Shown piece by piece: positions 1 to 64,000 of a stretch of DNA of 64,000 nucleotides. This stretch comes from Gemmatimonadota bacterium (GTDB lineage: Bacteria > Latescibacterota > UBA2968 > UBA8231). Position 1 is the stretch's first letter, and each line of letters begins with the position of its first letter. The notes below the pieces were generated by a model. The model saw only the letters and a program-made list of their open reading frames with translations. It had not been told where the DNA came from and did no database searches. The DNA is taken from assembly GCA_018673255.1 (NCBI GenBank), contig JABHDC010000074.1:1-64000 (forward strand), read 5' to 3'. The position numbers and the translations under genes are program-made.

Positions 1-845
1 CCCAGGATCTGCTATGTGTTGATGAGCCGGGGCTGGCAGCCAACCTGCAGTTCCTGGTCGATGCGGGGGTGCAGGTCATCAATGTCGGTGGGGGAACCGG
101 TGAGATCGATGCGCTCACGACCTCAGAACTGGTGCGCATCGCTGAGATCGCCTTTGACACGGTGGGCGATGGTGCGCTGATCACGCCGACCTTGCCGGGC
201 AACACCGGTGCTGCGGTTGAACTGGCGTATCGCTATCGGGACTTGGGTGCACGGGCCTGCCTGGCGATGGCCCCGTATCAGCGACATGGGATCCCGGACG
301 ATCCCCGGGGCATCGCTGACCATCTGCGTGTCATCGGTGAGGCCGTGCCTGAACTCGGCTTGTTACCCTACAACACGCAGGGCTGGTCGGTTGATGTCTT
401 CCAGATGCTGGCCGAGGTGGAAGCCGTGATCGGAGTGAAGGACCCCTGCTTCAACGATCTGCCCCTGTTCCAGGCCATTCAACGATTGGGCGACCGCTTC
501 GTCTGGATCGGCAACAAGCGCCACGATCCGGGTGTTCTGCATCTGCGTTATCAGGCCGGGATCGAAGGATTCACGGCGGGTTTCATCAACTTCGTGCCCC
601 ATGCTGAACTGGAACTTGAGCGACAGGCCAGGGCAGGAGACTGGGAGGGGATGGTCGAAGGGCAGCGCCGGTTGGCGCCACTGGAGCGCCTGCGTAATCA
701 ATTCGGTGATGCCACGATCAAGGCGGGGATGGACCTGGTGGGTCTGGCCGGTGGCCGTGTGCGTCCACCCCGTGTGGATATGTCTGATGAGGGGCGTGAA
801 GCGCTGGCGGATGAGCTTCGAACTACGTGGGGTGTCGGCGGCTGA
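1..845 (+). CDS. Dihydrodipicolinate synthase (DapA/KDG dehydratase) family protein, 5' partial
   Basis: A class I lyase/aldolase-fold protein whose start lies outside the window; the frame is open from base 3. A GGTGE turn near the visible N-terminus, the LPYNT tyrosine region and the IGVKDP segment carrying the Schiff-base lysine are typical of the DHDPS/NAL/KDG-dehydratase superfamily. These enzymes form a lysine imine with a 2-oxo acid and catalyse aldol cleavage, condensation or dehydration. The GGTGE motif is closer to 5-dehydro-4-deoxyglucarate dehydratases than to true DapA, so a role in sugar-acid catabolism is as likely as lysine synthesis. It converges on ispG with a gap of about 35 bp. 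The superfamily is secure; the substrate is not. Confidence 0.85.
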   Translation, partial: QDLLCVDEPGLAANLQFLVDAGVQVINVGGGTGEIDALTTSELVRIAEIAFDTVGDGALITPTLPGNTGAAVELAYRYRDLGARACLAMAPYQRHGIPDDPRGIADHLRVIGEAVPELGLLPYNTQGWSVDVFQMLAEVEAVIGVKDPCFNDLPLFQAIQRLGDRFVWIGNKRHDPGVLHLRYQAGIEGFTAGFINFVPHAELELERQARAGDWEGMVEGQRRLAPLERLRNQFGDATIKAGMDLVGLAGGRVRPPRVDMSDEGREALADELRTTWGVGG

Positions 846-880
846 AGATCAGCGTGAATGGCAGTTGATACGACGAAGAT

Positions 881-2005
881 TCATTCGCCAATGAGTTTGT
901 CGACCTCTTGCTTGAGCACAACCAGCACCTCCTCGTAGCCAAACTGGCCGATGAGTTCGGGGCCGCGCTTGAGGTTGACGAAATTCGGGGCGCACCACAT
1001 CCCCAGATCTGCGTCATCGGTCTCGCCCGGGCCATTCACCCGGCAGCCCATGACGGCGATGGTGATCGCGTGTGATTTGGCGTAGGCGGTTACGTCACGC
1101 ACCTGATGGGCCAACTCGATGAAGGCTTCATTCTCTACCCTCGAGCAGGAAGGGCAGGAGATGATGTTGAGGCCTTCGGGCCGGTATTCGGGGACCGAAC
1201 GGAATCGTCCCGCCTCGATGTCATCGAGTATCTGCCGGCCCGCCGTGATCTCATCTCCCTTGTTGTCGAAGGGCAGGGTCAGGGAAACACGAATCGTGTC
1301 GCCGATTCCAGCCGAGATCAGTTGCTCGAAGGCGATCCGCGTCTTGATGATGCCATCCGGCGGCATGCCCGCCTCGGTGACGCCGAGATGCAGAGGGATT
1401 TCGGGACGCTGGGCCGCGAATCGGCGGTTCGCTTCAATCACCTTGTTCGGGTCTGAATCCTTCAGCGACACGCAGTAACGCGTGAAACCGAGGTCATCGA
1501 GCATCTCGCAGTGTTCGAGGGCCGAGGCGATCATCGGCGAAATCGAGTCATCTGCAGGAAACAATCCCACCTTGTCCGGATCGACAGAGCCGCAGTTCAC
1601 GCCGATACGCATGGCGCAATCGTGGGTTGTGGCCGTCTCGGCGAGGAAGGCCACTTTGTCGCGGATGGGGCGCTCGCGCTCGTGGTGGTAGAGATGGCCC
1701 GGATTGTAACGCAGCTTGGCTACCCAGGGCGCCACGATCGCTGCGAGGCGGTAATTCTCCTGCAGGTCGATCGTCAGCGGGCGATGGGCATGCTCGGCGA
1801 CTTTGGCCAGTGCATCCGTGTCCTTGCGACTGTCGACGGCGACGCGAATCAGGTCGGCGCCCGCCGCTTCCAGCAATTGGATCTGCCGGATCGTGGCCGG
1901 GATATCCTGGGTCTTGGTGGCCGCCATGCTCTGCACGGCGATCGGGTGACCGTTGCCGATCGTCACATCGCCGATCGCTACGGTACGGGTCGGATTGCGC
2001 TGCAT
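881..2005 (-). CDS. ispG: 4-hydroxy-3-methylbut-2-enyl diphosphate synthase (flavodoxin/ferredoxin)
   Basis: IspG (GcpE) converts methylerythritol cyclodiphosphate to HMBPP in the cytosolic MEP isoprenoid pathway using a [4Fe-4S] cluster. The 374-aa length fits the compact bacterial form. The N-terminus begins [15 protein letters not shown] and contains the VQSM family signature of the TIM-barrel domain. Cluster ligands are visible in the C-terminal domain: C284 and C287 (SCPSC), C321 ([10 protein letters not shown]), and E328, which corresponds to the fourth ligand known in this family. The ATG start is preceded by a GAGGAG about 15 nt upstream, which is rather distant. No other MEP gene is in the window. 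Confidence 0.97.
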
Positions 2006-2086
2006 CGTGATACCCGGTAACTCCTCGTTGCTGGGTGAGTCTTCTCACGAAAAATAAGGACAACCGATACTTCCTGCGTCTTGAGG

Positions 2087-2252
2087 TCAGCAGGTCCCGG
2101 TCATGATCAGTCTCGCCGCCGCCGGTGGCTCGATTTCGTGCGTCCACAGGTCAGCCATCGTGCGGCCCTGGTGGAGGATCGTCTAGCCGGTTCGGCGACG
2201 CGATACATGTGATCGAGATTGTGCGTGATGTAGATGACAGCGAGTCCCCGCT
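2087..2252 (-). pseudogene. Remnant of a sugar-type ABC transporter ATPase, C-terminal part, frameshifted
   Basis: Read on the minus strand, one frame gives GLAVIYITHNLDHMYRVAE, which closely matches the H-loop switch region of sugar-importer ATPases (RbsA/FrcA type). A one-base shift near 2176-2182 moves into a second frame reading ILHQGRTMADLWT and ending LIMTGTC followed by a stop at 2087. This matches the usual C-terminal region of the same family. Walker A, the signature motif and Walker B are all absent, so only about 50 codons of the 3' end survive. It lies upstream of ispG and within the untranslated region before the indolepyruvate oxidoreductase, consistent with deletion of an ancestral transporter operon. 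The identification rests on motif recognition in two frames. Confidence 0.6.
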
Positions 2253-2282
2253 GCCATTCATTTCGACCTGCGGGCAACCGCC

Positions 2283-2311
2283 TTGCCGCGCTCAACCAGC
2301 GCTCATATACT
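2283..2311 (+). promoter_or_regulatory. Sigma70-type promoter for the indolepyruvate oxidoreductase gene
   Basis: A TTGCCG -35 box (2283-2288) and a TATACT -10 box (2306-2311) are separated by 17 bp and lie about 45 bp before the ATG at 2357. The match was found by eye. Confidence 0.55.
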
Positions 2312-2356
2312 CATGGCAACCGTAGTAAAAACCACAACATAGAGCCGGAACGTCTG

Positions 2357-5300
2357 ATGGATTCGGTCGCCTGGACCGACAGATATGCCCGTGTGGACGG
2401 TCGCGTATTCCTCACCGGGATGCAGGCCATCATACGCCTGCTGATCGATAAGCAGCGACACGATGGGCTACATGCCGAGGCGGTGAACCAGACCTTCGTC
2501 ACCGGCTACGAGGGGTCTCCGCTGGGCGGGCTCGATCTGGAAGTGGTCGATCACCTCGACACGCTCAACCAACTCGGCCGTACGATTCACCAGTTCGGTA
2601 TCAACGAGAAGACAGCCATCTCCGCGATCCTGGGAAGTCAGTATGCCCCCAGTGGTGATGTGGATGCCTTCTGGTATGGCAAGGCCCACGGGACGCAGTG
2701 GATACCCGACGAGACCTGGCTCGCCAATCTGGCAGGCTCCGCGCGGCACGGCTCGATGGTTCTCCTGTGTGGAGAAGACCACCGGTCGAAGTCTTCCGTA
2801 TCACCGGGGACCAGCGACTGGGCGTTGCGTTCGAGTTTCGTTCCCATCTTCTATCCCAGTTCGGTCGCCGAGATCATCGAATTGGGCATGCATGCCATCC
2901 ACCTGAGCCGTTGGCTCGGTGTCGTGACTGCGATGAAGCTGGTCACCCCTGTGTGTGACGGTGGCAGCACGATCGATCTGGCATCCGTTGCCGTGAATCC
3001 GCAGCGGCCGCAGGTATATGAGAAACGTTTCAATCCCATCGTCATGGCTCTCGGGGCGCTGCCCATGCAGCAGGAGCTGGTGGAGACGAAACTACCCCTC
3101 GTTGAGGCCTATCTGCGGGCCAATGATCTGAACCGAACCCACTGGACCGAAGCCGGCGGATCTGTGGGTATCATCACCACAGGCAAGAGCTTCGTCGACG
3201 TGGAGCAGGCGCTGGATCTGCTCGGCCTGCGCGTACCGACACTGCAACTGCGTGTCAGCTGGCCCCTCGACACGCAGGCGATCAGCCACTTCGCCAGCGC
3301 GCACCACCTTGAGACGATCTATGTCGTGGAAGAGCCTGGCCCCTTCGTTGAGGAAGGCGTGAAGGCGGCGCTGCTGGGTTCGGGTACCATTCGCGGCGTC
3401 TACGGTGAGCGTGATGAGTCCGGCGCACCGCTGATTCCATCCTTTGGTGAGGTCGATCCTGAAGTCCTGGCGCAGCGATTGGCGCCCCGTCTGCGAATTG
3501 GCGCTGGCGCCAGCGTGGCGCTGGGGCGCCTCGATGAGATCGAGGCCCGTACGTTTGCGCCCGTACCGAAGGTGACGCCCATGTCGTGCGGCGGCTGCCC
3601 CTACAACACATTCCGCGATCTGCGCGGCGAGAAGCCGGGGGGAGCGATCGGCTGCAGTTCGATTCGCGCGATCGATGCCTACGACAACGGGGTGCGCTAT
3701 ATCCCCACCATGGGGGCGGGTGGTTCCATCTACTCCGGGACGGCCCCATTCAACGACAACCAGCATATCTACCAGTATCTGGGAGATGGCAGCTACTTCC
3801 ACAGCGGACGTGGCGCGATCCAGAGCTGTGTGCAGGGCGGTGTGAATATCACCTTTCTCCTGCTCTACAACGGGGCTGTGGCACTGACGGGCGGCCAGCG
3901 TCCGGCGGGCCAGCGCACGGTGAGTGAAGTCGTGGCTGAGTTGCTTGCTCTCGGGGTGGGCACGGTGGGTGTCGTGGGTGAGTCCGCCGGGGTGATCGAG
4001 CGTCCGCGAGTTCGCCAATACACCCTGGCCCAGCACGAGCGTGCCCTGGACGAATTCCGCCAGCTGGGCGGCACGACGGTCATCATCCTCGACAAGGAAT
4101 GCGCCACGGAGAAGGGGAGACGTCACCGTCGACAGGGGATATTGCCCTCCCGCTATGTCATGATCGATGAAGAGATCTGTGAGGGCTGTGGTGACTGCTA
4201 CCGCCAATCAGAGGGGTGTGCCGCACTCTATCGTGTGCCGACGCCCTTTGGTGACAAGACGCAGGTGCGACAGTCCTCCTGTGACCAGGACGGTCTGTGC
4301 ATCGATGGCGAGTGCCCCTCCTTTGTGCAGGTGATTCCTACCGAAGGGACCACGTGGCGCCGACAGTTCTCTGCGCAGAGCATCGATGATCTGCACCCGC
4401 AATTGCCGCCACCACCGGATCGTGGTCTGTTACGCGACCAGGAGATCTACACGCTTCTTGCCGTGGGGCGCGGTGGAACGGGTGTCGTGACGATTTCTCA
4501 CGTGCTGGCCTACGCGGCCATGCTCGAGGGGCTGCACGTGTATCTGTCGAACAACACGGGGTTGGCGCAGAAGGGTGGCCCCGTGGAGGCGCCGATGCAG
4601 TTCAGCAGAAAGCGACAACCCGTCTTCCACCGTCTGCTGCCTGGCAGCGCCGATCTGTATCTGGGGTATGACCTGTTCCGTGCAGCGGAGCCACAGAATC
4701 TGCGCTATGCCGATACAGCCCGATCCCTGGCCGTGGTCAGCACAACGCGGATCCCGACAGCAGAGCAGAATCGCCACCCGGAGACCGATTTCCCGGCGCC
4801 GGACCGGTTGCTGCAGATCATCGACGCGTGTACGCAGGGAACAGAATCGGTTGAGCTGGATACGTACTGGCTGTCAGAGCATCTCTTCGGTGACACGCTG
4901 TTCGCGAACATTATCCTGCTCGGTGCAGCCTGCCAGGCGGGGGCTCTGCCGGTCAGTCCCGAGTCTATTGAGGCGGGGCTCGAACTCAATGGCAAACAGG
5001 TGGAAGCCAATGTCCAGGCCTTCCGCTGGGGTCGCTTGTGGGTGAGTGATCGGGAGAAGGTTGAGGCTGTCCTGGGGCCGATCGAGCCCTCGCCCCAACG
5101 TATCCTGGAGGAGCAGCGGCAGGGCCTGGCCCCTCGGGCACGAGCCGCCCACGATGATGTACTGGCAACACTGGATCTGCCCGAATCGGAATCGGGAGAG
5201 ATCAGCCGACGATGGCGACACCTGATCGACTACCAGGATGAGTCGTGGGCCCACAGGTACGCGCAGATCATCGGGAAGGTGCGCGAGGCGGAACGCCGCC

Positions 5301-5812
5301 TCGATCAGGGAACCGAATTCACCATGGCTGTTGCTCGCAGCCTGCACCAGCTGATGACCTATAAGGATGAATACGAGGTCGCCCGGCTGATCGCGGATGG
5401 GGCCATGCGAGAGAGGATTGCCGAGCGATTCGAGGGGGAAGTGCGTATCGAGAGATATCTGCACCCGCCTATGCTACGGCGGTTGGGTGTGGGTAAGATC
5501 AGCGTCGGGGCGTGGGTCAGGCCGGTGATGGGGGTGCTCTACCGCCTGCGTCGCCTGCGAGGCCGCTCCTGGGATCCATTCGGTCACAGTGATTGCCGGC
5601 GACTGGAACGTGAACTGATCGGCTGGTTCACTGTGGTGGTGGAGGATCTCATCCATCGAGTCGACCGTTCGAATGTGCAGGCCTGTGCTCGAATCAGCGC
5701 CCTGCCCCTTGAAATCAGAGGCTTCGAAGCGGTCAAGATCGATGCGGCAGCCAAGATCCAGCATCAAGTGACGGTGGAACTGGCTGCACTCGATGCTCTC
5801 AGGCGAGGGTGA
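2357..5812 (+). CDS. Indolepyruvate ferredoxin oxidoreductase, fused alpha/gamma type
   Basis: Predicted to oxidatively decarboxylate arylpyruvates or branched 2-oxo acids to acyl-CoA, reducing ferredoxin. At 1151 aa it fits the long single-chain IOR. In order: a pyrimidine-binding TPP domain (about 1-400), a TPP-binding domain with GDGSYFHSG and LYNGAVALTGGQ (about 440-600), a ferredoxin-like segment starting CEGCGDC with further cysteines (about 605-660), a gamma domain starting VGRGGTGVVT and containing NTGLAQKGGP (about 700-880), and a C-terminal extension typical of the fused form. The ATG at 2357 is chosen because the homologous region starts there, after a GGAA; the longer reading frame has low-complexity sequence upstream. 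It suggests anaerobic or micro-oxic amino-acid catabolism. Its end overlaps the convergent gene by 14 bp. Confidence 0.93.
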   Translation: MDSVAWTDRYARVDGRVFLTGMQAIIRLLIDKQRHDGLHAEAVNQTFVTGYEGSPLGGLDLEVVDHLDTLNQLGRTIHQFGINEKTAISAILGSQYAPSGDVDAFWYGKAHGTQWIPDETWLANLAGSARHGSMVLLCGEDHRSKSSVSPGTSDWALRSSFVPIFYPSSVAEIIELGMHAIHLSRWLGVVTAMKLVTPVCDGGSTIDLASVAVNPQRPQVYEKRFNPIVMALGALPMQQELVETKLPLVEAYLRANDLNRTHWTEAGGSVGIITTGKSFVDVEQALDLLGLRVPTLQLRVSWPLDTQAISHFASAHHLETIYVVEEPGPFVEEGVKAALLGSGTIRGVYGERDESGAPLIPSFGEVDPEVLAQRLAPRLRIGAGASVALGRLDEIEARTFAPVPKVTPMSCGGCPYNTFRDLRGEKPGGAIGCSSIRAIDAYDNGVRYIPTMGAGGSIYSGTAPFNDNQHIYQYLGDGSYFHSGRGAIQSCVQGGVNITFLLLYNGAVALTGGQRPAGQRTVSEVVAELLALGVGTVGVVGESAGVIERPRVRQYTLAQHERALDEFRQLGGTTVIILDKECATEKGRRHRRQGILPSRYVMIDEEICEGCGDCYRQSEGCAALYRVPTPFGDKTQVRQSSCDQDGLCIDGECPSFVQVIPTEGTTWRRQFSAQSIDDLHPQLPPPPDRGLLRDQEIYTLLAVGRGGTGVVTISHVLAYAAMLEGLHVYLSNNTGLAQKGGPVEAPMQFSRKRQPVFHRLLPGSADLYLGYDLFRAAEPQNLRYADTARSLAVVSTTRIPTAEQNRHPETDFPAPDRLLQIIDACTQGTESVELDTYWLSEHLFGDTLFANIILLGAACQAGALPVSPESIEAGLELNGKQVEANVQAFRWGRLWVSDREKVEAVLGPIEPSPQRILEEQRQGLAPRARAAHDDVLATLDLPESESGEISRRWRHLIDYQDESWAHRYAQIIGKVREAERRLDQGTEFTMAVARSLHQLMTYKDEYEVARLIADGAMRERIAERFEGEVRIERYLHPPMLRRLGVGKISVGAWVRPVMGVLYRLRRLRGRSWDPFGHSDCRRLERELIGWFTVVVEDLIHRVDRSNVQACARISALPLEIRGFEAVKIDAAAKIQHQVTVELAALDALRRG

Positions 5813-6662
5813 TGGTCGTCCCCTGACGGGCGCCGCGGCGGATCATCCGCAGCAGTTGATCTGCAGTGAAAGGGATCAGGCTTCCATCATCTGCCACCCC
5901 GGTGAGTACCGGATCTGCAAACCCCGGATCGGTCAGACTGACTTGCGTCCATCGCCACAGCGGATTCGTGTCGATCGCCTGTGGTATGTCGACTCCCGTT
6001 GCACTCACCAGCGTCGTGCCTGCACTCATCGCCTCCGAGGACAGTGTGCCGCCAGTACCGACCAGCATGCGATCCACGTGCTGGGCATCCGGCTGTGGTG
6101 TGACGACAAGTTGGGCGTGGCTTCCATCCGAACCCAGCAGATGCAGGGTGGTGTGCCAACCTCGCCTCGCGCCCAGCCGGTGCACGTTGAGTCGGGCTGA
6201 AGCGATAGGTGCAGCCAGGGCCATCTGAGCTTCCTGTGATGCTTCCCACAGAGTCCACCACGTCTGCATCAGGCCTGCGGCGCCGCCGCCACTCACGCGT
6301 CGGTAGAATACGCAGCTTCCGAAGGCTGGCCGTTGTCGCAGAGACAGCAGGCGTCGCCACTGTCCATCGTGCTGCCAGACTGGGTCATGACCCTTGGCCG
6401 CATTGGGGAGTGGCCCGGCAGCCAGAATCGGGATCTTGCCTGTCTGGCATCGGTGCACATCCTCGGCCAGGTTCGAGGACGGTGTCATCATCAGGACACC
6501 ATCGGTGTCAGACGTGATGGCTTGGTCCAGATTCGGGGCCCACGGCAGTTGGGAGGTCGGGCGTCGAGGTCGCCACACCAGGACCAGACCATCTACACAT
6601 TCACGGAGCTTTGTCACGACGCCCATCTGATGCGCCGCTGCAATGACGACGAGTCGTGTCAT
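5799..6662 (-). CDS. Unassigned 287-aa protein, degenerate Gfo/Idh/MocA-like
   Basis: I do not recognise a characterised family. The N-terminus (MTRLVVIAAAHQMG) resembles a Rossmann first strand but lacks GxGxxG. A later stretch, TPSSNLAEDVHRCQTGK followed by ILAAGPLP, has the spacing of the Gfo/Idh/MocA segment in which a TP..H signature precedes a GKHV..EKP loop. The catalytic EKP lysine is replaced here. It overlaps the upstream Gfo/Idh/MocA gene by ATGA (6659-6662), so the two are probably translationally coupled and may work together. The best inference is a diverged, possibly non-catalytic paralogue acting as a subunit or sugar-binding partner. Confidence 0.6.
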   Translation of the reverse strand: MTRLVVIAAAHQMGVVTKLRECVDGLVLVWRPRRPTSQLPWAPNLDQAITSDTDGVLMMTPSSNLAEDVHRCQTGKIPILAAGPLPNAAKGHDPVWQHDGQWRRLLSLRQRPAFGSCVFYRRVSGGGAAGLMQTWWTLWEASQEAQMALAAPIASARLNVHRLGARRGWHTTLHLLGSDGSHAQLVVTPQPDAQHVDRMLVGTGGTLSSEAMSAGTTLVSATGVDIPQAIDTNPLWRWTQVSLTDPGFADPVLTGVADDGSLIPFTADQLLRMIRRGARQGTTITLA

Positions 6663-7813
6663 TCTGATGACCCCCGTGTCAGGGGAAGAGTCACCTCTCG
6701 ACCCGTTGCCATGGACCTGTAACCGGCGAGGAGGATCTCCATGTTGTCGCGCGCATCCCTCACGCTGTATAGCGGGGGACGCTGGTTTTGGAGGGCATCG
6801 ATCAGATCATCCAGGCCGGTGGCCAGACCGGCTGGATCATCATCTATAGGGGGATGAAGGGCGGGCGCGCCCGTGGCCCAACCCATTGGATCGTTGGGGG
6901 ATGGAGGCGTCCCAAGATCGGCGACATCCTGTCCGAGGAAGGCCTGGACGGCCGGTCGCTTCGCATCGATCACGGCCGTCGCTTCGGATCCGACAAGCCA
7001 GGCGCGACTCGGGCCACCGGCCGGATGTGAGCCGAGTCCGACCCGTCCAGCACTGAGCGTGCCCAGCCGCCCCTCATCATCGATGAGTGTCAGTGCGGCG
7101 AAGTCGTCGGCACCTCGAGCCGCATGTTCGGGGAAGAAATGGGCCCCGCCTGTGCCGTGCACACGGGTGGCGGCCCCCAGGGCCGCCTGCAGCAATCCCA
7201 CGCTGTAGGAACCGATTGTGAGTAGTTCACGTTTCAGTTCGGGGTATTTCCAGGTGCCTTCGTCGGCTCCCAGAAATGGCAGGCATCTGTCGATGGTGCG
7301 TGGCATGCCCTTGGCGAAATGCAGATCGACGTGGCAACCCAGCAATTCCCCGAGGGCGCCAGACTCCAGAATGGGTCGTGCCTGGCGCAGCAGCGATCCA
7401 TAGGCATAGCTGGGTACGATGGCGGTCACACCGGCACGCTCGATGGCGTCGATGGCGGCGTCGTATTCCTCGAGGGTTGCTCCGAGGAATTTGTCGATCC
7501 ACAGGTGTTTGCCGGCATCGGCGCTTGCCTGGATCAGTTGGCTGCGTCGCTCGATATCGTGGGCAATGCTGACGATATCGACATCATCCCGCGCCAGAGC
7601 CTGATCGACGTCCGGGACATAAGGCACACCGAGCTGGTCGGCCCAGAGTCGGTTCAACTGGCGCAGATCTCCATCGATGGCCGTATCGTCATCGGCGATG
7701 GCCACGATGCGAGTCTGTGGGTGTTTCGCGTAGAGTGAGACGAAGTTGCGTTGATGAGAGTGGCGGCTGAAACTGAGCAGCAGCACGCCATAGGGATCTG
7801 TGGTGTCGGGCAT
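6659..7813 (-). CDS. Gfo/Idh/MocA family NAD(P)-dependent oxidoreductase
   Basis: A 384-aa cytosolic sugar or polyol dehydrogenase family protein. The N-terminal Rossmann domain has strands around LLLSFSRHSHQRNF and IVAIADDD. The Gfo/Idh middle signature is recognisable: DDVDIVSIAHDIE, then DAGKHLWIDKFLG, where DKF replaces the usual EKP but keeps the lysine. A C-terminal alpha/beta substrate domain follows. The ATG at 7813 is preferred over the upstream start at 7888 because it has a purine-rich leader, and the extra 25 residues would be basic and would cross a terminator hairpin. The gene is coupled to the degenerate paralogue downstream. The substrate cannot be inferred. Confidence 0.85.
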   Translation of the reverse strand: MPDTTDPYGVLLLSFSRHSHQRNFVSLYAKHPQTRIVAIADDDTAIDGDLRQLNRLWADQLGVPYVPDVDQALARDDVDIVSIAHDIERRSQLIQASADAGKHLWIDKFLGATLEEYDAAIDAIERAGVTAIVPSYAYGSLLRQARPILESGALGELLGCHVDLHFAKGMPRTIDRCLPFLGADEGTWKYPELKRELLTIGSYSVGLLQAALGAATRVHGTGGAHFFPEHAARGADDFAALTLIDDEGRLGTLSAGRVGLGSHPAGGPSRAWLVGSEATAVIDAKRPAVQAFLGQDVADLGTPPSPNDPMGWATGAPALHPPIDDDPAGLATGLDDLIDALQNQRPPLYSVRDARDNMEILLAGYRSMATGREVTLPLTRGSSE

Positions 7814-7835
7814 CGCCTGCTTCTTTCTGGGACGG

Positions 7836-7880
7836 ACATAAAAACGGCCCCGCCGGACTACAGTGTCACGTCGGGGCCGT
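7836..7880 (-). terminator. Intrinsic terminator after the coiled-coil gene
   Basis: A 9-bp perfect inverted repeat, ACGGCCCCG (7844-7852) and CGGGGCCGT (7872-7880), is followed in the minus direction by TTTTTATG. It lies between the coiled-coil gene and the oxidoreductase, so it should end the MamK-like transcription unit. Confidence 0.8.
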
Positions 7881-7931
7881 GGGCGCAAGCGGGGTGTCGT
7901 TGCCGCTGATGTTGATGAGATCGAGGAGGCG

Positions 7932-8468
7932 CTACCAGCGCGTCAGATTCCCCATGATCTTGTCGAGATCCTTCTGGAGTTCCTGCTTCTCATTCTCCAG
8001 TTCACCCACTCGGTCCTCACACTGCTGCACGGCCGAGGCCATCTCAGAGAGACGCTGCTCCAACTGCGCAGAGCGTTCGGCCAACTTGGAGTTCTGATCG
8101 GTGGTCTCGGCGCGCTGACGCTGCTTTTCGTCCAACTCCTGGCGCAGGGTCGTGATACGGACCTCGGTGTCACGAATCTTGCGCTCCGCCTCGTCCTGCA
8201 GTCGGCCTCCCTCTTCCTGCAGTTTCTGTTCCAGTCGTTTCCGCTCTTCTTCGAGGGCGCGCTCCTTCGACTGCAACTCATCCGCGAGTGTGGAGGTCTT
8301 CGACTCCATCTCCTGCATCTGCAGAGCCTGCTCTTCCGTCTTGTTCTCCGCTTCCTGGCGCTGACTGACCTCCATATCCAGCATCTGGTGCATGCGTGCG
8401 ATCTCGTCCCGTTGCCGGGTGAGTTCCGCTTTCAGCCGAGATGATGTCAGGAATGCAAGAATTCCCAT
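7932..8468 (-). CDS. Coiled-coil protein downstream of a MamK-like actin
   Basis: A 178-aa protein that is almost entirely predicted alpha-helical coiled coil: after a short N-terminus (MGILAFLTSSRLKAEL) the sequence is dominated by E, K, Q and R with regularly spaced leucines, for example in LEEERKRLEQKLQEE. It has no signal peptide or membrane span beyond the weak hydrophobic first seven residues, and no enzymatic motif. It follows the MamK-like gene with a 75-bp gap and is closed by an intrinsic terminator, so the two probably form a bicistronic unit. An inferred role is filament adaptor, crosslinker or cargo tether. No specific family can be named. Confidence 0.8.
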   Translation of the reverse strand: MGILAFLTSSRLKAELTRQRDEIARMHQMLDMEVSQRQEAENKTEEQALQMQEMESKTSTLADELQSKERALEEERKRLEQKLQEEGGRLQDEAERKIRDTEVRITTLRQELDEKQRQRAETTDQNSKLAERSAQLEQRLSEMASAVQQCEDRVGELENEKQELQKDLDKIMGNLTRW

Positions 8469-8543
8469 GGTTTCTCTACACTCCTGCCGCGATAGGGGCG
8501 AGGGCGACGCGAGAATCTGAGGGGCGCAGGAGGATATTCGTGA

Positions 8544-9620
8544 TCACTTGGCGATCACGTGGCGACGCCACTCTGACTCGGGCATATCTGTTGCCAACCG
8601 CAACGCCCCGTGCGCCCCGGCATATACCGGATCCTCGACACCACTGACTCGACATGGGCCGAATTCGGTGAGGTTGGAACGAATCTCCTCTGCCAGGCCG
8701 CGGATCTGAGATCCACCACCAGCCAACACGATGTTCTGCCGCAACTCATTCTGGAATTCGGAGTCAAAGCTGACGATCAACTCACGGGCGCTCTCGATCA
8801 TGTCGGTGAGGACACTCTCGCACGCCTCGCGCAATTCGTTGGTGACATCGTACGTCTTCGGCTTGCCCCCGACCTGAAAGTCGACGGCGATCACTTCCTT
8901 GTTCGAGGAGACGAAGGCATACTGCTCCTTGATCTTGCGTGCCATCTCAAGCGTGATCGGGGAGTCCTGCACCTTCTCCTGCAAGAGCATGTGGAATCGT
9001 GAATCGACGTAGTTGCCAGCCTTGATCAGCGTACGCTGATCCTCTTCACCGGGAATCGTTCCGTGCATACGGCACAGATCCAGCGTGCCGGCGCCGATAT
9101 CGATGATGAGGGCATTGTTGAACAGATCCAGGCCGTAGGCCACCAGGAAGGGCTCAGAGGCGACCATGGCGTGCGACACGAAGCCGCCGACCGCTTCGAC
9201 CAGAGCCTGGCGGTCTTCGGCAGAAGCACGGGCCGGGCAACCGATGACCGCCCGGATCTCCTGATTTGGATTCGCGTCGGCCAACTCGATGACATAAGAG
9301 ACAAGGTGCTGAATCGCCTCGGCTTCCCGGTCATCTTCGCCCTGTGGCTCTTCGTCGGGACGAGATCTGAAGACACCATGTTCCATGGGCCAGATCATGT
9401 CGACGGCCATGCGGTGTGCCAGACATTCGTCGCCGATGACGACCTGCTTCTGCAGGAACTTGTATGAAATCAGATCCTTCGGCCAACCGACCACACTCGT
9501 AACTGTTCGGCGGATGTCCGTGCTCGTCTCGATCGAGCTTTGTGACGTGCCGAGATCTAAGCCGACATAGAGAATGTCGCCGTCCTGGGAGGCAGCAGCC
9601 CCCGGACCATCAGCACTCAT
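8544..9620 (-). CDS. MamK-like bacterial actin (filament-forming ATPase)
   Basis: A 358-aa actin-fold ATPase. Phosphate-1 loop: GLDLGTSQSS (about 20-29). Phosphate-2: IDIGAGTLDL (about 173-182), with the aspartates needed for hydrolysis in this superfamily. Adenosine motif: AGGGSQIRGL (about 300-309). Beyond generic actin motifs, the segments VVGWPKDLI, VIGCPARAS, GTIPGEEDQ and KAGNYVDSR, and the DP..AG..GALRLA C-terminus, parallel magnetosome MamK more closely than MreB or ParM. The ATG at 9620 has GGAG 9 nt upstream; the start at 9671 has no ribosome-binding site. A strong promoter lies about 140 bp upstream and a coiled-coil gene follows. No other mam gene is visible, so cargo and function are unknown. 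Confidence 0.85.
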   Translation of the reverse strand: MSADGPGAAASQDGDILYVGLDLGTSQSSIETSTDIRRTVTSVVGWPKDLISYKFLQKQVVIGDECLAHRMAVDMIWPMEHGVFRSRPDEEPQGEDDREAEAIQHLVSYVIELADANPNQEIRAVIGCPARASAEDRQALVEAVGGFVSHAMVASEPFLVAYGLDLFNNALIIDIGAGTLDLCRMHGTIPGEEDQRTLIKAGNYVDSRFHMLLQEKVQDSPITLEMARKIKEQYAFVSSNKEVIAVDFQVGGKPKTYDVTNELREACESVLTDMIESARELIVSFDSEFQNELRQNIVLAGGGSQIRGLAEEIRSNLTEFGPCRVSGVEDPVYAGAHGALRLATDMPESEWRRHVIAK

Positions 9621-9760
9621 ATATGAAAACTCCGTTGTGAACGGGGATGGCGATGAACCACCGAGGCCCATCGTCGAGGTGTGAAAATGGCGATGTCGCT
9701 GCTGGAAGGGAGGCGATACGGAGCAACGACGATCCGACCTAAAGCTCTATTTTGCAGTCA

Positions 9761-9791
9761 AATATAAGCAGGCAGGGCCAGAATATGTCAA
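9761..9791 (-). promoter_or_regulatory. Sigma70-type promoter for the MamK-like operon
   Basis: On the minus strand a perfect TTGACA -35 (complement of 9786-9791) is followed after 18-19 bp by TTATAT/TATATT (complement of 9761-9767). It is the only strong promoter between the MamK-like gene and the convergently unrelated ABC operon upstream, giving a leader of about 135 nt. Confidence 0.65.
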
Positions 9792-9818
9792 GCCGAAATC
9801 CCCCTGGGAACAGATACG

Positions 9819-10835
9819 TCACTCAGGCGTGGCGGAGGCCCCCCCTGAGGGCAGGTATCCGGTGGTGAAGCAACCCTCGGCTTCAACCTCGCCCGCTTCG
9901 ACGATTCCCGCCTCCACCATCTGATCGATGAGTTGTTGCCATCTCTCCAGACTCATCACTCCGATCTGAGCTGGGTGGAAGGCGTCTCCGGTGAGAACGA
10001 GATCCCGCGAGAGCCGGGCACCGATCTCTAGGATCTCCACGTCCATTCCTGGATTCAGGCCGTTGATGTGTTCGTTGGTTGCCGTGGCGGACTCCAGGTA
10101 GCGGGTCCAGCCCGTCTGCGCCGCGGCGACGATGGCTGCAACGGTTGCAGGCTCTGTCCGGATCTTCTCTTCGGTCGTGATCAGAACACTGGCATAGGGG
10201 TTGAAGCCTGTCTCGGAGACCAGCAGCGACCTGGGGGATGCCCCGAGTCGCTGAGCCACGATGGGCTCACTGAAGACGTATCCCTGCATGGCGTAGCGAA
10301 TATCGTCGATGAAGGGGATCACGGATCCGTGATAGGGAACGATCGTGACACCGGGGAAGTCGAATCGGTGCCGCAGGTAGTGAGAGAAAGCAGGTCGTTG
10401 TGACAGGGCCAGGGTCAGATTCTCAAGGTCCTGGATTTGCTTGATACCACTTTCCTCATGTACGAGGATGCAGCGGGGATTGATCTGATAGGGGGCGAAG
10501 ACGGCAACGATGGGCGCGCCCGCGGCACGCGCCGTGATCACACCATCGGCATTGGTGAGGCCGAAATCGACCTGGCCCGTGGCGACCCGCTGGATGACGG
10601 GGGCATCGGGGCCGCCGCCGAGGATCTCCACGTCGATTCCGGCAAGCTGGTAGTCACCGTGTACGGCGGCAGCGTAGTAGCCACCGTGTTCGGCCTCCGG
10701 GAACCAGTTGAGAGCCAGCTGCAGGGGGCGATCCGCCGGCTCCGGCGTGCCACAGGCGAGGATCGTAAAACCAAGCAACAGCAAGAGCACAGTAGATCGC
10801 ACGGTAGGTCGCAGAGGGGACTCCTGCGTTGGCAT
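9819..10835 (-). CDS. ABC transporter substrate-binding lipoprotein, NMT1/THI5 (ThiY/SsuA) type
   Basis: The 338-aa precursor has a hydrophobic signal (VLLLLLGFTILAC) ending in a lipobox cysteine, so it is probably lipid-anchored on the periplasmic side. The mature start LNWFPEAEHGGYY and the following VATGQVDFGLTNAD are hallmarks of the NMT1/ThiY group, which binds thiamine-pyrimidine precursors or related small ligands. The ATG at 10835 is used; the longer frame to 11120 lies inside the permease gene. It is the last gene of an ATPase-permease-SBP operon, with a 5-bp gap from the permease. The ligand is unassigned: HMP-like pyrimidines, sulfonates, or a deazapurine precursor given the queE overlap. 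Confidence 0.88.
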   Translation of the reverse strand: MPTQESPLRPTVRSTVLLLLLGFTILACGTPEPADRPLQLALNWFPEAEHGGYYAAAVHGDYQLAGIDVEILGGGPDAPVIQRVATGQVDFGLTNADGVITARAAGAPIVAVFAPYQINPRCILVHEESGIKQIQDLENLTLALSQRPAFSHYLRHRFDFPGVTIVPYHGSVIPFIDDIRYAMQGYVFSEPIVAQRLGASPRSLLVSETGFNPYASVLITTEEKIRTEPATVAAIVAAAQTGWTRYLESATATNEHINGLNPGMDVEILEIGARLSRDLVLTGDAFHPAQIGVMSLERWQQLIDQMVEAGIVEAGEVEAEGCFTTGYLPSGGASATPE

Positions 10836-10840
10836 GAGAC

Positions 10841-11650
10841 TCACTGGCCTGGGGCCCAACGGCGTAGCGCGAGGCGACTCAGGCCGCTCACGACGCCGAA
10901 GAACAGCAGGCCGAGACCTGTCGAGAAGAGAACGGTGGCGAACAGATAGGGTGTCTTCGTCTGTGAATTGGTGATCGTGATCAGGTAACCGAGTCCGTGA
11001 TCCTGCGTGCCGTATCCGGTGAAAAACTCGCCGACGATGGCGCCGATTACCGATAGACCGCAGGAGATCCGGGCCCCCGTGAGCATGGCGGGAACGGCGT
11101 GTGGCACCTGCAATTTCCACAGACGCTGCCAGCGACTGGCATTGTGCAGGGCAAACAGATCACGCAATGGTGTGGAGACACTCGTCAACCCGGCTGTGGT
11201 ATTGGCGATGATGGGGAACAGAGAAATGATGAAGGAAACAACCGTCACGCCCACCAGACCGTAGCCGATCCATAGCACGATCAGTGGGGCGATAGCCACG
11301 ATGGGTACCGTCTGAAGGAAGATGGCATATGGATACAGTGAGCGTTCGATCCACTCAGACTGCGAGAAGAAGACGGCGATGGTGAAACCGACTACGAGAC
11401 TCAGCAGGAATCCGCCGATGGCTGCCTGCGCGGTCAGCGTGGCGGCGTGCAGGAGACTGTCGAAGTGTTTGCCGATGGCGGCGGCCACGTGCCCCGGGCC
11501 TGGCAGGATGTAAGGTTGCAGACCAAGGATCTGAACCAGGCCATGCCACGCACCCACCACGAGCAGCAGGGTGCCTGATGGTGGCAGGATGACTTTCGTC
11601 CAGTGCAACCATCGGGAGGATGGACGTCTCGAATCGGTCACTTGGCTCAC
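10841..11650 (-). CDS. ABC transporter permease, SsuC/ThiX type
   Basis: A 269-aa inner-membrane permease of the nitrate/sulfonate/pyrimidine importer family. Hydrophobic segments are visible near 17-35, 75-95, 105-125, 130-150, 195-215 and 230-250. The cytoplasmic EAA-like loop that docks the ATPase falls around LRDLFALHNASRWQRLWKL (about 165-185), with IGAIVGEFFTG after it. It overlaps the ATPase stop by ATGA (11647-11650), indicating translational coupling. It would form a homodimeric channel with the ATPase and the downstream lipoprotein. Confidence 0.9.
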   Translation of the reverse strand: MSQVTDSRRPSSRWLHWTKVILPPSGTLLLVVGAWHGLVQILGLQPYILPGPGHVAAAIGKHFDSLLHAATLTAQAAIGGFLLSLVVGFTIAVFFSQSEWIERSLYPYAIFLQTVPIVAIAPLIVLWIGYGLVGVTVVSFIISLFPIIANTTAGLTSVSTPLRDLFALHNASRWQRLWKLQVPHAVPAMLTGARISCGLSVIGAIVGEFFTGYGTQDHGLGYLITITNSQTKTPYLFATVLFSTGLGLLFFGVVSGLSRLALRRWAPGQ

Positions 11651-12417
11651 CTCTCCTGATCCTCGGCTAAACCTTCTGCGACCCGTGCAACGAGTCGACC
11701 GAAGGCAGGCGAGGTTCGAAGCGACCGGTCACGCGGATAGGGTAGGTCGATTTCATGTGTCGCCGTCACCTCACCGGGGCGGGCACTCATGACCAGCACA
11801 CGCTGAGAGAGAAAGACGGCTTCCTGCACCGAGTGCGTCACGAACAGGCATGTCCAGCGACGCGACTGCCAGAGGGTGAGCAGTTCATCATTGAGTCGTT
11901 GACGACTGATCTCATCCAGGGCCCCGAAGGGCTCATCCATCAACAGGAGTCCGGGTTCGGTCACCAAGGCGCGAGCGATCGATACCCGCATTCGCATGCC
12001 CCCCGACAGTTGATGGGGGTAGAGGTCTGCTACGTCGGCCAGACCGACCAGGCGTAGCGCACTATCGACACGTTCGCTGATCTGAGACGGGGGTAGGTGT
12101 TGGATCTCGAGGGGCAGCCCCACATTGCTCACCACGCGCCGCCAGTCGAGCAGTGTTGCATCCTGCAATACATACGAGAGGTGTCGTTGTTGAGTCTTAT
12201 GGGGTGGCAGATCGTCGACGGTCAGTCTTCCGCCTGTCGGCATTTCCAGTCCGGAGACGAGTCGCAGGAAACTCGACTTGCCGCAGCCTGAAGGACCGAC
12301 AATAGCCACGAAGGATCCGGCATCAATCTGCACGTTGACATTTCGCAGGGCTTCCACACCTGCGCTAAATGTCAGGCCTACGCCTGAGGCCTGGATCGTG
12401 GTGGCTTCAGATTCCAC
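11647..12417 (-). CDS. ABC transporter ATP-binding protein, SsuB/ThiZ type
   Basis: A 256-aa importer ATPase with a complete motif set: Walker A GPSGCGKSS, Q-loop near VLQDAT, signature LSGGMRMRV, Walker B GLLLMDEPFGALD, and an H-loop histidine in FVTHSVQEA. The GTG at 12417 is chosen because it gives the normal family length and follows GGGG; it overlaps the end of queE by 11 bp. The longer frame to 12522 is queE shadow. The overlap implies cotranscription with queE, unusual for a pyrimidine or sulfonate importer and possibly a clue to the ligand. Confidence 0.92.
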   Translation of the reverse strand: MESEATTIQASGVGLTFSAGVEALRNVNVQIDAGSFVAIVGPSGCGKSSFLRLVSGLEMPTGGRLTVDDLPPHKTQQRHLSYVLQDATLLDWRRVVSNVGLPLEIQHLPPSQISERVDSALRLVGLADVADLYPHQLSGGMRMRVSIARALVTEPGLLLMDEPFGALDEISRQRLNDELLTLWQSRRWTCLFVTHSVQEAVFLSQRVLVMSARPGEVTATHEIDLPYPRDRSLRTSPAFGRLVARVAEGLAEDQER

Positions 12418-13087
12418 TGCGGTGACCCCACAGTTCGATGTGCATGCGCCCGGTGTAGCTGAGACCTTCCCGGCGGCAGATCTCGGCGACCACGACGCCA
12501 CGATCGTGGAGGGTTTCATCATCTGTGCCTTCCGGCATCAGGTACACCTCGTCCCGTGGCAGTTGGTAGGTCTCTATGAGATCCAGGATTTCGCTGAGAT
12601 CCGACTCGCCTTCTACGACGAACTTGATCTGCAGATCCTCTGCCTCGGCGACGAACTGATGCAAAGGGGCATGATGGTTATTGCGATCATGGAGGCGGCG
12701 TTGGCGCACTTCGTCGGGGCGTGAATGTGCGAGCTTGGGCGAGATCGAGAAGAAGTGGGGGGCCACGTCGTTGCGAAAGATCGTACCTGCCGTCTCAATG
12801 GTGATGAAATGGTTTCGCGCCCTGAGGGCATCGACCAGTTCACCCAGATCTGGTTGCAGCATGGGTTCGCCGCCACTGATGACGACGTGCTCGACGGTTT
12901 GCCATGGCTCAGCAATCGCGAGAATCTCCGCTACACTGTGCTTCGTGCCCTGCGGATGCCAGGAGGTGTGTTTGGTGTCGCACCAGACACACCGAAGATT
13001 GCACCCGGATGTGCGGATGAAGATGCACGGATGCCCGGCGAATCGGCCTTCTCCCTGCAATGTCTGGTAGATCTCGTAGATCAGCAC
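12407..13087 (-). CDS. queE: 7-carboxy-7-deazaguanine synthase (radical SAM)
   Basis: QueE rearranges 6-carboxytetrahydropterin to 7-carboxy-7-deazaguanine in queuosine/preQ0 biosynthesis. The 226-aa length fits. The short N-terminus (YQTLQGEGRFAGHP) is diagnostic of the QueE group, and the CxxxCxxC cluster motif is C29, C33, C36. SGGEP (71-75) is the SAM-binding GGE motif. It diverges from folE, whose product feeds both folate and queuosine synthesis, and overlaps a downstream ABC transporter. queC, queD and queF are not in the window. Confidence 0.93.
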   Translation of the reverse strand: MLIYEIYQTLQGEGRFAGHPCIFIRTSGCNLRCVWCDTKHTSWHPQGTKHSVAEILAIAEPWQTVEHVVISGGEPMLQPDLGELVDALRARNHFITIETAGTIFRNDVAPHFFSISPKLAHSRPDEVRQRRLHDRNNHHAPLHQFVAEAEDLQIKFVVEGESDLSEILDLIETYQLPRDEVYLMPEGTDDETLHDRGVVVAEICRREGLSYTGRMHIELWGHRSGI

Positions 13088-13370
13088 TCAGTGGCCATGA
13101 TCGCTGCAGGGTTCGGAGAGGGAGTCATCTGAAGTCCGGGATGACTCGGGAGAGGATAACACTGACGCGATGGTTGCGTGGGTGAAGTTGCTGGCCGCAC
13201 GAGACGAATCGTCCCGTGCGCACTTGCCGGCGCGGCCCTCGATCCGCATCGTCATGGAACACATTGTCGGACTTGGCCTGGCGTGTGGTTGGTCAACATC
13301 GCAGCCGCGCGAACGTGATGGGTCAAGAGATACTCGATACGCAGGACGGCATCGTCAACGAAAGGGTTCC

Positions 13371-13913
13371 GTGGAAGATCAATTCCGTCACCTCATTGAA
13401 GCGGTCGGTGAAGATCCGGATCGCGAGGGACTGTGTGATACACCGGCGCGAGCGGCCAAGGCATTTGAGTTCCTCACGCAGGGGTACAAACAGGATCCCG
13501 TGAAGATCGTCGGCGACGCGATTTTCGAAAGCCCCATGGACGAAATGGTCATCGTCCGGGACATCGAACTCTTCTCCATGTGTGAACATCACCTGCTACC
13601 ATTCCTCGGGCGTTGCCATGTGGGCTACCTGCCCAATGGACGAGTGATCGGCCTGTCGAAGATCGCTCGCATTGTCGATGTCTTCGCCCGCCGGTTTCAG
13701 ATCCAGGAGAATCTGACAACACAGATCGCCCAGTGTCTGATGGATCTGATCTCACCCTACGGTGTGGGCGTCGTGATCGAGGCCAAGCATATGTGTATGA
13801 TGATGCGGGGTGTCGAAAAGCAGAACTCAGAGATGGTCACCTCATGCCTGTTGGGCACCTTTCGCCAGAGTGCGCAGACACGGAGTGAATTCCTCAATCT
13901 CGTCCATCGCTGA
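13371..13913 (+). CDS. folE: GTP cyclohydrolase I
   Basis: Converts GTP to 7,8-dihydroneopterin triphosphate, the entry step for folate and queuosine synthesis. The 180-aa form from GTG 13371 has normal family length and an AAAGG just upstream; the frame extends to 13170, but that segment does not resemble FolE. Zinc ligands C71, H74 and C142 have the same spacing as in the E. coli enzyme (C110, H113, C181). [10 protein letters not shown] and the [15 protein letters not shown] segment are signatures. It is divergent from queE with about 280 bp between start codons and is followed closely by an oxidoreductase gene. Confidence 0.94.
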
Positions 13914-13930
13914 TATCAGGAGAATTGTCC

Positions 13931-14941
13931 ATGGTTCGTATCGGGATCGTCGGTATCGGTTTCATGGGGGTCACCCACTTCAAGGCCATCGACAAGGTGA
14001 AGGGGGCGAAGGTCACTGCGATCGCCACTCGCGATGCCAAGAAACTGCGTGGTGACTGGCGTCAGATACAGGGGAATTTCGGTGGCAGTGGGGGGCGTCA
14101 GGATCTAAGTGGTATTGCGGCCTACGATGATGTGGAAGACTTGCTGGCTGATCCGAATGTCGATCTGGTCGACATCTGTCTGCCCACCACGATGCACTAC
14201 GAGTGGACGATGAAAGCTCTGGCTGCCGGCAAACACGTGCTCGTAGAGAAGCCGATTGCCCTGGATCTGAAAGAGTCAGAGAAGATGGTGGCTCTTGCCA
14301 GGAAGATGCGACGTCGCCTGATGGTCGCCCATGTCTTGCGCTTCTTTCCTGAATTCCTGCTGGTAAAAGACCTCGTTGAGGGCAAGGAATACGGCAAGGT
14401 TCGCGCCGCACAGTTCAAGCGCGTCATCGCCCAACCGTCGTGGTGGGATCCGAAACAGTTGAGGCGCACGGGGGGGCCGGCAATCGATCTGCACATCCAT
14501 GATGCTGACTTCGTGCAGTATCTGTTCGGTTTGCCACGCTCGGTGTCTTCGTCCGGGTTCGTGGGGCGCGGGGGAATCATCGAGCATATCGAGACGCAAT
14601 ACGAATATGCCTCGGGGGCGGCCATCACCGCAGGCGGTGGCTGGCTGTCACAGCAGGGGTGTCCCTTCGAACATGGCTACGATGTGTTCTTTGAAGATGC
14701 GACGCTCAAGTTCAACAGCAGCTGGGGGCAGCCACCCGTGTTGCTCACGAAAGACGGAAAGAAGCGCAGCCCGCGGCTCTCGAAGGTGGATGCCTTCGTG
14801 GGGGAATTGCAGGAGGCAGTCAACGCGGTCAAATCGGGTAAGGATTCGAAGATCCTGTCGGCACGCAGCGCCACGGATTCCCTGCGGATGTGCCTCAAGG
14901 AGATCGAGTCTGTGACACGCGCCCGGCGTGTGAAAGTGTAG
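13931..14941 (+). CDS. Gfo/Idh/MocA family oxidoreductase
   Basis: A 336-aa NAD(P)-dependent dehydrogenase-fold protein. GIVGIGFMGVTH is the dinucleotide-binding loop, and LVDICLPTTMHYEW followed by AGKHVLVEKPIAL carries the catalytic EKP lysine. GGPAIDLHIHDADFVQYLFG is the C-terminal-domain signature with conserved histidine and aspartate. Start ATG 13931 has AGGAG 9 nt upstream; the TTG at 13925 is less likely. It follows folE by 17 bp and may share its transcript, though the functions look unrelated. Likely a sugar, inositol or amino-sugar dehydrogenase; substrate unknown. Confidence 0.9.
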   Translation: MVRIGIVGIGFMGVTHFKAIDKVKGAKVTAIATRDAKKLRGDWRQIQGNFGGSGGRQDLSGIAAYDDVEDLLADPNVDLVDICLPTTMHYEWTMKALAAGKHVLVEKPIALDLKESEKMVALARKMRRRLMVAHVLRFFPEFLLVKDLVEGKEYGKVRAAQFKRVIAQPSWWDPKQLRRTGGPAIDLHIHDADFVQYLFGLPRSVSSSGFVGRGGIIEHIETQYEYASGAAITAGGGWLSQQGCPFEHGYDVFFEDATLKFNSSWGQPPVLLTKDGKKRSPRLSKVDAFVGELQEAVNAVKSGKDSKILSARSATDSLRMCLKEIESVTRARRVKV

Positions 14942-15047
14942 GCATCGAGCGGCCCAGGGGAGCACACGCCCACCGACGTCTGGGCAGCCGAGTTCGAAGC
15001 ACCGAATTCGGCCGCCCACTCTCAGGCGCTCAGTTCAGGCACCCAGC

Positions 15048-16160
15048 TCAGACACCCAGGATGGTGCGCAGTCGGGTGGCGATGATCTCAGCTTCGCCGG
15101 CCTGCAGGGTCTGTGGGCCTACACGCACGGTCGAGTCACCACCTGATGCCAGGATCGACGGCTCGCCGTCCTCGAGTTGTTTGCGTACCTGGCCGGCGGT
15201 GAGTGGGCTTGAGTCTGCAAATTGCAGATCGATCAGTGGACTGGCAGGGGGGAATCGGTTGGTGAAAGGCGCGTGGTAGACGGCCTCCAGACCTGCCACA
15301 TCTTCGGCAACCGCCCCAATCACATGGCAGCGCCGAACCCATTCGGCGATCAGTGCCTCCTCATCTTCCTCGAAGAATCGCTCGACGGCACGCAGGAGTC
15401 CGGCGATCTCTTCCTTGCCAACCTTCATCCCGCGCCCGATTCCTGAGAAGGGGCTGCTGTTGAGACGGGCTGCTTCCACCAGATCGGCACGTCCCAGAAT
15501 GAGTCCGCTCGACTGGGGCCCAAACAGACCTTTGCCCCCGCTGAAAACGACCAGGTCAGCACCCACTTTCGTGGCCAGATCCGTCAGATTGGAGCGTGGT
15601 GGCAACTGCGCCGCAGCATCGACGATGACGGGTACCGAGTGGGTATGGGCGATTTCGATGATCGTGCCCAGTTCATCATCCGGCTGCGTGCCGAGGAAGT
15701 AGACGACGGCGGCTGTGCAATCGGTGATGGCGTTGGCATAGTCATCGGGTGTGACGCTCTGCCGCGATCCGACACGCACCAGTTCGCCACCGCAGACCTC
15801 GAAGCCCTGGTGCACATAGTAGTGGGCATCCACGAGGCTGATGACGAACTGATTGGGGCGATCCTCTACAACGGGAAGCCGGGAGATCGCATCCGGATCG
15901 GTTCCGGTGAGACAGGCGGCGCCCGACAGCAACATGCCACTGGCCGCGCCGGCACAGATGAAGGCGCCGGGTGCACCGGTCAATTCACGCAGGCGCGCAT
16001 CCGCCTTCTGTTGGAAATCATCGAGCTGGACAAAGTGACGCGATGCCTGCGCCATCGCTTCGACAACATCGGGGGGCATGATCGAGCCGCCCAGTGTTGT
16101 GATCGTCCCACGGGCATTGATGAAGGTGCGCACGCCGAGGCGTTCGTAGATCGTCGTCAT
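15048..16160 (-). CDS. SelA-like PLP-dependent enzyme (aminotransferase-fold lyase)
   Basis: A 370-aa fold-type I PLP protein related to L-seryl-tRNA(Sec) selenium transferase. The N-terminus (YERLGVRTFINARGTITTLGGS) matches the short SelA-like group, which includes D-glucosaminate-6-phosphate ammonia lyases. The PLP lysine is in VVFSGGKGLFGPQ. True SelA is about 460 aa with an N-terminal tRNA-binding domain, which is missing here. No selB, selD or tRNA-Sec is visible, so amino-acid or amino-sugar lyase or racemase activity is more likely than selenocysteine synthesis. Start ATG 16160 follows GAGGAAGAGG. Its upstream region carries the palindrome array at 16269-16344. Confidence 0.82.
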   Translation of the reverse strand: MTTIYERLGVRTFINARGTITTLGGSIMPPDVVEAMAQASRHFVQLDDFQQKADARLRELTGAPGAFICAGAASGMLLSGAACLTGTDPDAISRLPVVEDRPNQFVISLVDAHYYVHQGFEVCGGELVRVGSRQSVTPDDYANAITDCTAAVVYFLGTQPDDELGTIIEIAHTHSVPVIVDAAAQLPPRSNLTDLATKVGADLVVFSGGKGLFGPQSSGLILGRADLVEAARLNSSPFSGIGRGMKVGKEEIAGLLRAVERFFEEDEEALIAEWVRRCHVIGAVAEDVAGLEAVYHAPFTNRFPPASPLIDLQFADSSPLTAGQVRKQLEDGEPSILASGGDSTVRVGPQTLQAGEAEIIATRLRTILGV

Positions 16161-16268
16161 CCTCTTCCTCGTCTTCTTCAATTGACAGCTTTTAGCGGGC
16201 CAGAGTAGGTTCCCATACCAGGATACAGAATGCCATATGTCGATCGGCAAGGGTAGTGTGCCTGTCGA

Positions 16269-16344
16269 CGACTCACAAGATGTGAGTGGACGACTCACAA
16301 GATCGTGAGTGGACGACTCACAAGATGTGAGTGGCGACTCACAG
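16269..16344. repeat. Tandem array of a 22-23 bp unit containing a palindrome
   Basis: Three full copies (16269-16290, 16291-16313, 16314-16334) and a partial fourth (16335-16344). Each full copy carries the palindrome ACTCACA-AGA-TGTGAGT, with one extra base in the middle copy. The array sits between a divergent SelA-like gene and the FliN-like gene, where repeated operators would be expected. Confidence 0.85.
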
Positions 16345-16369
16345 GATCCACCTTCGAAGGTCACAAATC

Positions 16370-16645
16370 TTGTCCCAACCACCAGCCACCACATCCGCTG
16401 CTCTGGCCGCCGGCCTCGGCGATGTCAAGGTCAGGATTACGGCCGTTCTGGGTCGCACTGAGCTGACCTTCGAAGAAGCCGTTGAACTGGCCGCCGATGG
16501 TCTGGTGACGTTGGCGAATGGGCGGGATGAGCCGGTGGAGCTATGTGTGAATGGTGAGATTGTCGCGCGAGGCCGCCTGGTGATCGTCGATGACACCTAT
16601 GGTGTTCAGATCACCCAGATGCTGAAGACGCCAGAGAAGCCCTGA
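16370..16645 (+). CDS. FliN-like (SpoA/SPOA domain) flagellar motor switch protein
   Basis: A single SpoA domain of 91 aa. The order GDVKVRITAVLGRTELTFEE, then LATLANG-type turn, DEPVELCVNGEIVARG and VVIVDD-like VIVDDTYGVQIT is the classic FliN/YscQ C-terminal pattern, in which dimers form the motor C-ring. The TTG at 16370 has a GAAGG about 9 nt upstream; GTG 16331 would begin inside the palindrome array and adds residues that look non-coding. Here it stands alone rather than beside fliM, which lies 28 kb away. A non-flagellar SpoA role cannot be excluded. A bidirectional terminator follows. Confidence 0.8.
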   Translation: MSQPPATTSAALAAGLGDVKVRITAVLGRTELTFEEAVELAADGLVTLANGRDEPVELCVNGEIVARGRLVIVDDTYGVQITQMLKTPEKP

Positions 16646-16696
16646 ATCGCAGGCCCTAAATCACAGACGATTCTGGCCTCGCGGGAACCGAATAAG

Positions 16697-16733
16697 AGAA
16701 GGGGTCGGCACTTGATCAGTGCCGACCCCTTCT
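16697..16733. terminator. Bidirectional intrinsic terminator
   Basis: A 15-bp perfect inverted repeat, AGAAGGGGTCGGCAC / GTGCCGACCCCTTCT, with a 7-nt loop; T-rich tracts follow in both directions. It lies between the convergent FliN-like gene and groEL. Confidence 0.85.
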
Positions 16734-16798
16734 TCTGTAGAAACCAAACTGCCGGAGCAGCGAATGCTATACTGCGCTCCTGCAGCTACCGTGGTCCG

Positions 16799-18442
<1,644 letters not shown>

Positions 18443-18739
18443 TTACGATATGACAGCGAGGATTTCTTCCTCGCGGAGGATGAGATGCTCTTCGCCATCG
18501 AGCTTGACCTCGGTGCCGGAGTACTTACCGATGAGGACCGTGTCGCCCTTCTTGACGTCGAGAGCGATACGCTTGCCGTCCTCTGTGCGACCGGGGCCGA
18601 CGGCGACGACCTTAGCCTCTTGTGGCTTCTCTTTGGCTGTGTCAGGGATGATGATGCCCCCTACGCTCTGCTCTTCGTCCTCATCGAGGCGCTTGACCAG
18701 CACGCGGTCGGCCAGCGGCTGGATCTTAGACTTCGCCAT
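18443..18739 (-). CDS. groES: 10 kDa co-chaperonin GroES
   Basis: A 98-aa heptamer-forming lid for Gro[19 protein letters not shown] at the start, the mobile loop around [17 protein letters not shown] (about 25-41) with the GGI(I/L) contact, and [14 protein letters not shown] are characteristic. GGAG lies 8 nt before the ATG. It is the first gene of the groESL operon; the 5' region contains a 16-bp palindrome that could be an operator. Confidence 0.98.
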
Positions 18740-18819
18740 GACAGTGCTCCTGCTTGGTTGAGTGGTGGTAGTGGCAGGTGATCGTTGGATTCCTGCTACG
18801 AAAGCGGTACTGTTCTACG

Positions 18820-18835
18820 TCGCCACAAGTGGCGA
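18820..18835. promoter_or_regulatory. Palindrome upstream of groES, possible operator
   Basis: TCGCCAC-AA-GTGGCGA is a perfect 7-bp inverted repeat about 80 bp before the groES start. A weak promoter-like TTGCAG-N17-GACAAT lies just upstream on the minus strand. It does not match CIRCE (TTAGCACTC-N9-GAGTGCTAA). Confidence 0.45.
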
Positions 18836-18954
18836 TCGATTGTCTTGAATGGTGTTCAACACTGCAAGAGATGTACCAGGTCGATGCAAGTTGTGTAATA
18901 GTTTGAAAATGAAGCACTTATGATGATTGTCTCATTCTTCGATCTCCGCCGAAA

Positions 18955-19098
18955 TTCCCAAATAGGGAACAAGGATCAGAATTACCAGACGCCGCGATGC
19001 CTTGTCGGATCGACAAAGTAAGTAAAATGAATAAGTTACGGCAGTTTCCCAAAATGACAATACAGACAACCCCTAAAATTCCCATAAAGGGAATTCCC
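18955..19098. promoter_or_regulatory. Paired TTCCC-N5-GGGAA boxes before the 609-aa gene
   Basis: Two palindromes, TTCCC-AAATA-GGGAA (18955-18969) and TTCCC-ATAAA-GGGAA (19079-19093); the second runs directly into another half-site, making GGGAATTCCC (19089-19098). A further lone TTTCCC half-site is near 19045. They lie in an AT-rich stretch between groESL and the 609-aa gene, so they could regulate either. Confidence 0.5.
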
Positions 19099-19136
19099 TG
19101 TCTTGACCTGGATGTAGCACTCGGCGGAGGGCAACG

Positions 19137-20966
19137 GTGACCGATCAAGGGCAGCAGGTCACTCCCCAGCAGCTGCTTACGGTCCTGGCTGACCAGCTCA
19201 GCACAGGTGAAGCATTGCTGACGGAGCAGCACTTCGTCGATGCCCTCGCCAAGGTGGATGAGCAGCTGACAGGTGAGGCGCCGTCTGAGAGCAGACGCAG
19301 TGAACTTACCGGCCTCATTCGGGAGACGAATGAGAAGGATCCGACGATCCTGCTGGTGCCGGGCGTTGAGAATTGGATCGCACGTACCGTGCTGGCTCAA
19401 TTCCGCAAGGCGAACTGGGGTATCACCGAAGTGCAGGAGCGCGGCAATCAGGCCGTGCGCGATTTCGCCCACGGCCCTCAGGCGACCGCGTTGCTGGCGC
19501 AACTCGGCGTCGATGTCCGACAGGTCAACCAGCGCAATTGCCTGCGCTCGATCGTCAATACGATCAGTGGCCGCCATGACGATTCTCACCGCAATGCCGA
19601 GGCGCGACTGGCCCAACTGCAGGCTTCGATAGCGGCAGCTGCCCCCACAGAGGAAGGGGAGGATCACGAGCACCATCGTCGCGTGCTGTCAGATCTGCTT
19701 CTGGCCCCTGTAGAGGATCCCAGCGACGACGAGATCAACGATCGGCAGGCATCCCAGAAGCAGGAACGCAATGATCTGCGCAAGACGCAGATGACTGAGC
19801 TGGTTGCCAATCTGGAGAACTACGTCAAACTGGGTCGGATTTCGGCCGAAGATGCCGAAAAGATGAGCAAGGCACACCGTGTCGACGAAGCGATTCGACA
19901 GGGGAAAGTCGACAAGGAGAAGGGCAGCAAGATCCGCAACAGCGTGATGGACGGGACCGCCCGTGATCGAGTGGAGCGCAGTGTCAAAGAGGCTCTCGAT
20001 TACGCGGTCGTCTATCTGCAGGTTTTCCATTCACTGGGACGGATCGAGTCGCGTTTCGACCCCGCCCTCAAGTTCCTGATTCGGCACGGCACGGTGATTA
20101 ATGCCGATGCAGGGGACAAACAGACGGCAGAACTCGGCGATACCGTCCGCGCGCTGATCGAGGATATCGACGTCCTGCGTCTGCTCATCGATCTGATGGA
20201 CCGCAAGGACGCAGAGGTGCGTATGATCGGCGCCCGACTCCCACCCTACAGTCACATCGTGCGCCGGGATCAGGGACGGGTGGAGCGTGTGGCGGTCACG
20301 GAAGAATTCATCGATCAGTTGCGGCAGTTGAGTCCGGATGACCTTGCAGCGCAATTGCACTCGGGGGACAAGCGCGAGCGGGCTCGTCCTGCAGCAGCGA
20401 TGATCACGATGACCGTTCTGCTGGGACGGCTGATCAAGCCGACGCCCGTTCGCAAGGAGATTCGCCTTCTGAAGGTGAATCTGATCGTCGAGGAGTTCTA
20501 CCGATCGACTGACGATCTGGATCAGGCGCGAGGCCAGGCTCAGGAGTTCCTGCGAACGCGGCTCAAGAGTCTCTATCCTGACTTGAGTCAGGAGGAGACG
20601 GCTGCTATGCAGGAGCAGGGCGAGAGGATTCTGGCCGCAGTGGAAGAGAAGATCGTGGCCGAGTGTGCTGCTCGTGGTGAACTGCCCGGTGCGCCTGGTG
20701 GCGACGACGATGACGATGACGAGGCAGAAACCCTGGGCGCCGAAGAGAAGGGCATGGGTGTGCAGATTCATCGCATCAGCGTCCGTGTCGCCGGGTCATT
20801 TCGCCAGATACCGCAGAAGATCATGCCTGATCCTGAGGATGCCGAACGTTTCATCATCGTTCAGAAAGATCCCGAATCGGGCGAACTGGTACCCGCCAGA
20901 CGTCGCGGGGCCAAGCGCTACGTGATCAAGGGGCGTGAAGGCTGGGAGCTGGATGGAGGTAGCTGA
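19137..20966 (+). CDS. Unrecognised 609-aa cytoplasmic protein
   Basis: I cannot assign this protein to a family. It is rich in charged residues and predicted mostly helical, with no signal peptide or membrane segment. Residues about 200-290 look like coiled coil or helical bundle (QKQERNDLRKTQM onward), 300-520 form a larger helical region, and an acidic linker (DDDDDDEAE, about 523-531) precedes a small beta-rich C-terminal domain with VRVAGSFRQIPQ and IIVQKDPESGE. GTG 19137 follows GGAGG by 6 nt, so the start is secure. The AT-rich upstream region carries paired palindromes. The SDR gene downstream overlaps its end by 14 bp. No nuclease, kinase or ATPase motif was found. Confidence 0.75.
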   Translation: MTDQGQQVTPQQLLTVLADQLSTGEALLTEQHFVDALAKVDEQLTGEAPSESRRSELTGLIRETNEKDPTILLVPGVENWIARTVLAQFRKANWGITEVQERGNQAVRDFAHGPQATALLAQLGVDVRQVNQRNCLRSIVNTISGRHDDSHRNAEARLAQLQASIAAAAPTEEGEDHEHHRRVLSDLLLAPVEDPSDDEINDRQASQKQERNDLRKTQMTELVANLENYVKLGRISAEDAEKMSKAHRVDEAIRQGKVDKEKGSKIRNSVMDGTARDRVERSVKEALDYAVVYLQVFHSLGRIESRFDPALKFLIRHGTVINADAGDKQTAELGDTVRALIEDIDVLRLLIDLMDRKDAEVRMIGARLPPYSHIVRRDQGRVERVAVTEEFIDQLRQLSPDDLAAQLHSGDKRERARPAAAMITMTVLLGRLIKPTPVRKEIRLLKVNLIVEEFYRSTDDLDQARGQAQEFLRTRLKSLYPDLSQEETAAMQEQGERILAAVEEKIVAECAARGELPGAPGGDDDDDDEAETLGAEEKGMGVQIHRISVRVAGSFRQIPQKIMPDPEDAERFIIVQKDPESGELVPARRRGAKRYVIKGREGWELDGGS

Positions 20967-21771
20967 GCCCGAAGTGAGCCGAATGGGCCATGTCTCTGGC
21001 CGGGTCGTTGTGGTCACCGGCGCCAGCAGTGGCATTGGGCGCGAGTTGTCACGGCAATTGGCCTCAGAGGGCGCGCGGGTGGCCCTGATCGCTCGCCGGG
21101 TCGAACGGCTGCAGCAACTGGAGGATGAGATTGCGAGCCTCGGCGGGGTTGCCAGAGCATTCGCATGTGATCTCACCGATGCCGGGGCGGTGGCTCAACT
21201 CCCGGGAAGGGTACGCGAGGTGCTGGGGCCCGCCGACATCCTGGTGAACAATGCCGGACGTGGCGCCCACGGCCCATTCGAGCAGATTGATCGGGCAATA
21301 CAGGATCAGGTCCTGCGTACCAATCTCGACGGCGTCATCGATTGCACCCGTGCATTCCTGCCACAGCTGCAGGAGTCCGAGCGAGGGCAGCTGGTATTCG
21401 TCTCCAGTGTGCTGGCTCGCCTTCCGGCACCTGAACACGCTGTCTACGCTGCGACCAAGTGGGCCGTCAGTGGTCTGGCAGAGAGTCTGTACTACGAATT
21501 GGCGCCGAGGGGGATCGATGTGGTCCTGGTCGAGCCGGGGCTTGTGCAGTCGGAATTTGCTGAGAATGCATCAACGCCGCTGGCCAGATATCGGTGGGTT
21601 CCGGCTGCGTCATCAGCTCAGGCAGCGGTGCAGATTCGTCGTGCCATGCGGCGCAATCAACCTCATCGCATCGCGGATCGATTGATCGCCCTCGTCATCG
21701 CCGTCAAGCGCCACATGCCACGCCTGTTCCGGGTGATCCTCGGTGTTGTCTATCGAAAAGCCAGAGGCTGA
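20953..21771 (+). CDS. Short-chain dehydrogenase/reductase
   Basis: A 272-aa NAD(P)-dependent SDR. Cofactor loop TGASSGIG, then the NNAG strand, and the catalytic S...YxxxK as VSSVLARLPAPEHAVYAATKWA. The C-terminus has a basic, hydrophobic stretch (IALVIAVKRHMPRLFRVILGVVY) that could bind membrane, as in SDRs acting on lipids. ATG 20953 is preferred because GGGAG lies just upstream; it overlaps the 609-aa gene by 14 bp. An internal ATG at 20983 is an alternative. The partnership with the 609-aa protein is unexplained. Confidence 0.88.
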   Translation: MEVAEPEVSRMGHVSGRVVVVTGASSGIGRELSRQLASEGARVALIARRVERLQQLEDEIASLGGVARAFACDLTDAGAVAQLPGRVREVLGPADILVNNAGRGAHGPFEQIDRAIQDQVLRTNLDGVIDCTRAFLPQLQESERGQLVFVSSVLARLPAPEHAVYAATKWAVSGLAESLYYELAPRGIDVVLVEPGLVQSEFAENASTPLARYRWVPAASSAQAAVQIRRAMRRNQPHRIADRLIALVIAVKRHMPRLFRVILGVVYRKARG

Positions 21772-21828
21772 TGATCCAAGAGCGCTGACTATCCAGGATC
21801 AGAGCGTGGTAGACACCGCCCTGCCTGT

Positions 21829-22650
21829 TCAGACCGAACGCGGCCCTGCGAAGGGGCGCTGTCCTGACACTTCACGCTGGCAACTCAGAACACTGCCACT
21901 ACCGGCTTCGCTGACGAAGAGTTCGTTGTAATCGATGCCCCCAAAGGCCAGGGACTTCGGCTGACCTTCGCCAATCTCCAGCGTCTGCGTGATCTGTCCG
22001 GCATCGTCGACGATGACGATCCCCACGCCCTGTAAGGCAACATACAGATGCCCCAGTGCATCGAACACCAGGGCGCCGGGTACACCCTCGTCGAAGCTGA
22101 CGAAGGTCTGCTGATTTACCATGCTCTCACCCGCCTCATCCAACTCCAGCGTCACGATCTGGCCAGTGCCGGTCTCGCTCACATAGAGCGTACTGGCGTC
22201 CTGTGACCAGACCATACCCGAGGGGGCTGCAAGGCCAGTGGCGATGCGTTTCACTTCGCCATCCAGATCGGCGTGATAGACACTGCCGTCGGCACCGTCT
22301 CGGCCACCATCAGTGAAAAGGATACCGCCCTCTGCCGAGAAGCACAGCTCCTGGGGGCAGACGAAGCGTTCACCCCGGCACTGATTTGCGTAGACCTCAG
22401 CCGCTTCATCCAGAGAGATCAACAGCAGGTGATGTCGAGCGGATTCGGCGACGAACAGATCACCCGAATCGTCGAATGCGATGCCGAGTGGCCGACCTCC
22501 CGTGTCGGCGAAGGTCTGCATGTGCCCATCCCTGAGACGGCGGATGCGGCCCTGACCGGCTTCAGCGACGAAGAGTGTATCCTCATCGTCGAACGCCAGG
22601 CCGTGGGGAGATTGGAGATCGTTTGCGACGACTGACCAGCTGGCTGCCAT
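21829..22650 (-). CDS. NHL/SMP-30-like beta-propeller protein
   Basis: A 273-aa protein with about six repeats of the type PHGLAFDDEDTLFVAEAGQGRI, PLGIAFDDSGDLFVAESA and PSGMVWSQDASTLYVSETG. This is the NHL / SMP-30-gluconolactonase propeller pattern. No signal peptide is visible, so it is probably cytoplasmic. Metal-binding residues for lactonase activity cannot be confirmed by eye; a binding scaffold is equally possible. It stands as a single gene with a 21-bp palindromic repeat about 50-100 bp upstream, and converges on the SDR gene. Confidence 0.75.
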   Translation of the reverse strand: MAASWSVVANDLQSPHGLAFDDEDTLFVAEAGQGRIRRLRDGHMQTFADTGGRPLGIAFDDSGDLFVAESARHHLLLISLDEAAEVYANQCRGERFVCPQELCFSAEGGILFTDGGRDGADGSVYHADLDGEVKRIATGLAAPSGMVWSQDASTLYVSETGTGQIVTLELDEAGESMVNQQTFVSFDEGVPGALVFDALGHLYVALQGVGIVIVDDAGQITQTLEIGEGQPKSLAFGGIDYNELFVSEAGSGSVLSCQREVSGQRPFAGPRSV

Positions 22651-22700
22651 TTTGTCTTGTACGATGGATCAATGAGGATAGAGGACGAACCCGAGTGTAG

Positions 22701-22748
22701 ACTCGAACTTTGAGTTCAATCACTCGAAGTTCGAGTTCAATCACTCGG
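22701..22748. repeat. 21-bp tandem repeat with ACTC...GAGT palindromes
   Basis: Two full 21-bp units (22701-22721, 22722-22742) and the start of a third. The second contains the perfect palindrome ACTCGAA-G-TTCGAGT; the first is an imperfect version. It lies upstream of the beta-propeller gene and downstream of the heptose operon. Its design resembles the array at 16269-16344. Confidence 0.75.
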
Positions 22749-22826
22749 GGCGGGAAAATATAGCGGCCTTCGTGGGATTGTAAAGTTCGTCAGGCGAACA
22801 GACAATCCCGCCGTCGTTCGCAGCCC

Positions 22827-23615
22827 CTACTGAGATGTATAGCCGCCATCGACCAACAGGGTCGCTCCGGTCGTGAAAGAGGAGGCGGGTGAGGCAAAAT
22901 AGAGGACGGCCGTGGCCAGTTCGGCAGGATCGCCCCAACGACCGACCGGCACCTTTGAAACCATCTGCGCTGTGGCCTGCGGGTCATCGAGCAGGGGCTG
23001 GTTGATCGGTGTGGCAAAGGGCCCGGGACAGATGGCATTCACCGTGACGCCCGTCGTCGCCCATTCCAGAGCAAGCGTTCGCGTCAACTGCACGATCGCT
23101 CCCTTGCTCGAAGCATAGGGGACCCGGTGGGGGATAGAGATCGTTGAGAGAGTGGAACCCATGTTGATGACGCGTCCATAGCCGCGATCGAGCATGTGGC
23201 GGCCGGCAGCACGGCAGTAGTAGACGGGACCATCGATGTTGATCGCCATCACGGCGCGCCAATCCTCATCCTCCATCTCGACGATCGGCTTGCGCAGGTT
23301 GATCCCCGCATTATTGACGAGGATGTCGAGCTTCCCCAGGCGCTGGATGGTGTGTGCCACAGACGCATCTGCCTGCTGACGGTCGCCGGCGTCTGCTTGG
23401 AAGGCGATCACCTGCTGGCCACTGTCCTGCGAGATCCTGTCGGCGACGGTCTGAGCTTCCTCAAGGTGGCGACTGGTGATCACTACATCCGCTCCGGCGC
23501 CGGCCAGTGCCCGCGCCATGGCTTCACCGAGGCCCTTGCTGCCACCGGTGACCAGGGCGGTCTGTCCGTCGAGCCGGAACAGGCCCTGCGTGTCCGTCGT
23601 CAGCGGTTTGATCAT
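22827..23615 (-). CDS. SDR family oxidoreductase (gluconate 5-dehydrogenase-like)
   Basis: A 262-aa classical SDR: cofactor loop TGGSKGLG, NNAG motif in LDILVNNAGINLR, catalytic serine in NMGSTLSTIS and YxxxK in VPYASSKGAIV, and the C-terminal GATLLVDGGY signature. The start LFRLDGQTALVTGG matches the gluconate 5-dehydrogenase/3-ketoacyl-reductase subgroup. It is the last gene of a long minus-strand operon with sugar-nucleotide enzymes, and its start overlaps the preceding 77-aa gene by ATGA (23612-23615). Likely a sugar or polyol reductase; substrate unknown. Confidence 0.88.
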   Translation of the reverse strand: MIKPLTTDTQGLFRLDGQTALVTGGSKGLGEAMARALAGAGADVVITSRHLEEAQTVADRISQDSGQQVIAFQADAGDRQQADASVAHTIQRLGKLDILVNNAGINLRKPIVEMEDEDWRAVMAINIDGPVYYCRAAGRHMLDRGYGRVINMGSTLSTISIPHRVPYASSKGAIVQLTRTLALEWATTGVTVNAICPGPFATPINQPLLDDPQATAQMVSKVPVGRWGDPAELATAVLYFASPASSFTTGATLLVDGGYTSQ

Positions 23616-23845
23616 TGCTCCGCCTCCACCATCTCTCTGGCCAGCTTCCCGAGTTCCTCGACGAGTTCATCCTTCTCTTCAGATCTTGCCTTGCTCGTGA
23701 CCTGCATGGTCAGGGCGATCAGGCCGAGACCGAAGATCCGTTGCAGACTTTCGGGCAGATCCGGATCCAGATCATCAACCAGTTCGCTGAGGCGGGTCAG
23801 CAAGTGCTGGTGTTGCTCGGTCAACGAGATGATTCCCAGGGCCAT
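23612..23845 (-). CDS. Small unrecognised helical protein (77 aa)
   Basis: A 77-aa protein (MALGIISLTEQHQHLLTRL...) predicted as two or three helices with a hydrophobic central segment (RIFGLGLIALTMQV) and a charged C-terminal helix (RSEEKDELVEELG). It is tightly packed in the operon: 7 bp from the upstream gene and ATGA-overlapping the SDR downstream, which supports it being a real gene. No family recognised. It could be a small subunit or regulator of the neighbouring enzymes. Confidence 0.65.
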   Translation of the reverse strand: MALGIISLTEQHQHLLTRLSELVDDLDPDLPESLQRIFGLGLIALTMQVTSKARSEEKDELVEELGKLAREMVEAEQ

Positions 23846-23852
23846 GCGATTC

Positions 23853-24188
23853 CTATTCTTTCAGACTGAGATAGACGATGACGCGAAGACGCTGCCCTGT
23901 CGGCATGTCGCCGACCAGTCGCAGCCAGCCCCCGAAGTGGCTGACCCGTCTCCACATGAGTTGCTCACCGTCATCGGTGAGTGTAGTTCCTTCATCCACC
24001 CAGTGCATGCCATCGGGTGATACCTGCACGCGCAGACTCGCCCCGGCCGTGGGCGTGTCACGCTCAAGAACGCGGATGAAGAAGATCGCCTCTGTGGCCC
24101 AGCCGACCTCCCATGGTTCGGTGGCGACCTCTTCCTCCCAGAGGGTGTCCCGTTCGATGACGGCCGTGGCGGATCGACGCAGACTCAA
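23853..24188 (-). CDS. Small unrecognised beta-rich protein (111 aa)
   Basis: A 111-aa protein from a TTG at 24188 that overlaps the stop of the metallo-hydrolase gene as TTGA; the longer frame to 24296 is hydrolase shadow. The sequence alternates hydrophobic and polar residues (AIFFIRVLERD, LRVQVSPDGMHWVDEGTT, LRLVGDMPTGQRLRVIVYL), consistent with a small beta-sandwich. The spacing of SPDG.HW.DEG resembles carbohydrate-binding or phage-adhesin-like beta domains, but this is weak. No signal peptide is seen. Confidence 0.6.
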   Translation of the reverse strand: MSLRRSATAVIERDTLWEEEVATEPWEVGWATEAIFFIRVLERDTPTAGASLRVQVSPDGMHWVDEGTTLTDDGEQLMWRRVSHFGGWLRLVGDMPTGQRLRVIVYLSLKE

Positions 24189-25093
24189 CTGGCCCGACTC
24201 GCCGTGCCGCCTGCGATCGCTGACGGATCGACGGCCGTCACCAGGTCTCCTTCGCGGCGCAGTTGGCTGAAGGGGCCCTCGGGATCGTGATCCCAACCGA
24301 TGATCCAGTCTTCGGCGAGAGCCCTGTCGATGAAGTCGGCCTTTCTCCTCAGCGTGTCGTGCGGGTGCATATCGTATGCCATGATCCAGTAGGGTTTCAG
24401 GTGATGGCGAGTGGGTATCAGATCACCGGGGAAGGCAAGGGTCCGATCTCGTCCGCGCAGGAGGATGGCCTGATGCCCACGTGTATGACCACCGGTGACC
24501 CACGTGTGAATCCGGGGCAGGATCTGCGAATCACCGGACAGGCCATCGAAATCGGTGCATCGGCGAAGCAGGTCGATGTCGTCGGCGACGTAGCTTGCGC
24601 GCATGATACTGTGTCCGGCCATCGCCTCATCGATTTCCACCGACTGCACCAGGTGTCTGGCCTGAGGAAACAGCGCGCGTGTCGTTGTGCCCTCCCGAAT
24701 CAGGGCTCCGGCACAATGGTCGAAGTGGAGGTGCGTGAACAGAACGTGTGTGATATGCTCCGGATCGACACCTACCGATGCCAGACTGCTGGTCAGCGAT
24801 GGCTCTGCGTCGACGGAGAAAATGTCGCGGGCGCGCGATTCGAATCGTTGCCCCAACCCGGTGTCGATGAGGCATCGATCACCCTCCTCGGTGTCCACGA
24901 GCAGGCAGTTGCAGACCATCGGGATGCGGTGTCGGTCGTCGGGTGGCGTCACCTTCGACCACAGGGGGCGGGGGATCACGCCGTACATGGCGCCGCCATC
25001 CAGAGCGAAACGACCTGCAAGCACGGGCGTGACCATCAGGCCACCCAGATCAAGGCTTGCCGAGTCGAGACCGCGGTGAGGTGAGAGAGGCAT
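24185..25093 (-). CDS. MBL-fold metallo-hydrolase
   Basis: A 302-aa metallo-beta-lactamase-fold hydrolase. The metal motif THLHFDH (HxHxDH) is intact, a later histidine is in GGHTRGHQAILL, the bridging aspartate is in FPGDLIPT, and a final histidine is in WDHDPEG. N-terminal CNCLLVDTEEGDRCLIDTG is the usual first strand pair. This arrangement is common in lactonase-like and glyoxalase II-like members. It starts 7 bp after the SIS-domain gene. In a heptose operon lacking a visible GmhB-type phosphatase, its role is unexplained. Confidence 0.85.
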   Translation of the reverse strand: MPLSPHRGLDSASLDLGGLMVTPVLAGRFALDGGAMYGVIPRPLWSKVTPPDDRHRIPMVCNCLLVDTEEGDRCLIDTGLGQRFESRARDIFSVDAEPSLTSSLASVGVDPEHITHVLFTHLHFDHCAGALIREGTTTRALFPQARHLVQSVEIDEAMAGHSIMRASYVADDIDLLRRCTDFDGLSGDSQILPRIHTWVTGGHTRGHQAILLRGRDRTLAFPGDLIPTRHHLKPYWIMAYDMHPHDTLRRKADFIDRALAEDWIIGWDHDPEGPFSQLRREGDLVTAVDPSAIAGGTASRAS

Positions 25094-25100
25094 CGCCTGC

Positions 25101-25715
25101 TCAGGCTGCAGCGATGCGCTGGCGCAGGCAGTCGCAGATCAGATGCTCGATGGCCAGGTGCGCCGACTCCACGTGAGGCGTGGAATCGATGGGAACGGTG
25201 ATGCAGACATCGGCCATCTCCTGCAGGGCGCCCCCGTCGAAACCACTCAAGCCGAGGCAGCGGGCGCCTTGATCATGTGCAGTCTGCAGGGCACGCAGGA
25301 GATTCTGTGACCACGCGCCGGCATTGCCCGCTCCCGAACCTCCGTGCACGCTGATCAGGATGAGCAGATCATGGGGGCCGGCGAAGGGGATCAGTTGTTC
25401 GCTGTAGATGTTGGCCGTGCCTTCATCATTCATCAGGGCGCTGACCAATGGCATATGGTCAGTCAATGCCATCACACGGAAACGTGGCTTGCCATGGCAG
25501 ATCGTCCACTTTGCCAGGTCGCAGGCAAAATGACTGGCAGTGGAGGCCGATCCGCCATTGCCGGCCAGGTAGACCGTGCCACGACGCTGCCAGGTGTCGA
25601 ACAGCAACTCGATGGCCGCGTCGATGTCCGCCTTGGGGAGTTGCCGCATTACCTCGTCCATCTGGACGAGAAATCTGTCGATGTATTGCTGGTTATGCAT
25701 CGGCTCGCGTCTCAC
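25101..25715 (-). CDS. SIS-domain phosphosugar isomerase (GmhA-like)
   Basis: A 204-aa SIS protein resembling sedoheptulose-7-phosphate isomerase, the first step of ADP- or GDP-heptose synthesis. The phosphosugar-binding loop AGNGGSASTASHFACDL matches GmhA, and SVHGGSGAGNAGAW replaces the more usual S.SG.S.N loop. The frame starts at a GTG overlapping the kinase stop as GTGA (25712-25715); ATG 25700 is an alternative start. Next to a GHMP sugar kinase and a nucleotidyltransferase it fits a D-glycero-D-manno-heptose pathway. Confidence 0.85.
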   Translation of the reverse strand: MRREPMHNQQYIDRFLVQMDEVMRQLPKADIDAAIELLFDTWQRRGTVYLAGNGGSASTASHFACDLAKWTICHGKPRFRVMALTDHMPLVSALMNDEGTANIYSEQLIPFAGPHDLLILISVHGGSGAGNAGAWSQNLLRALQTAHDQGARCLGLSGFDGGALQEMADVCITVPIDSTPHVESAHLAIEHLICDCLRQRIAAA

Positions 25716-26701
25716 GCATTCATGAGGACTTTCGCTCCCTCGTGATCAAATTGGAAACTCATTTCCAGCAGGCCTTCTGCGGCCATGGTTTCGCGCAGAT
25801 CCTGACGTCTCTCGGCGGGACAATAGAACATGAGGAATCCGCCACCTCCGGCGCCCATGAGTTTGCCGCCCAGCGCGCCATGACGACGAGCCAGTTCGTA
25901 CCAACCATCGATCCGGGGGTCGGACATCTTCTCGGACCGTTTCTTCTTGGTATCCCAATGGCGGTGCAGCAATTCCCCAAATGAGTCCAGATCACCATCC
26001 TGAAGGGCTGACTTGATCTGCAGGCCGAGTGCCTTCACTTCGTGCAGGCTGTCCACGACCTGGCTGTCTCCCCGGCGCGTGTCGGCCTCCTGCTGGGAGA
26101 GGATGTCGAAGCTTTCACGCCGGATGCCGGTGTAGAAGACGACCATGCTGTTACGCAACTCTTCAACCGAATGCAGCGACATCTCCATAGGAGAGACGCT
26201 CACCTGACCATCGGTGGCGATATCGAGGCAGGTCAGCCCCCCAAAACTACCGAGGTAGTGGTCGTGTTTGCCTGCCGGTTGGCCGGCACGCTCCGCCTCC
26301 ACATGGAAGGCCTCTTCAGCCAGTTGCTGGGGGGGGATCGGTTGGCGCTGGTGTTCGTGCAGGGCCGATAGAAGGGCGACGGTGAAGGATCCGGAAGATC
26401 CCAGACCCGTGCCCCCGGGCACGTCGGCCATGGCGCCGATCTCTATACCCGAAGTCAACCCCCTGTGCAGCAAGGCTTCGCGCAGCAGGGGATGATGGAT
26501 CTGGGCCGGATCGGAAACGCGCTCCGTCTGCGAATACTTCACACGAATGAAGGATTCGACCTTCAGCGTGTTGAGCTGGATGTAGATGTACTTGTCGATT
26601 CCGGCGCTGAGGATGAAGCCACCGTGATCGCGGTAGTAGGATGGCAGATCGGTGCCGCCGCCTCCAAGGGGAATGCGTAGTGGAGCTCGCGTCGAAATCA
26701 A
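25712..26701 (-). CDS. GHMP-family sugar kinase (D-glycero-D-manno-heptose 7-phosphate kinase-like)
   Basis: A 329-aa GHMP kinase. The N-terminus RAPLRIPLGGGGTDLPSYY and the ATP loop PGGTGLGSSGSFTVALLSAL match HddA/Fkp-type heptose or fucose kinases, and the C-terminal GGKLMGAGGGGFLMFY is motif 3. HddA phosphorylates D-glycero-D-manno-heptose 7-phosphate at C1 for the GDP-heptose pathway. Adjacent GmhA-like and nucleotidyltransferase genes support this over fucose kinase. It lies 24 bp downstream of the nucleotidyltransferase. Confidence 0.87.
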   Translation of the reverse strand: MISTRAPLRIPLGGGGTDLPSYYRDHGGFILSAGIDKYIYIQLNTLKVESFIRVKYSQTERVSDPAQIHHPLLREALLHRGLTSGIEIGAMADVPGGTGLGSSGSFTVALLSALHEHQRQPIPPQQLAEEAFHVEAERAGQPAGKHDHYLGSFGGLTCLDIATDGQVSVSPMEMSLHSVEELRNSMVVFYTGIRRESFDILSQQEADTRRGDSQVVDSLHEVKALGLQIKSALQDGDLDSFGELLHRHWDTKKKRSEKMSDPRIDGWYELARRHGALGGKLMGAGGGGFLMFYCPAERRQDLRETMAAEGLLEMSFQFDHEGAKVLMNA

Positions 26702-26725
26702 GGCGGGACCGTGGACAGGGCCGGT

Positions 26726-27457
26726 TCAGGGCAGCGTGAAGTGGCCTGCGGCCACCTGTTCACATGTTGCCCGATAGCGTTCGGGGGTGTCGGTGGAAAG
26801 TAGCTGGCCCCGAAGGGGGTGTCCAACCAGTGGGCGCTTCTTCTGCAATGCTTCGGGAAACAGGTCAGCGGCAAAGTCCGGGGTCCCCGTGGCAGGGATC
26901 GTCTCCAGGAGTCGCTGTCCCATCCCATACACGCCCGCATTGATGTAGTAGTCGTCGAAGACTTCCTCCGGTGTCGGCCTCTCGATCAGACGGTCGACGT
27001 GTCCGGTTTCGTCGAGGCCGACAATCCCACGGTGTTGTGGATCCGGCATACGGACCAGCCCGATCGTTGCATCCGGGACCTCGTTGAGATGCTGATTCCA
27101 CAAGGCGCTGAGATCCGCATTGATGAGGTTGTCACCGTAGTAGACGAGAAAATCCTGACCCTCGAAGAATCCCGTCCGGTCGATCTCGCGTATGGCCCCC
27201 GCCGTACCCTGCAACTGCGGTTCATGGGCGTAGTCCAGACGCACACCGAATTCGCGGCCATCACCGAAGTGGCTGCGGATCGTGTCGGGCAGATGATGGA
27301 GATTGATGATGAGATCATCGAATCCATGGTTGGACAGAAGGCGGAGTGTGTGTTCCAGCAACGGCCGACCCGAGATGGGGATCATCGGTTTGGGCACGTG
27401 GTCGGTCAGGGGGCGCAGGCGTGAGCCGCGTCCGGCGGCAAGGATCACCGCTTTCAT
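26726..27457 (-). CDS. Sugar-1-phosphate nucleotidyltransferase (HddC/RmlA-like)
   Basis: A 243-aa NTP-transferase. MKAVILAAGRGSRLRPLT and VPKPMIPISGRPLLEH are the nucleotide- and sugar-1-phosphate-binding signatures; VYYGDNLINADL carries the metal-binding aspartate. Its length and lack of C-terminal extension fit heptose-1-phosphate guanylyltransferase or short RmlA-type enzymes. ATG 27457 overlaps the epimerase stop as ATGA; the longer frame is epimerase shadow. With the kinase and isomerase it would produce an NDP-heptose for surface glycan synthesis. Confidence 0.88.
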   Translation of the reverse strand: MKAVILAAGRGSRLRPLTDHVPKPMIPISGRPLLEHTLRLLSNHGFDDLIINLHHLPDTIRSHFGDGREFGVRLDYAHEPQLQGTAGAIREIDRTGFFEGQDFLVYYGDNLINADLSALWNQHLNEVPDATIGLVRMPDPQHRGIVGLDETGHVDRLIERPTPEEVFDDYYINAGVYGMGQRLLETIPATGTPDFAADLFPEALQKKRPLVGHPLRGQLLSTDTPERYRATCEQVAAGHFTLP

Positions 27458-28584
27458 CCTGCGACTTGTCCGGGTTGAACGCGCCGAAGGACACCAGCTT
27501 GCCTCATCTTCTCCTGCGAACGGGCGTAGAAGTCCGCCAGGTCGGGCTGCCGCCGCACCCAGTCCACATAGTCTCGATAGATGATCTGGAGAGGGATCTG
27601 GGCCTGCCACCCCAGTCGCTCCAGGGCGGCTGCGGTGGATACCGTGTGGCGTGTGTCGCCAAAACGATATTCACCGCTGACGACGGGTTCGATATCCTGC
27701 CGATCACAAGCACGGGCCAGCATCTGGGCCGCCTCGAGCACGGTCGTCGCTTGCTGTCCTGCCACGTTGAAGCATCGACCGATGGCGTCAGGGTGTTCGA
27801 GGCACATGACATTTGCCTGGGCCACATCCGACACGTGAACGTAGTCACGGCGTTGATGGCCATCTTCGTAGGCGATGGGGGGCTGGCCGTGCAACAGTCG
27901 CAGGGCGAAGATGCGGGCGATCCCACTGTAGGCATTGAAGAAGGAGTTACGGGGACCCTGGACGATGGAATACCGCATGTTCGTCACACCGATGTCGTAC
28001 TTCCGCCCGAGATTGAGCGACGTCAACTCGAGGGCGTACTTGGAGATCCCATAGGCGGTGTGGGGTTTGACGGTCTCTTCATCGATCAGGACGGGGGAGG
28101 CGATGGTATTGCAGGAAGGACATCGGATCTCCCATGCGCCCTGTGCCAGTTGATCGGCGGAGCGGAAATCGGCAAAGAACATCCCGTGCTGTCCGCACTC
28201 GTATTTCCCCTCGCCGTAGACGGATTGTGATGAGGCCAGCACGACCCGCTCAACGGGAAGGCGGTCACCGACGATGATCTCGAAAAGCAGGGCCGTGCTC
28301 GTCGTGTTCACGTCGTAGAACGTGCTGAAGTCGGGCATGTAGTCCTGATAGGCAGCCAGATGTACGACGCCGTCCACGTCGGCCAGGGCTCGGCGCATGG
28401 CGACTGGATCTCGCACATCTCCGCGGATCTTCTCCACATCCGGCAGATAGGATGGCCAGCCATGCGGATGCACACGCTCCTGCAGCAGATCCAGGATCCG
28501 CACATCGTAGCCCTGGCCCAGGAGTCGGTCGACTGTGTGGGAGCCAATAAAGCCGGCGCCACCGGTCACGAGAATGCGCTTCAT
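27454..28584 (-). CDS. NAD-dependent epimerase/dehydratase (dTDP-L-rhamnose 4-epimerase-like)
   Basis: A 376-aa extended SDR. VTGGAGFIGSH is the cofactor loop, SSQSVYGEG carries the catalytic serine region, and YGISK is the YxxxK. An insert with CGQHG and CPSC (about 138-165) is typical of the NDP-sugar epimerases annotated as dTDP-L-rhamnose 4-epimerase and may bind zinc. GEYRFGDTRHTV near 305 is a late family motif. It is the first gene of the heptose operon. The exact NDP-sugar is uncertain: rhamnose/talose or a heptose derivative. Confidence 0.87.
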   Translation of the reverse strand: MKRILVTGGAGFIGSHTVDRLLGQGYDVRILDLLQERVHPHGWPSYLPDVEKIRGDVRDPVAMRRALADVDGVVHLAAYQDYMPDFSTFYDVNTTSTALLFEIIVGDRLPVERVVLASSQSVYGEGKYECGQHGMFFADFRSADQLAQGAWEIRCPSCNTIASPVLIDEETVKPHTAYGISKYALELTSLNLGRKYDIGVTNMRYSIVQGPRNSFFNAYSGIARIFALRLLHGQPPIAYEDGHQRRDYVHVSDVAQANVMCLEHPDAIGRCFNVAGQQATTVLEAAQMLARACDRQDIEPVVSGEYRFGDTRHTVSTAAALERLGWQAQIPLQIIYRDYVDWVRRQPDLADFYARSQEKMRQAGVLRRVQPGQVAG

Positions 28585-28773
28585 ATCTTGCGGAATTCCG
28601 CCAGTGAGGGATCAGTGAATGGTGCCCAAATATAGTGTTTTCAGCCGGTTACGGCCGCTGTTCTAGAGACATTGGGATGTCCGGCGCCGGAGGACGCCTC
28701 GCCGGCAGATACGTGCCTGGGGCCCGGTGGTCGGCTGCCCCGGAATCAGCTCAATTCGGGCCGTGCCTTCTGC

Positions 28774-28802
28774 TTGACTTTCATTGGGCCCCCGGTTAGT
28801 TT
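28774..28802 (+). promoter_or_regulatory. Sigma70-type promoter for the ptsN-like/helicase operon
   Basis: TTGACT (28774-28779) and TAGTTT (28797-28802) with a 17-bp spacer. The 323-bp gap between the divergent epimerase and the PtsN-like gene holds nothing else I recognise. Confidence 0.5.
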
Positions 28803-28907
28803 GCCCGCCGTTGCGAAAGTGACCGCGCCTGACATACGCGGCACGATCTGTTCGTGTCCCATTCGTCGTCGATCCTGCCCCAAGCAAGGCCGTCACCGCT
28901 TCAGCTT

Positions 28908-29363
28908 ATGGAAAAATGGGACCGCATCCTGCGAGAGGACAATGTCGTCGTCGACCTCCAGTCGACGCGCAAGTTCGATGCCCTCCGTGAGTTATCGGCT
29001 GTCTTCGAAGACGACGACGAGATCGAGAATCCGAAGCAATTCCTCGCCGACCTGATTCGACGCGAACAGCAGAGCTCCACCGGAATCGGCAAGGGTGTTG
29101 CCGTGCCACACGCCCACGAAGATTCGATCGGGCGCCAGATTCTGGCGATCGGCATCTCCCGCGAGGGGATCGATTTCGACGCCATCGACAATGCCCCCGT
29201 CCACATCGTGGCATTGCTGGGCACGCCGAAGAAACACCAGAAACAGCACATGTCTCTGCTGGCCGAATTGTCCCGGCTCCTCCAGCAACAGCAGGTGCGT
29301 GACGATCTCGTCGAGGCTGCCGACGCCTCTGAAGTGCTGGCGATCTTCAAGTCCGGGTCGTGA
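28908..29363 (+). CDS. PTS EIIA (PtsN/fructose-type) domain protein
   Basis: A 151-aa EIIA-like domain. GKGVAVPHAHED places the phospho-accepting histidine at H68 (PH), as in PtsN. EIIA-Ntr proteins are phosphorylated by a PTS relay and regulate K+ transport, nitrogen or stress responses instead of importing sugar. The ATG at 28908 begins the domain cleanly; an in-frame GTG at 28854 would add 18 residues, and neither has a strong ribosome-binding site. No EI or HPr gene is in the window. Its stop overlaps the AddB-like start as GTGA, so it is translationally coupled to a DNA-repair operon, which is unusual. Confidence 0.85.
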   Translation: MEKWDRILREDNVVVDLQSTRKFDALRELSAVFEDDDEIENPKQFLADLIRREQQSSTGIGKGVAVPHAHEDSIGRQILAIGISREGIDFDAIDNAPVHIVALLGTPKKHQKQHMSLLAELSRLLQQQQVRDDLVEAADASEVLAIFKSGS

Positions 29364-31534
29364 CATCGGCCGCATCTGATCGCGACGATGTTGATCGGGG
29401 CGATGCCGATCGGGTAGATCGGATCGACTCTGTTCCCGAGGCTGTGCTGGATCGCCTGGTTGCTCCCACGGCGGGGCGACTGTGGATCGAGTCTCCTCAG
29501 GGCCCGATCGCTCGGCAACTCATGCTGCATCGCCTGCAAGGCTGGCTCAATCAGGGCGTGCCGCCGCGCCAGATTCTGGTGCTGTTACCCCAGCGTGATC
29601 GACGTGAACAATACCGATCCACTCTGGCATCCTCCCTGAAGGATCCTTCCAAGGCCGCCGCTGTTGGCATTCAGACATACTACGGCCTGGCTTCCAAGGC
29701 GGTGCGACTGCTCTGGCCGGATGTGGCAGCCGCGGCGGGGTTTGCCCACCCACTGGATCCCCCTGTCTTCCTGACCTACGAGACGGCCCAGTATCTGATG
29801 AGCCAGATCGTCCAGCCCCTGCTGGGCGAAGGGTTCTTCGAGGGCATGGCCATGCGGCCACAGCGCATCCTTTCTCAACTGCTCGACAATCTCAACAAAG
29901 CGGCCGTCAACGGGTATCCCATGCAGGAAGTTGGGGCGCGACTCAAGTCGGCCTGGGGCGGCGAGCGGGAGGACCTTCTCACTTTCGACCAGGTGCAGGT
30001 GTGTATCGATCGGTTCCGCGATCATTGCCTGCAGCACAATCTGCTCGATGTCTCTCTCGCCGTGGATCTGTTCCACCGATTCCTGCGAGAGCGTGAGGCC
30101 TGCGCCGCGTATCTGGCTCACTATCGTTTTCTGGCAGTGGAAGGGGTTGAGGAGTCGGTCCCTGTCGCTCAGGATTTCCTGGCGCATCAGCTGAGTCTCA
30201 GCGACTCGGCACTGATGGTCTATCGGCGTCACGGCGGCTTTCGTGTCTTCCTGGGAGTGGATCCGATCGGGGCGGCCCGTCTGCAGGAGGGCTGTGACGA
30301 GACCCTTCAGATCCCGTCGCAGGATCATCCCGTCGATCATCTGGCCGAGCATATCATCACCGATCTCGACGACCTGTCAGGCGATGGCAGCAGCCAGCGG
30401 CCCCATGCCGAGATCGCGGCCACGACCGTTGCCTCAATTGCCGCCCGGCATCGCGCGGGCATGATAGAAGCGGTCGCGAAAACTGCCGTGGAGCTGGTGG
30501 AGGCAGGCGCCGCTGAACCTGGTCAGATTGCCATCGTCGCGCCCTATGCAGACGGAGTTCTGCGATTCGTTCTGCAGCAGGCCCTGCGCGCAAAGGGCAT
30601 ACCCTTTTCCGTCGTGCGCCGCTTCGAGAGTCTGCGCGAGGAGCCCCTTGTGCGAGGCGCTCTCGCCCTGGCGGCCCTCGCTCACGATGACTGGACGATG
30701 CGACCTCACTCCTGGGATGTTGCAGAGGGTTTGTCGATTGCGCTGGATCTGGATCCGGTTCGTGCCGCCATATTGGGCCGGGCCGCATATGATCGGGGCA
30801 AGGGCGAGTTGCGCTCGATCGCCCAGTTGTCACAGGGCGATCTGGCAGAGCGTCTGACGCCAGGTCAGATGCAGGGATATGAGGGTCTGTGGTCCTGGCT
30901 GCAGCGCCTGCGGGGAGGCGAATCCATGCCCCTTGACCATCTCCTGCGACGCCTGTTTGGCGAGGTGCTCTCCCGACCTGATCTGGATCCGGGTGACGGG
31001 ACCCTCTTCGCGCGTTTCATCGCCTCGGCGGAAGCCTTCCGCAAGACCGCGCCCGCCCTGGGGTTGGAAGGCAGGCAGGTCGGCGAGCGTTATGCGGAGA
31101 TGGTGTCCGAAGGTGTCGTGGCCGCGGCCTATGAGACACCTATGGCACAGGCGGCGTCCGATGAGGTGCTCATCGTGGCGCCGGTCACGACCTACCTGCT
31201 GGATGAACGTCAGGTTCGCTTCCAATTCTGGCTGGATATCGGATCGATCCACTGGTGGGCGCCACCGCACCAGCCACTCACCAATCCTCACGTGCTGGCC
31301 CGCGACTGGCCACAGGGTCAGACGTGGACGGACCGTCTCGATTTTGGGCAACGCAACGATGTCCTGGGGCGACTCGTGCGAGGCCTGTGTGCTCGGGTCA
31401 CACAGACCGTCTACCTGTGCTGGAGCGAGTTGGAGGCGGCAGGTGAACCCCAGGACAGCCCGCTGCTGCACGCGGTGACAGACCTCGTCTTCGATGCGAG
31501 GGATCGTGTAATCGACGGGGAAGCCGATGGCTGA
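29360..31534 (+). CDS. AddB-like inactive helicase subunit of a RecBCD/AddAB-type complex
   Basis: A 724-aa SF1-helicase-like protein. The N-terminus GRLWIESPQGPIARQLMLH occupies the Walker A position but lacks GKT, followed by ILVLLPQRDRREQY, a typical AddB/RecC first-domain pattern. IAIVAPYADGVLRFVLQQAL resembles the second RecA-like domain. No PD-(D/E)XK or iron-sulfur cysteines occur at its C-terminus; those are in a separate gene downstream. I infer a motor-dead scaffold analogous to AddB/RecC. The GTG start overlaps the PtsN-like stop, and its end overlaps the helicase gene by 8 bp, supporting complex formation. Confidence 0.75.
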   Translation: MTSAASDRDDVDRGDADRVDRIDSVPEAVLDRLVAPTAGRLWIESPQGPIARQLMLHRLQGWLNQGVPPRQILVLLPQRDRREQYRSTLASSLKDPSKAAAVGIQTYYGLASKAVRLLWPDVAAAAGFAHPLDPPVFLTYETAQYLMSQIVQPLLGEGFFEGMAMRPQRILSQLLDNLNKAAVNGYPMQEVGARLKSAWGGEREDLLTFDQVQVCIDRFRDHCLQHNLLDVSLAVDLFHRFLREREACAAYLAHYRFLAVEGVEESVPVAQDFLAHQLSLSDSALMVYRRHGGFRVFLGVDPIGAARLQEGCDETLQIPSQDHPVDHLAEHIITDLDDLSGDGSSQRPHAEIAATTVASIAARHRAGMIEAVAKTAVELVEAGAAEPGQIAIVAPYADGVLRFVLQQALRAKGIPFSVVRRFESLREEPLVRGALALAALAHDDWTMRPHSWDVAEGLSIALDLDPVRAAILGRAAYDRGKGELRSIAQLSQGDLAERLTPGQMQGYEGLWSWLQRLRGGESMPLDHLLRRLFGEVLSRPDLDPGDGTLFARFIASAEAFRKTAPALGLEGRQVGERYAEMVSEGVVAAAYETPMAQAASDEVLIVAPVTTYLLDERQVRFQFWLDIGSIHWWAPPHQPLTNPHVLARDWPQGQTWTDRLDFGQRNDVLGRLVRGLCARVTQTVYLCWSELEAAGEPQDSPLLHAVTDLVFDARDRVIDGEADG

Positions 31535-33791
31535 GTCGGGCGGATTTCGGCCGCGCGCCGGTCAGCGGGAGATCCTCGCATACGAAGGTGGGCGACTCGG
31601 CGTCGCTGCGGTGCCCGGCAGTGGCAAGACGGCGACGATCGCGGCACTGACCGCCCGTCTGCTCGAGCAGCGCGTGCACGGCGAGGGCCCCCTGGGCCGT
31701 CGGGGGCGTGTTCTGGTGGTGACCTATCAGAATGCCGCGGTGGATACCTTGCGCGGACGGATTGGGGCCCGCCTGCGTGAGCGGGGGTTGCCGGCCACCG
31801 GTTACGATGTGCGCACACTGCACAGTCTGTCCTTCGGACTCGTGCGGGCCTATCCCGGCCACGTGGGCACGACGACGGACTTCCGCGTTCTGGACGAGTC
31901 CTCGACGAATGGATTCATTGACCGAGCCGTCGGCGACTGGAATCGCGTCAATGTGCCCGTGTGGGGGCGTCTGGCACCGGGCGAGGGCGACGTGTATGAC
32001 GAACGCTGGGAGGGGCAGTGGCAGCGGATCGCCAGATCTCTGGCTTCCACGGTGATCGCCAGCGCCAAGAATCTACGCCTGGATCCGGCCAGTACACTGC
32101 GTTTGGCCCAGACAGAGAAGGCCACCGAATCGCAGGCCCTGGCGCCCCTGCTGGTCCGGATCGGCGCGCAGATCTATGAATCGTATCAGCAACAGGTCGA
32201 GACGTCCGGCGGGATCGATTTCAACGATATGGTACGGCTCGCCGTGTCACTGCTTGAGGGGGCCGAGGATGTTGCCGCGCGTCTCGCGCAGCGGTGGCCT
32301 GTCGTTCTGGAAGACGAAGCACAGGACAGCGTACCGCTGCAGGAAGAGCTTCTCGGTCGACTGACTCAGCCCACGGGAAACTGGATCCGTGTGGGAGATC
32401 CGAATCAGTCGATTACGAGCACATTTACTTCCGCCGATCCCCGCTTGTTGCGCGGATTCCTCGATCGAGCGGATGTGCAGGCCATCGAAATGTCGATCTC
32501 CGGTCGATCTGCACCTGCTATTCTGGATCTGGCCAACGACCTGGTCCGCTGGACGTGTGACCGCTATCCGCTGGAAGCGATCCGTTCACGAGCCTTTCGA
32601 GATCAGGCCCTGCGCTCCACGGATCCGGGAGATCCGCAGCCCAATCCGGAGGATGCTGAGGGACAGGGAATTCTGTTTCGCCCCTTCGAACACCGTCACC
32701 AGGAGCTCATCGACGCAAGCAGACGCGCGGCTCGTTTCTGTACCTCGCAGCCTGAGATGACCGTGGCGATTCTCGTGCCGACGAACAAGATGGGATTCGA
32801 TGTAGCAGAATCGCTGCGGGAACTCGGGATCCATTTCGACGAACGGTTGCAGAGCTCTCGGCAGGCGCGTTCAATCGTCGACACGATGGCTCGCGCCCTG
32901 TCACTGATCGCGCAACCGGCCAATGCGCGCGCCTTGGAGAGAGCCTGGCAGGCGGTTCAGATGGCGGCTGGTGAAGAGGACAGCGACGATCGAGCCGCAC
33001 GGCTGTTGCGCAGCTGCTATCGTCCCGAGATCCTGCTGGCGCCAGTGGCCGATGACGGCCTGCAGACATCTGATGCATTCCCGCCCGTGTCGGATATCGA
33101 ACCGGACACGTGGCACCGGATCGGAGAATTCTCAAAGCGTGTGATGAAGTGGCTTCCTGCCGCATCATTGCCCGTCGATCAACTGACGATGGCCCTGGCT
33201 CACGATCTTCTGCCCGAAGATGATCTGGCCACGGCGCACGAGATCGCCATGTATCTGCGTCGTTTGAGCGACGAGAATCCAGCCTGGCGGTTGCCGGAAC
33301 TGGTGGCTGAACTCGGTGATGCGGCGGTGGGCCGATCGCTGCTGTCGCAGGAGGATGGCAGCTTCGAACCGCAACCCGGGCGAATCACGCTGACGACGCT
33401 TCACAAGGCCAAGGGATTGGAGTGGGACCTCGTATACGTGCTCGGTGTCGATGCGGTGGAGTTTCCGGCTTCGCTGGAAGATGACTTCCGCGGCCATCAA
33501 CAACACCTGGGTGGAGACCCGGCGCAGATGGCTCGTGTGTGGTTGCTGGATGCAGCCGATGGTGAGACGAGTGGGCGCGATGGCACGAGCGAAGGACGGC
33601 TCGATACGATCGCTGAACGACTTCGACTCCTCTACGTAGCTGTCACACGCGCGCGCCGCTATCTGTCATTGAGCTACAGCCAATACGTGCCTGTCGGGCA
33701 GCGAACCCGCCGCGTGGAGCCGGCTCTGGCCTTCGAACAACTACAGACACTCTACCACGCCCGCCGTGTGGCACCTGAGTCGTCATCGTGA
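31527..33791 (+). CDS. UvrD/Rep-family ATP-dependent helicase (AddA-like motor)
   Basis: A 754-aa SF1A helicase. All motifs are visible: Walker A GSGKT (31-35), motif II EDEAQD, motif III VGDPNQSI, motif V TLHKAKGLEWDLVYVLG, and motif VI LLYVAVTRARRY. EDEAQDS and the short length resemble the split AddA-type helicases that travel with a separate AddB-like protein and nuclease, rather than UvrD/PcrA. No nuclease domain is fused. It overlaps the nuclease gene downstream by ATGA-like spacing (33788-33791, GTGA). It would unwind DNA ends for recombination repair. Confidence 0.9.
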   Translation: MAESGGFRPRAGQREILAYEGGRLGVAAVPGSGKTATIAALTARLLEQRVHGEGPLGRRGRVLVVTYQNAAVDTLRGRIGARLRERGLPATGYDVRTLHSLSFGLVRAYPGHVGTTTDFRVLDESSTNGFIDRAVGDWNRVNVPVWGRLAPGEGDVYDERWEGQWQRIARSLASTVIASAKNLRLDPASTLRLAQTEKATESQALAPLLVRIGAQIYESYQQQVETSGGIDFNDMVRLAVSLLEGAEDVAARLAQRWPVVLEDEAQDSVPLQEELLGRLTQPTGNWIRVGDPNQSITSTFTSADPRLLRGFLDRADVQAIEMSISGRSAPAILDLANDLVRWTCDRYPLEAIRSRAFRDQALRSTDPGDPQPNPEDAEGQGILFRPFEHRHQELIDASRRAARFCTSQPEMTVAILVPTNKMGFDVAESLRELGIHFDERLQSSRQARSIVDTMARALSLIAQPANARALERAWQAVQMAAGEEDSDDRAARLLRSCYRPEILLAPVADDGLQTSDAFPPVSDIEPDTWHRIGEFSKRVMKWLPAASLPVDQLTMALAHDLLPEDDLATAHEIAMYLRRLSDENPAWRLPELVAELGDAAVGRSLLSQEDGSFEPQPGRITLTTLHKAKGLEWDLVYVLGVDAVEFPASLEDDFRGHQQHLGGDPAQMARVWLLDAADGETSGRDGTSEGRLDTIAERLRLLYVAVTRARRYLSLSYSQYVPVGQRTRRVEPALAFEQLQTLYHARRVAPESSS

Positions 33792-34633
33792 GCGATCTGG
33801 TCCTGAGTCAGAGTGCCATCGACACCTTCGATCGGTGTGCCCGCCGATTCTACCTGCGCTACGTTCGCGGTCTCGACTGGCCGGCGCCGCTGACCTCTAC
33901 GGAGCTCGAGTTTGAGCAGGCCATGCGGCGTGGTGAGCATTTCCATCTCCTCATTCAGCAACACGCACTGGGGATGGAGGTGACGCCGATGGTCGAAGCC
34001 AGTGGTGATCCAGTCCTGCGCGGCTGGTGGGACAGCTTCCTTCACACAGCCCTGACCATGATGCCAGAGAATCTGCAGGCAGACTTCACGGAAGTTGAAC
34101 TCGCCACTGACCTGGACGGGGTCACGCTTGTGGCAAAATTCGACCGGCTCACCGTGGAGGGCAGTGGTGTGTTGCGCATCTTCGACTGGAAGACGGGATT
34201 GCCAGGCAGTCGTGAACGCCTGGCGCAGACCTGGCAGAGCGTGGTGTATCGGTTCGTCGCTGCCGAACGTGGGGCACAGCTGCTGGCCGGGGCAGAGGAG
34301 GTCGAGATTCAGCCGGAGTCCGTGGAGTTGATCTACTGGCATGCGCGCGAACCCGCGACGCCCGTGCGACTGCCCTATGACACGGGAGCGCACGAGCAGG
34401 GGCGTGCGAGGCTGGCAAAGATCGTCGGCGAGATGGCTTCCCTCATGAACGCAGGTGACGAAGAGGTCTTTGGCCGAACGCCGGACGAGGCCGAGTGTCG
34501 ACACTGTCCTTTCCGTTCCTACTGCGAACGAGGTCGCGAAGCGGCACCGATCATGGATCCGGAATCGATGCCAGAGGGGGAAGAGTTGATGCGCCTGGGA
34601 GACGCGGATGGTATCACGGACCCTGAGAACTGA
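33788..34633 (+). CDS. PD-(D/E)XK nuclease with predicted iron-sulfur cluster (RecB/Cas4-like)
   Basis: A 281-aa nuclease of the RecB/AddB C-terminal family. LSQSAIDTFDRCARRFYLRY begins the fold with C17; H51/H53 fall in motif I; D119 (KFDR), D133 and K135 (FDWKTG) form the catalytic set, and QSVVY (Q150, Y154) is the C-terminal helix motif. C237, C240 and C246 (ECRHCPFRSYC) with C17 give the four-cysteine cluster layout of AddB and Cas4. It starts at a GTG overlapping the helicase stop. With its two neighbours it completes an AddAB-like set in three polypeptides. Confidence 0.88.
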   Translation: MSDLVLSQSAIDTFDRCARRFYLRYVRGLDWPAPLTSTELEFEQAMRRGEHFHLLIQQHALGMEVTPMVEASGDPVLRGWWDSFLHTALTMMPENLQADFTEVELATDLDGVTLVAKFDRLTVEGSGVLRIFDWKTGLPGSRERLAQTWQSVVYRFVAAERGAQLLAGAEEVEIQPESVELIYWHAREPATPVRLPYDTGAHEQGRARLAKIVGEMASLMNAGDEEVFGRTPDEAECRHCPFRSYCERGREAAPIMDPESMPEGEELMRLGDADGITDPEN

Positions 34634-36362
34634 GTCGCTGCTGTTGCTGCTGGCCCTCGTCGCCATGCTCGCCTGTCGTGATGGGCGATCCGCGAGTCGT
34701 GACGGCAATGCCTGGCCCCAGTTTGTGGATATTGCCGCAGAGGCCGGTGTCACGGTGCCGGTGTGTGGCGGTTCGCCGCGCAAAGGCGACATCCTCGAAG
34801 CCAATACAGGCGGGGTGGCCATCCTCGACTACGATGGCGATGGTGACCGGGACCTGTTCTTCGTCAATGGTGGCCCCCAGGTCAGTGACACAAAACCGGA
34901 TCCCCGGGCCATCCTGTATCGGAATGATGGCGGTGGACATTTCACCGACGTCAGCGAACAGGCGCGAGTGGATGTTCACAGTTGGGGTATGGGTGTGGCG
35001 GTGTGGGATGTGGATGGTGATGCCTGGCCCGACATCTATCTGAGTGCGTGGGGGCACAATCGCCTGCTGCGCAATCGCGGGGATGGCACCTTCGAGTCGG
35101 TTGCCGGCGCCGGGGGCGCAGATGATGAGCGCTGGAGCAGCGGGATTGCCGCCGCCGACTACGACCTGGATGGTGATGTCGATCTCTACCTGGCTCAGTA
35201 TGTGGATCGTCCCGCCGATCTGCCCATCGATACTCAGCCACCCTGTACCTGGCGTGGGATCGCCGCCTTCTGTGGACCGGCCGGTATGTTGCCGGCGCCG
35301 GATCGGCTCTTTGAGCGGACCTGGGACGCAGATGCGTTCTTTGCCGATGTCACTGAAGTAGCACTCGGGCAGCGGCCAGCCGGTTATGGCCTGGGCGCCG
35401 TGGCACATGATCTGGATGATGACGGGGACCAGGACCTGTATGTTGCCAATGATGCCACGCCGAATTACCTATACCGCAATCACACGGTCCATGGCCACCT
35501 CACCCATGGGCAAGGAAGATGGCAAGGCAGGCTCGAGGAAATCGGTGCCGCCGCTTCCGTCTCAGCCAGTCAAGACGGACGCAATCAGGCCGGGATGGGC
35601 ATCGCCATCGGTGATGTCGACGGGGATGGGACTCAGGATCTGCTGGTCAGCAATTTCTCCCACGATCACGTGTCACTCTACCGACAGACACAGGCACCCA
35701 TGCAATTCCGTGAGATGGCCTTCGGAAGTGATCTTGGGCGTCGAACACTGGCCACATTGGGGTGGGGGACCGGATTTGCCGACTTCGATCTGGATGGCGA
35801 TCTCGACCTGTTCGTGGCCAATGGCCATGTCTATCCGCAAGTCGATGCGGCAGGTATCGGTACGACCTATCGCCAGGCCAACCAGGTCTTCCGGAACGAG
35901 CAGGGCTATCTGCGGGATCACTCCTCATCTTCCGGGCCGGGGTTCAACTCGGTGGCGTCGAGTCGCGGCGCAGCACTGGGAGACATCGACGATGACGGCG
36001 ATGTCGACATTGCCGTCGTCAATCTCGACACGATACCCGGCCTCTTGCGCAATGACTCTCACGCGGCCGGATGGCTGACCCTCCAACTGCGGGGCCCACG
36101 CCGAAACCGCAGCGCCATCGGTACACGCGTCAGAGTAGAATTACCGGATGGCCGCGTGATGAGGCGGCAGGTGGGGGCGGGGACGGGTTATCTGTCGCAG
36201 GATGATCATCGTCTTCACTTCGGCACGGATCGAGCCGACAGCGTCAATGTCGAGATTGGCTGGCCCGATGGGCGATGGCAGAAGATCGGCCGCGTGGTCG
36301 TCGACCAGCATCTGCAGTTCAGCGACTCGGAGGATCGCTCCATCACTGAAGCAGGTCACTGA
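34608..36362 (+). CDS. CRTAC1 family lipoprotein with FG-GAP/VCBS repeats and an ASPIC/UnbV domain
   Basis: A 584-aa secreted protein. The signal LLLLLALVAMLAC ends in a probable lipidated cysteine. About seven propeller repeats with DYDGDGDRDLF, DVDGDAWPDIY, DLDDDGDQDLY, DVDGDGTQDLL and DLDGDLDLFV are calcium-binding DxDxDG loops. The C-terminal ASPIC/UnbV domain includes GTRVRVELPDG and GYLSQDD. ATG 34608 is preceded by GGGAG and overlaps the nuclease gene by 26 bp. These proteins are frequent in FCB, Planctomycete and Acidobacterial genomes; function is poorly known, probably extracellular binding or adhesion. Confidence 0.88.
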   Translation: MVSRTLRTESLLLLLALVAMLACRDGRSASRDGNAWPQFVDIAAEAGVTVPVCGGSPRKGDILEANTGGVAILDYDGDGDRDLFFVNGGPQVSDTKPDPRAILYRNDGGGHFTDVSEQARVDVHSWGMGVAVWDVDGDAWPDIYLSAWGHNRLLRNRGDGTFESVAGAGGADDERWSSGIAAADYDLDGDVDLYLAQYVDRPADLPIDTQPPCTWRGIAAFCGPAGMLPAPDRLFERTWDADAFFADVTEVALGQRPAGYGLGAVAHDLDDDGDQDLYVANDATPNYLYRNHTVHGHLTHGQGRWQGRLEEIGAAASVSASQDGRNQAGMGIAIGDVDGDGTQDLLVSNFSHDHVSLYRQTQAPMQFREMAFGSDLGRRTLATLGWGTGFADFDLDGDLDLFVANGHVYPQVDAAGIGTTYRQANQVFRNEQGYLRDHSSSSGPGFNSVASSRGAALGDIDDDGDVDIAVVNLDTIPGLLRNDSHAAGWLTLQLRGPRRNRSAIGTRVRVELPDGRVMRRQVGAGTGYLSQDDHRLHFGTDRADSVNVEIGWPDGRWQKIGRVVVDQHLQFSDSEDRSITEAGH

Positions 36363-36408
36363 AGCACGATCGCTGAAGAACGGTTACGCCGCAGCGTGAG
36401 ACGGGTGT

Positions 36409-37803
36409 CTACGGCTGGATCGAACCGTAGAGCGTATGAGAGGTTACGCGGTCGATGGTCACTCTCGTCATCTGATTCTTCTCGACTGGGTCAGAGAAGA
36501 TCGTCACCTTGCCCTGCGGCGAGCGGCCATAGTATGTGTCTCGACCTTGGGCATCGGGACGACGGCTCTTGCCTTCGACGAGAACCTCCACCGTCTGACC
36601 GATCCATGCCTGATTCTTCTCAAGGGAGATCTCTTCCTGGCGCCCGATGATCTGTTGCAGCCGCTGGCGTTTGACCTCGTCTGCGACATCATCGGGCATG
36701 CGCTTGTGAGCGTGGGTGCCTGATCTCTCCGAATACCGGAACATGTAGGCGCTGTCGTAGCGCATCTGCTCCATGAGGTCCACCGTCTGCTGGAAGTCTT
36801 CATCGGATTCGCCACAGAATCCGACGATGAGATCCGTGGTCAGAGCCAGGTCCGGGATCGCACTGCGTAGACGCGTCACCAGATCCCGATATTCTCCGAT
36901 CGTGTAGCCGCGCCGCATGGCCTCAAGCTGAGCATCGGATCCGGATTGCACGGGTAGATGCAGCGAGGGGCACACCTGCGGCAACTCGGCGATGGCGGCG
37001 ATGGTTGCGTCGTTGAAGTCTGCCGGATAGGGTGAGGTAAAACGGACCCGGTCAATCCCATCGACACCTGCTACCTCGTGAAGGAGGCGGGCGAAGTTTC
37101 GCTGGCCGTCGTCGTAGGAGTTCACCGTCTGACCGAGCAGGGTCACTTCACGGAAGCCGGCCTCAGCCAGATCGTGCACCTGGCGAAGGATCTCGTCGGA
37201 GGGCACACTGCGCTCCCGGCCACGAACGTAGGGGACGACACAGAAGGTGCAGAATTTGTCGCAACCTCTGATGATTGTCACCCAGGCATTGGTGCCCTTG
37301 GAGCGAGTCGGATCGATGCCGACATAGTTCTCGGTTCGACTCAGCCGCGTGTCCAGCAACGTTTCATCTGCCGTCTCGGCAAGTAGTTCAGGCAAACGCT
37401 GATAGGTATCAGGTCCGGCGATCAGGTCGACGTAGGGTGCGCGGGCCGGCAGTGTGTCCGTCAGGTGTTGGGCCATGCATCCCAGCACACCGATCGTGAG
37501 GTCGGGGCGCTGATTTCGCAGCCCGTTCAACTGACTGACGCGACCGATGACTCGTTCCTCGGCATTCTCCCGGATGGCACAGGTATTCACGAGAATGACA
37601 TTGGCCGCTTCGAGTTGATCGACGATGCGGTATCCGGCATCGGCCAGGATGCTGGCCACGACTTCCGTGTCGGCCACATTCATCTGACAACCATAGGTCT
37701 CGATATAGACGCTGCGATGGTGGTCGGGTGCTGGGCGCGATGCAGCAGCTTGCGGTGTCGCCTCGGCTGTCTCAAGCAGTTCGATGCGGGGCAGTTCGCT
37801 CAT
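36409..37803 (-). CDS. miaB: tRNA-2-methylthio-N6-dimethylallyladenosine synthase
   Basis: MiaB adds the 2-methylthio group to i6A37 of tRNAs reading UNN codons. The 464-aa protein has the UPF0004 auxiliary-cluster cysteines C39, C75 and C109, the radical SAM motif C181, C185, C188 (GCDKFCTFC) and a C-terminal TRAM domain (about 400-464). IETYGCQMNVADTE and PYVRGRERS are MiaB signatures separating it from MtaB and RimO. Its start overlaps the mtaB stop by ATGA, so two paralogous methylthiotransferases are cotranscribed. Confidence 0.96.
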   Translation of the reverse strand: MSELPRIELLETAEATPQAAASRPAPDHHRSVYIETYGCQMNVADTEVVASILADAGYRIVDQLEAANVILVNTCAIRENAEERVIGRVSQLNGLRNQRPDLTIGVLGCMAQHLTDTLPARAPYVDLIAGPDTYQRLPELLAETADETLLDTRLSRTENYVGIDPTRSKGTNAWVTIIRGCDKFCTFCVVPYVRGRERSVPSDEILRQVHDLAEAGFREVTLLGQTVNSYDDGQRNFARLLHEVAGVDGIDRVRFTSPYPADFNDATIAAIAELPQVCPSLHLPVQSGSDAQLEAMRRGYTIGEYRDLVTRLRSAIPDLALTTDLIVGFCGESDEDFQQTVDLMEQMRYDSAYMFRYSERSGTHAHKRMPDDVADEVKRQRLQQIIGRQEEISLEKNQAWIGQTVEVLVEGKSRRPDAQGRDTYYGRSPQGKVTIFSDPVEKNQMTRVTIDRVTSHTLYGSIQP

Positions 37804-39224
37804 GCGGCCACCTCCTGCGGGACACGCAGGGAGCCGAATGCCAGATCTTCGCGAGCCTCATCGATCTGTACGTCGACCAATTCGTGCGGTCGGAGCTGAG
37901 GATCAGATACGTCGCCCCCATCCTCAACCAGGACGCGGATGTAGTTGTCAGTCGTACCCACGGCCAGGGCCGTTCCATCACCGCGCCGCGCCTTCTCGAT
38001 CAGTAATTCGACCTGTTGTCCCACGTGGCGACGATGGAATTGGAGACGCTGCTGCTGGCTCCACTCGATCAGGCGGCGTGCCCGGGTGGACTTCACCTGT
38101 CGGGGTGCGTGATCGGGGAGACGCTGCGCCGGTGTGCCTTCACGCAGTGAATACGAGAAGACGTGCAGATAAGACATGGGCAACCGGGTGAGCAATTCCA
38201 GGGAGTTTTCGAATTGCGCATCTGTCTCGCCTGGAAATCCGACCATCACATCCGCTCCGATGCAGGCATCGGGAGCCGCAGCGCTCAATCGTTGGATCCG
38301 GTCCGCGTAGTGATCGCGGTCATAGCGACGTCCCATCCGACGCAGGACATCGTCATCACCGCTTTGCAGGGGGATGTGGTAGTGCCGACAGAGTCGCGTC
38401 GAGGTGGCCGCCCAGTCGATGAGTTCATCTGTGACAAAGTTTGGTTCCACTGAATTGAGGCGGATACGATGCAGGCCATCGATCTGCTCCAGAGCGACCA
38501 GCAATTCCACCAGGGTGTTGCCCTGCTGCAGATCGTGACCAAAACTTCCCGTGTGCACACCGGTCAGAGCCAGTTCGACGTAACCGGCGTCGACCATACG
38601 GTGCGCCTGCGCCAAGACTTCCTGCACGGGCCGGCTGACGCTGACGCCGCGGACCTGTGGGATGATGCAATAGGTACAGTGTTCGTCGCACCCATCCTGA
38701 ATCTGCAGGGTGCCCCGTGTTCGTCCACCTTCAACGAGTCCATCGATCTCGAGGAACTCCCGGGTCTGCGGCCGGCCTCTTGGGCTCAAGTCGGGTGCAG
38801 GTTCATCGGCCAGGCGGCGGGTGACCGCATCGACCAGTTGCGCCTTGTCGCCATTGGCGACGATGAGACTGGCGCCCGCCTCGGTCAGTTCTTCGGGCCG
38901 ACGTTGTGCATAACAGCCGGTGGCCACCACCAGCACGTCTTCACTGTGGCGTCGCGCCTGTCGTACTGCCCGCCGCGAATCGGCATCGCCGGCGCCCGTG
39001 ACGGTGCATGTATTGACGACGTAGATATCGGCGGCATCGTCAAAGCCAACGACGTCAAAGCCCGCCTTCCGGAAGCCGGCATTGAGGGCTTCACTCTCAT
39101 AGAGATTGAGCTTGCATCCCACATTCTGAATCGCCACGCGACGTGGCGCGGCCACCCCGGGCAGTTCGTCTGGCGAGCCGCTGGCCATGTCGGGTCGTGT
39201 CTCGGTGGAATCGGGCGTGCTCAT
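37800..39224 (-). CDS. mtaB: tRNA threonylcarbamoyladenosine methylthiotransferase
   Basis: MtaB converts t6A37 to ms2t6A37 in ANN-decoding tRNAs. The 474-aa protein has UPF0004 cysteines C37, C73 and C104 and the radical SAM CxxxCxxC at C179, C183, C186. NVGCKLNLYESEAL and IPQVRGVSVSRP are the MtaB (YqeV)-type variants, unlike MiaB. A TRAM-like C-terminus follows about 410. An additional 30-residue N-terminal extension may be partly untranslated. It is first in the mtaB-miaB pair. Confidence 0.93.
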   Translation of the reverse strand: MSTPDSTETRPDMASGSPDELPGVAAPRRVAIQNVGCKLNLYESEALNAGFRKAGFDVVGFDDAADIYVVNTCTVTGAGDADSRRAVRQARRHSEDVLVVATGCYAQRRPEELTEAGASLIVANGDKAQLVDAVTRRLADEPAPDLSPRGRPQTREFLEIDGLVEGGRTRGTLQIQDGCDEHCTYCIIPQVRGVSVSRPVQEVLAQAHRMVDAGYVELALTGVHTGSFGHDLQQGNTLVELLVALEQIDGLHRIRLNSVEPNFVTDELIDWAATSTRLCRHYHIPLQSGDDDVLRRMGRRYDRDHYADRIQRLSAAAPDACIGADVMVGFPGETDAQFENSLELLTRLPMSYLHVFSYSLREGTPAQRLPDHAPRQVKSTRARRLIEWSQQQRLQFHRRHVGQQVELLIEKARRGDGTALAVGTTDNYIRVLVEDGGDVSDPQLRPHELVDVQIDEAREDLAFGSLRVPQEVAA

Positions 39225-39584
39225 AGATGTGGATCGGCCTCGAAGGTGGCAGGAGAAGTGATTGGATCAGGACGTGATGTGGGATCGCGTTACGAGCCCG
39301 AGTCCGGTGCTGGGTCCAATTACGGGCTCCGCAGGGGATTCTGGTCCCGGTGCGGCCATATGGGTCTGAGAAGACGCACGGCGATGTGAATCGGGTGAAG
39401 CTGTGATTTCGACTCGTGCAGCTGTGTCGTGCCGTGACCGTGCAGGATCGCTGTAGCCAGTACCAGTGTAGTAGTAGACCGCAGACATTGGCGAAACTAC
39501 ACTGTCACAGACTGTATCGCAACCGACACTCTCCTCGTGACTTACGTCATTTCCAGAAGGGCCTGTGGCATCGGGATTCGCGTG
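39225..39584. other. 360-bp intergenic region with no recognised gene
   Basis: Lies between mtaB and the UvrD/PcrA gene, both on the minus strand. It should contain the mtaB-miaB promoter and the helicase terminator. I see only a weak 6-bp hairpin (GGCCTG/CAGGCC) after the helicase stop and no convincing promoter. A short frame at 39267-39488 looks non-coding. Confidence 0.5.
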
Positions 39585-41996
39585 TCAGGCCGGCTCCAGC
39601 TGCGCATAGGCCACCAGAATCCGCTTGGTCATGCTGCCGAATTGCACGGTGATCTTCGTGTCTTCCCCTGTTCCTTCGCGCTCGGTGATCATGCCGCGAC
39701 CGAAGTTCGGATGACGGACCCAGCGACCGACGGCGAGGGGGTCGTTGCCGGCGTTGGCGGCAACGTCTTCATCCATCTGGTAATGCACACCTGCGGGCGG
39801 CGTTTTCTTCGGTGTCGACACGCTGGATGCCGGCAAGTGTCGGGCTGTGGAGGAGGATGTCGACCCACCTCGTGAAGAGGCCCCAGCGTCTCGCGAAGAG
39901 GATCGTTTCTGTCTGCGCGCCGCCCCGGGGGGGGTGCCCCAGCTTGGCGTCTGCGCAGCGACCTCTGTGACCTCCACCAATTCGGAGGGGATCTCCGCCA
40001 AGAAGCGGGAGGGTTCCATCTGGCGACTCTGACCGAAGACGTAACGCCATTGAGCGCTGGTCAGCAGCAAGTGCTGGCGGGCGCGGGTAATGCCCACGTA
40101 GAAGAGGCGACGTTCCTCTTCGATCGCGCCAGGATTCGTGCGGCTCTCTTCGACAGAACGCTGTGTGGGGAACAATTCCTCCTCGAGCCCGCATATGGCA
40201 ACGACGGGGAACTCCAGTCCCTTTGCGCTGTGCAAGGTCATCAGCGTGAGGGTCTGGCCGCGGCCTTCGGCGTCGACCTCATCTTCAGAGGTCATCAGAG
40301 AGACTTCTTCGAGGAATGCACTCAGCCCCGAATCCTCATCGTCTTCATGCTCGGAGGCATACTCGGCGATACTGGAGACCAGTTCGCCCAGATTCTCTTC
40401 GCGGGCCTCTGATTCAGGTGTCGATTCGGCTCGCAGGGCTTCGAGGTAGCCGGATTTCTCCAGCACTTCCTGCACGAGCTCGGGAAGGGGCATCACGCCG
40501 GGTGCTGCCGCAGAGAGCAGGGCTTCCATGGTTTCGGAAAATCCGTCCAGGCACTTCATCGCTCGTGCCCCCAGACCCTCAACGCGCTCGCGTTCGTGCA
40601 CGATCACATCGAGTAGCTGCCGACGCTCCTGCCGGGCGTAGCTGACGAGTCGTTCGATCGTCGTGCCACCGATGCCGCGCTTGGGCACATTCAGCACACG
40701 CAGCAGACTGCCATCGTCATCAGGATTTATCAGCAATCTCAGATAGGCGAGGATGTCTTTGATCTCACGCCGCTCGTAGAAGCGGACGCCACCGATGATT
40801 GTGTAGGGCACACCATTGCGTCGCAGCTCTTCTTCGAGTTGGCGTGACTGGGCGTTGGTACGATAGAGGATGGCCGCTTCACCCCGGCTGTATCCCTGAA
40901 CCCGGCACAGGTCCTCGATCTTTGCCACCACGTGTCGCGCCTCGCCGCGATCGTCGCCGCACTCGGCATAGTCGATCAGATCGCCGTCGACACCGGCGGT
41001 CCACAGCTTCTTGCCCTTGCGGTCGAGGTTGTGGCCGATGACGGCGTTGGCGGCATTCAGGATGCGGGCGGTGGACCGGTAATTCTGTTCCAGTCGCACC
41101 ACCTTCGTCTCGGGGTAGTCCTTTTCGAAGTCCAGGATGTTGCGCAGGTCGGCGCCCCGGAATTGGTAGATCGACTGATCATCGTCGCCCACAACACAGA
41201 TGTTCCGGTGTTCCTCGGCTAGCAGCCGCGTGAGCAGGTACTGCGGCCGATTCGTGTCCTGGTATTCATCGATGAGGACGTAGGCAAAACGCTTGCGGTA
41301 TTTCTCCAGCACATCGGGACAGCGCTGCAGGGCACGCACCGGTTCGACGATGAGATCATCGAAGTCGAGGGCCTTGTTGGCTTTCAGCCCCTGCTCGTAG
41401 TCGGCATAGACGTCGGCCACCTGGCGACGCTGATGATCGGCACCGGCCTGCTTGGCGAAGGTCTCCACATCGATCATCGCATTCTTGGCGCGGCTGATCT
41501 GTCCGGCTACCTGCCGAGGTGGATAGTCCTGGTCCGACAGATCTCTGGCTTGGAGGATGCGCCGCACGAGTGCACGCCGATCTTCCTCGTCGTAGATCGT
41601 GAAGTCCCGATGCAGTCCGAAGGCTTCGGCCTCATAGCGCAGGAGTCGGGCACAGACCGAGTGGAAGGTTCCGATCCAGATGCGTTCAGCGACAGGACCC
41701 ACCAGGTCGACGACGCGCTGACGCATCTCACCAGCCGCTTTGTTGGTGAAGGTCACGGCAAGGATATTCCATGGCGCGACATCCTTGGCGTCGATCAGGT
41801 GAGCGATCCGATAGGTGAGGACACGGGTCTTGCCGGATCCGGCGCCGGCCAGGATGAGCAACGGTCCGTCTGTTGTCTCAGCCGCTACGCGTTGTTCCGG
41901 GTTCAGTTCATCGAGGCTGTACAAAGTCTTTGCAGATTCTCGGGAAGCAGGTGGTGGAGGGAAATATCTAGTTGGTACGGCGGTTTCGTTCGGCAC
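39585..41996 (-). CDS. ATP-dependent DNA helicase UvrD/PcrA
   Basis: An SF1A 3'-5' helicase of about 800 aa for nucleotide excision and mismatch repair and replication restart. Walker A AGAGSGKT, motif II LIDEYQDTN, motif III VGDDDQSIYQFRGAD, motif V TLHSAKGLEFP and motif VI LFYVGITRARQH are all present. The C-terminal PNFGRGMITEREG domain is the PcrA/UvrD Tudor-like element that contacts RNA polymerase. The start is uncertain: ATG 42059 would overlap mltG by 92 bp, GTG 41996 overlaps by 29 bp, and TTG 41924 begins at the conserved LYSLDELNPEQR. This is a second, separate UvrD-type helicase in the window. Confidence 0.92.
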   Translation of the reverse strand: MPNETAVPTRYFPPPPASRESAKTLYSLDELNPEQRVAAETTDGPLLILAGAGSGKTRVLTYRIAHLIDAKDVAPWNILAVTFTNKAAGEMRQRVVDLVGPVAERIWIGTFHSVCARLLRYEAEAFGLHRDFTIYDEEDRRALVRRILQARDLSDQDYPPRQVAGQISRAKNAMIDVETFAKQAGADHQRRQVADVYADYEQGLKANKALDFDDLIVEPVRALQRCPDVLEKYRKRFAYVLIDEYQDTNRPQYLLTRLLAEEHRNICVVGDDDQSIYQFRGADLRNILDFEKDYPETKVVRLEQNYRSTARILNAANAVIGHNLDRKGKKLWTAGVDGDLIDYAECGDDRGEARHVVAKIEDLCRVQGYSRGEAAILYRTNAQSRQLEEELRRNGVPYTIIGGVRFYERREIKDILAYLRLLINPDDDGSLLRVLNVPKRGIGGTTIERLVSYARQERRQLLDVIVHERERVEGLGARAMKCLDGFSETMEALLSAAAPGVMPLPELVQEVLEKSGYLEALRAESTPESEAREENLGELVSSIAEYASEHEDDEDSGLSAFLEEVSLMTSEDEVDAEGRGQTLTLMTLHSAKGLEFPVVAICGLEEELFPTQRSVEESRTNPGAIEEERRLFYVGITRARQHLLLTSAQWRYVFGQSRQMEPSRFLAEIPSELVEVTEVAAQTPSWGTPPGAARRQKRSSSRDAGASSRGGSTSSSTARHLPASSVSTPKKTPPAGVHYQMDEDVAANAGNDPLAVGRWVRHPNFGRGMITEREGTGEDTKITVQFGSMTKRILVAYAQLEPA

Positions 41997-43008
41997 GACG
42001 AATGGCTCGTTTGGCCGTCTCGTGTTCGCGGTTTGTGCGACTGAATTCGTGCGTGCCATCGCCCCGAGCGACGAAGTACAGGAACTGGGTCTCTACGGGA
42101 TGCAACGACGCTTCCAGTGACGCTCGACCGGGAGAGCCGATGGGGCCGGGAGGCAGACCGCGGTGTCGGTAGGTGTTGTAGGGGGACACGACGCGCAGAT
42201 CAGCATTGGTCAGCCGTTTCCTGTGGAGGCCGAGGGCGAATTCCACCGTCGCGCAGGACTCCAGGCGGCGACGGAGTCCGAGCCGACGCAGGAAAATGGC
42301 TGCAATTGTGGTTCGCTCTTCCGCAGCGACGGCCTCTCGCTCCACAATCGATGCCAGCGTCACCGCTTCATGCAGTGTCAGGCCGACCTCTTCAAGGCGA
42401 GCAAAGTGTGCATCGGTGAAGACCTCGAAGAATTCCTCCACCATGTGCCGGGCGATCTGCTCTTCATCGATATCCGGGGGCAGGTGGTAGGTCTCTGGGA
42501 ACAGGTAGCCCTCCAAAGATGCCGAGGGGACACCGAGATCCGCCGTCAATTTGGGGTCCACGGTGACATCCATGAAGCGGGCAGAATCGGCCAGCCCCGC
42601 GCTCTGCAGGATGGCGGCGATCTCTTGCCGGGTCAGCCCTTCTGGAATCGTCACACGGACCAGTTCCAGTGGTGCCTCCAGCAGCCTCTCGAGCAACTGG
42701 CCTGTCGTCTGATGGCCATCCAGGGTGTATTTGCCGGCTTCGAGTCGATCTGCGACACCACGCCATCGCGCCAGCCACTCAAAGTATCGGGCGTGTCGGA
42801 CCAGACCCGCCTCCTGCAAGTGACTGCCGATGGCCCGCGTGCTCATGCCGGACTGCACGACAATCGTTGTCTCCGGGACGCCGGTGGGTCGATTCAGTTG
42901 CCAGGCCAAGGCCATTGCACCCGCTGAGACGAGTACGGTGATGCCGAGGATCGACAACAGCAGGGCGCGAAGTGCGCGGCGGTCAAATGGGTAAGGGCCG
43001 GCAGCCAT
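41968..43008 (-). CDS. mltG: Endolytic murein transglycosylase
   Basis: MltG cleaves nascent peptidoglycan strands in the periplasm and helps set glycan length. The 346-aa protein has one N-terminal membrane segment (about 15-36), a LysM-like region, and the YceG catalytic domain. The catalytic glutamate is E223 in LASIVEREA, and SPYNTYRHRGLPPGPIGSPG is a signature. A near-consensus promoter lies about 135 bp upstream. Its end overlaps the helicase gene, suggesting cotranscription. Confidence 0.95.
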   Translation of the reverse strand: MAAGPYPFDRRALRALLLSILGITVLVSAGAMALAWQLNRPTGVPETTIVVQSGMSTRAIGSHLQEAGLVRHARYFEWLARWRGVADRLEAGKYTLDGHQTTGQLLERLLEAPLELVRVTIPEGLTRQEIAAILQSAGLADSARFMDVTVDPKLTADLGVPSASLEGYLFPETYHLPPDIDEEQIARHMVEEFFEVFTDAHFARLEEVGLTLHEAVTLASIVEREAVAAEERTTIAAIFLRRLGLRRRLESCATVEFALGLHRKRLTNADLRVVSPYNTYRHRGLPPGPIGSPGRASLEASLHPVETQFLYFVARGDGTHEFSRTNREHETAKRAIRRAERNRRTN

Positions 43009-43140
43009 CTTTGACGAGACGTGGTTGAGGTGGCAGATCGGGTAACACGGGGTGTGCGTCTGATGCCGTATCAGCCGGCAACCGCGGCAAATCGACTGGC
43101 CATCCGGAAGGGGGATTCAGCGGATGGGAAACGCAGGGCG

Positions 43141-43169
43141 ATTGTAGCCGAGTCGCCCTGGAATGTCAA
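43141..43169 (-). promoter_or_regulatory. Strong sigma70-type promoter for mltG
   Basis: On the minus strand, TTGACA (complement of 43164-43169) and TACAAT (complement of 43141-43146) have an exact 17-bp spacer. It is one of the best promoter matches in the window. Confidence 0.75.
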
Positions 43170-43188
43170 GGTCGACCAGACCGGTCGG

Positions 43189-44403
43189 CTACTGTCGGAA
43201 CAGACGCAGGAAGAACTCGTGCAGCGCGCCACTGAGTGGCATGGGTTCGAAGGCGATATCGTCATCGTCCTCCTGTTCCTCGTCGGTCGCCACGAAGGGT
43301 TCCTGCGTCGTGGTTCTGGAAGGCGTCAATCCCCGGAGGAATGATCGATAGCGTTTTCGCCGTTTCTTGTAGTCATCCTCGAGTTGTGCAAGCAGGTCGG
43401 CCTGCTCGTCGACTCGCAGAGACCGATCCTGCTCCAGGCCGGGCAACTGGTCGTGGAATGGTCGACCCGTGCCCCAACAACGCTTGTGGGCTGTCAGGTG
43501 CACCAGGCGGCCTCCCGACACGAGTCCGGATCCGGTAATGGCACCTTTGTTGAATACCTGTGTCCGTCCGCTGTCCCGCAGGGATCGACTGTGCACGACT
43601 TTGCTGTTGCGACTCGCCTCGATCAACTCGTTAAGCACACCATCGATCTGAGCTGCCGGTGCGATCTCCCGGGTCGGGTGAGCGATCGCCTCGACGAGGG
43701 CACTATGCAAGACCTGATCATAACGCTCCTCGAGTAACTCGGGGTCACCGAAGATCTCAATGAACAGATCCTGGCCCACGGCGCTGACACAGCCAACTTG
43801 TCCCGGGTGCAGAGGGAAGATCCCGCTCAGATCGTCGACATCTTCACTGAAGCGATCGAACACGGCACACACATCGTGGGTCGAACTGACTGTGCCCGTG
43901 CTCTTGAGGTAGTCCTTGATGCGATCCCAGATGCGGTGCTGATGGTTGTCGCCGTGACGAGCGAGTTGCTCCAGCTTGAATGACCGCAGAAACCACGGGC
44001 AGGCTTTCGCATCAGTGAATTCGGCCTGGTAGACGGTTGGCTGTCCGGCCTCGACACAGTTGACCGGCAACGAAGCGCGGCGGCCCGGGGGCACCAGGCA
44101 GCTGAATTGTACCGCGCGCAACTGGGTTGGCCCCACAAGGATATCTGACTCGCCCACCAGGATCGCTGTAGGCAGGGGGTTGTCGACGTGGACCTGTGTG
44201 ACGATCCCTGTGTCAGAGAGTCTTACGCCCCGCTGCAGCCCCTGCGTGAGGCTGACCACGTCGGGTGGGTCTGGTGCCAGGCGGGCGGGGAACACGGGAT
44301 AGACGACCATATTCGGCAGATTGGCCGTAGGGTCGAACTGGGGCGCCCCCAGGAGCAGATCATCGAAGCTGCTTCGCAGTGTATCAGCTAGAGGAGTCGC
44401 CAC
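43189..44403 (-). CDS. ARPP-1 (DUF6569) family domain protein
   Basis: A 404-aa protein with the ARG/rhodanese/phosphatase-superfamily-associated domain in its first part. The order NMVVYPVF, VHVDNPLPTAILVGESDILVG, PTQLRAVQFSCLVPPGR and LPVNCVEAG fits the family, whose activity is not established. The middle (150-330) is less familiar, and the C-terminus is a basic helix (DDYKKRRKRYRSFLRG) followed by an acidic tail (EEQEDDDD). No signal peptide, so cytoplasmic. It precedes mltG on the same strand but is separated by a strong promoter. Confidence 0.65.
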   Translation of the reverse strand: MATPLADTLRSSFDDLLLGAPQFDPTANLPNMVVYPVFPARLAPDPPDVVSLTQGLQRGVRLSDTGIVTQVHVDNPLPTAILVGESDILVGPTQLRAVQFSCLVPPGRRASLPVNCVEAGQPTVYQAEFTDAKACPWFLRSFKLEQLARHGDNHQHRIWDRIKDYLKSTGTVSSTHDVCAVFDRFSEDVDDLSGIFPLHPGQVGCVSAVGQDLFIEIFGDPELLEERYDQVLHSALVEAIAHPTREIAPAAQIDGVLNELIEASRNSKVVHSRSLRDSGRTQVFNKGAITGSGLVSGGRLVHLTAHKRCWGTGRPFHDQLPGLEQDRSLRVDEQADLLAQLEDDYKKRRKRYRSFLRGLTPSRTTTQEPFVATDEEQEDDDDIAFEPMPLSGALHEFFLRLFRQ

Positions 44404-44413
44404 GTTGTCTCAG

Positions 44414-44923
44414 TTACCCGACGAATGCCCGGACGACCTGGTAGGCCCCGATGCCGAATCCCAGACTGCAATAGCCAGCCAGGGCTGACAATCCGACGAA
44501 GACGGGGAAGAGGCCCACCATCCAGGCGTCGACCCGGCCGGCGCTGCTGCGCAATTCGAGCACCGCCAGTGTGGCATCGTGACCCACGACAGTACCGACG
44601 CAGGCTACGCTGGCCGCCAGAATTCGTTGGGCCGTCGACCAATGGATGAAACTGTCGAGGAGGGCGACGCTGGATAGGGCCAGCAGCAGACACAGGAGCC
44701 AGCGCAGATGACCTCGCCAGATGTGTTGCAGGCGGGTCATATACAGCGCAGCTGCGGCGTAGGGCCCCAGCAGGAGAATACCGCAACTCAAGCCACCGGC
44801 CAGAATCAGGATCAGTCTGGGATCCGGATCCCACCAGGCAATGACGAAGCCGATGGCGAACACGCCTCCCATGAGGCGACGAGTCATCGACAGACGGTGG
44901 AGGAAGCTTGTGAGTGGATCCAA
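44414..44923 (-). CDS. Unrecognised integral membrane protein (169 aa)
   Basis: Multi-pass membrane protein with four or five hydrophobic segments, for example MGGVFAIGFVIAW (about 18-31), LILILAGGLSCGILLLGPY (37-55), WLLCLLLALSSVALL (74-88) and GLFPVFVGLSALAGYC (about 137-152). I see no transporter or enzyme motif. An overlapping frame on the same strand (44388-45134) is basic and low in hydrophobicity and is rejected. It starts about 50 bp after fliM, so it may be in the fliM transcript. A start at residue 13 is also possible. Confidence 0.65.
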   Translation of the reverse strand: MDPLTSFLHRLSMTRRLMGGVFAIGFVIAWWDPDPRLILILAGGLSCGILLLGPYAAAALYMTRLQHIWRGHLRWLLCLLLALSSVALLDSFIHWSTAQRILAASVACVGTVVGHDATLAVLELRSSAGRVDAWMVGLFPVFVGLSALAGYCSLGFGIGAYQVVRAFVG

Positions 44924-44976
44924 TGAGTGATCGATCGAGATGATGGCCTATAGAGGTAGTATCGGCGGGGTTGGCA

Positions 44977-45963
44977 TCATCCGTAGAGATCTTCTGAGTC
45001 AGGGTCGATCTCGTCCAGGAGTTTGGCGGCTCGCTTGCGCCCGGACAGTCCGGGACGAGCCAGGTACTTGGGGCGCCCGCCGACAAACAGGACGGAGGGT
45101 TCATCCTTCTGCGTATCGAGCGTGACGACGTCACCTTCCTGCAGTTGGGCGATCTCGTTCAATGAAAGGGCGCCGCGAGCCACCTGCAGGTGAACGGGGA
45201 TCTTCATCTTGCCCAGCGCCCGCCGCTGTTGGTCCACCTGAGCGCGGTCCACCTGCCGATTGCGGTTCCCCGGTTTGGGCGAGAGTTGGTCGGCCAACGG
45301 TTCGAGGCTGCCAAGAGGGTAACAGAGGTGAACCAGACCAGTCGCCGAGCGTGTGTTGGCCTCAAAGGCGACGATGAAACAGCCATCTCCCGGTGCGGCA
45401 ATCTGGATGAACTCGGGATTGGCCTCAAGGGTGACCTCAGCGATCTCCACGCGTCCCACCGGTTCCCAGGTCGCCTCCAGATCCGCGAAAATCCTGCTTG
45501 CGAGCTTGTTGATGATGTTCATCTCGATCTGCGTCAGTCCGCGGTCATCCCCACCGGTGAATGAGCGGCCCTGCCCCCCAAAGGCACGATCGATGATGGC
45601 CATGACCAGATCGTTGGCGAGAGAGAGAATGGCCTGTCCGCCGTGGGGCCCCATGACAAAGCTGTAGGCAGTGCCGGGGCTCGGCAGGGAGACGATGAAC
45701 TCGTTGTAGACCAGTTGATCGCAGAATGCGAGATCAACATCCACCACCTGGCGCATGTTGCTGGAAATCGTCGCCGCCAGGAGGCGGGCGAACTGCTCAT
45801 GGACGCTCTCCATGCGCCGCGCCTGGTCCTTGTTGACCTGTTGCGGGCGGCGGAAGTCATATGACATGGCCGCACCACCGGACACCCTGGTGGCCGGTGA
45901 TTTTGAGGCGCGTGCTGCAGAGATCAGTTCGTGAAGTTCGTCGTCGCTGAGTTCGTCTGGCAT
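44977..45963 (-). CDS. fliM: Flagellar motor switch protein FliM
   Basis: FliM forms the C-ring and binds CheY-P. The 328-aa protein starts at ATG 45963, giving the N-terminus DELSDDELHELI, which matches the LSQDEIDALL CheY-P-binding motif. The middle domain includes SYDFRRPQQVNKDQARRME and LPSPGTAYSFVMGPHGG, and the C-terminal SpoA domain runs about 245-320 (IPVHLQVARGALSLNEI). It stands apart from other rod, hook or export genes. A 14-bp palindrome lies upstream between fliM and fliS. Confidence 0.94.
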   Translation of the reverse strand: MPDELSDDELHELISAARASKSPATRVSGGAAMSYDFRRPQQVNKDQARRMESVHEQFARLLAATISSNMRQVVDVDLAFCDQLVYNEFIVSLPSPGTAYSFVMGPHGGQAILSLANDLVMAIIDRAFGGQGRSFTGGDDRGLTQIEMNIINKLASRIFADLEATWEPVGRVEIAEVTLEANPEFIQIAAPGDGCFIVAFEANTRSATGLVHLCYPLGSLEPLADQLSPKPGNRNRQVDRAQVDQQRRALGKMKIPVHLQVARGALSLNEIAQLQEGDVVTLDTQKDEPSVLFVGGRPKYLARPGLSGRKRAAKLLDEIDPDSEDLYG

Positions 45964-46048
45964 GGCGCCTAATATAACGACGTTCGCCAGGATTGGCCCT
46001 GAATGTGATTTAGTGCTGGAGAATGTGGCCATTCAGCCGATGATATTA

Positions 46049-46062
46049 CTACCAAGTGGTAG
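46049..46062. promoter_or_regulatory. Palindrome between divergent fliM and fliS
   Basis: CTACCA-AG-TGGTAG is a perfect 6-bp inverted repeat 85 bp before the fliM start and 265 bp before fliS. The rest of this 363-bp region has no gene I accept. It could be an operator; no FliA-type promoter is convincing. Confidence 0.35.
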
Positions 46063-46326
46063 GAAGTTATGGTAAGTCCTGGTCATGTGATTCATATGGA
46101 GGGGGATGACATCGACCGAACCGCCGGGCAGCAAATGCCGGGCACACGCCACAAACGCCCAGAAGGACGAGAGGAGGAAGTGAGCGGAGATCGCGGATCT
46201 GTTCATTTTCACAAGACGGATCCGAGGACCCAACCACAGGAGGGCAAGCGAGCATGAGGCCCGCTGCCATCAGACCGGCACTCATCGCCTGAGGCGACGC
46301 GCCGGGCTTCACGAAGGAGGCCAAGG

Positions 46327-46842
46327 ATGGTCAATACAAATCGCGTTCCCTTCCCCGGTGACGGGAACTCTGAGGGGCTAGTAGGCCCACAGAGCTTCGA
46401 GCACCGAGATCACGTCGAGAGCGCCGACGATTCGTTCGTCGACCAGATGCCTTGGGCTCCGGCCGTACTGTCGGACAAGGGGCTCTTTCTGCTCTTGCTT
46501 TACGATAAGGCAATCTCCTGCATGGACGAGGCACTCGTGCGCATGGAGGAGGGCGATATGGTCGGCAAAGGGGACTGTCTCATTCACGCTCAGGAGATCG
46601 TGCTGCAACTGTCAGATGCGTTGGACAAGAGCACGGGTGCGATCGCCGAAAACCTGGAAAGACTCTACCTGTATGTCTATCGCCGCCTGATTCAGGGAAA
46701 TGTGCGACTCGACCGCGGTGCGATCACCGAGGCTCGACGGATCATGCGGGATCTCTATGAGGCCTGGCAGGCCATTATTCTGGGACAGGACAGTGTCCGG
46801 CCAGAATGTCTCGAAGTCGCCGGCGTGCCGATGCGCGCCTGA
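46327..46842 (+). CDS. fliS: Flagellar export chaperone FliS
   Basis: FliS binds the flagellin C-terminus and keeps it unpolymerised before export. The 171-aa protein is longer than usual (about 130 aa) owing to a 40-residue N-terminal extension. LLLLYDKAISCMDEALVRME corresponds to the conserved YDGA..F...A helix, and LERLYLYVYRRLIQGNVRLD with LYEAWQAI to the late helices. AAGGAGG lies 6-12 nt before the ATG. Flagellin and fliD, the usual neighbours, are absent from the window. A strong terminator follows. Confidence 0.88.
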   Translation: MVNTNRVPFPGDGNSEGLVGPQSFEHRDHVESADDSFVDQMPWAPAVLSDKGLFLLLLYDKAISCMDEALVRMEEGDMVGKGDCLIHAQEIVLQLSDALDKSTGAIAENLERLYLYVYRRLIQGNVRLDRGAITEARRIMRDLYEAWQAIILGQDSVRPECLEVAGVPMRA

Positions 46843-46890
46843 ACCATGGTCGTGGTGCGCATCGGCGCACACAACGACCAGGTCCGTGAT

Positions 46891-46937
46891 CGAACGAGGG
46901 GCTCTTCCCGAGAGGGAAAGCCCCTTTGTTCGTTTCA
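46891..46937 (+). terminator. Intrinsic terminator after fliS
   Basis: Hairpin with arms AGGGGCTCTTCCC (46897-46909) and GGGAAAGCCCCT (46914-46925), extended by outer CGAAC/GTTCG, then a T-rich run. It ends where the convergent DUF420 gene stops. Confidence 0.8.
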
Positions 46938-47381
46938 GTTGCCCTGTGAGGCGATCGCGCCTGCCCACTGATAGAGCATGAGATAGACCGCCACACCACT
47001 GACGGAAACAAAGATCCATGCAGGCCAGACGAGTCGCGCCAGTCTCGCGTGTCGATCGAATCGACCTCTGAAGGCATGGAACAGGAGGATCAGCACACAG
47101 GGGGCGACCACTGCGGCCAGAACGATATGCGGCAGGAGGATGACAAAATACAGGGTGCGGGTCCAGTCATGGAGCGGATAGGGCACCGAGCCTGCCTGCA
47201 GATGATATATCACATAGCTGACGAAGAAGAGGGCAGATACGGCAACGGCACACAGCATATGTCGACGATGCCGCGCGCGGTCGTGACGCCGGATGGCATG
47301 GTATCCGAGCAGGAGAAAGGTGCCGCAGATGGTGTTGAGGACGGCGTTGAGGGTCGGCAGGTCGTAGACATTAACGGGCAT
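46935..47381 (-). CDS. DUF420 family membrane protein
   Basis: A 148-aa, four-helix membrane protein. YDLPTLNAVLNTICGTFLLLGY, the H..M...A motif (RHRRHMLCAVAVSALFFVSY), HIVLAAVVAP and the HARLARLVWPAWIFVSVSG segment match DUF420 (YozB/CtaM-like), linked in Gram-positives to cytochrome oxidase maturation. Conserved histidines may bind heme or copper. ATG 47381 is preferred to the start at 47435 because the family N-terminus begins there. No oxidase genes are in the window. Confidence 0.85.
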   Translation of the reverse strand: MPVNVYDLPTLNAVLNTICGTFLLLGYHAIRRHDRARHRRHMLCAVAVSALFFVSYVIYHLQAGSVPYPLHDWTRTLYFVILLPHIVLAAVVAPCVLILLFHAFRGRFDRHARLARLVWPAWIFVSVSGVAVYLMLYQWAGAIASQGN

Positions 47382-47489
47382 GTCGTTGACATCCGGAGGC
47401 CTGTCGGGGACATCTAGGCATGTGGAGACATTCACGGACTACCGAGGCGGGTCGTAGAAGGACGGCGGCAAGAGGTAACGAAGGTCGGT

Positions 47490-47855
47490 CTAGTCGAATC
47501 CCATCTTCTTACGTTGGATTCGCTTGCGTTTCTCTTCCTCTGCCTTCTCGTCGCTCTCGGCCTCCGAACGCTCGTGGGAGAGCTCGATGTTCTTGAGCAC
47601 CTCGTGGTAAGCTCGCAGCTTACCCTCCCGGTCCTTCAGGGGATCCACGATGACGGTGAGATCCTTGACGGCCTTCTTCTTCTCCGACATCCCGTCGCGC
47701 CACTTGTTCAGATCGAAGTCGATCTTCTGCAGCCTGGGTGCCATCGTAGCCGCCTCGCGCGTGAAAAACAGGATAGACCTCACCGACATGGCCAGAGCCC
47801 CAATAATGAGGATACCGGCGATCGTTTCAGTCGAGAGAATGGCGTCGAGAGACAT
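47490..47855 (-). CDS. Small membrane-anchored coiled-coil protein (121 aa)
   Basis: One N-terminal hydrophobic segment (IAGILIIGALAMSVRSILFF, about 12-31) is followed by a long charged helix ending EEEKRKRIQRKKMGFD. The layout (single membrane anchor, cytoplasmic coiled coil) is seen in many small structural or scaffold proteins; no named family is recognised. It lies between the DUF420 gene and the tRNA-Thr unit, on the same strand. Confidence 0.65.
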   Translation of the reverse strand: MSLDAILSTETIAGILIIGALAMSVRSILFFTREAATMAPRLQKIDFDLNKWRDGMSEKKKAVKDLTVIVDPLKDREGKLRAYHEVLKNIELSHERSEAESDEKAEEEKRKRIQRKKMGFD

Positions 47856-47953
47856 CGGTTGTCTGCGTCGATGGGTGAACGGAGAATGATTCGTTCGAGA
47901 ATAGCAAAATCAGTGCGATCCGGCAACCAGGGACCATCTGTTGCAGATAACAG

Positions 47954-47988
47954 AAAGAAAGGGGTGGCGGACTGATCCGCCACCCCTT
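47954..47988 (-). terminator. Intrinsic terminator after tRNA-Thr
   Basis: A 12-bp perfect repeat, AAGGGGTGGCGG / CCGCCACCCCTT, with a 6-nt loop (47959-47988), followed on the minus strand by TTTCTTTCTG. It begins 7 bp after the tRNA 3' end. Confidence 0.8.
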
Positions 47989-47995
47989 CTATGAC

Positions 47996-48071
47996 TGGAG
48001 CCACCCTCCGGACTCGAACCGGAGACCTATTCATTACGAGTGAATTGCTCTACCAACTGAGCTAGGGTGGC
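47996..48071 (-). tRNA. tRNA-Thr (anticodon CGU), CCA encoded
   Basis: Folds as a 76-nt cloverleaf. Acceptor stem GCCACCC pairs with GGGTGGC, discriminator U, then encoded CCA. D-arm GCTC/GAGC with the AGTTGGTA loop, anticodon stem ATTCA/TGAAT with loop CTCGTAA (anticodon CGT, reading ACG), and T-arm TCCGG-TTCGAGT-CCGGA. It has its own promoter and terminator and is not clustered with other tRNAs. Confidence 0.97.
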
Positions 48072-48156
48072 GTTGTCCTTATAGCAAGCTCGAACCAGCC
48101 TGATCAGGCAACTGCAAGCGCAATCAGGCAGTCGTAAGTGTCCGAAGCGACCGGTA

Positions 48157-48185
48157 AATATACCGCCGCCTCCTGAACAGGTCAA
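48157..48185 (-). promoter_or_regulatory. Promoter for tRNA-Thr
   Basis: On the minus strand TTGACC (complement of 48180-48185) and TATATT (complement of 48157-48162) have a 17-bp spacer, about 86 bp before the tRNA. The spacer is one arm of the inverted repeat at 48166-48219. Confidence 0.7.
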
Positions 48186-48219
48186 CGCGCAACACGACGC
48201 TGATCCGTTCAGGAGGCGG
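48166..48219 (-). terminator. Long-loop inverted repeat after ftsA, possible terminator
   Basis: Thirteen-bp perfect arms CCGCCTCCTGAAC (48166-48178) and GTTCAGGAGGCGG (48207-48219), with a 28-nt loop, lie 30 bp after the ftsA stop. There is no clean U-tract, and the distal arm overlaps the tRNA promoter spacer. Confidence 0.45.
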
Positions 48220-48248
48220 TGGTTCAGGGGAGCTTTGCCGCTGCCTGT

Positions 48249-49472
48249 CTAGAGGAAACTGAACAAGCGTGCGACGCGATCCATGATCCCTGAGCGAGGG
48301 CTGTGGGTATCGATAGACGGGGCGCCAAAATCTGCCGGTGTTTCCGTGGCGAAGCGCAGCAGACCGATGGCCGTGGTGAAGCGGGGATCCTGAACTGGCT
48401 CGGCAGCAACGACATCGGTGGCGACACCGAGTCTGACTGGGAGGCCGAGGGTTTCTTCCCCGAGGCTCTCCACGTTGCGCAACAGCGCGCCACCACCGCT
48501 GAAGATGAGCCCTGCTGCCAGGAGATGGCCATGACCGCTGCGCTCGATCTCTTCACCAACGAATTCGAAGATCTCCTGCTGGCGCGCCTCGATAATCTCG
48601 TCCACCTGCTGGCGCAGAATGGTGTGTGAGCGGCCGGAGGTCGTGTTGAACGTCACTGTGTCCTCGCGCTCATCATCCGCATCGACACAGACCCCACCGT
48701 GCTCGCATTTGAGTTGCTCTGCTTCACGAGGCGAGATGTTGAGTACCAGCGAGAGGTCGCGTGTGATGTCCTGTCCACCGAAGGGGATCTCGGCCATGTG
48801 ACGCAGGGTGCCATGGAACAGGGCCAGGTCGGTCGTTCCCGCACCCAGATCGACGACGCCCACACCCATTTCGCGCTCGTCCGTGCTCAACAGGGCTGAG
48901 GCGGCAGCCACACTCTCGATGAAGAAACCTGCAATCCCCACGCCCGCCTCCTCTGCGGCACGTTGCAGGGTGGTGCAGGCATGGTTGGACGCAGTGGCGC
49001 TCAGGGTCTGGACTTCGAGTTTCTGACCGTGGAGCCAGAGTGGATTCTGGACAGATTCGCCATCTACGGCGTAGCTCTGAACAAAGCGGTGCAGGACCAT
49101 GGCGTCTGCGGGGGGGGCGGCCTGCTCGGCCGATGCCAGCGCCCGCTGCACATCCCGTTCGTCGATGGGCTCAGACGAACCGGAAATCGCGACCACGCTG
49201 CGACTGGTGTGGGCACTCACCTCTGAGCCGGCGATACCGACATAGGCGCCGGTAATACGCAGGCCGGCGGCACGTTCGGCTTCGCCGACGGCCAGGCGAA
49301 TCGATTCAACCACCTTAGGCATGTCGATGATGGCGCTGCGGCGGATGCCGCGGCAGACAGACTCGCCCACGCCGAGGATCTTCAGATCACCAGTCGTTTC
49401 AGATTCGCCGACGAGACACTGAATCTTTGATGCACCAATATCGAGAACGACAACGGGAGAAGGAGAGGACAT
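48249..49472 (-). CDS. ftsA: Cell division protein FtsA
   Basis: An actin-fold protein that tethers FtsZ to the membrane. VVVLDIGASKIQCLVGE, GVVDLGAGTTDLALFHG and the GGQDITRDLS segment are typical of FtsA, as is the 1C subdomain between about 85 and 160. GLIFSGGGALLRN is the adenosine motif. The C-terminus ends in an amphipathic helix (SGIMDRVARLFSFL), the expected membrane anchor. Start ATG 49472 is used. ftsZ, ftsQ and mur genes, the usual neighbours, are absent; it stands as a single gene with its own promoter. Confidence 0.9.
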   Translation of the reverse strand: MSSPSPVVVLDIGASKIQCLVGESETTGDLKILGVGESVCRGIRRSAIIDMPKVVESIRLAVGEAERAAGLRITGAYVGIAGSEVSAHTSRSVVAISGSSEPIDERDVQRALASAEQAAPPADAMVLHRFVQSYAVDGESVQNPLWLHGQKLEVQTLSATASNHACTTLQRAAEEAGVGIAGFFIESVAAASALLSTDEREMGVGVVDLGAGTTDLALFHGTLRHMAEIPFGGQDITRDLSLVLNISPREAEQLKCEHGGVCVDADDEREDTVTFNTTSGRSHTILRQQVDEIIEARQQEIFEFVGEEIERSGHGHLLAAGLIFSGGGALLRNVESLGEETLGLPVRLGVATDVVAAEPVQDPRFTTAIGLLRFATETPADFGAPSIDTHSPRSGIMDRVARLFSFL

Positions 49473-49798
49473 GTTGTGGCAACCCCTGATTTCATGAGCG
49501 TGACGCGACACAAATGTGCACTGCGTCGACATGGTCAACAGAGGACGGGGCGATGGTCATCGATAACGACGACACGACCGCTGGGGTTGCGTGAGGAGGG
49601 ATGTGCCGGGCTTCAGCTGTCACAAATGGCTCGAACGGGGAGTGCGAACCGGGAAATCGACGACGGGATTGCGACCTTCACCCAACAGCTTCTGAAGGAT
49701 AGCCAGCACCCTATGCCACGTCAAGTAAATTCACTGCTGGAAACCACTTACGCGTGTTCTGGCGATGGTGGTCTGGCTGTGTTCTGGGTGTCTGACCC
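49473..49798. other. 326-bp region upstream of ftsA
   Basis: Between ftsA and the response regulator, both minus strand. It contains a promoter at 49696-49724 and no gene I can support. Confidence 0.5.
49696..49724 (-). promoter_or_regulatory. Sigma70-type promoter for ftsA
   Basis: On the minus strand TTGACG (complement of 49719-49724), a 17-bp spacer and TATCCT (complement of 49696-49701). It predicts an untranslated leader of about 220 nt, long for a single gene. Confidence 0.55.
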
Positions 49799-50188
49799 CT
49801 AGATCTCGCGCAGGGTTCGCAGGCGCTCTACCGTCTCTTGTAGCTGGAGGAGATCCACTGGCTTCTGAAAGAAGTCGCAGGCACCGTGCTTGAGCAGGTC
49901 GCGGGCCAGATCTTCCGACGCATAACCGGAAACAACAATGACCTGGATATCTTCGTCGATCTCGCGGATCAGGCGCAGTGTCTCGGTGCCGTCCATGTGA
50001 GGCATAGAGATGTCGAGGAACACCGTACGTGGCAGGTGTTCTTTGACCCGCATCAAGGCTTCCTGGCCATTCTGGGCGGTGTAGACGGTATAGCCGAGAT
50101 CGCCGAAAAATTCTTCGATGGTCTCGAGAAAGTCCACTTCGTCATCGACGAAGAGCAGTGCGAAGTCTTTGGGGACGGTCTGAGTCAC
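49799..50188 (-). CDS. Single-domain response regulator (CheY/Spo0F-like)
   Basis: A 129-aa receiver domain without output domain. Acidic pair D15/D16 (FVDDE), phospho-acceptor D59 (FLDISMP), S87 (VVSGYAS) and K109 (FQKPVD) are all present, so it should be phosphorylatable. No histidine kinase is adjacent. It is divergent from the cNMP-binding gene, with about 140 bp between likely starts, so the two could share regulation. Chemotaxis to the flagellar motor is possible, but the C-terminal region does not specifically resemble CheY. Confidence 0.92.
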   Translation of the reverse strand: MTQTVPKDFALLFVDDEVDFLETIEEFFGDLGYTVYTAQNGQEALMRVKEHLPRTVFLDISMPHMDGTETLRLIREIDEDIQVIVVSGYASEDLARDLLKHGACDFFQKPVDLLQLQETVERLRTLREI

Positions 50189-50330
50189 GACAGTGCCTCG
50201 TCAAAGGGCGATCGGTCGCTCTTTCGTGGAGAGATGGCGACCTGCATCCGATAGTACAATATCGTCTTCATCCTCGTTACGCTCCACTACTGAATGCCCC
50301 ACTACCGAATCGGCTCGATGGTGCGATCTC

Positions 50331-50921
50331 TTGAATGAACGTCAATACACTCTGTTTAAAGTCATCCAGAAGATCGAGATCTTCGCCGGCTTCGACCATA
50401 CGGATGTGCAGCGATTGCTGAAAATCTGCCGATTTCAGAATTACGCACTCGGGGATGCGGTGTATGCTCGTGGGGCCTCGAGTGACGAGATGATGATCCT
50501 CCTGCGGGGGAAGATGTTGGTGCTGGGCACCGACGGCAAGGAATTGGCCCGCCTCGGTCCGGGCCACCCGATGGGGGAAATGGGGCTCTTTACGGGGCAA
50601 CCACGGTCTGCTGATGTCGTAGCTGGCGATAAATCGACAGGACTCGTGTTGCGTCGATCAGATCTCTCGCTCATGCTGGGCGGCAACCGTGAGATGATGG
50701 TGAAGGTCCTCGAGAACGTTGTTGGCGTGTTGAGTGCCCGACTCGAAGACACCAATTCGCTGGTGGCGGCGCAGGGACGAACGATCCATGATCTGGAGAA
50801 GCGCCTGCAGGAGTATGAGCCGCCGGATACAGAGATCGACGACGATGATTCATTCGAAGAGGAATCATACGACGAAGATGATGATGTTGAGGATGACGAT
50901 GACGACGAGGACGAAGACTGA
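50331..50921 (+). CDS. Cyclic nucleotide-binding domain protein with acidic tail
   Basis: A cNMP-binding protein of about 196 aa. The CAP-like domain (about 10-130) includes IEIFAGFDHTDVQRLL, ARGASSDEMMILLRG and the phosphate-binding cassette GEMGLFTGQPRSADVVA, with conserved E and R, so ligand binding is plausible. No helix-turn-helix follows: instead a helix and a tail of almost only D and E (about 155-196). It is therefore not a CRP-type regulator. The start is uncertain: the frame opens at GTG 50193, but homology begins near TTG 50331. Likely a cNMP-responsive adaptor. Confidence 0.75.
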   Translation: MNERQYTLFKVIQKIEIFAGFDHTDVQRLLKICRFQNYALGDAVYARGASSDEMMILLRGKMLVLGTDGKELARLGPGHPMGEMGLFTGQPRSADVVAGDKSTGLVLRRSDLSLMLGGNREMMVKVLENVVGVLSARLEDTNSLVAAQGRTIHDLEKRLQEYEPPDTEIDDDDSFEEESYDEDDDVEDDDDDEDED

Positions 50922-50975
50922 TCCGATCTGTGAGGATGTCTGACCCTCAGTGCCTGTCCGACCAGCCTGATCAGC

Positions 50976-52136
50976 CTACTGGAAGAGGCGATAGGTCAGA
51001 CTGAGATTCGTGAACAGGCCACCCTCATCATCACCACCGGTCAGCAGATATGGGCCATCGAGCAGAATCTTCTTGCGTAGCAGGCCATCGATGAGGACGC
51101 TGCCGAATTCGACGCCGAGCCCGATCTGGCTGGTCAGTTGGGTTGCGAAGATCTCTTCTTCCAGCCCGTTGGTCGTGCGCTCTGACCACGTGGCCTGATG
51201 ACGGATCCCCACTCGCACGGTGCAGGGACCGGTGCGGATCTCGGCGCCGCCAATCGTTGTCGGCAACTGCAGGTTCCGGTGGCGTGAGACTCGTGCCGAG
51301 CCTTCATCAATCCGCTCTTCCTCCACACCGACCAGGACGCCAGCCACAATCAGTACACCTGGCTTGATCCGGGCATTGATGCCGATGCCGGATCGCAGGA
51401 TGGTGACGCGTCGTGACTGAGGGGACAGCCCCGCTTGGGTGCGCTCCCAGGACAGCCAGGGCAGTGCCACCACACCACTGCGCAAGCGCCAGCGGCCCCG
51501 CGCATCGATACCGATCCCCGTGCCGTCGGTTTCTCCGGCGACGGTGCCCTGAGTGGCGTCGGTGAAGGTGATCCCATCGATCCGCACTGTCGCATCCAGA
51601 CCACGTGCGCTGCCCGGACCGAGACTGACGCCCAGTAACACCTGACGCAATCTCGCCGATGCTTCGTCCGTGGCCTGTTGCTGCCGATCGTAGGCAACTC
51701 TCAGGGATGTACCGATGTGGAGTCCGGGCCTGATTTGCGTGGAGGCGACGGCGTCGAAAGCCGGTGTAGGGGAGAGCGAACGAAAGAGCTGGCTGCCAGT
51801 GGACTGCACGTAGGCGCCCAGCCGGCGCGATTCGGGAGTTGGGCGATTGAGATACAGACCGAAGGCGCTGTTGCCACCCAGCGGCACGATGGCACCGGCC
51901 CAATTGTCGAAGAGTTCGACATCGGCGTGGGCAAGTGTTGCGGCCAGTGAGGGAAACAGGGAGGGATTCGTCGTATCCAGCAGCAGGGCGGATTCGCCGC
52001 CCAGCGTATTCACGCGCACAGGCGAAGCCACTGCTGCGCCTGGGAACTGCAAGGCGCCGATCAGCAGGATCCCGATCACCGTCAGCAGAACCACCAGGAC
52101 TGGCCCCGGTCGCGTGGTACCGGGATGCCTGTTCAT
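50976..52136 (-). CDS. Predicted outer-membrane beta-barrel protein
   Basis: The 386-aa precursor has a signal peptide (VLVVLLTVIGILLIGALQ...AAVASP) followed by alternating polar/aromatic beta-strand pattern and a terminal phenylalanine-containing strand (NLSLTYRLFQ), as in outer-membrane barrels. No named family. ATG 52136 is 1 bp after the stop of the 647-aa membrane protein, so they are probably cotranscribed. Similar proteins are often annotated PorV/PorQ-like or UPF0164 in FCB bacteria; that is only a suggestion. Confidence 0.7.
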   Translation of the reverse strand: MNRHPGTTRPGPVLVVLLTVIGILLIGALQFPGAAVASPVRVNTLGGESALLLDTTNPSLFPSLAATLAHADVELFDNWAGAIVPLGGNSAFGLYLNRPTPESRRLGAYVQSTGSQLFRSLSPTPAFDAVASTQIRPGLHIGTSLRVAYDRQQQATDEASARLRQVLLGVSLGPGSARGLDATVRIDGITFTDATQGTVAGETDGTGIGIDARGRWRLRSGVVALPWLSWERTQAGLSPQSRRVTILRSGIGINARIKPGVLIVAGVLVGVEEERIDEGSARVSRHRNLQLPTTIGGAEIRTGPCTVRVGIRHQATWSERTTNGLEEEIFATQLTSQIGLGVEFGSVLIDGLLRKKILLDGPYLLTGGDDEGGLFTNLSLTYRLFQ

Positions 52137-52137
52137 G

Positions 52138-54081
52138 TCAGCGCAGGGTGCCCGTATCGAAGGGCAGATCCTCGAGATCCTCTTCGGCCTCTTCGAAGGT
52201 GGGTAGTTCCTCTTCCTCGACTTCATCTTCGACGACGGCGTTGATCTTCCAGTCGGCTGAGAGCCCTTCCAAGTCGGCATTGCTCAGTTTCTCACTGACC
52301 TCGTAGGGGCGAAAGACCAACTCTTCGTTGACTCGATAGATCTTGCTCTTCCAGTGGAAGAGGGTGCCGTCGAGGACGAAGACGACCTTCGATTGCTCCT
52401 TGTCCTTGTTCAGCACGGCATTGTTGATGATCGCCAGCAGATCACCAATCGGTTCGCCCGAGGCACCGATGTCGCCCTGGTGCGGTTTGTCCTGTGGTCC
52501 GATGATGATGGAAATCTTCGGTTCACGCCCTTTGAATCGCACACTCTCGGGAATGAATTCTTCCATGTAGGGGCGTGTGAAGGTCTCGTACGGGTAGAAG
52601 AGGTTTGTGACGACGGCGTAGAGCCAATCTCCCATCCTTTCATCCCGAATGCGCAACTGCGTGCCGATCTTGATCAGCATCCGGCCTTCAGGCAGCAGGT
52701 GCTCTCGCACGGCCCGTAGGTCGACATCCGTGATCTCCACGTCCTTGCCGCCCAGTTCAATGCTAAAAGTGCCTTTGCTCGCACTGTTGAGCTGATGGAC
52801 CTTGGTGCCCAGTAGGTGGCGGAACTTCCCGGTCTGCGCGTAGGGCAGGTCGACCATGAACTTGTAGAGGACACTGCGATCCAGCAGCAGGCCCTCCTTC
52901 TGCAGGTTCGTCGTTCCCGCTTGCCGGAACACATCGCGCATGTAGTTGAGTTCTTCCTGCGTGACCACGACCCCCGGGCCACCGATCCGATTGGCCACGG
53001 TCTTGGATACTTCGAGCAGGCCCTGATGCGAGATCGTGGGGTATTTCGACCACTGGGTCAGAGTCGCTTCATCAAATTCGAGCCCCTCTTTCCAGACGAA
53101 ATACACCTTACCGGCGGAAGAAAAGATGAATGTGCCTCGATTCACCGGGATCGGTCTGCCGCCCTCCTTGGCGGACCGTTGGATCAGCGTCTCAAGAGGG
53201 AAGCGTTCGAAATGGGTCCGCAACTGGAAGAGGGCTTCCAGATCTGTGAGAGGGCCCTTGTGCGGCAACTGATAGTCTTCGAGCATCAGGCCGACCAGCG
53301 CACCGCTACGGCTGATGACGAGTGCGCCCTTCTCTACCATCCGCTGATTCTCGGCTGATGCGTCAAAGAGGACGTCCTCCTTGACCAGCTCGAAACTGGC
53401 AGGGATGTCGATGAGATTCTGCAGGTATTTCTGAGCTGTCGTTTCCGTGACCGGCAATACCTGAGGGTTGCCAGTCAATTCCCGGCGCAGGGGGAGCGAG
53501 AGCGTGTCGAGCAGGTAAGCGTTCGGGTGTCCACCGACGCTGGTGAACAGGCTGCCCTTGCGCAGCTTTACGGCAAAGCCGCGCCCCTGGTGCAGGATTT
53601 CATCCTTGTAGATCTGGGTTCCCATGGGTAGATAGATCGCCTGCGTTGCGCGCAGCTTGCGGGCGCAGATCTCTTTCAGTGTCCGTCGACCGACTTCCGT
53701 CAACTGGTCGATGAGCAGACACTTCACGCCCAGTAGTTGGCTGACCAGGAGTGTACCGTTGGGTAGTTCGTCAGGGATCGGACGAGGTCGGCCCGTGGGT
53801 GGATTGATCAGGGGATCCATATCCACGGCGGGGACGATAAAGTCGTTGAGGATGTCTTTCTGCTGCTGCCGTAGTTGCTTACGGCTTACGGCTGTCGAGC
53901 TGCGACGGCGCCCGGAAGGGCGGCGTTTTCCTCGCAGGATCTTGACGAGAAAGAGCGCGGCAATCATCGCGACGAAGATGCCGAGGAACGTGAGAGCGCC
54001 TGTCGGTAACCCCGAGGAGCCCTCCTGATTAAAGCCGAGGTAGGTACCGCCAGCGGTCTGCGCGAGAATCGTCAGCATCAA
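52138..54081 (-). CDS. Unrecognised 647-aa membrane-anchored protein
   Basis: One membrane segment near the N-terminus (about 28-47, FLGIFVAMIAALFLVKIL) is followed by a basic stretch (RGKRRPSGRRRSS) that predicts the large C-terminal part is cytoplasmic. The rest is mixed alpha/beta with no catalytic motif I recognise; the C-terminus is strongly acidic (DEVEEEELPTFEEAEEDLEDL). It is the first gene of a pair with the beta-barrel gene and divergent from ssb. No homologue can be named by eye. Confidence 0.65.
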   Translation of the reverse strand: MMLTILAQTAGGTYLGFNQEGSSGLPTGALTFLGIFVAMIAALFLVKILRGKRRPSGRRRSSTAVSRKQLRQQQKDILNDFIVPAVDMDPLINPPTGRPRPIPDELPNGTLLVSQLLGVKCLLIDQLTEVGRRTLKEICARKLRATQAIYLPMGTQIYKDEILHQGRGFAVKLRKGSLFTSVGGHPNAYLLDTLSLPLRRELTGNPQVLPVTETTAQKYLQNLIDIPASFELVKEDVLFDASAENQRMVEKGALVISRSGALVGLMLEDYQLPHKGPLTDLEALFQLRTHFERFPLETLIQRSAKEGGRPIPVNRGTFIFSSAGKVYFVWKEGLEFDEATLTQWSKYPTISHQGLLEVSKTVANRIGGPGVVVTQEELNYMRDVFRQAGTTNLQKEGLLLDRSVLYKFMVDLPYAQTGKFRHLLGTKVHQLNSASKGTFSIELGGKDVEITDVDLRAVREHLLPEGRMLIKIGTQLRIRDERMGDWLYAVVTNLFYPYETFTRPYMEEFIPESVRFKGREPKISIIIGPQDKPHQGDIGASGEPIGDLLAIINNAVLNKDKEQSKVVFVLDGTLFHWKSKIYRVNEELVFRPYEVSEKLSNADLEGLSADWKINAVVEDEVEEEELPTFEEAEEDLEDLPFDTGTLR

Positions 54082-54164
54082 TCGACTCTTGTGAGGGCAC
54101 GGTCTGGGGTGGGGTTCTCTCGGTCATGGAGCTCTAAGCATGTGGCTTAAGATCCACTGCGAGA

Positions 54165-54177
54165 GGCGTATAACGCC
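54165..54177. promoter_or_regulatory. Palindrome upstream of ssb
   Basis: GGCGT-ATA-ACGCC overlaps a TATAAC hexamer that could be a -10 box. It lies in the 291-bp gap between the divergent 647-aa gene and ssb, about 195 bp before the ssb ATG. Confidence 0.35.
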
Positions 54178-54372
54178 GAACTTATGAAAGGTAACGACGC
54201 TCCCATACAAGTCAAACGCGGTGATGCGGGCACTCATTGCGCATATGCGTTCGTCATCGATTGGTGTCAGGGTTGCGTCGGTAGCCTGCCCGGTCCAGAT
54301 TTCCACCCCATTGAAGCGGACGATCCCATCACCGGGCGGTCCGGCACACGCATAACTGGGAGACTAAGCCGC

Positions 54373-54930
54373 ATGGCCCGCGGTGTGAACAAGGTAATCC
54401 TGATTGGTAACCTCGGGGGTGACCCTGAAGTGAAATACACCCCTGGCGGCGCGGCGGTAGCCAACGTGAACCTGGCGACCTCCGACAGTTGGACTGACAA
54501 AGGCTCCGGTGAACGCCAGGAGCGGACCGAGTGGCATCGGCTCGTCTTCTGGAACAAGCTTGCCGAGATCGTCGGCCAATATCTTCGCAAAGGCAGCAAG
54601 ATCTACGTCGAAGGAAGACTGCAGACGCGTTCCTGGGATGATCCGCAGAGCGGGCAGAAGCGATTCATGACCGAGGTTGTTGCCTCGGATATGCAGATGC
54701 TCGATGGACGCGGCGAAGGAGGCGGACAACAGTCTGGTGGCGGTGGCGGTGGCGGTGGCGGCGGTTACGGCGACCCGGGCCCTGGCGGCCCCCCTCAGGA
54801 CGGTGGTATGGGTGGCGGTGGTGGTGCTCCTCAGGGTGGTGGCAATCCTCAGGGTGGCGGCGGTGCTCCCATGGGAGGTGGCGGCGCGCCGATGGGCCCC
54901 GGCCCGGAAGACGACGACCTGCCATTCTGA
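54373..54930 (+). CDS. ssb: Single-stranded DNA-binding protein
   Basis: A 185-aa SSB. The OB-fold (about 1-110) starts [25 protein letters not shown] and includes [28 protein letters not shown]. It is followed by a long glycine-rich linker and the canonical acidic tip DDDLPF that recruits repair and replication partners. ATG 54373 is selected because the SSB domain begins there; the frame upstream to 54184 is not SSB-like. Confidence 0.96.
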
Positions 54931-54972
54931 TCGGATCCGTCCAGGACTGACAAGGTAGATCCCACTCCTCCT

Positions 54973-55836
54973 GTGGCCGGCACCTATCTGCATTTGCTTC
55001 TGGCCCAGCAGGCTCTTGAGGGGCTCGCTGAGCGCACCGATCTGTCAGAAGAGCAGGCCAGCTTCTACGCCGGTGTTGTGGGACCCGATATCGGTTTCTT
55101 TCCTGGTGGCCCGCGTCAGTTGTCTGATGCCATTCATCGACAGCATTCGGCGGATCTGATCCGAGCGCTGGTCGCGCAGGCGCAGAATCCGGCCGAACGG
55201 GCCTTTGCGGCCGGATGGGCCCTCCATGTATACACGGACCTGGCAGTGCATCCGGTGATCGATGAATTGTCCTTTCGACTTCAGGCCGATCACCCTCTGG
55301 CGGCTGGAGCAGATGTCTGGCACCGGCGGATCGAGTGGGGGCTCGACTGTCAGGTGCTGGAATCGACCGCTCTGCGTCTGTGGCAGTTCCCATTGTCATT
55401 CCCATTCGAACCATCTGCGGCAAGTGTGCTCGAGAGGGCGGCCAAACCGCTGTACGGATCCCTCGTCGACACACAGGCCATCCATGCAGGTGGGCAGGCA
55501 GCCGCACTCTGGATACGTCGCCTGGTGCCGGCTCTGCTATGGACCGGTGGCTGTCGTCGATCTGATTGCAGCCTGATCTGTCGCCTGGCGGGGGCGGTTG
55601 CCAATCCATTTGCTCGCGCATTGAGCTCGTTCTGGGAGCAAAGTGAAGGGCGCGATGACGAGGTGGCGATCCTTGGCCCCCGTCGAAATGAGGATGAGCT
55701 CACACACCGTCTCCGCACGCTGGCCAGTGAGTCGATCGATGCGTTCAGAGATGGCTTGCGGCAAGAGTACCGCCAGCTGGCCAATCGGAATCTGTCCACA
55801 GGTGAACTGACCCATCCCAACGAGGATGAATCATGA
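54973..55836 (+). CDS. Zinc-dependent phospholipase C family protein
   Basis: A 287-aa helical protein. GVVGPDIGFFPGG, HRQHSADLIRALVAQ and AGWALHVYTDLAVHPVID give the histidine/aspartate pattern of the zinc-dependent phospholipase C / S1-P1-like group common in environmental bacteria. No signal peptide is visible, so location is unclear; many annotated members are cytoplasmic and uncharacterised. It starts at GTG 54973 shortly after ssb, and its end overlaps the next gene as ATGA. Confidence 0.75.
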   Translation: MAGTYLHLLLAQQALEGLAERTDLSEEQASFYAGVVGPDIGFFPGGPRQLSDAIHRQHSADLIRALVAQAQNPAERAFAAGWALHVYTDLAVHPVIDELSFRLQADHPLAAGADVWHRRIEWGLDCQVLESTALRLWQFPLSFPFEPSAASVLERAAKPLYGSLVDTQAIHAGGQAAALWIRRLVPALLWTGGCRRSDCSLICRLAGAVANPFARALSSFWEQSEGRDDEVAILGPRRNEDELTHRLRTLASESIDAFRDGLRQEYRQLANRNLSTGELTHPNEDES

Positions 55837-57086
55837 CGAGCCTGGAAGGCGTGCGTCTCGTTGTCGCCTGTGTCGTGCCGGTAATGGTGATTCCAGTGAG
55901 GCACTGGATGTCTGGTGGCGACGCAGGCCGGCACCGATGGCTTGAGGTGATGCTGGCGCCCTCGAAGCTGGCCGCCATTGCGGGCGTCGCCGTGGGGTGG
56001 GGGGCACCCGACTGGATCCGTGAGGGCCTGACACCGGTGGCGATGTCGGGCTTCGTCTTCCTCAGTGGCTGGGTCGGTCTGGCCTGTGGAAGTTCACTGG
56101 ATCTGCGTGTCAGTCGCCGGCTGAATCGGACCACCGCGACAAGTGATCTCGGACAAGCTCTATTGGCTGTAGGTGTCGTGTCGTTGCTCGTCTGGGCGAC
56201 GCGGTTCATGCCGCCCGAATGGGTCAGCTTCGGCCCCCTCCATGTCCTGACGCTGGCCGCCGTGTGTCTGCTGGGCCCCGTTCTACCGGCTCGTCAACGT
56301 CAGCGGGGCGCTGCCGGCGGGGGCTCGGGATTCTGGGAGCCGACGCTGAAATCTCCTCTGGCGCTGCTCCTGGCCGCAGGGGCTGTGACGATAGGTTCAA
56401 TGCCGACGATCCAGCTGCAATTGCCGCCGCCCCTGTCGCACGCTCTGACGATGGAGATGGGCGGGCCGGTTTCGCAACTGCTCTGGGCGACGGTGGGTGG
56501 CGCCATTGCAGGGCTGCTGATGGATCTTGTGAGTCGAGAGGATTTCGCCCCGGGTGGGCTCTACGTACAGATGGCGGCTGTCACACTGGTCTGTTCTGGT
56601 CTTTCGGCAATGATGGGGTTGTCACCTCTGTGGATCGGGACGGTCGCTGGATTCTGGTGCGTGAGTGCCACGTTGAGGCGGATTGACCTGTTACTGGTCC
56701 TCGACCGCGGCATGGCACTGCCGCGTGCCGCGGCGCCGGCCCTGGCCGGGTGGTTTGTGGGGGCCGGCTGCATTACGACAGGGGTCAGCCTGCGCTCGGC
56801 CGTGGTGGTAGCGGCGCTGATTCTGATGGCGCGGCCACTGGTTCATATCGTGGCCGCCGTATTGGAACGACGTCACCTCTCCCGTCGCGGAGGGCGTCGG
56901 CCTCCGCCGATCGATCCGGAGATCATCGAGGTCGATGAAGCGGCTCTGGTTCTGGTCGGCGTGGCAGGGCTGTTCCTGCTGCCCGAGGCGCTTGCCAGCC
57001 TGTTATTCGGGGCGCTGGCCGCGCAATGGATCCTCAGTGTCGGGGCCCAATTCTGGCGAGGCCAGATCGACAACCCGGCACCCTGA
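55833..57086 (+). CDS. Polytopic membrane protein, antiporter-like
   Basis: A 417-aa protein with about ten hydrophobic segments and a C-terminal cytoplasmic linker (RRGGRRPPPIDPEI) before two more. The layout resembles cation/proton antiporter membrane domains, but no ion-binding DD or similar motif is clear, and the assignment is weak. It overlaps the phospholipase-like gene by ATGA, implying coupled expression. It converges on enolase with a hairpin between them. Confidence 0.6.
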   Translation: MTSLEGVRLVVACVVPVMVIPVRHWMSGGDAGRHRWLEVMLAPSKLAAIAGVAVGWGAPDWIREGLTPVAMSGFVFLSGWVGLACGSSLDLRVSRRLNRTTATSDLGQALLAVGVVSLLVWATRFMPPEWVSFGPLHVLTLAAVCLLGPVLPARQRQRGAAGGGSGFWEPTLKSPLALLLAAGAVTIGSMPTIQLQLPPPLSHALTMEMGGPVSQLLWATVGGAIAGLLMDLVSREDFAPGGLYVQMAAVTLVCSGLSAMMGLSPLWIGTVAGFWCVSATLRRIDLLLVLDRGMALPRAAAPALAGWFVGAGCITTGVSLRSAVVVAALILMARPLVHIVAAVLERRHLSRRGGRRPPPIDPEIIEVDEAALVLVGVAGLFLLPEALASLLFGALAAQWILSVGAQFWRGQIDNPAP

Positions 57087-57112
57087 AACTGTCAGCAATG
57101 CTTCCGGCTCGC

Positions 57113-57147
57113 ACTCGGCACGATGCCTTGGAGACACCGTGCCGAGT
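57113..57147. terminator. Hairpin between the convergent membrane-protein gene and enolase
   Basis: Ten-bp perfect arms ACTCGGCACG / CGTGCCGAGT with a 15-nt loop, next to a smaller GTTGAA/TTCAAC hairpin. No U-tract follows in either direction, so termination would not be classic rho-independent. Confidence 0.4.
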
Positions 57148-57179
57148 TGAACCCAGTCTTCAACTGCCGAACCCGCTCA

Positions 57180-60483
<3,304 letters not shown>

Positions 60484-60495
60484 GCGTTCAGAGCC

Positions 60496-61641
60496 GTGAC
60501 CATCGACGTCCTGGATCTGGCGCTGATGGCCGGGGGTGTCTTCTACGGCGTCTTTGCCCTGTGGCTGTTGGTTGGCGTCGAAAAGAGCCGTCGCCGGCAT
60601 CGGGAGGCACCGGCAGCTGTGAACGAATCCCTGCCCTCGGTGAGCATCATTGTGTCGGCCCGCAACGAGGCCCCTGACATCGATGCCTGTCTCGAGGCGC
60701 TGGCTGCCCAACAGTATTGTGCTGCGTTCCAGGTCATCGTCGTCAATGACCATTCAACCGATGACACGGCGGCGCGGGTTCGGCAGCACGCTGAGCAGTG
60801 GCCAGGTACCGGCGAACTGGTGCTGATTGAGGCGCCGGATCCGCCCCTGCACGCGGGGCCGAAGAAGAATGCCCTGGCCGGCGGCATCGCGGCCAGTGAT
60901 GGCGAGCTGCTCCTGTTCACTGACGCCGATTGTCAGCCACCACCCGGATGGGTCGCGTCGATGGTTGACTGCTTTGTCGAGGAGCAGGTCGGGCTCGTAG
61001 CCGGCTATGCTGATCGGACCGCCGACGGATTCCTGGCGCGGATTCTAGCGGTGGATGATCTGGGCATCGGCGCTCTCGGTGAAGGGGGGATCGGCCACGG
61101 CGCCGGTCTGTCCTGTACGGGGCGCAGTCTGGCCTACCGTCGCAGGCTCTATGACGAGGTCGGGGGATTTGCTTCGATCGGTCACCTGATCAGCGGTGAT
61201 GACGTCTACTTCCTGCGCCATGTTGCAGCGTCTGGTGTATGGCAGATGCGCTACAATGCGGCGGCCGAAGCGGTTGTTCGCGAAACTCGTGAGCGGCAGG
61301 CCCTGGGCACGGTGTTCAGGCAGAAACTCCGGCACGCTTCCAAGGCCTCCAGATACGAAGGGGCGGCGCGCCTGCTCGGTCTGGGTGTGTACGCATATCA
61401 CCTGGCACTGGCGGCCGGCGTGGTTCGAGCGGTATTGGGAGGAGAAGGGCAGATCTTCTTCTGCCTGGTCTGGGGCTCACGATGGGTACTGGATCTGGCG
61501 TTGCTCTGGCGCTTTGCGCCGCGTCCTGAAGATCGCCGACGGCTGCTGCACTTGCCCTTCCTCGAGTTCCTCTATATTCCCTACGTCCTCCTCTTCGTGC
61601 CGCTGGCACGCATCGTCGGATTCCGCTGGCGGGACGCCTGA
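60496..61641 (+). CDS. Family 2 glycosyltransferase, membrane-associated
   Basis: A 381-aa GT-A fold enzyme. One N-terminal membrane helix (LALMAGGVFYGVFALWLL), then SVSIIVSARNEA, VIVVNDHSTDDT, FTDADCQPPPGW (the DxD metal motif), and SGDDVYFLRHV (catalytic acidic motif). Two or three C-terminal hydrophobic segments follow. A GT2 polymerase QxxRW motif is not evident (FRQKLRHASK is the equivalent). GTG 60496 starts 12 bp after the Wzi gene. It probably transfers a sugar to a lipid carrier or nascent polysaccharide. Confidence 0.88.
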   Translation: MTIDVLDLALMAGGVFYGVFALWLLVGVEKSRRRHREAPAAVNESLPSVSIIVSARNEAPDIDACLEALAAQQYCAAFQVIVVNDHSTDDTAARVRQHAEQWPGTGELVLIEAPDPPLHAGPKKNALAGGIAASDGELLLFTDADCQPPPGWVASMVDCFVEEQVGLVAGYADRTADGFLARILAVDDLGIGALGEGGIGHGAGLSCTGRSLAYRRRLYDEVGGFASIGHLISGDDVYFLRHVAASGVWQMRYNAAAEAVVRETRERQALGTVFRQKLRHASKASRYEGAARLLGLGVYAYHLALAAGVVRAVLGGEGQIFFCLVWGSRWVLDLALLWRFAPRPEDRRRLLHLPFLEFLYIPYVLLFVPLARIVGFRWRDA

Positions 61642-61696
61642 GCGTCACCGGCCTTCAACGACGCCCGCCCTCTCACCGAAGCGATCCGACCGGCCT

Positions 61697-62785
61697 ATGG
61701 CCTACCTGGTTTCCGTCCGAGCCCTGCCACGACTCATCGAGCGCTACGGGTATGCTTTCTCGTGGCGCCGGGCCTGGAATGTGCTGAAAGTGCTCGCGTC
61801 GATGGGCGTGTCATGGGTGGTGGGACGGCCGGTGGTCTGGGGGCGTCCCTTCATGATGATGGTCGAGCCCACCAACTTCTGTAATCTCAAATGCCCCCTG
61901 TGTCCCAGTGGCAACGGGCAGATGGAGCGGGATCGCGGCAACATGGATCTCGACAGCTACCGCCGTCTCATCGACGAGGTCCGCGACCATGTGCTGCTGC
62001 TGATGCTGTGGAATCAGGGCGAGCCCTTCATCAACAAGGGATTTCTCGAGATGGTGCGTTATGCGCGCGATCAGTCGATCCCGGTCATGACCAGTACGAA
62101 TGGGCACTTCGTGCGCACAATCGAGCAGGCGTTGGAGGTCGTCGACAGTGGCCTGTCGGAGATCATTATCTCACTCGACGGGGTCGACCAGGAGACCTAC
62201 GAGCGGTATCGCGTGGGAGGAAGCCTGGAGAAAGTTCTGGATGGCGCTCGCCTTCTGGCGCAGGCCAAGGTGATGAGAGCATCCTCGACACCTCTCGTCA
62301 ACATGCAGTTCATCGTCTTTCGTCACAATGAGGGTGATCTGGCTCGCGCCGAGGAACTGGCCCACGAGTTGTCGGCGGACAAGTTTCTCATCAAGACGGC
62401 GCAGGTCTACGACACCTCCGAGGCTTCGACCTTCCTACCTGAGGAAGAACTCTTCCGTCGTTACGAGGCAGATCCCGACGAGGCGAAGGGCGATGACGAA
62501 TTGCGCGTCAAGGGGCAACCGAGCAAAGGCTGCAAAGTTCTCTGGTACAGCTCCATGGTGAACTGGAATGGTGATGTCGCGCCCTGTTGTTTCGACAAAG
62601 ATGTCGACTACGGCATGGGGGACGCATTCAACGGGCAATCCTTCGCCCAGATCTGGCAGGATGCACCCTACAAGGCATTTCGCCAGCGGATTCTCGATGA
62701 TCGAATGAGTGTCGACATGTGCCGCAACTGCTCAGAGGGATATCGTGGCATGTTCTCCCTCGTCAAAGAGCTCACTGGGTCCTGA
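61697..62785 (+). CDS. Radical SAM/SPASM protein
   Basis: A 362-aa radical SAM enzyme. The cluster motif is C62, C66, C69 (CNLKCPLC), with the GEP-type loop NQGEPFINKGF. The C-terminal SPASM-like cysteines occur in VAPCCFDKD and MCRNCSEG. The N-terminal 50 residues include a weak hydrophobic segment, so it may sit at the membrane. The long frame from 61196 is glycosyltransferase shadow; ATG 61697 starts the real protein. Sandwiched between two GT2 genes, it could modify a sugar, lipid or peptide moiety of the glycan; the substrate is unknown. Confidence 0.87.
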   Translation: MAYLVSVRALPRLIERYGYAFSWRRAWNVLKVLASMGVSWVVGRPVVWGRPFMMMVEPTNFCNLKCPLCPSGNGQMERDRGNMDLDSYRRLIDEVRDHVLLLMLWNQGEPFINKGFLEMVRYARDQSIPVMTSTNGHFVRTIEQALEVVDSGLSEIIISLDGVDQETYERYRVGGSLEKVLDGARLLAQAKVMRASSTPLVNMQFIVFRHNEGDLARAEELAHELSADKFLIKTAQVYDTSEASTFLPEEELFRRYEADPDEAKGDDELRVKGQPSKGCKVLWYSSMVNWNGDVAPCCFDKDVDYGMGDAFNGQSFAQIWQDAPYKAFRQRILDDRMSVDMCRNCSEGYRGMFSLVKELTGS

Positions 62786-62795
62786 GTCGGCAGCC

Positions 62796-64000
62796 GTGTT
62801 CGTTGTGGATGGCATTCATCCTGCGCTGGTGGGCGTGGTTGCTGGCTCTCTCGCCATTTACCTGTTGGCGATCCTCTGGTTTCTCACTGGTTCCCTTCGT
62901 CCCATCCAATCCGGTCGCCTGAGCAAGAGGGCGGCACGGTCCCCAGGTGTCAGTGTCATCGTCGCCGCTCGCGACGAAGCCCACACGATCCGTGCAACAA
63001 TTCAGCAACTGCTGACTCAAACCTGGGATGCATCTGGATACGAGGTGATTCTCGTCGATGACGGATCGACAGATGGCACGCTTGAACAGATGCAGCAACT
63101 GGCCGCCGAACGCGCCGATCAAGAACCGATTCTTCGCGTATTCAGCACCCAGCAGGTGCTCGGCTCCAGCGGTCACAAGAAGGCGGCGCTCACGCTGGCG
63201 ATCGGGGAAGCCTCGGGAGAGGTCATTCTGTGCACGGACGCCGACTGCCGCATTCCTCCCGGCTGGGTGGAGATGATGGCGGGGCACTTTGACGACGGCG
63301 TGGATGCCGTTGTCGGGTTCTCCCATATTGTCGATCCAGGCATGCTGGCAGGATTCGAGACGCTCGATTTTCTCCTTCTCATGACTGCCGCCCGGGCCGC
63401 CTGTGGTCACGCGCACCCGGTGGCTGCCTCCGGTCAGAGTTTCGGCTTTCGACGACAGGCCTTCGATGAGGTGGGCGGCTATCGCTCCGTCTGGCATCGG
63501 CTCTCAGGCGACGATGTTCTGCTGCTGCAACTTCTGCGGCGGGCGGGGAAGCGGATCGTCTTTGCCGATGACCCGCAGGGAGCCATCCAGCATCCGGCGG
63601 CAAACTCCGTGAGTGCCCTGTTGCGCCAGAGAATTCGCTGGGCGTCCAATGGACCGATTCAGCTGCAACTCGACCCACGACTCTTCATTCATCTCTCCGC
63701 GACACTGATCTGTTCGGTGAGTATCCTGATCTGCCTCGCGCTGGTTCTGATGGGCGTGATCGAACCGATGGCTCTGCTGATCATCTGGGGAGGCAAGGCG
63801 GCTGGCGACCTGTTGCTCTCGCTGCGTGGCATGCAGCGATTCGGTCGCTGGGACCTGTTGGTGCACTGGCCCTTGTGGGCCATCATCCACCCCTTCTACC
63901 TGGCGGTAGCGGGAGGACTGGGTTGCCTGGGTATGTTTCAGTGGAAGGGTACGAAGGTTCGCCTTGGGCGCGCAGAACCGAGGCCACCCTCACCACCCAC
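62796..64000 (+). CDS. Family 2 glycosyltransferase, membrane-associated, 3' partial
   Basis: Open from GTG 62796, 10 bp after the radical SAM gene, to the end of the window (at least 401 codons). One N-terminal membrane helix is followed by VSVIVAARDEAHT, LVDDGSTDGT, CTDADCRIPPGW (DxD), SGDDVLLLQLL, and the QxxRW motif in RQRIRWASNG. Two C-terminal membrane segments follow (about 305-350). QxxRW is typical of processive or polymerising GT2 enzymes, unlike the first GT2 in this operon. An in-frame GTG at 62805 is an alternative start. Confidence 0.88.
   Translation, partial: MFVVDGIHPALVGVVAGSLAIYLLAILWFLTGSLRPIQSGRLSKRAARSPGVSVIVAARDEAHTIRATIQQLLTQTWDASGYEVILVDDGSTDGTLEQMQQLAAERADQEPILRVFSTQQVLGSSGHKKAALTLAIGEASGEVILCTDADCRIPPGWVEMMAGHFDDGVDAVVGFSHIVDPGMLAGFETLDFLLLMTAARAACGHAHPVAASGQSFGFRRQAFDEVGGYRSVWHRLSGDDVLLLQLLRRAGKRIVFADDPQGAIQHPAANSVSALLRQRIRWASNGPIQLQLDPRLFIHLSATLICSVSILICLALVLMGVIEPMALLIIWGGKAAGDLLLSLRGMQRFGRWDLLVHWPLWAIIHPFYLAVAGGLGCLGMFQWKGTKVRLGRAEPRPPSPP

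Follow-up and report, generated by a model that had tools for sequence, protein, structure and literature searches.

MamK relatives in bacteria without magnetosomes have already been published, in the form of BeeR, Bbp and counts from metagenomes (PMC11929497, PMC10580974, PMC7449369). BeeR of the Verrucomicrobiota (PDB 8r2n) is a MamK-related actin whose filament is reported as being three-stranded (PMC11929497), and Bbp of giant bacteria is a MamK-like actin, most of whose carriers are reported to be without magnetosomes, encoded in a small gene cluster of its own beside a hypothetical protein and a Kelch-domain protein (PMC10580974). The metagenome survey records 2798 MamK-affiliated sequences, with 227 left after a check of their scaffolds for other Mam proteins (PMC7449369). 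On the magnetosome side, the chain-organization network of RS-1 brings together MamK, Mad28 and the coiled-coil proteins Mad20, Mad23, Mad25 and Mad26 within a magnetosome cluster (PMC12748827).

The locus considered here lies in a window of 64,000 nucleotides (contig JABHDC010000074.1, positions 1 to 64,000) and comprises two adjacent minus-strand genes, one for an actin of the MamK subfamily and one for a coiled-coil protein. With the MamK of the structures 5ljv, 5ljw and 5jyg this actin shares 42–44% identity in the structural match, the fold, the model score and the nucleotide-binding motifs; unlike it, the window actin has a coiled-coil partner of its own, belongs to a clade separate from the sampled Magnetococcales MamK and has relatives in which the tested magnetosome genes were not found. 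It resembles the RS-1 network in being a MamK actin accompanied by a coiled-coil protein; the RS-1 system is reported with several partners, whereas the window has a lone pair (PMC12748827). BeeR, the fourth structural match of the window actin, is similar in kind but only 30% identical, and the BeeR model scores the window actin at 205.7 bits against a cut-off of 530. The genes beside Bbp are likewise of other kinds than those at this locus. In open-licence PMC full text we found neither a report of the partner family or of the actin–partner pair, nor an association of MamK with flagella outside magnetotactic bacteria; both the partner family and the flagellar link presented below appear to be new.

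The actin and its coiled-coil partner

The actin gene (8544..9620, minus strand) runs from an ATG at 9620 to a stop at 8544 and encodes 358 residues. An in-frame start further upstream, at 9671, would yield a protein of 375 residues; we prefer 9620 because GGAG precedes it and because the actin ATGs of three relatives (L001, L007 and L016) fall at the same aligned place. The preliminary description, made from the sequence alone, had recognized an actin-like ATPase of this length with its nucleotide motifs, and these are indeed present as DLGTS, IIDIGAGTLDL and LAGGGSQIRGL. Its MamK-like identity is also borne out by the NCBIfam model NF040964: at 415.3 bits the window actin clears the cut-off of 400, as do the actins of seven of eight relatives, the eighth being frameshifted. 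The MreB models (NF010539, 48.7 vs. 293; TIGR00904, 36.8 vs. 365.75), the DnaK model for Hsp70 (14.8 vs. 648) and ParM_N (15.9 vs. 27.4) all remain below their cut-offs, while the protein is recovered by the broader Pfam families MreB_Mbl, Salactin and Actin. No ParM-type arrangement, in which a DNA-binding adaptor sits beside a ParM-like actin, was found at the locus, where the partner reaches no family cut-off.

Structural comparisons point in the same direction. A sequence search of the PDB returned the MamK entries 5ljw and 5jyg as the best solved relatives, and an AlphaFold2 model of the actin (pLDDT 91, from an alignment of 75 rows) has as its top Foldseek match the MamK filament 5ljv (TM 0.88/0.96, rmsd 1.7, 44% identity). 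On alignment with 5ljw, its residues E143 and D161, which we take to be ATPase residues, correspond to E156 and D174 of the window actin. We further built a FastTree phylogeny of 130 sequences with six MreB as the outgroup, leaving out eight entries shorter than 330 residues from P0001–P0120; magnetosome MamK was represented by seven Magnetococcales loci and one bin labelled Gammaproteobacteria. The window actin falls in a clade of 49 of these 130 sequences (support 0.91), sister (joint support 0.989) to a second clade of 35 sequences (support 1.0), Latescibacterota sequences among them, with the sampled Magnetococcales MamK outside this pair and MreB well separated. The phylogeny, which had been proposed as a check on the earlier reading, along with the model scores, confirms the actin as a member of the MamK subfamily that falls inside neither MreB nor Hsp70. 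Judging by its sequence and fold, it most likely polymerizes with ATP into MamK-like double-stranded filaments.

The partner gene (7932..8468, minus strand; 178 residues) lies downstream of the actin after a gap of exactly 75 bp (8469–8543), as originally described, and is delineated by adjacency, a profile family, periodicity and a predicted helix. Over residues 20–170 its hydrophobicity repeats with a period of 3.55 residues, unmatched in 1000 shuffles; taken by halves, the periodicity is significant in the second (0.003) but not in the first (0.142). The predicted fold is a single long helix, with a pLDDT below 50 for the first ~11 residues. Strong conservation is concentrated at the two ends, FLT.SR..E.TRQRDEIAR.HQ at the N-terminus and [KR]IMGNL..W at the C-terminus, with a variable stalk between them. 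A membrane helix was considered for the N-end, but the hydrophobic moment there is low (0.24); it is higher at the C-end (0.53), yet reaches 0.63 within the stalk, so that these values are not diagnostic. When 5.8 billion proteins were searched with a profile of the partner and the 7993 candidates sharing most words were scored, at least 39 clusters were recovered, with no Pfam domain in any, and the protein length ranges from 149 to 327 residues across the 25 of the 39 found clusters that have both ends. The partner is, in short, a discrete protein family, well conserved at both termini and variable in the length of the stalk that joins them.

Such a combination of conserved termini and a freely varying stalk points to a linker, and it is on this basis that we propose a two-ended rod: the partner would most likely form a coiled coil of ~26 nm (178 residues × 0.15 nm) that would meet the filament at one of its conserved ends and a membrane or cargo at the opposite one. 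A single-chain model of the actin with the partner was poor (mean pLDDT 63.6, pTM 0.35), its actin part being too poor for contacts to be read. Of the interpretation first advanced for this pair, the MamK identity, the conserved pairing and the absence of the tested magnetosome genes from relatives stand, while an organelle-like cargo and the binding of the partner to the actin remain putative.

The pairing itself is well conserved. We found 16 loci, nine of which have a window-type actin; in all eight relatives with downstream sequence the coiled-coil gene is the next after the actin (46–85% identity), while the ninth locus, L016, ends inside the actin. The unconserved neighbor that would have spoken against a dedicated pair was not what we encountered. 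In a lake MAG (L008:8001-9639) both actin and partner are frameshifted, which may be a sequencing error or else decay. These close relatives are MAGs, and we extended the comparison to a phylum set of 64 genomes, which we infer to be Latescibacterota. The partner profile matches nine of the 64: the eight with a window-type actin and G063, where all that is left between intact syntenic neighbors is the C-terminal 70 residues of the partner and some 35 residues of the actin (locus L067, on G063:C53). This shows joint decay of actin and partner in one relative. In another genome, G066, a contig breaks off at a fragment of the actin, so that this genome is uninformative about the partner. Both genes are under strong purifying selection among the window, L001 and L007, with dN/dS of 0.03–0.06 at a dS near saturation; for more distant pairs the ratio is up to 0.27 or not estimable.

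Transcription signals and neighboring genes

Upstream of the pair, on the minus strand, a promoter (9761..9791) is visible in both sequence and conservation, with TTGACA at 9791–9786 and TATATT at 9766–9761. The characterization of this promoter as near-perfect was overstated, given a spacer of 19 nt, which also places it outside the 16–18 nt range of a generic scan that reported none; conservation nevertheless supports the promoter, which together with the next 20–30 bp has barely changed in L001 and L007, where the remaining leader has diverged. The promoter is partly kept in L016, and TTGACA recurs upstream of the actin gene in L016 and L002–L006. Just past the −10 element lies GCAAAATAGAGCTTTAGG (9755–9738, minus strand), a stretch retained by L001 and L007 and, for the most part, by L016 despite divergence in the rest of the leader, and a possible regulatory site.

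The intrinsic terminator that had been noted after the pair is present as a GC-rich stem-loop followed by TTTTT (7840..7880, minus strand). It was missed by the generic scan, whose loop limit was 8 nt, but folds in the window sequence and is conserved in L001 and L007. It was not recognized in L005, whose next gene begins close behind the pair, and no hairpin with a T-tail was detected in L002–L004, L006 and L008. The arrangement in L005 implies that the pair forms a separate transcription unit only in the nearest relatives; the idea of a self-contained unit holds in that a conserved pair has its own promoter and terminator in L001 and L007, and fails as a general rule in L005.

The next gene downstream (6659..7888, minus strand; Pfam) encodes an oxidoreductase of the Gfo/Idh/MocA family and is found downstream in all eight relatives at a variable distance; it is probably a syntenic neighbor and not part of the two-gene unit. 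Upstream, an NMT1/THI5-like substrate-binding protein (9819..11120, minus strand; Pfam) is a syntenic neighbor only: its gene lies beside the locus in L001, L007, L016 and L067, and was not found in the available stretches of L002–L006 and L008, some of which reach only a little way upstream. Elsewhere in the window, the ORFs at 19137–20966 (609 residues) and 52138–54081 (647 residues) have no Pfam match at E 1e-5.

Magnetosome genes, flagella and a second MamK clade

We surveyed the genomes of the eight relatives (L001–L008), rather than the window's own genome, for MamM, MamQ and the magnetochrome domain. MamM over its cut-off was found in none of the eight, five of which yield generic matches of the cation-efflux type, none above 129.6 bits, and the magnetochrome domain (MCR) was likewise found in none, while both of two Magnetococcales control genomes were positive for MamM and magnetochrome. 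MamQ had no match in three of the eight and only short matches of 23–32 bits in the other five, as against 455 bits in its one positive-control genome. In the phylum set magnetochrome was found in 0 of the 64 genomes, in a search without a positive control of its own. In these relatives, then, no magnetosome system was detected for the tested genes, nor the magnetosome cluster that would mark a functional magnetosome MamK, in agreement with the preliminary description, which had envisaged no canonical magnetosome.

The window also carries fliM (44977–46032) and ftsA (48249–49538), a sign that flagella and a distinct division actin are probably both present in this organism. Across the phylum set, in which genome completeness is unrecorded, FliM was present in all 13 genomes with MamK vs. 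15 of the 51 without it; when only genomes of at least 4 Mb are considered, the corresponding counts are 13/13 and 8/34. FlhF follows the same trend (11/13 vs. 12/51). FliM was scored in 28 of the 64 genomes, or 29 if G063 is counted, whose weak partial matches (37.5 and 33.2 bits) exceed the Pfam cut-off of 27 but were scored as absent. Several genomes of the phylum have multiple FliM matches (seven in G007).

On an rpoB tree of 60 of the 64 genomes (G003, G014, G021 and G036 being without a usable rpoB), about eight separate FliM losses can be read by eye in the superclade that bears MamK, and intact MamK occurs in none of the superclade lineages that lost FliM. Models of dependent evolution of the two traits are preferred on the whole tree (p 0.0004 with 2 df, 0.003 with 4 df) and within the superclade (p 0.00003 and 0.0003), with some fitted rates at their bounds. 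In these first models the MamK fragment of G066 was scored as present, while in the Fisher tables it was scored as absent; in stricter runs two of three trees were built without G066, while the third, limited to genomes of at least 4 Mb, counted its MamK as absent, and the p-values are 0.016 (G066 dropped), 0.012 (genomes of at least 4 Mb) and 0.023 (FlhF). The MamK–flagella link thus survives tree correction moderately. Six flagellated superclade genomes (G038, G050, G051, G055, G062 and G065) are without intact MamK, so MamK is not required for flagella and the link is one-way. The possibility that MamK replaces FlhF in flagellar placement was considered and rejected, as FlhF is over its cut-off in 11 of the 13 MamK genomes.

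Five further genomes of the phylum (G028, G029, G035, G036 and G037) have MamK without the coiled-coil partner. Four of these sequences, L049 having been left out of the tree, are placed in the second clade by phylogeny, and G028 was assigned by its neighbors. In all five (loci L045–L049) a gene for a TPR protein adjoins MamK. A ParB_N/HTH_ParB gene follows MamK in L048 by Pfam and in L045 by eye; L046 ends before this position, and the neighbor is not confirmed in L047 and L049. This group is possibly another MamK-based positioning cassette. A pseudouridine-synthase-like gene, recognized by eye, lies nearby in L045, L047 and L048. The TPR protein was also considered as a partner shared by both MamK clades and discarded, the other 11 genomes searched having only generic TPR matches of at most ~80 bits.

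Possible roles of the actin–partner pair

We favor a role in organizing motility or sensing machinery. Specifically, in bacteria related to Latescibacterota with no detectable magnetosome system, the pair would constitute a two-gene system of a MamK-type filament and a dedicated coiled-coil linker, probably organizing something for motile cells, a reading to which we give about an even chance. We propose a job in motility because MamK of this phylum is seen only in lineages that keep their flagella; more tentatively, the system might anchor or distribute cargo related to swimming, for instance the flagellar pole or arrays of chemoreceptors. In Magnetospirillum AMB-1, binding of MamK to an MCP-like receptor has been reported (PMC7175107).

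Other readings have to be set against this one. The pair might serve a general mechanical or shape-related role without any particular cargo, as in BeeR tubules or Bbp; the coiled coil would then bundle the filaments, as sticky-ended coiled coils are able to do. Such a role also fits the reported occurrence of BeeR in Verrucomicrobiota and Bbp in giant bacteria as MamK relatives where magnetosomes are lacking (PMC11929497, PMC10580974). Yet the window actin scores far under the BeeR cut-off, and a shape role by itself would not predict the absence of MamK wherever flagella were lost; we regard it as possible but not probable. Still less probable is DNA segregation or the positioning of bacterial microcompartments. 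The ParB-like gene that follows MamK in the readable loci of the sister clade would fit the former, but the window pair is flanked by genes for an oxidoreductase and a transporter component instead of one for a DNA-binding protein. Shell genes of microcompartments are present in 57 of the 64 phylum genomes, with up to 16 matches per genome, but they are equally common in near relatives without intact MamK (14, 11 and 14 matches in G063, G064 and G065). Since shell genes do not track MamK, the microcompartment is not favored as the cargo; the shell was the only unrelated family compared with MamK, and is too common for a good control.

The least probable account, which we consider very unlikely, is that the pair was orphaned when a magnetosome system was lost, or that it belongs to a variant of such a system that escaped detection. 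It could draw on the membership of the actin in the MamK subfamily, on the putative magnetosome clusters reported for Latescibacteria (PMC7449369, PMC4818849), on the flagellar link, which would fit magnetotaxis, and on MamB, MamE, MamI, MamO and MamA, which lie outside the set of genes surveyed separately. Against it stand the absence of MamM over its cut-off and of magnetochrome from all eight relatives with both controls positive, MamQ matches of at most 32 bits in those genomes, the absence of magnetochrome throughout the phylum set and the grouping of the actin apart from Magnetococcales MamK.

The favored role in motility or sensing also admits of a wider formulation, which we consider unlikely at present: MamK would not have arisen solely as a magnetosome component, and in Latescibacterota it would be a motility-linked cytoskeleton with interchangeable partners, serving to place the flagellar or chemosensory machinery and disappearing with the flagella, the magnetosome MamK being one recruitment from it. 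The partners would be the two-ended coiled-coil linker in one clade and the TPR protein with its ParB-like neighbor in the other. At the level of the pair itself, the conserved partner gives MamK a defined companion outside magnetosomes, with two conserved terminal motifs. Should the flagellar link prove real, it might help to account for the excess of MamK-like sequences over magnetosome clusters in metagenomes, and the origin of the magnetosome skeleton would become testable.
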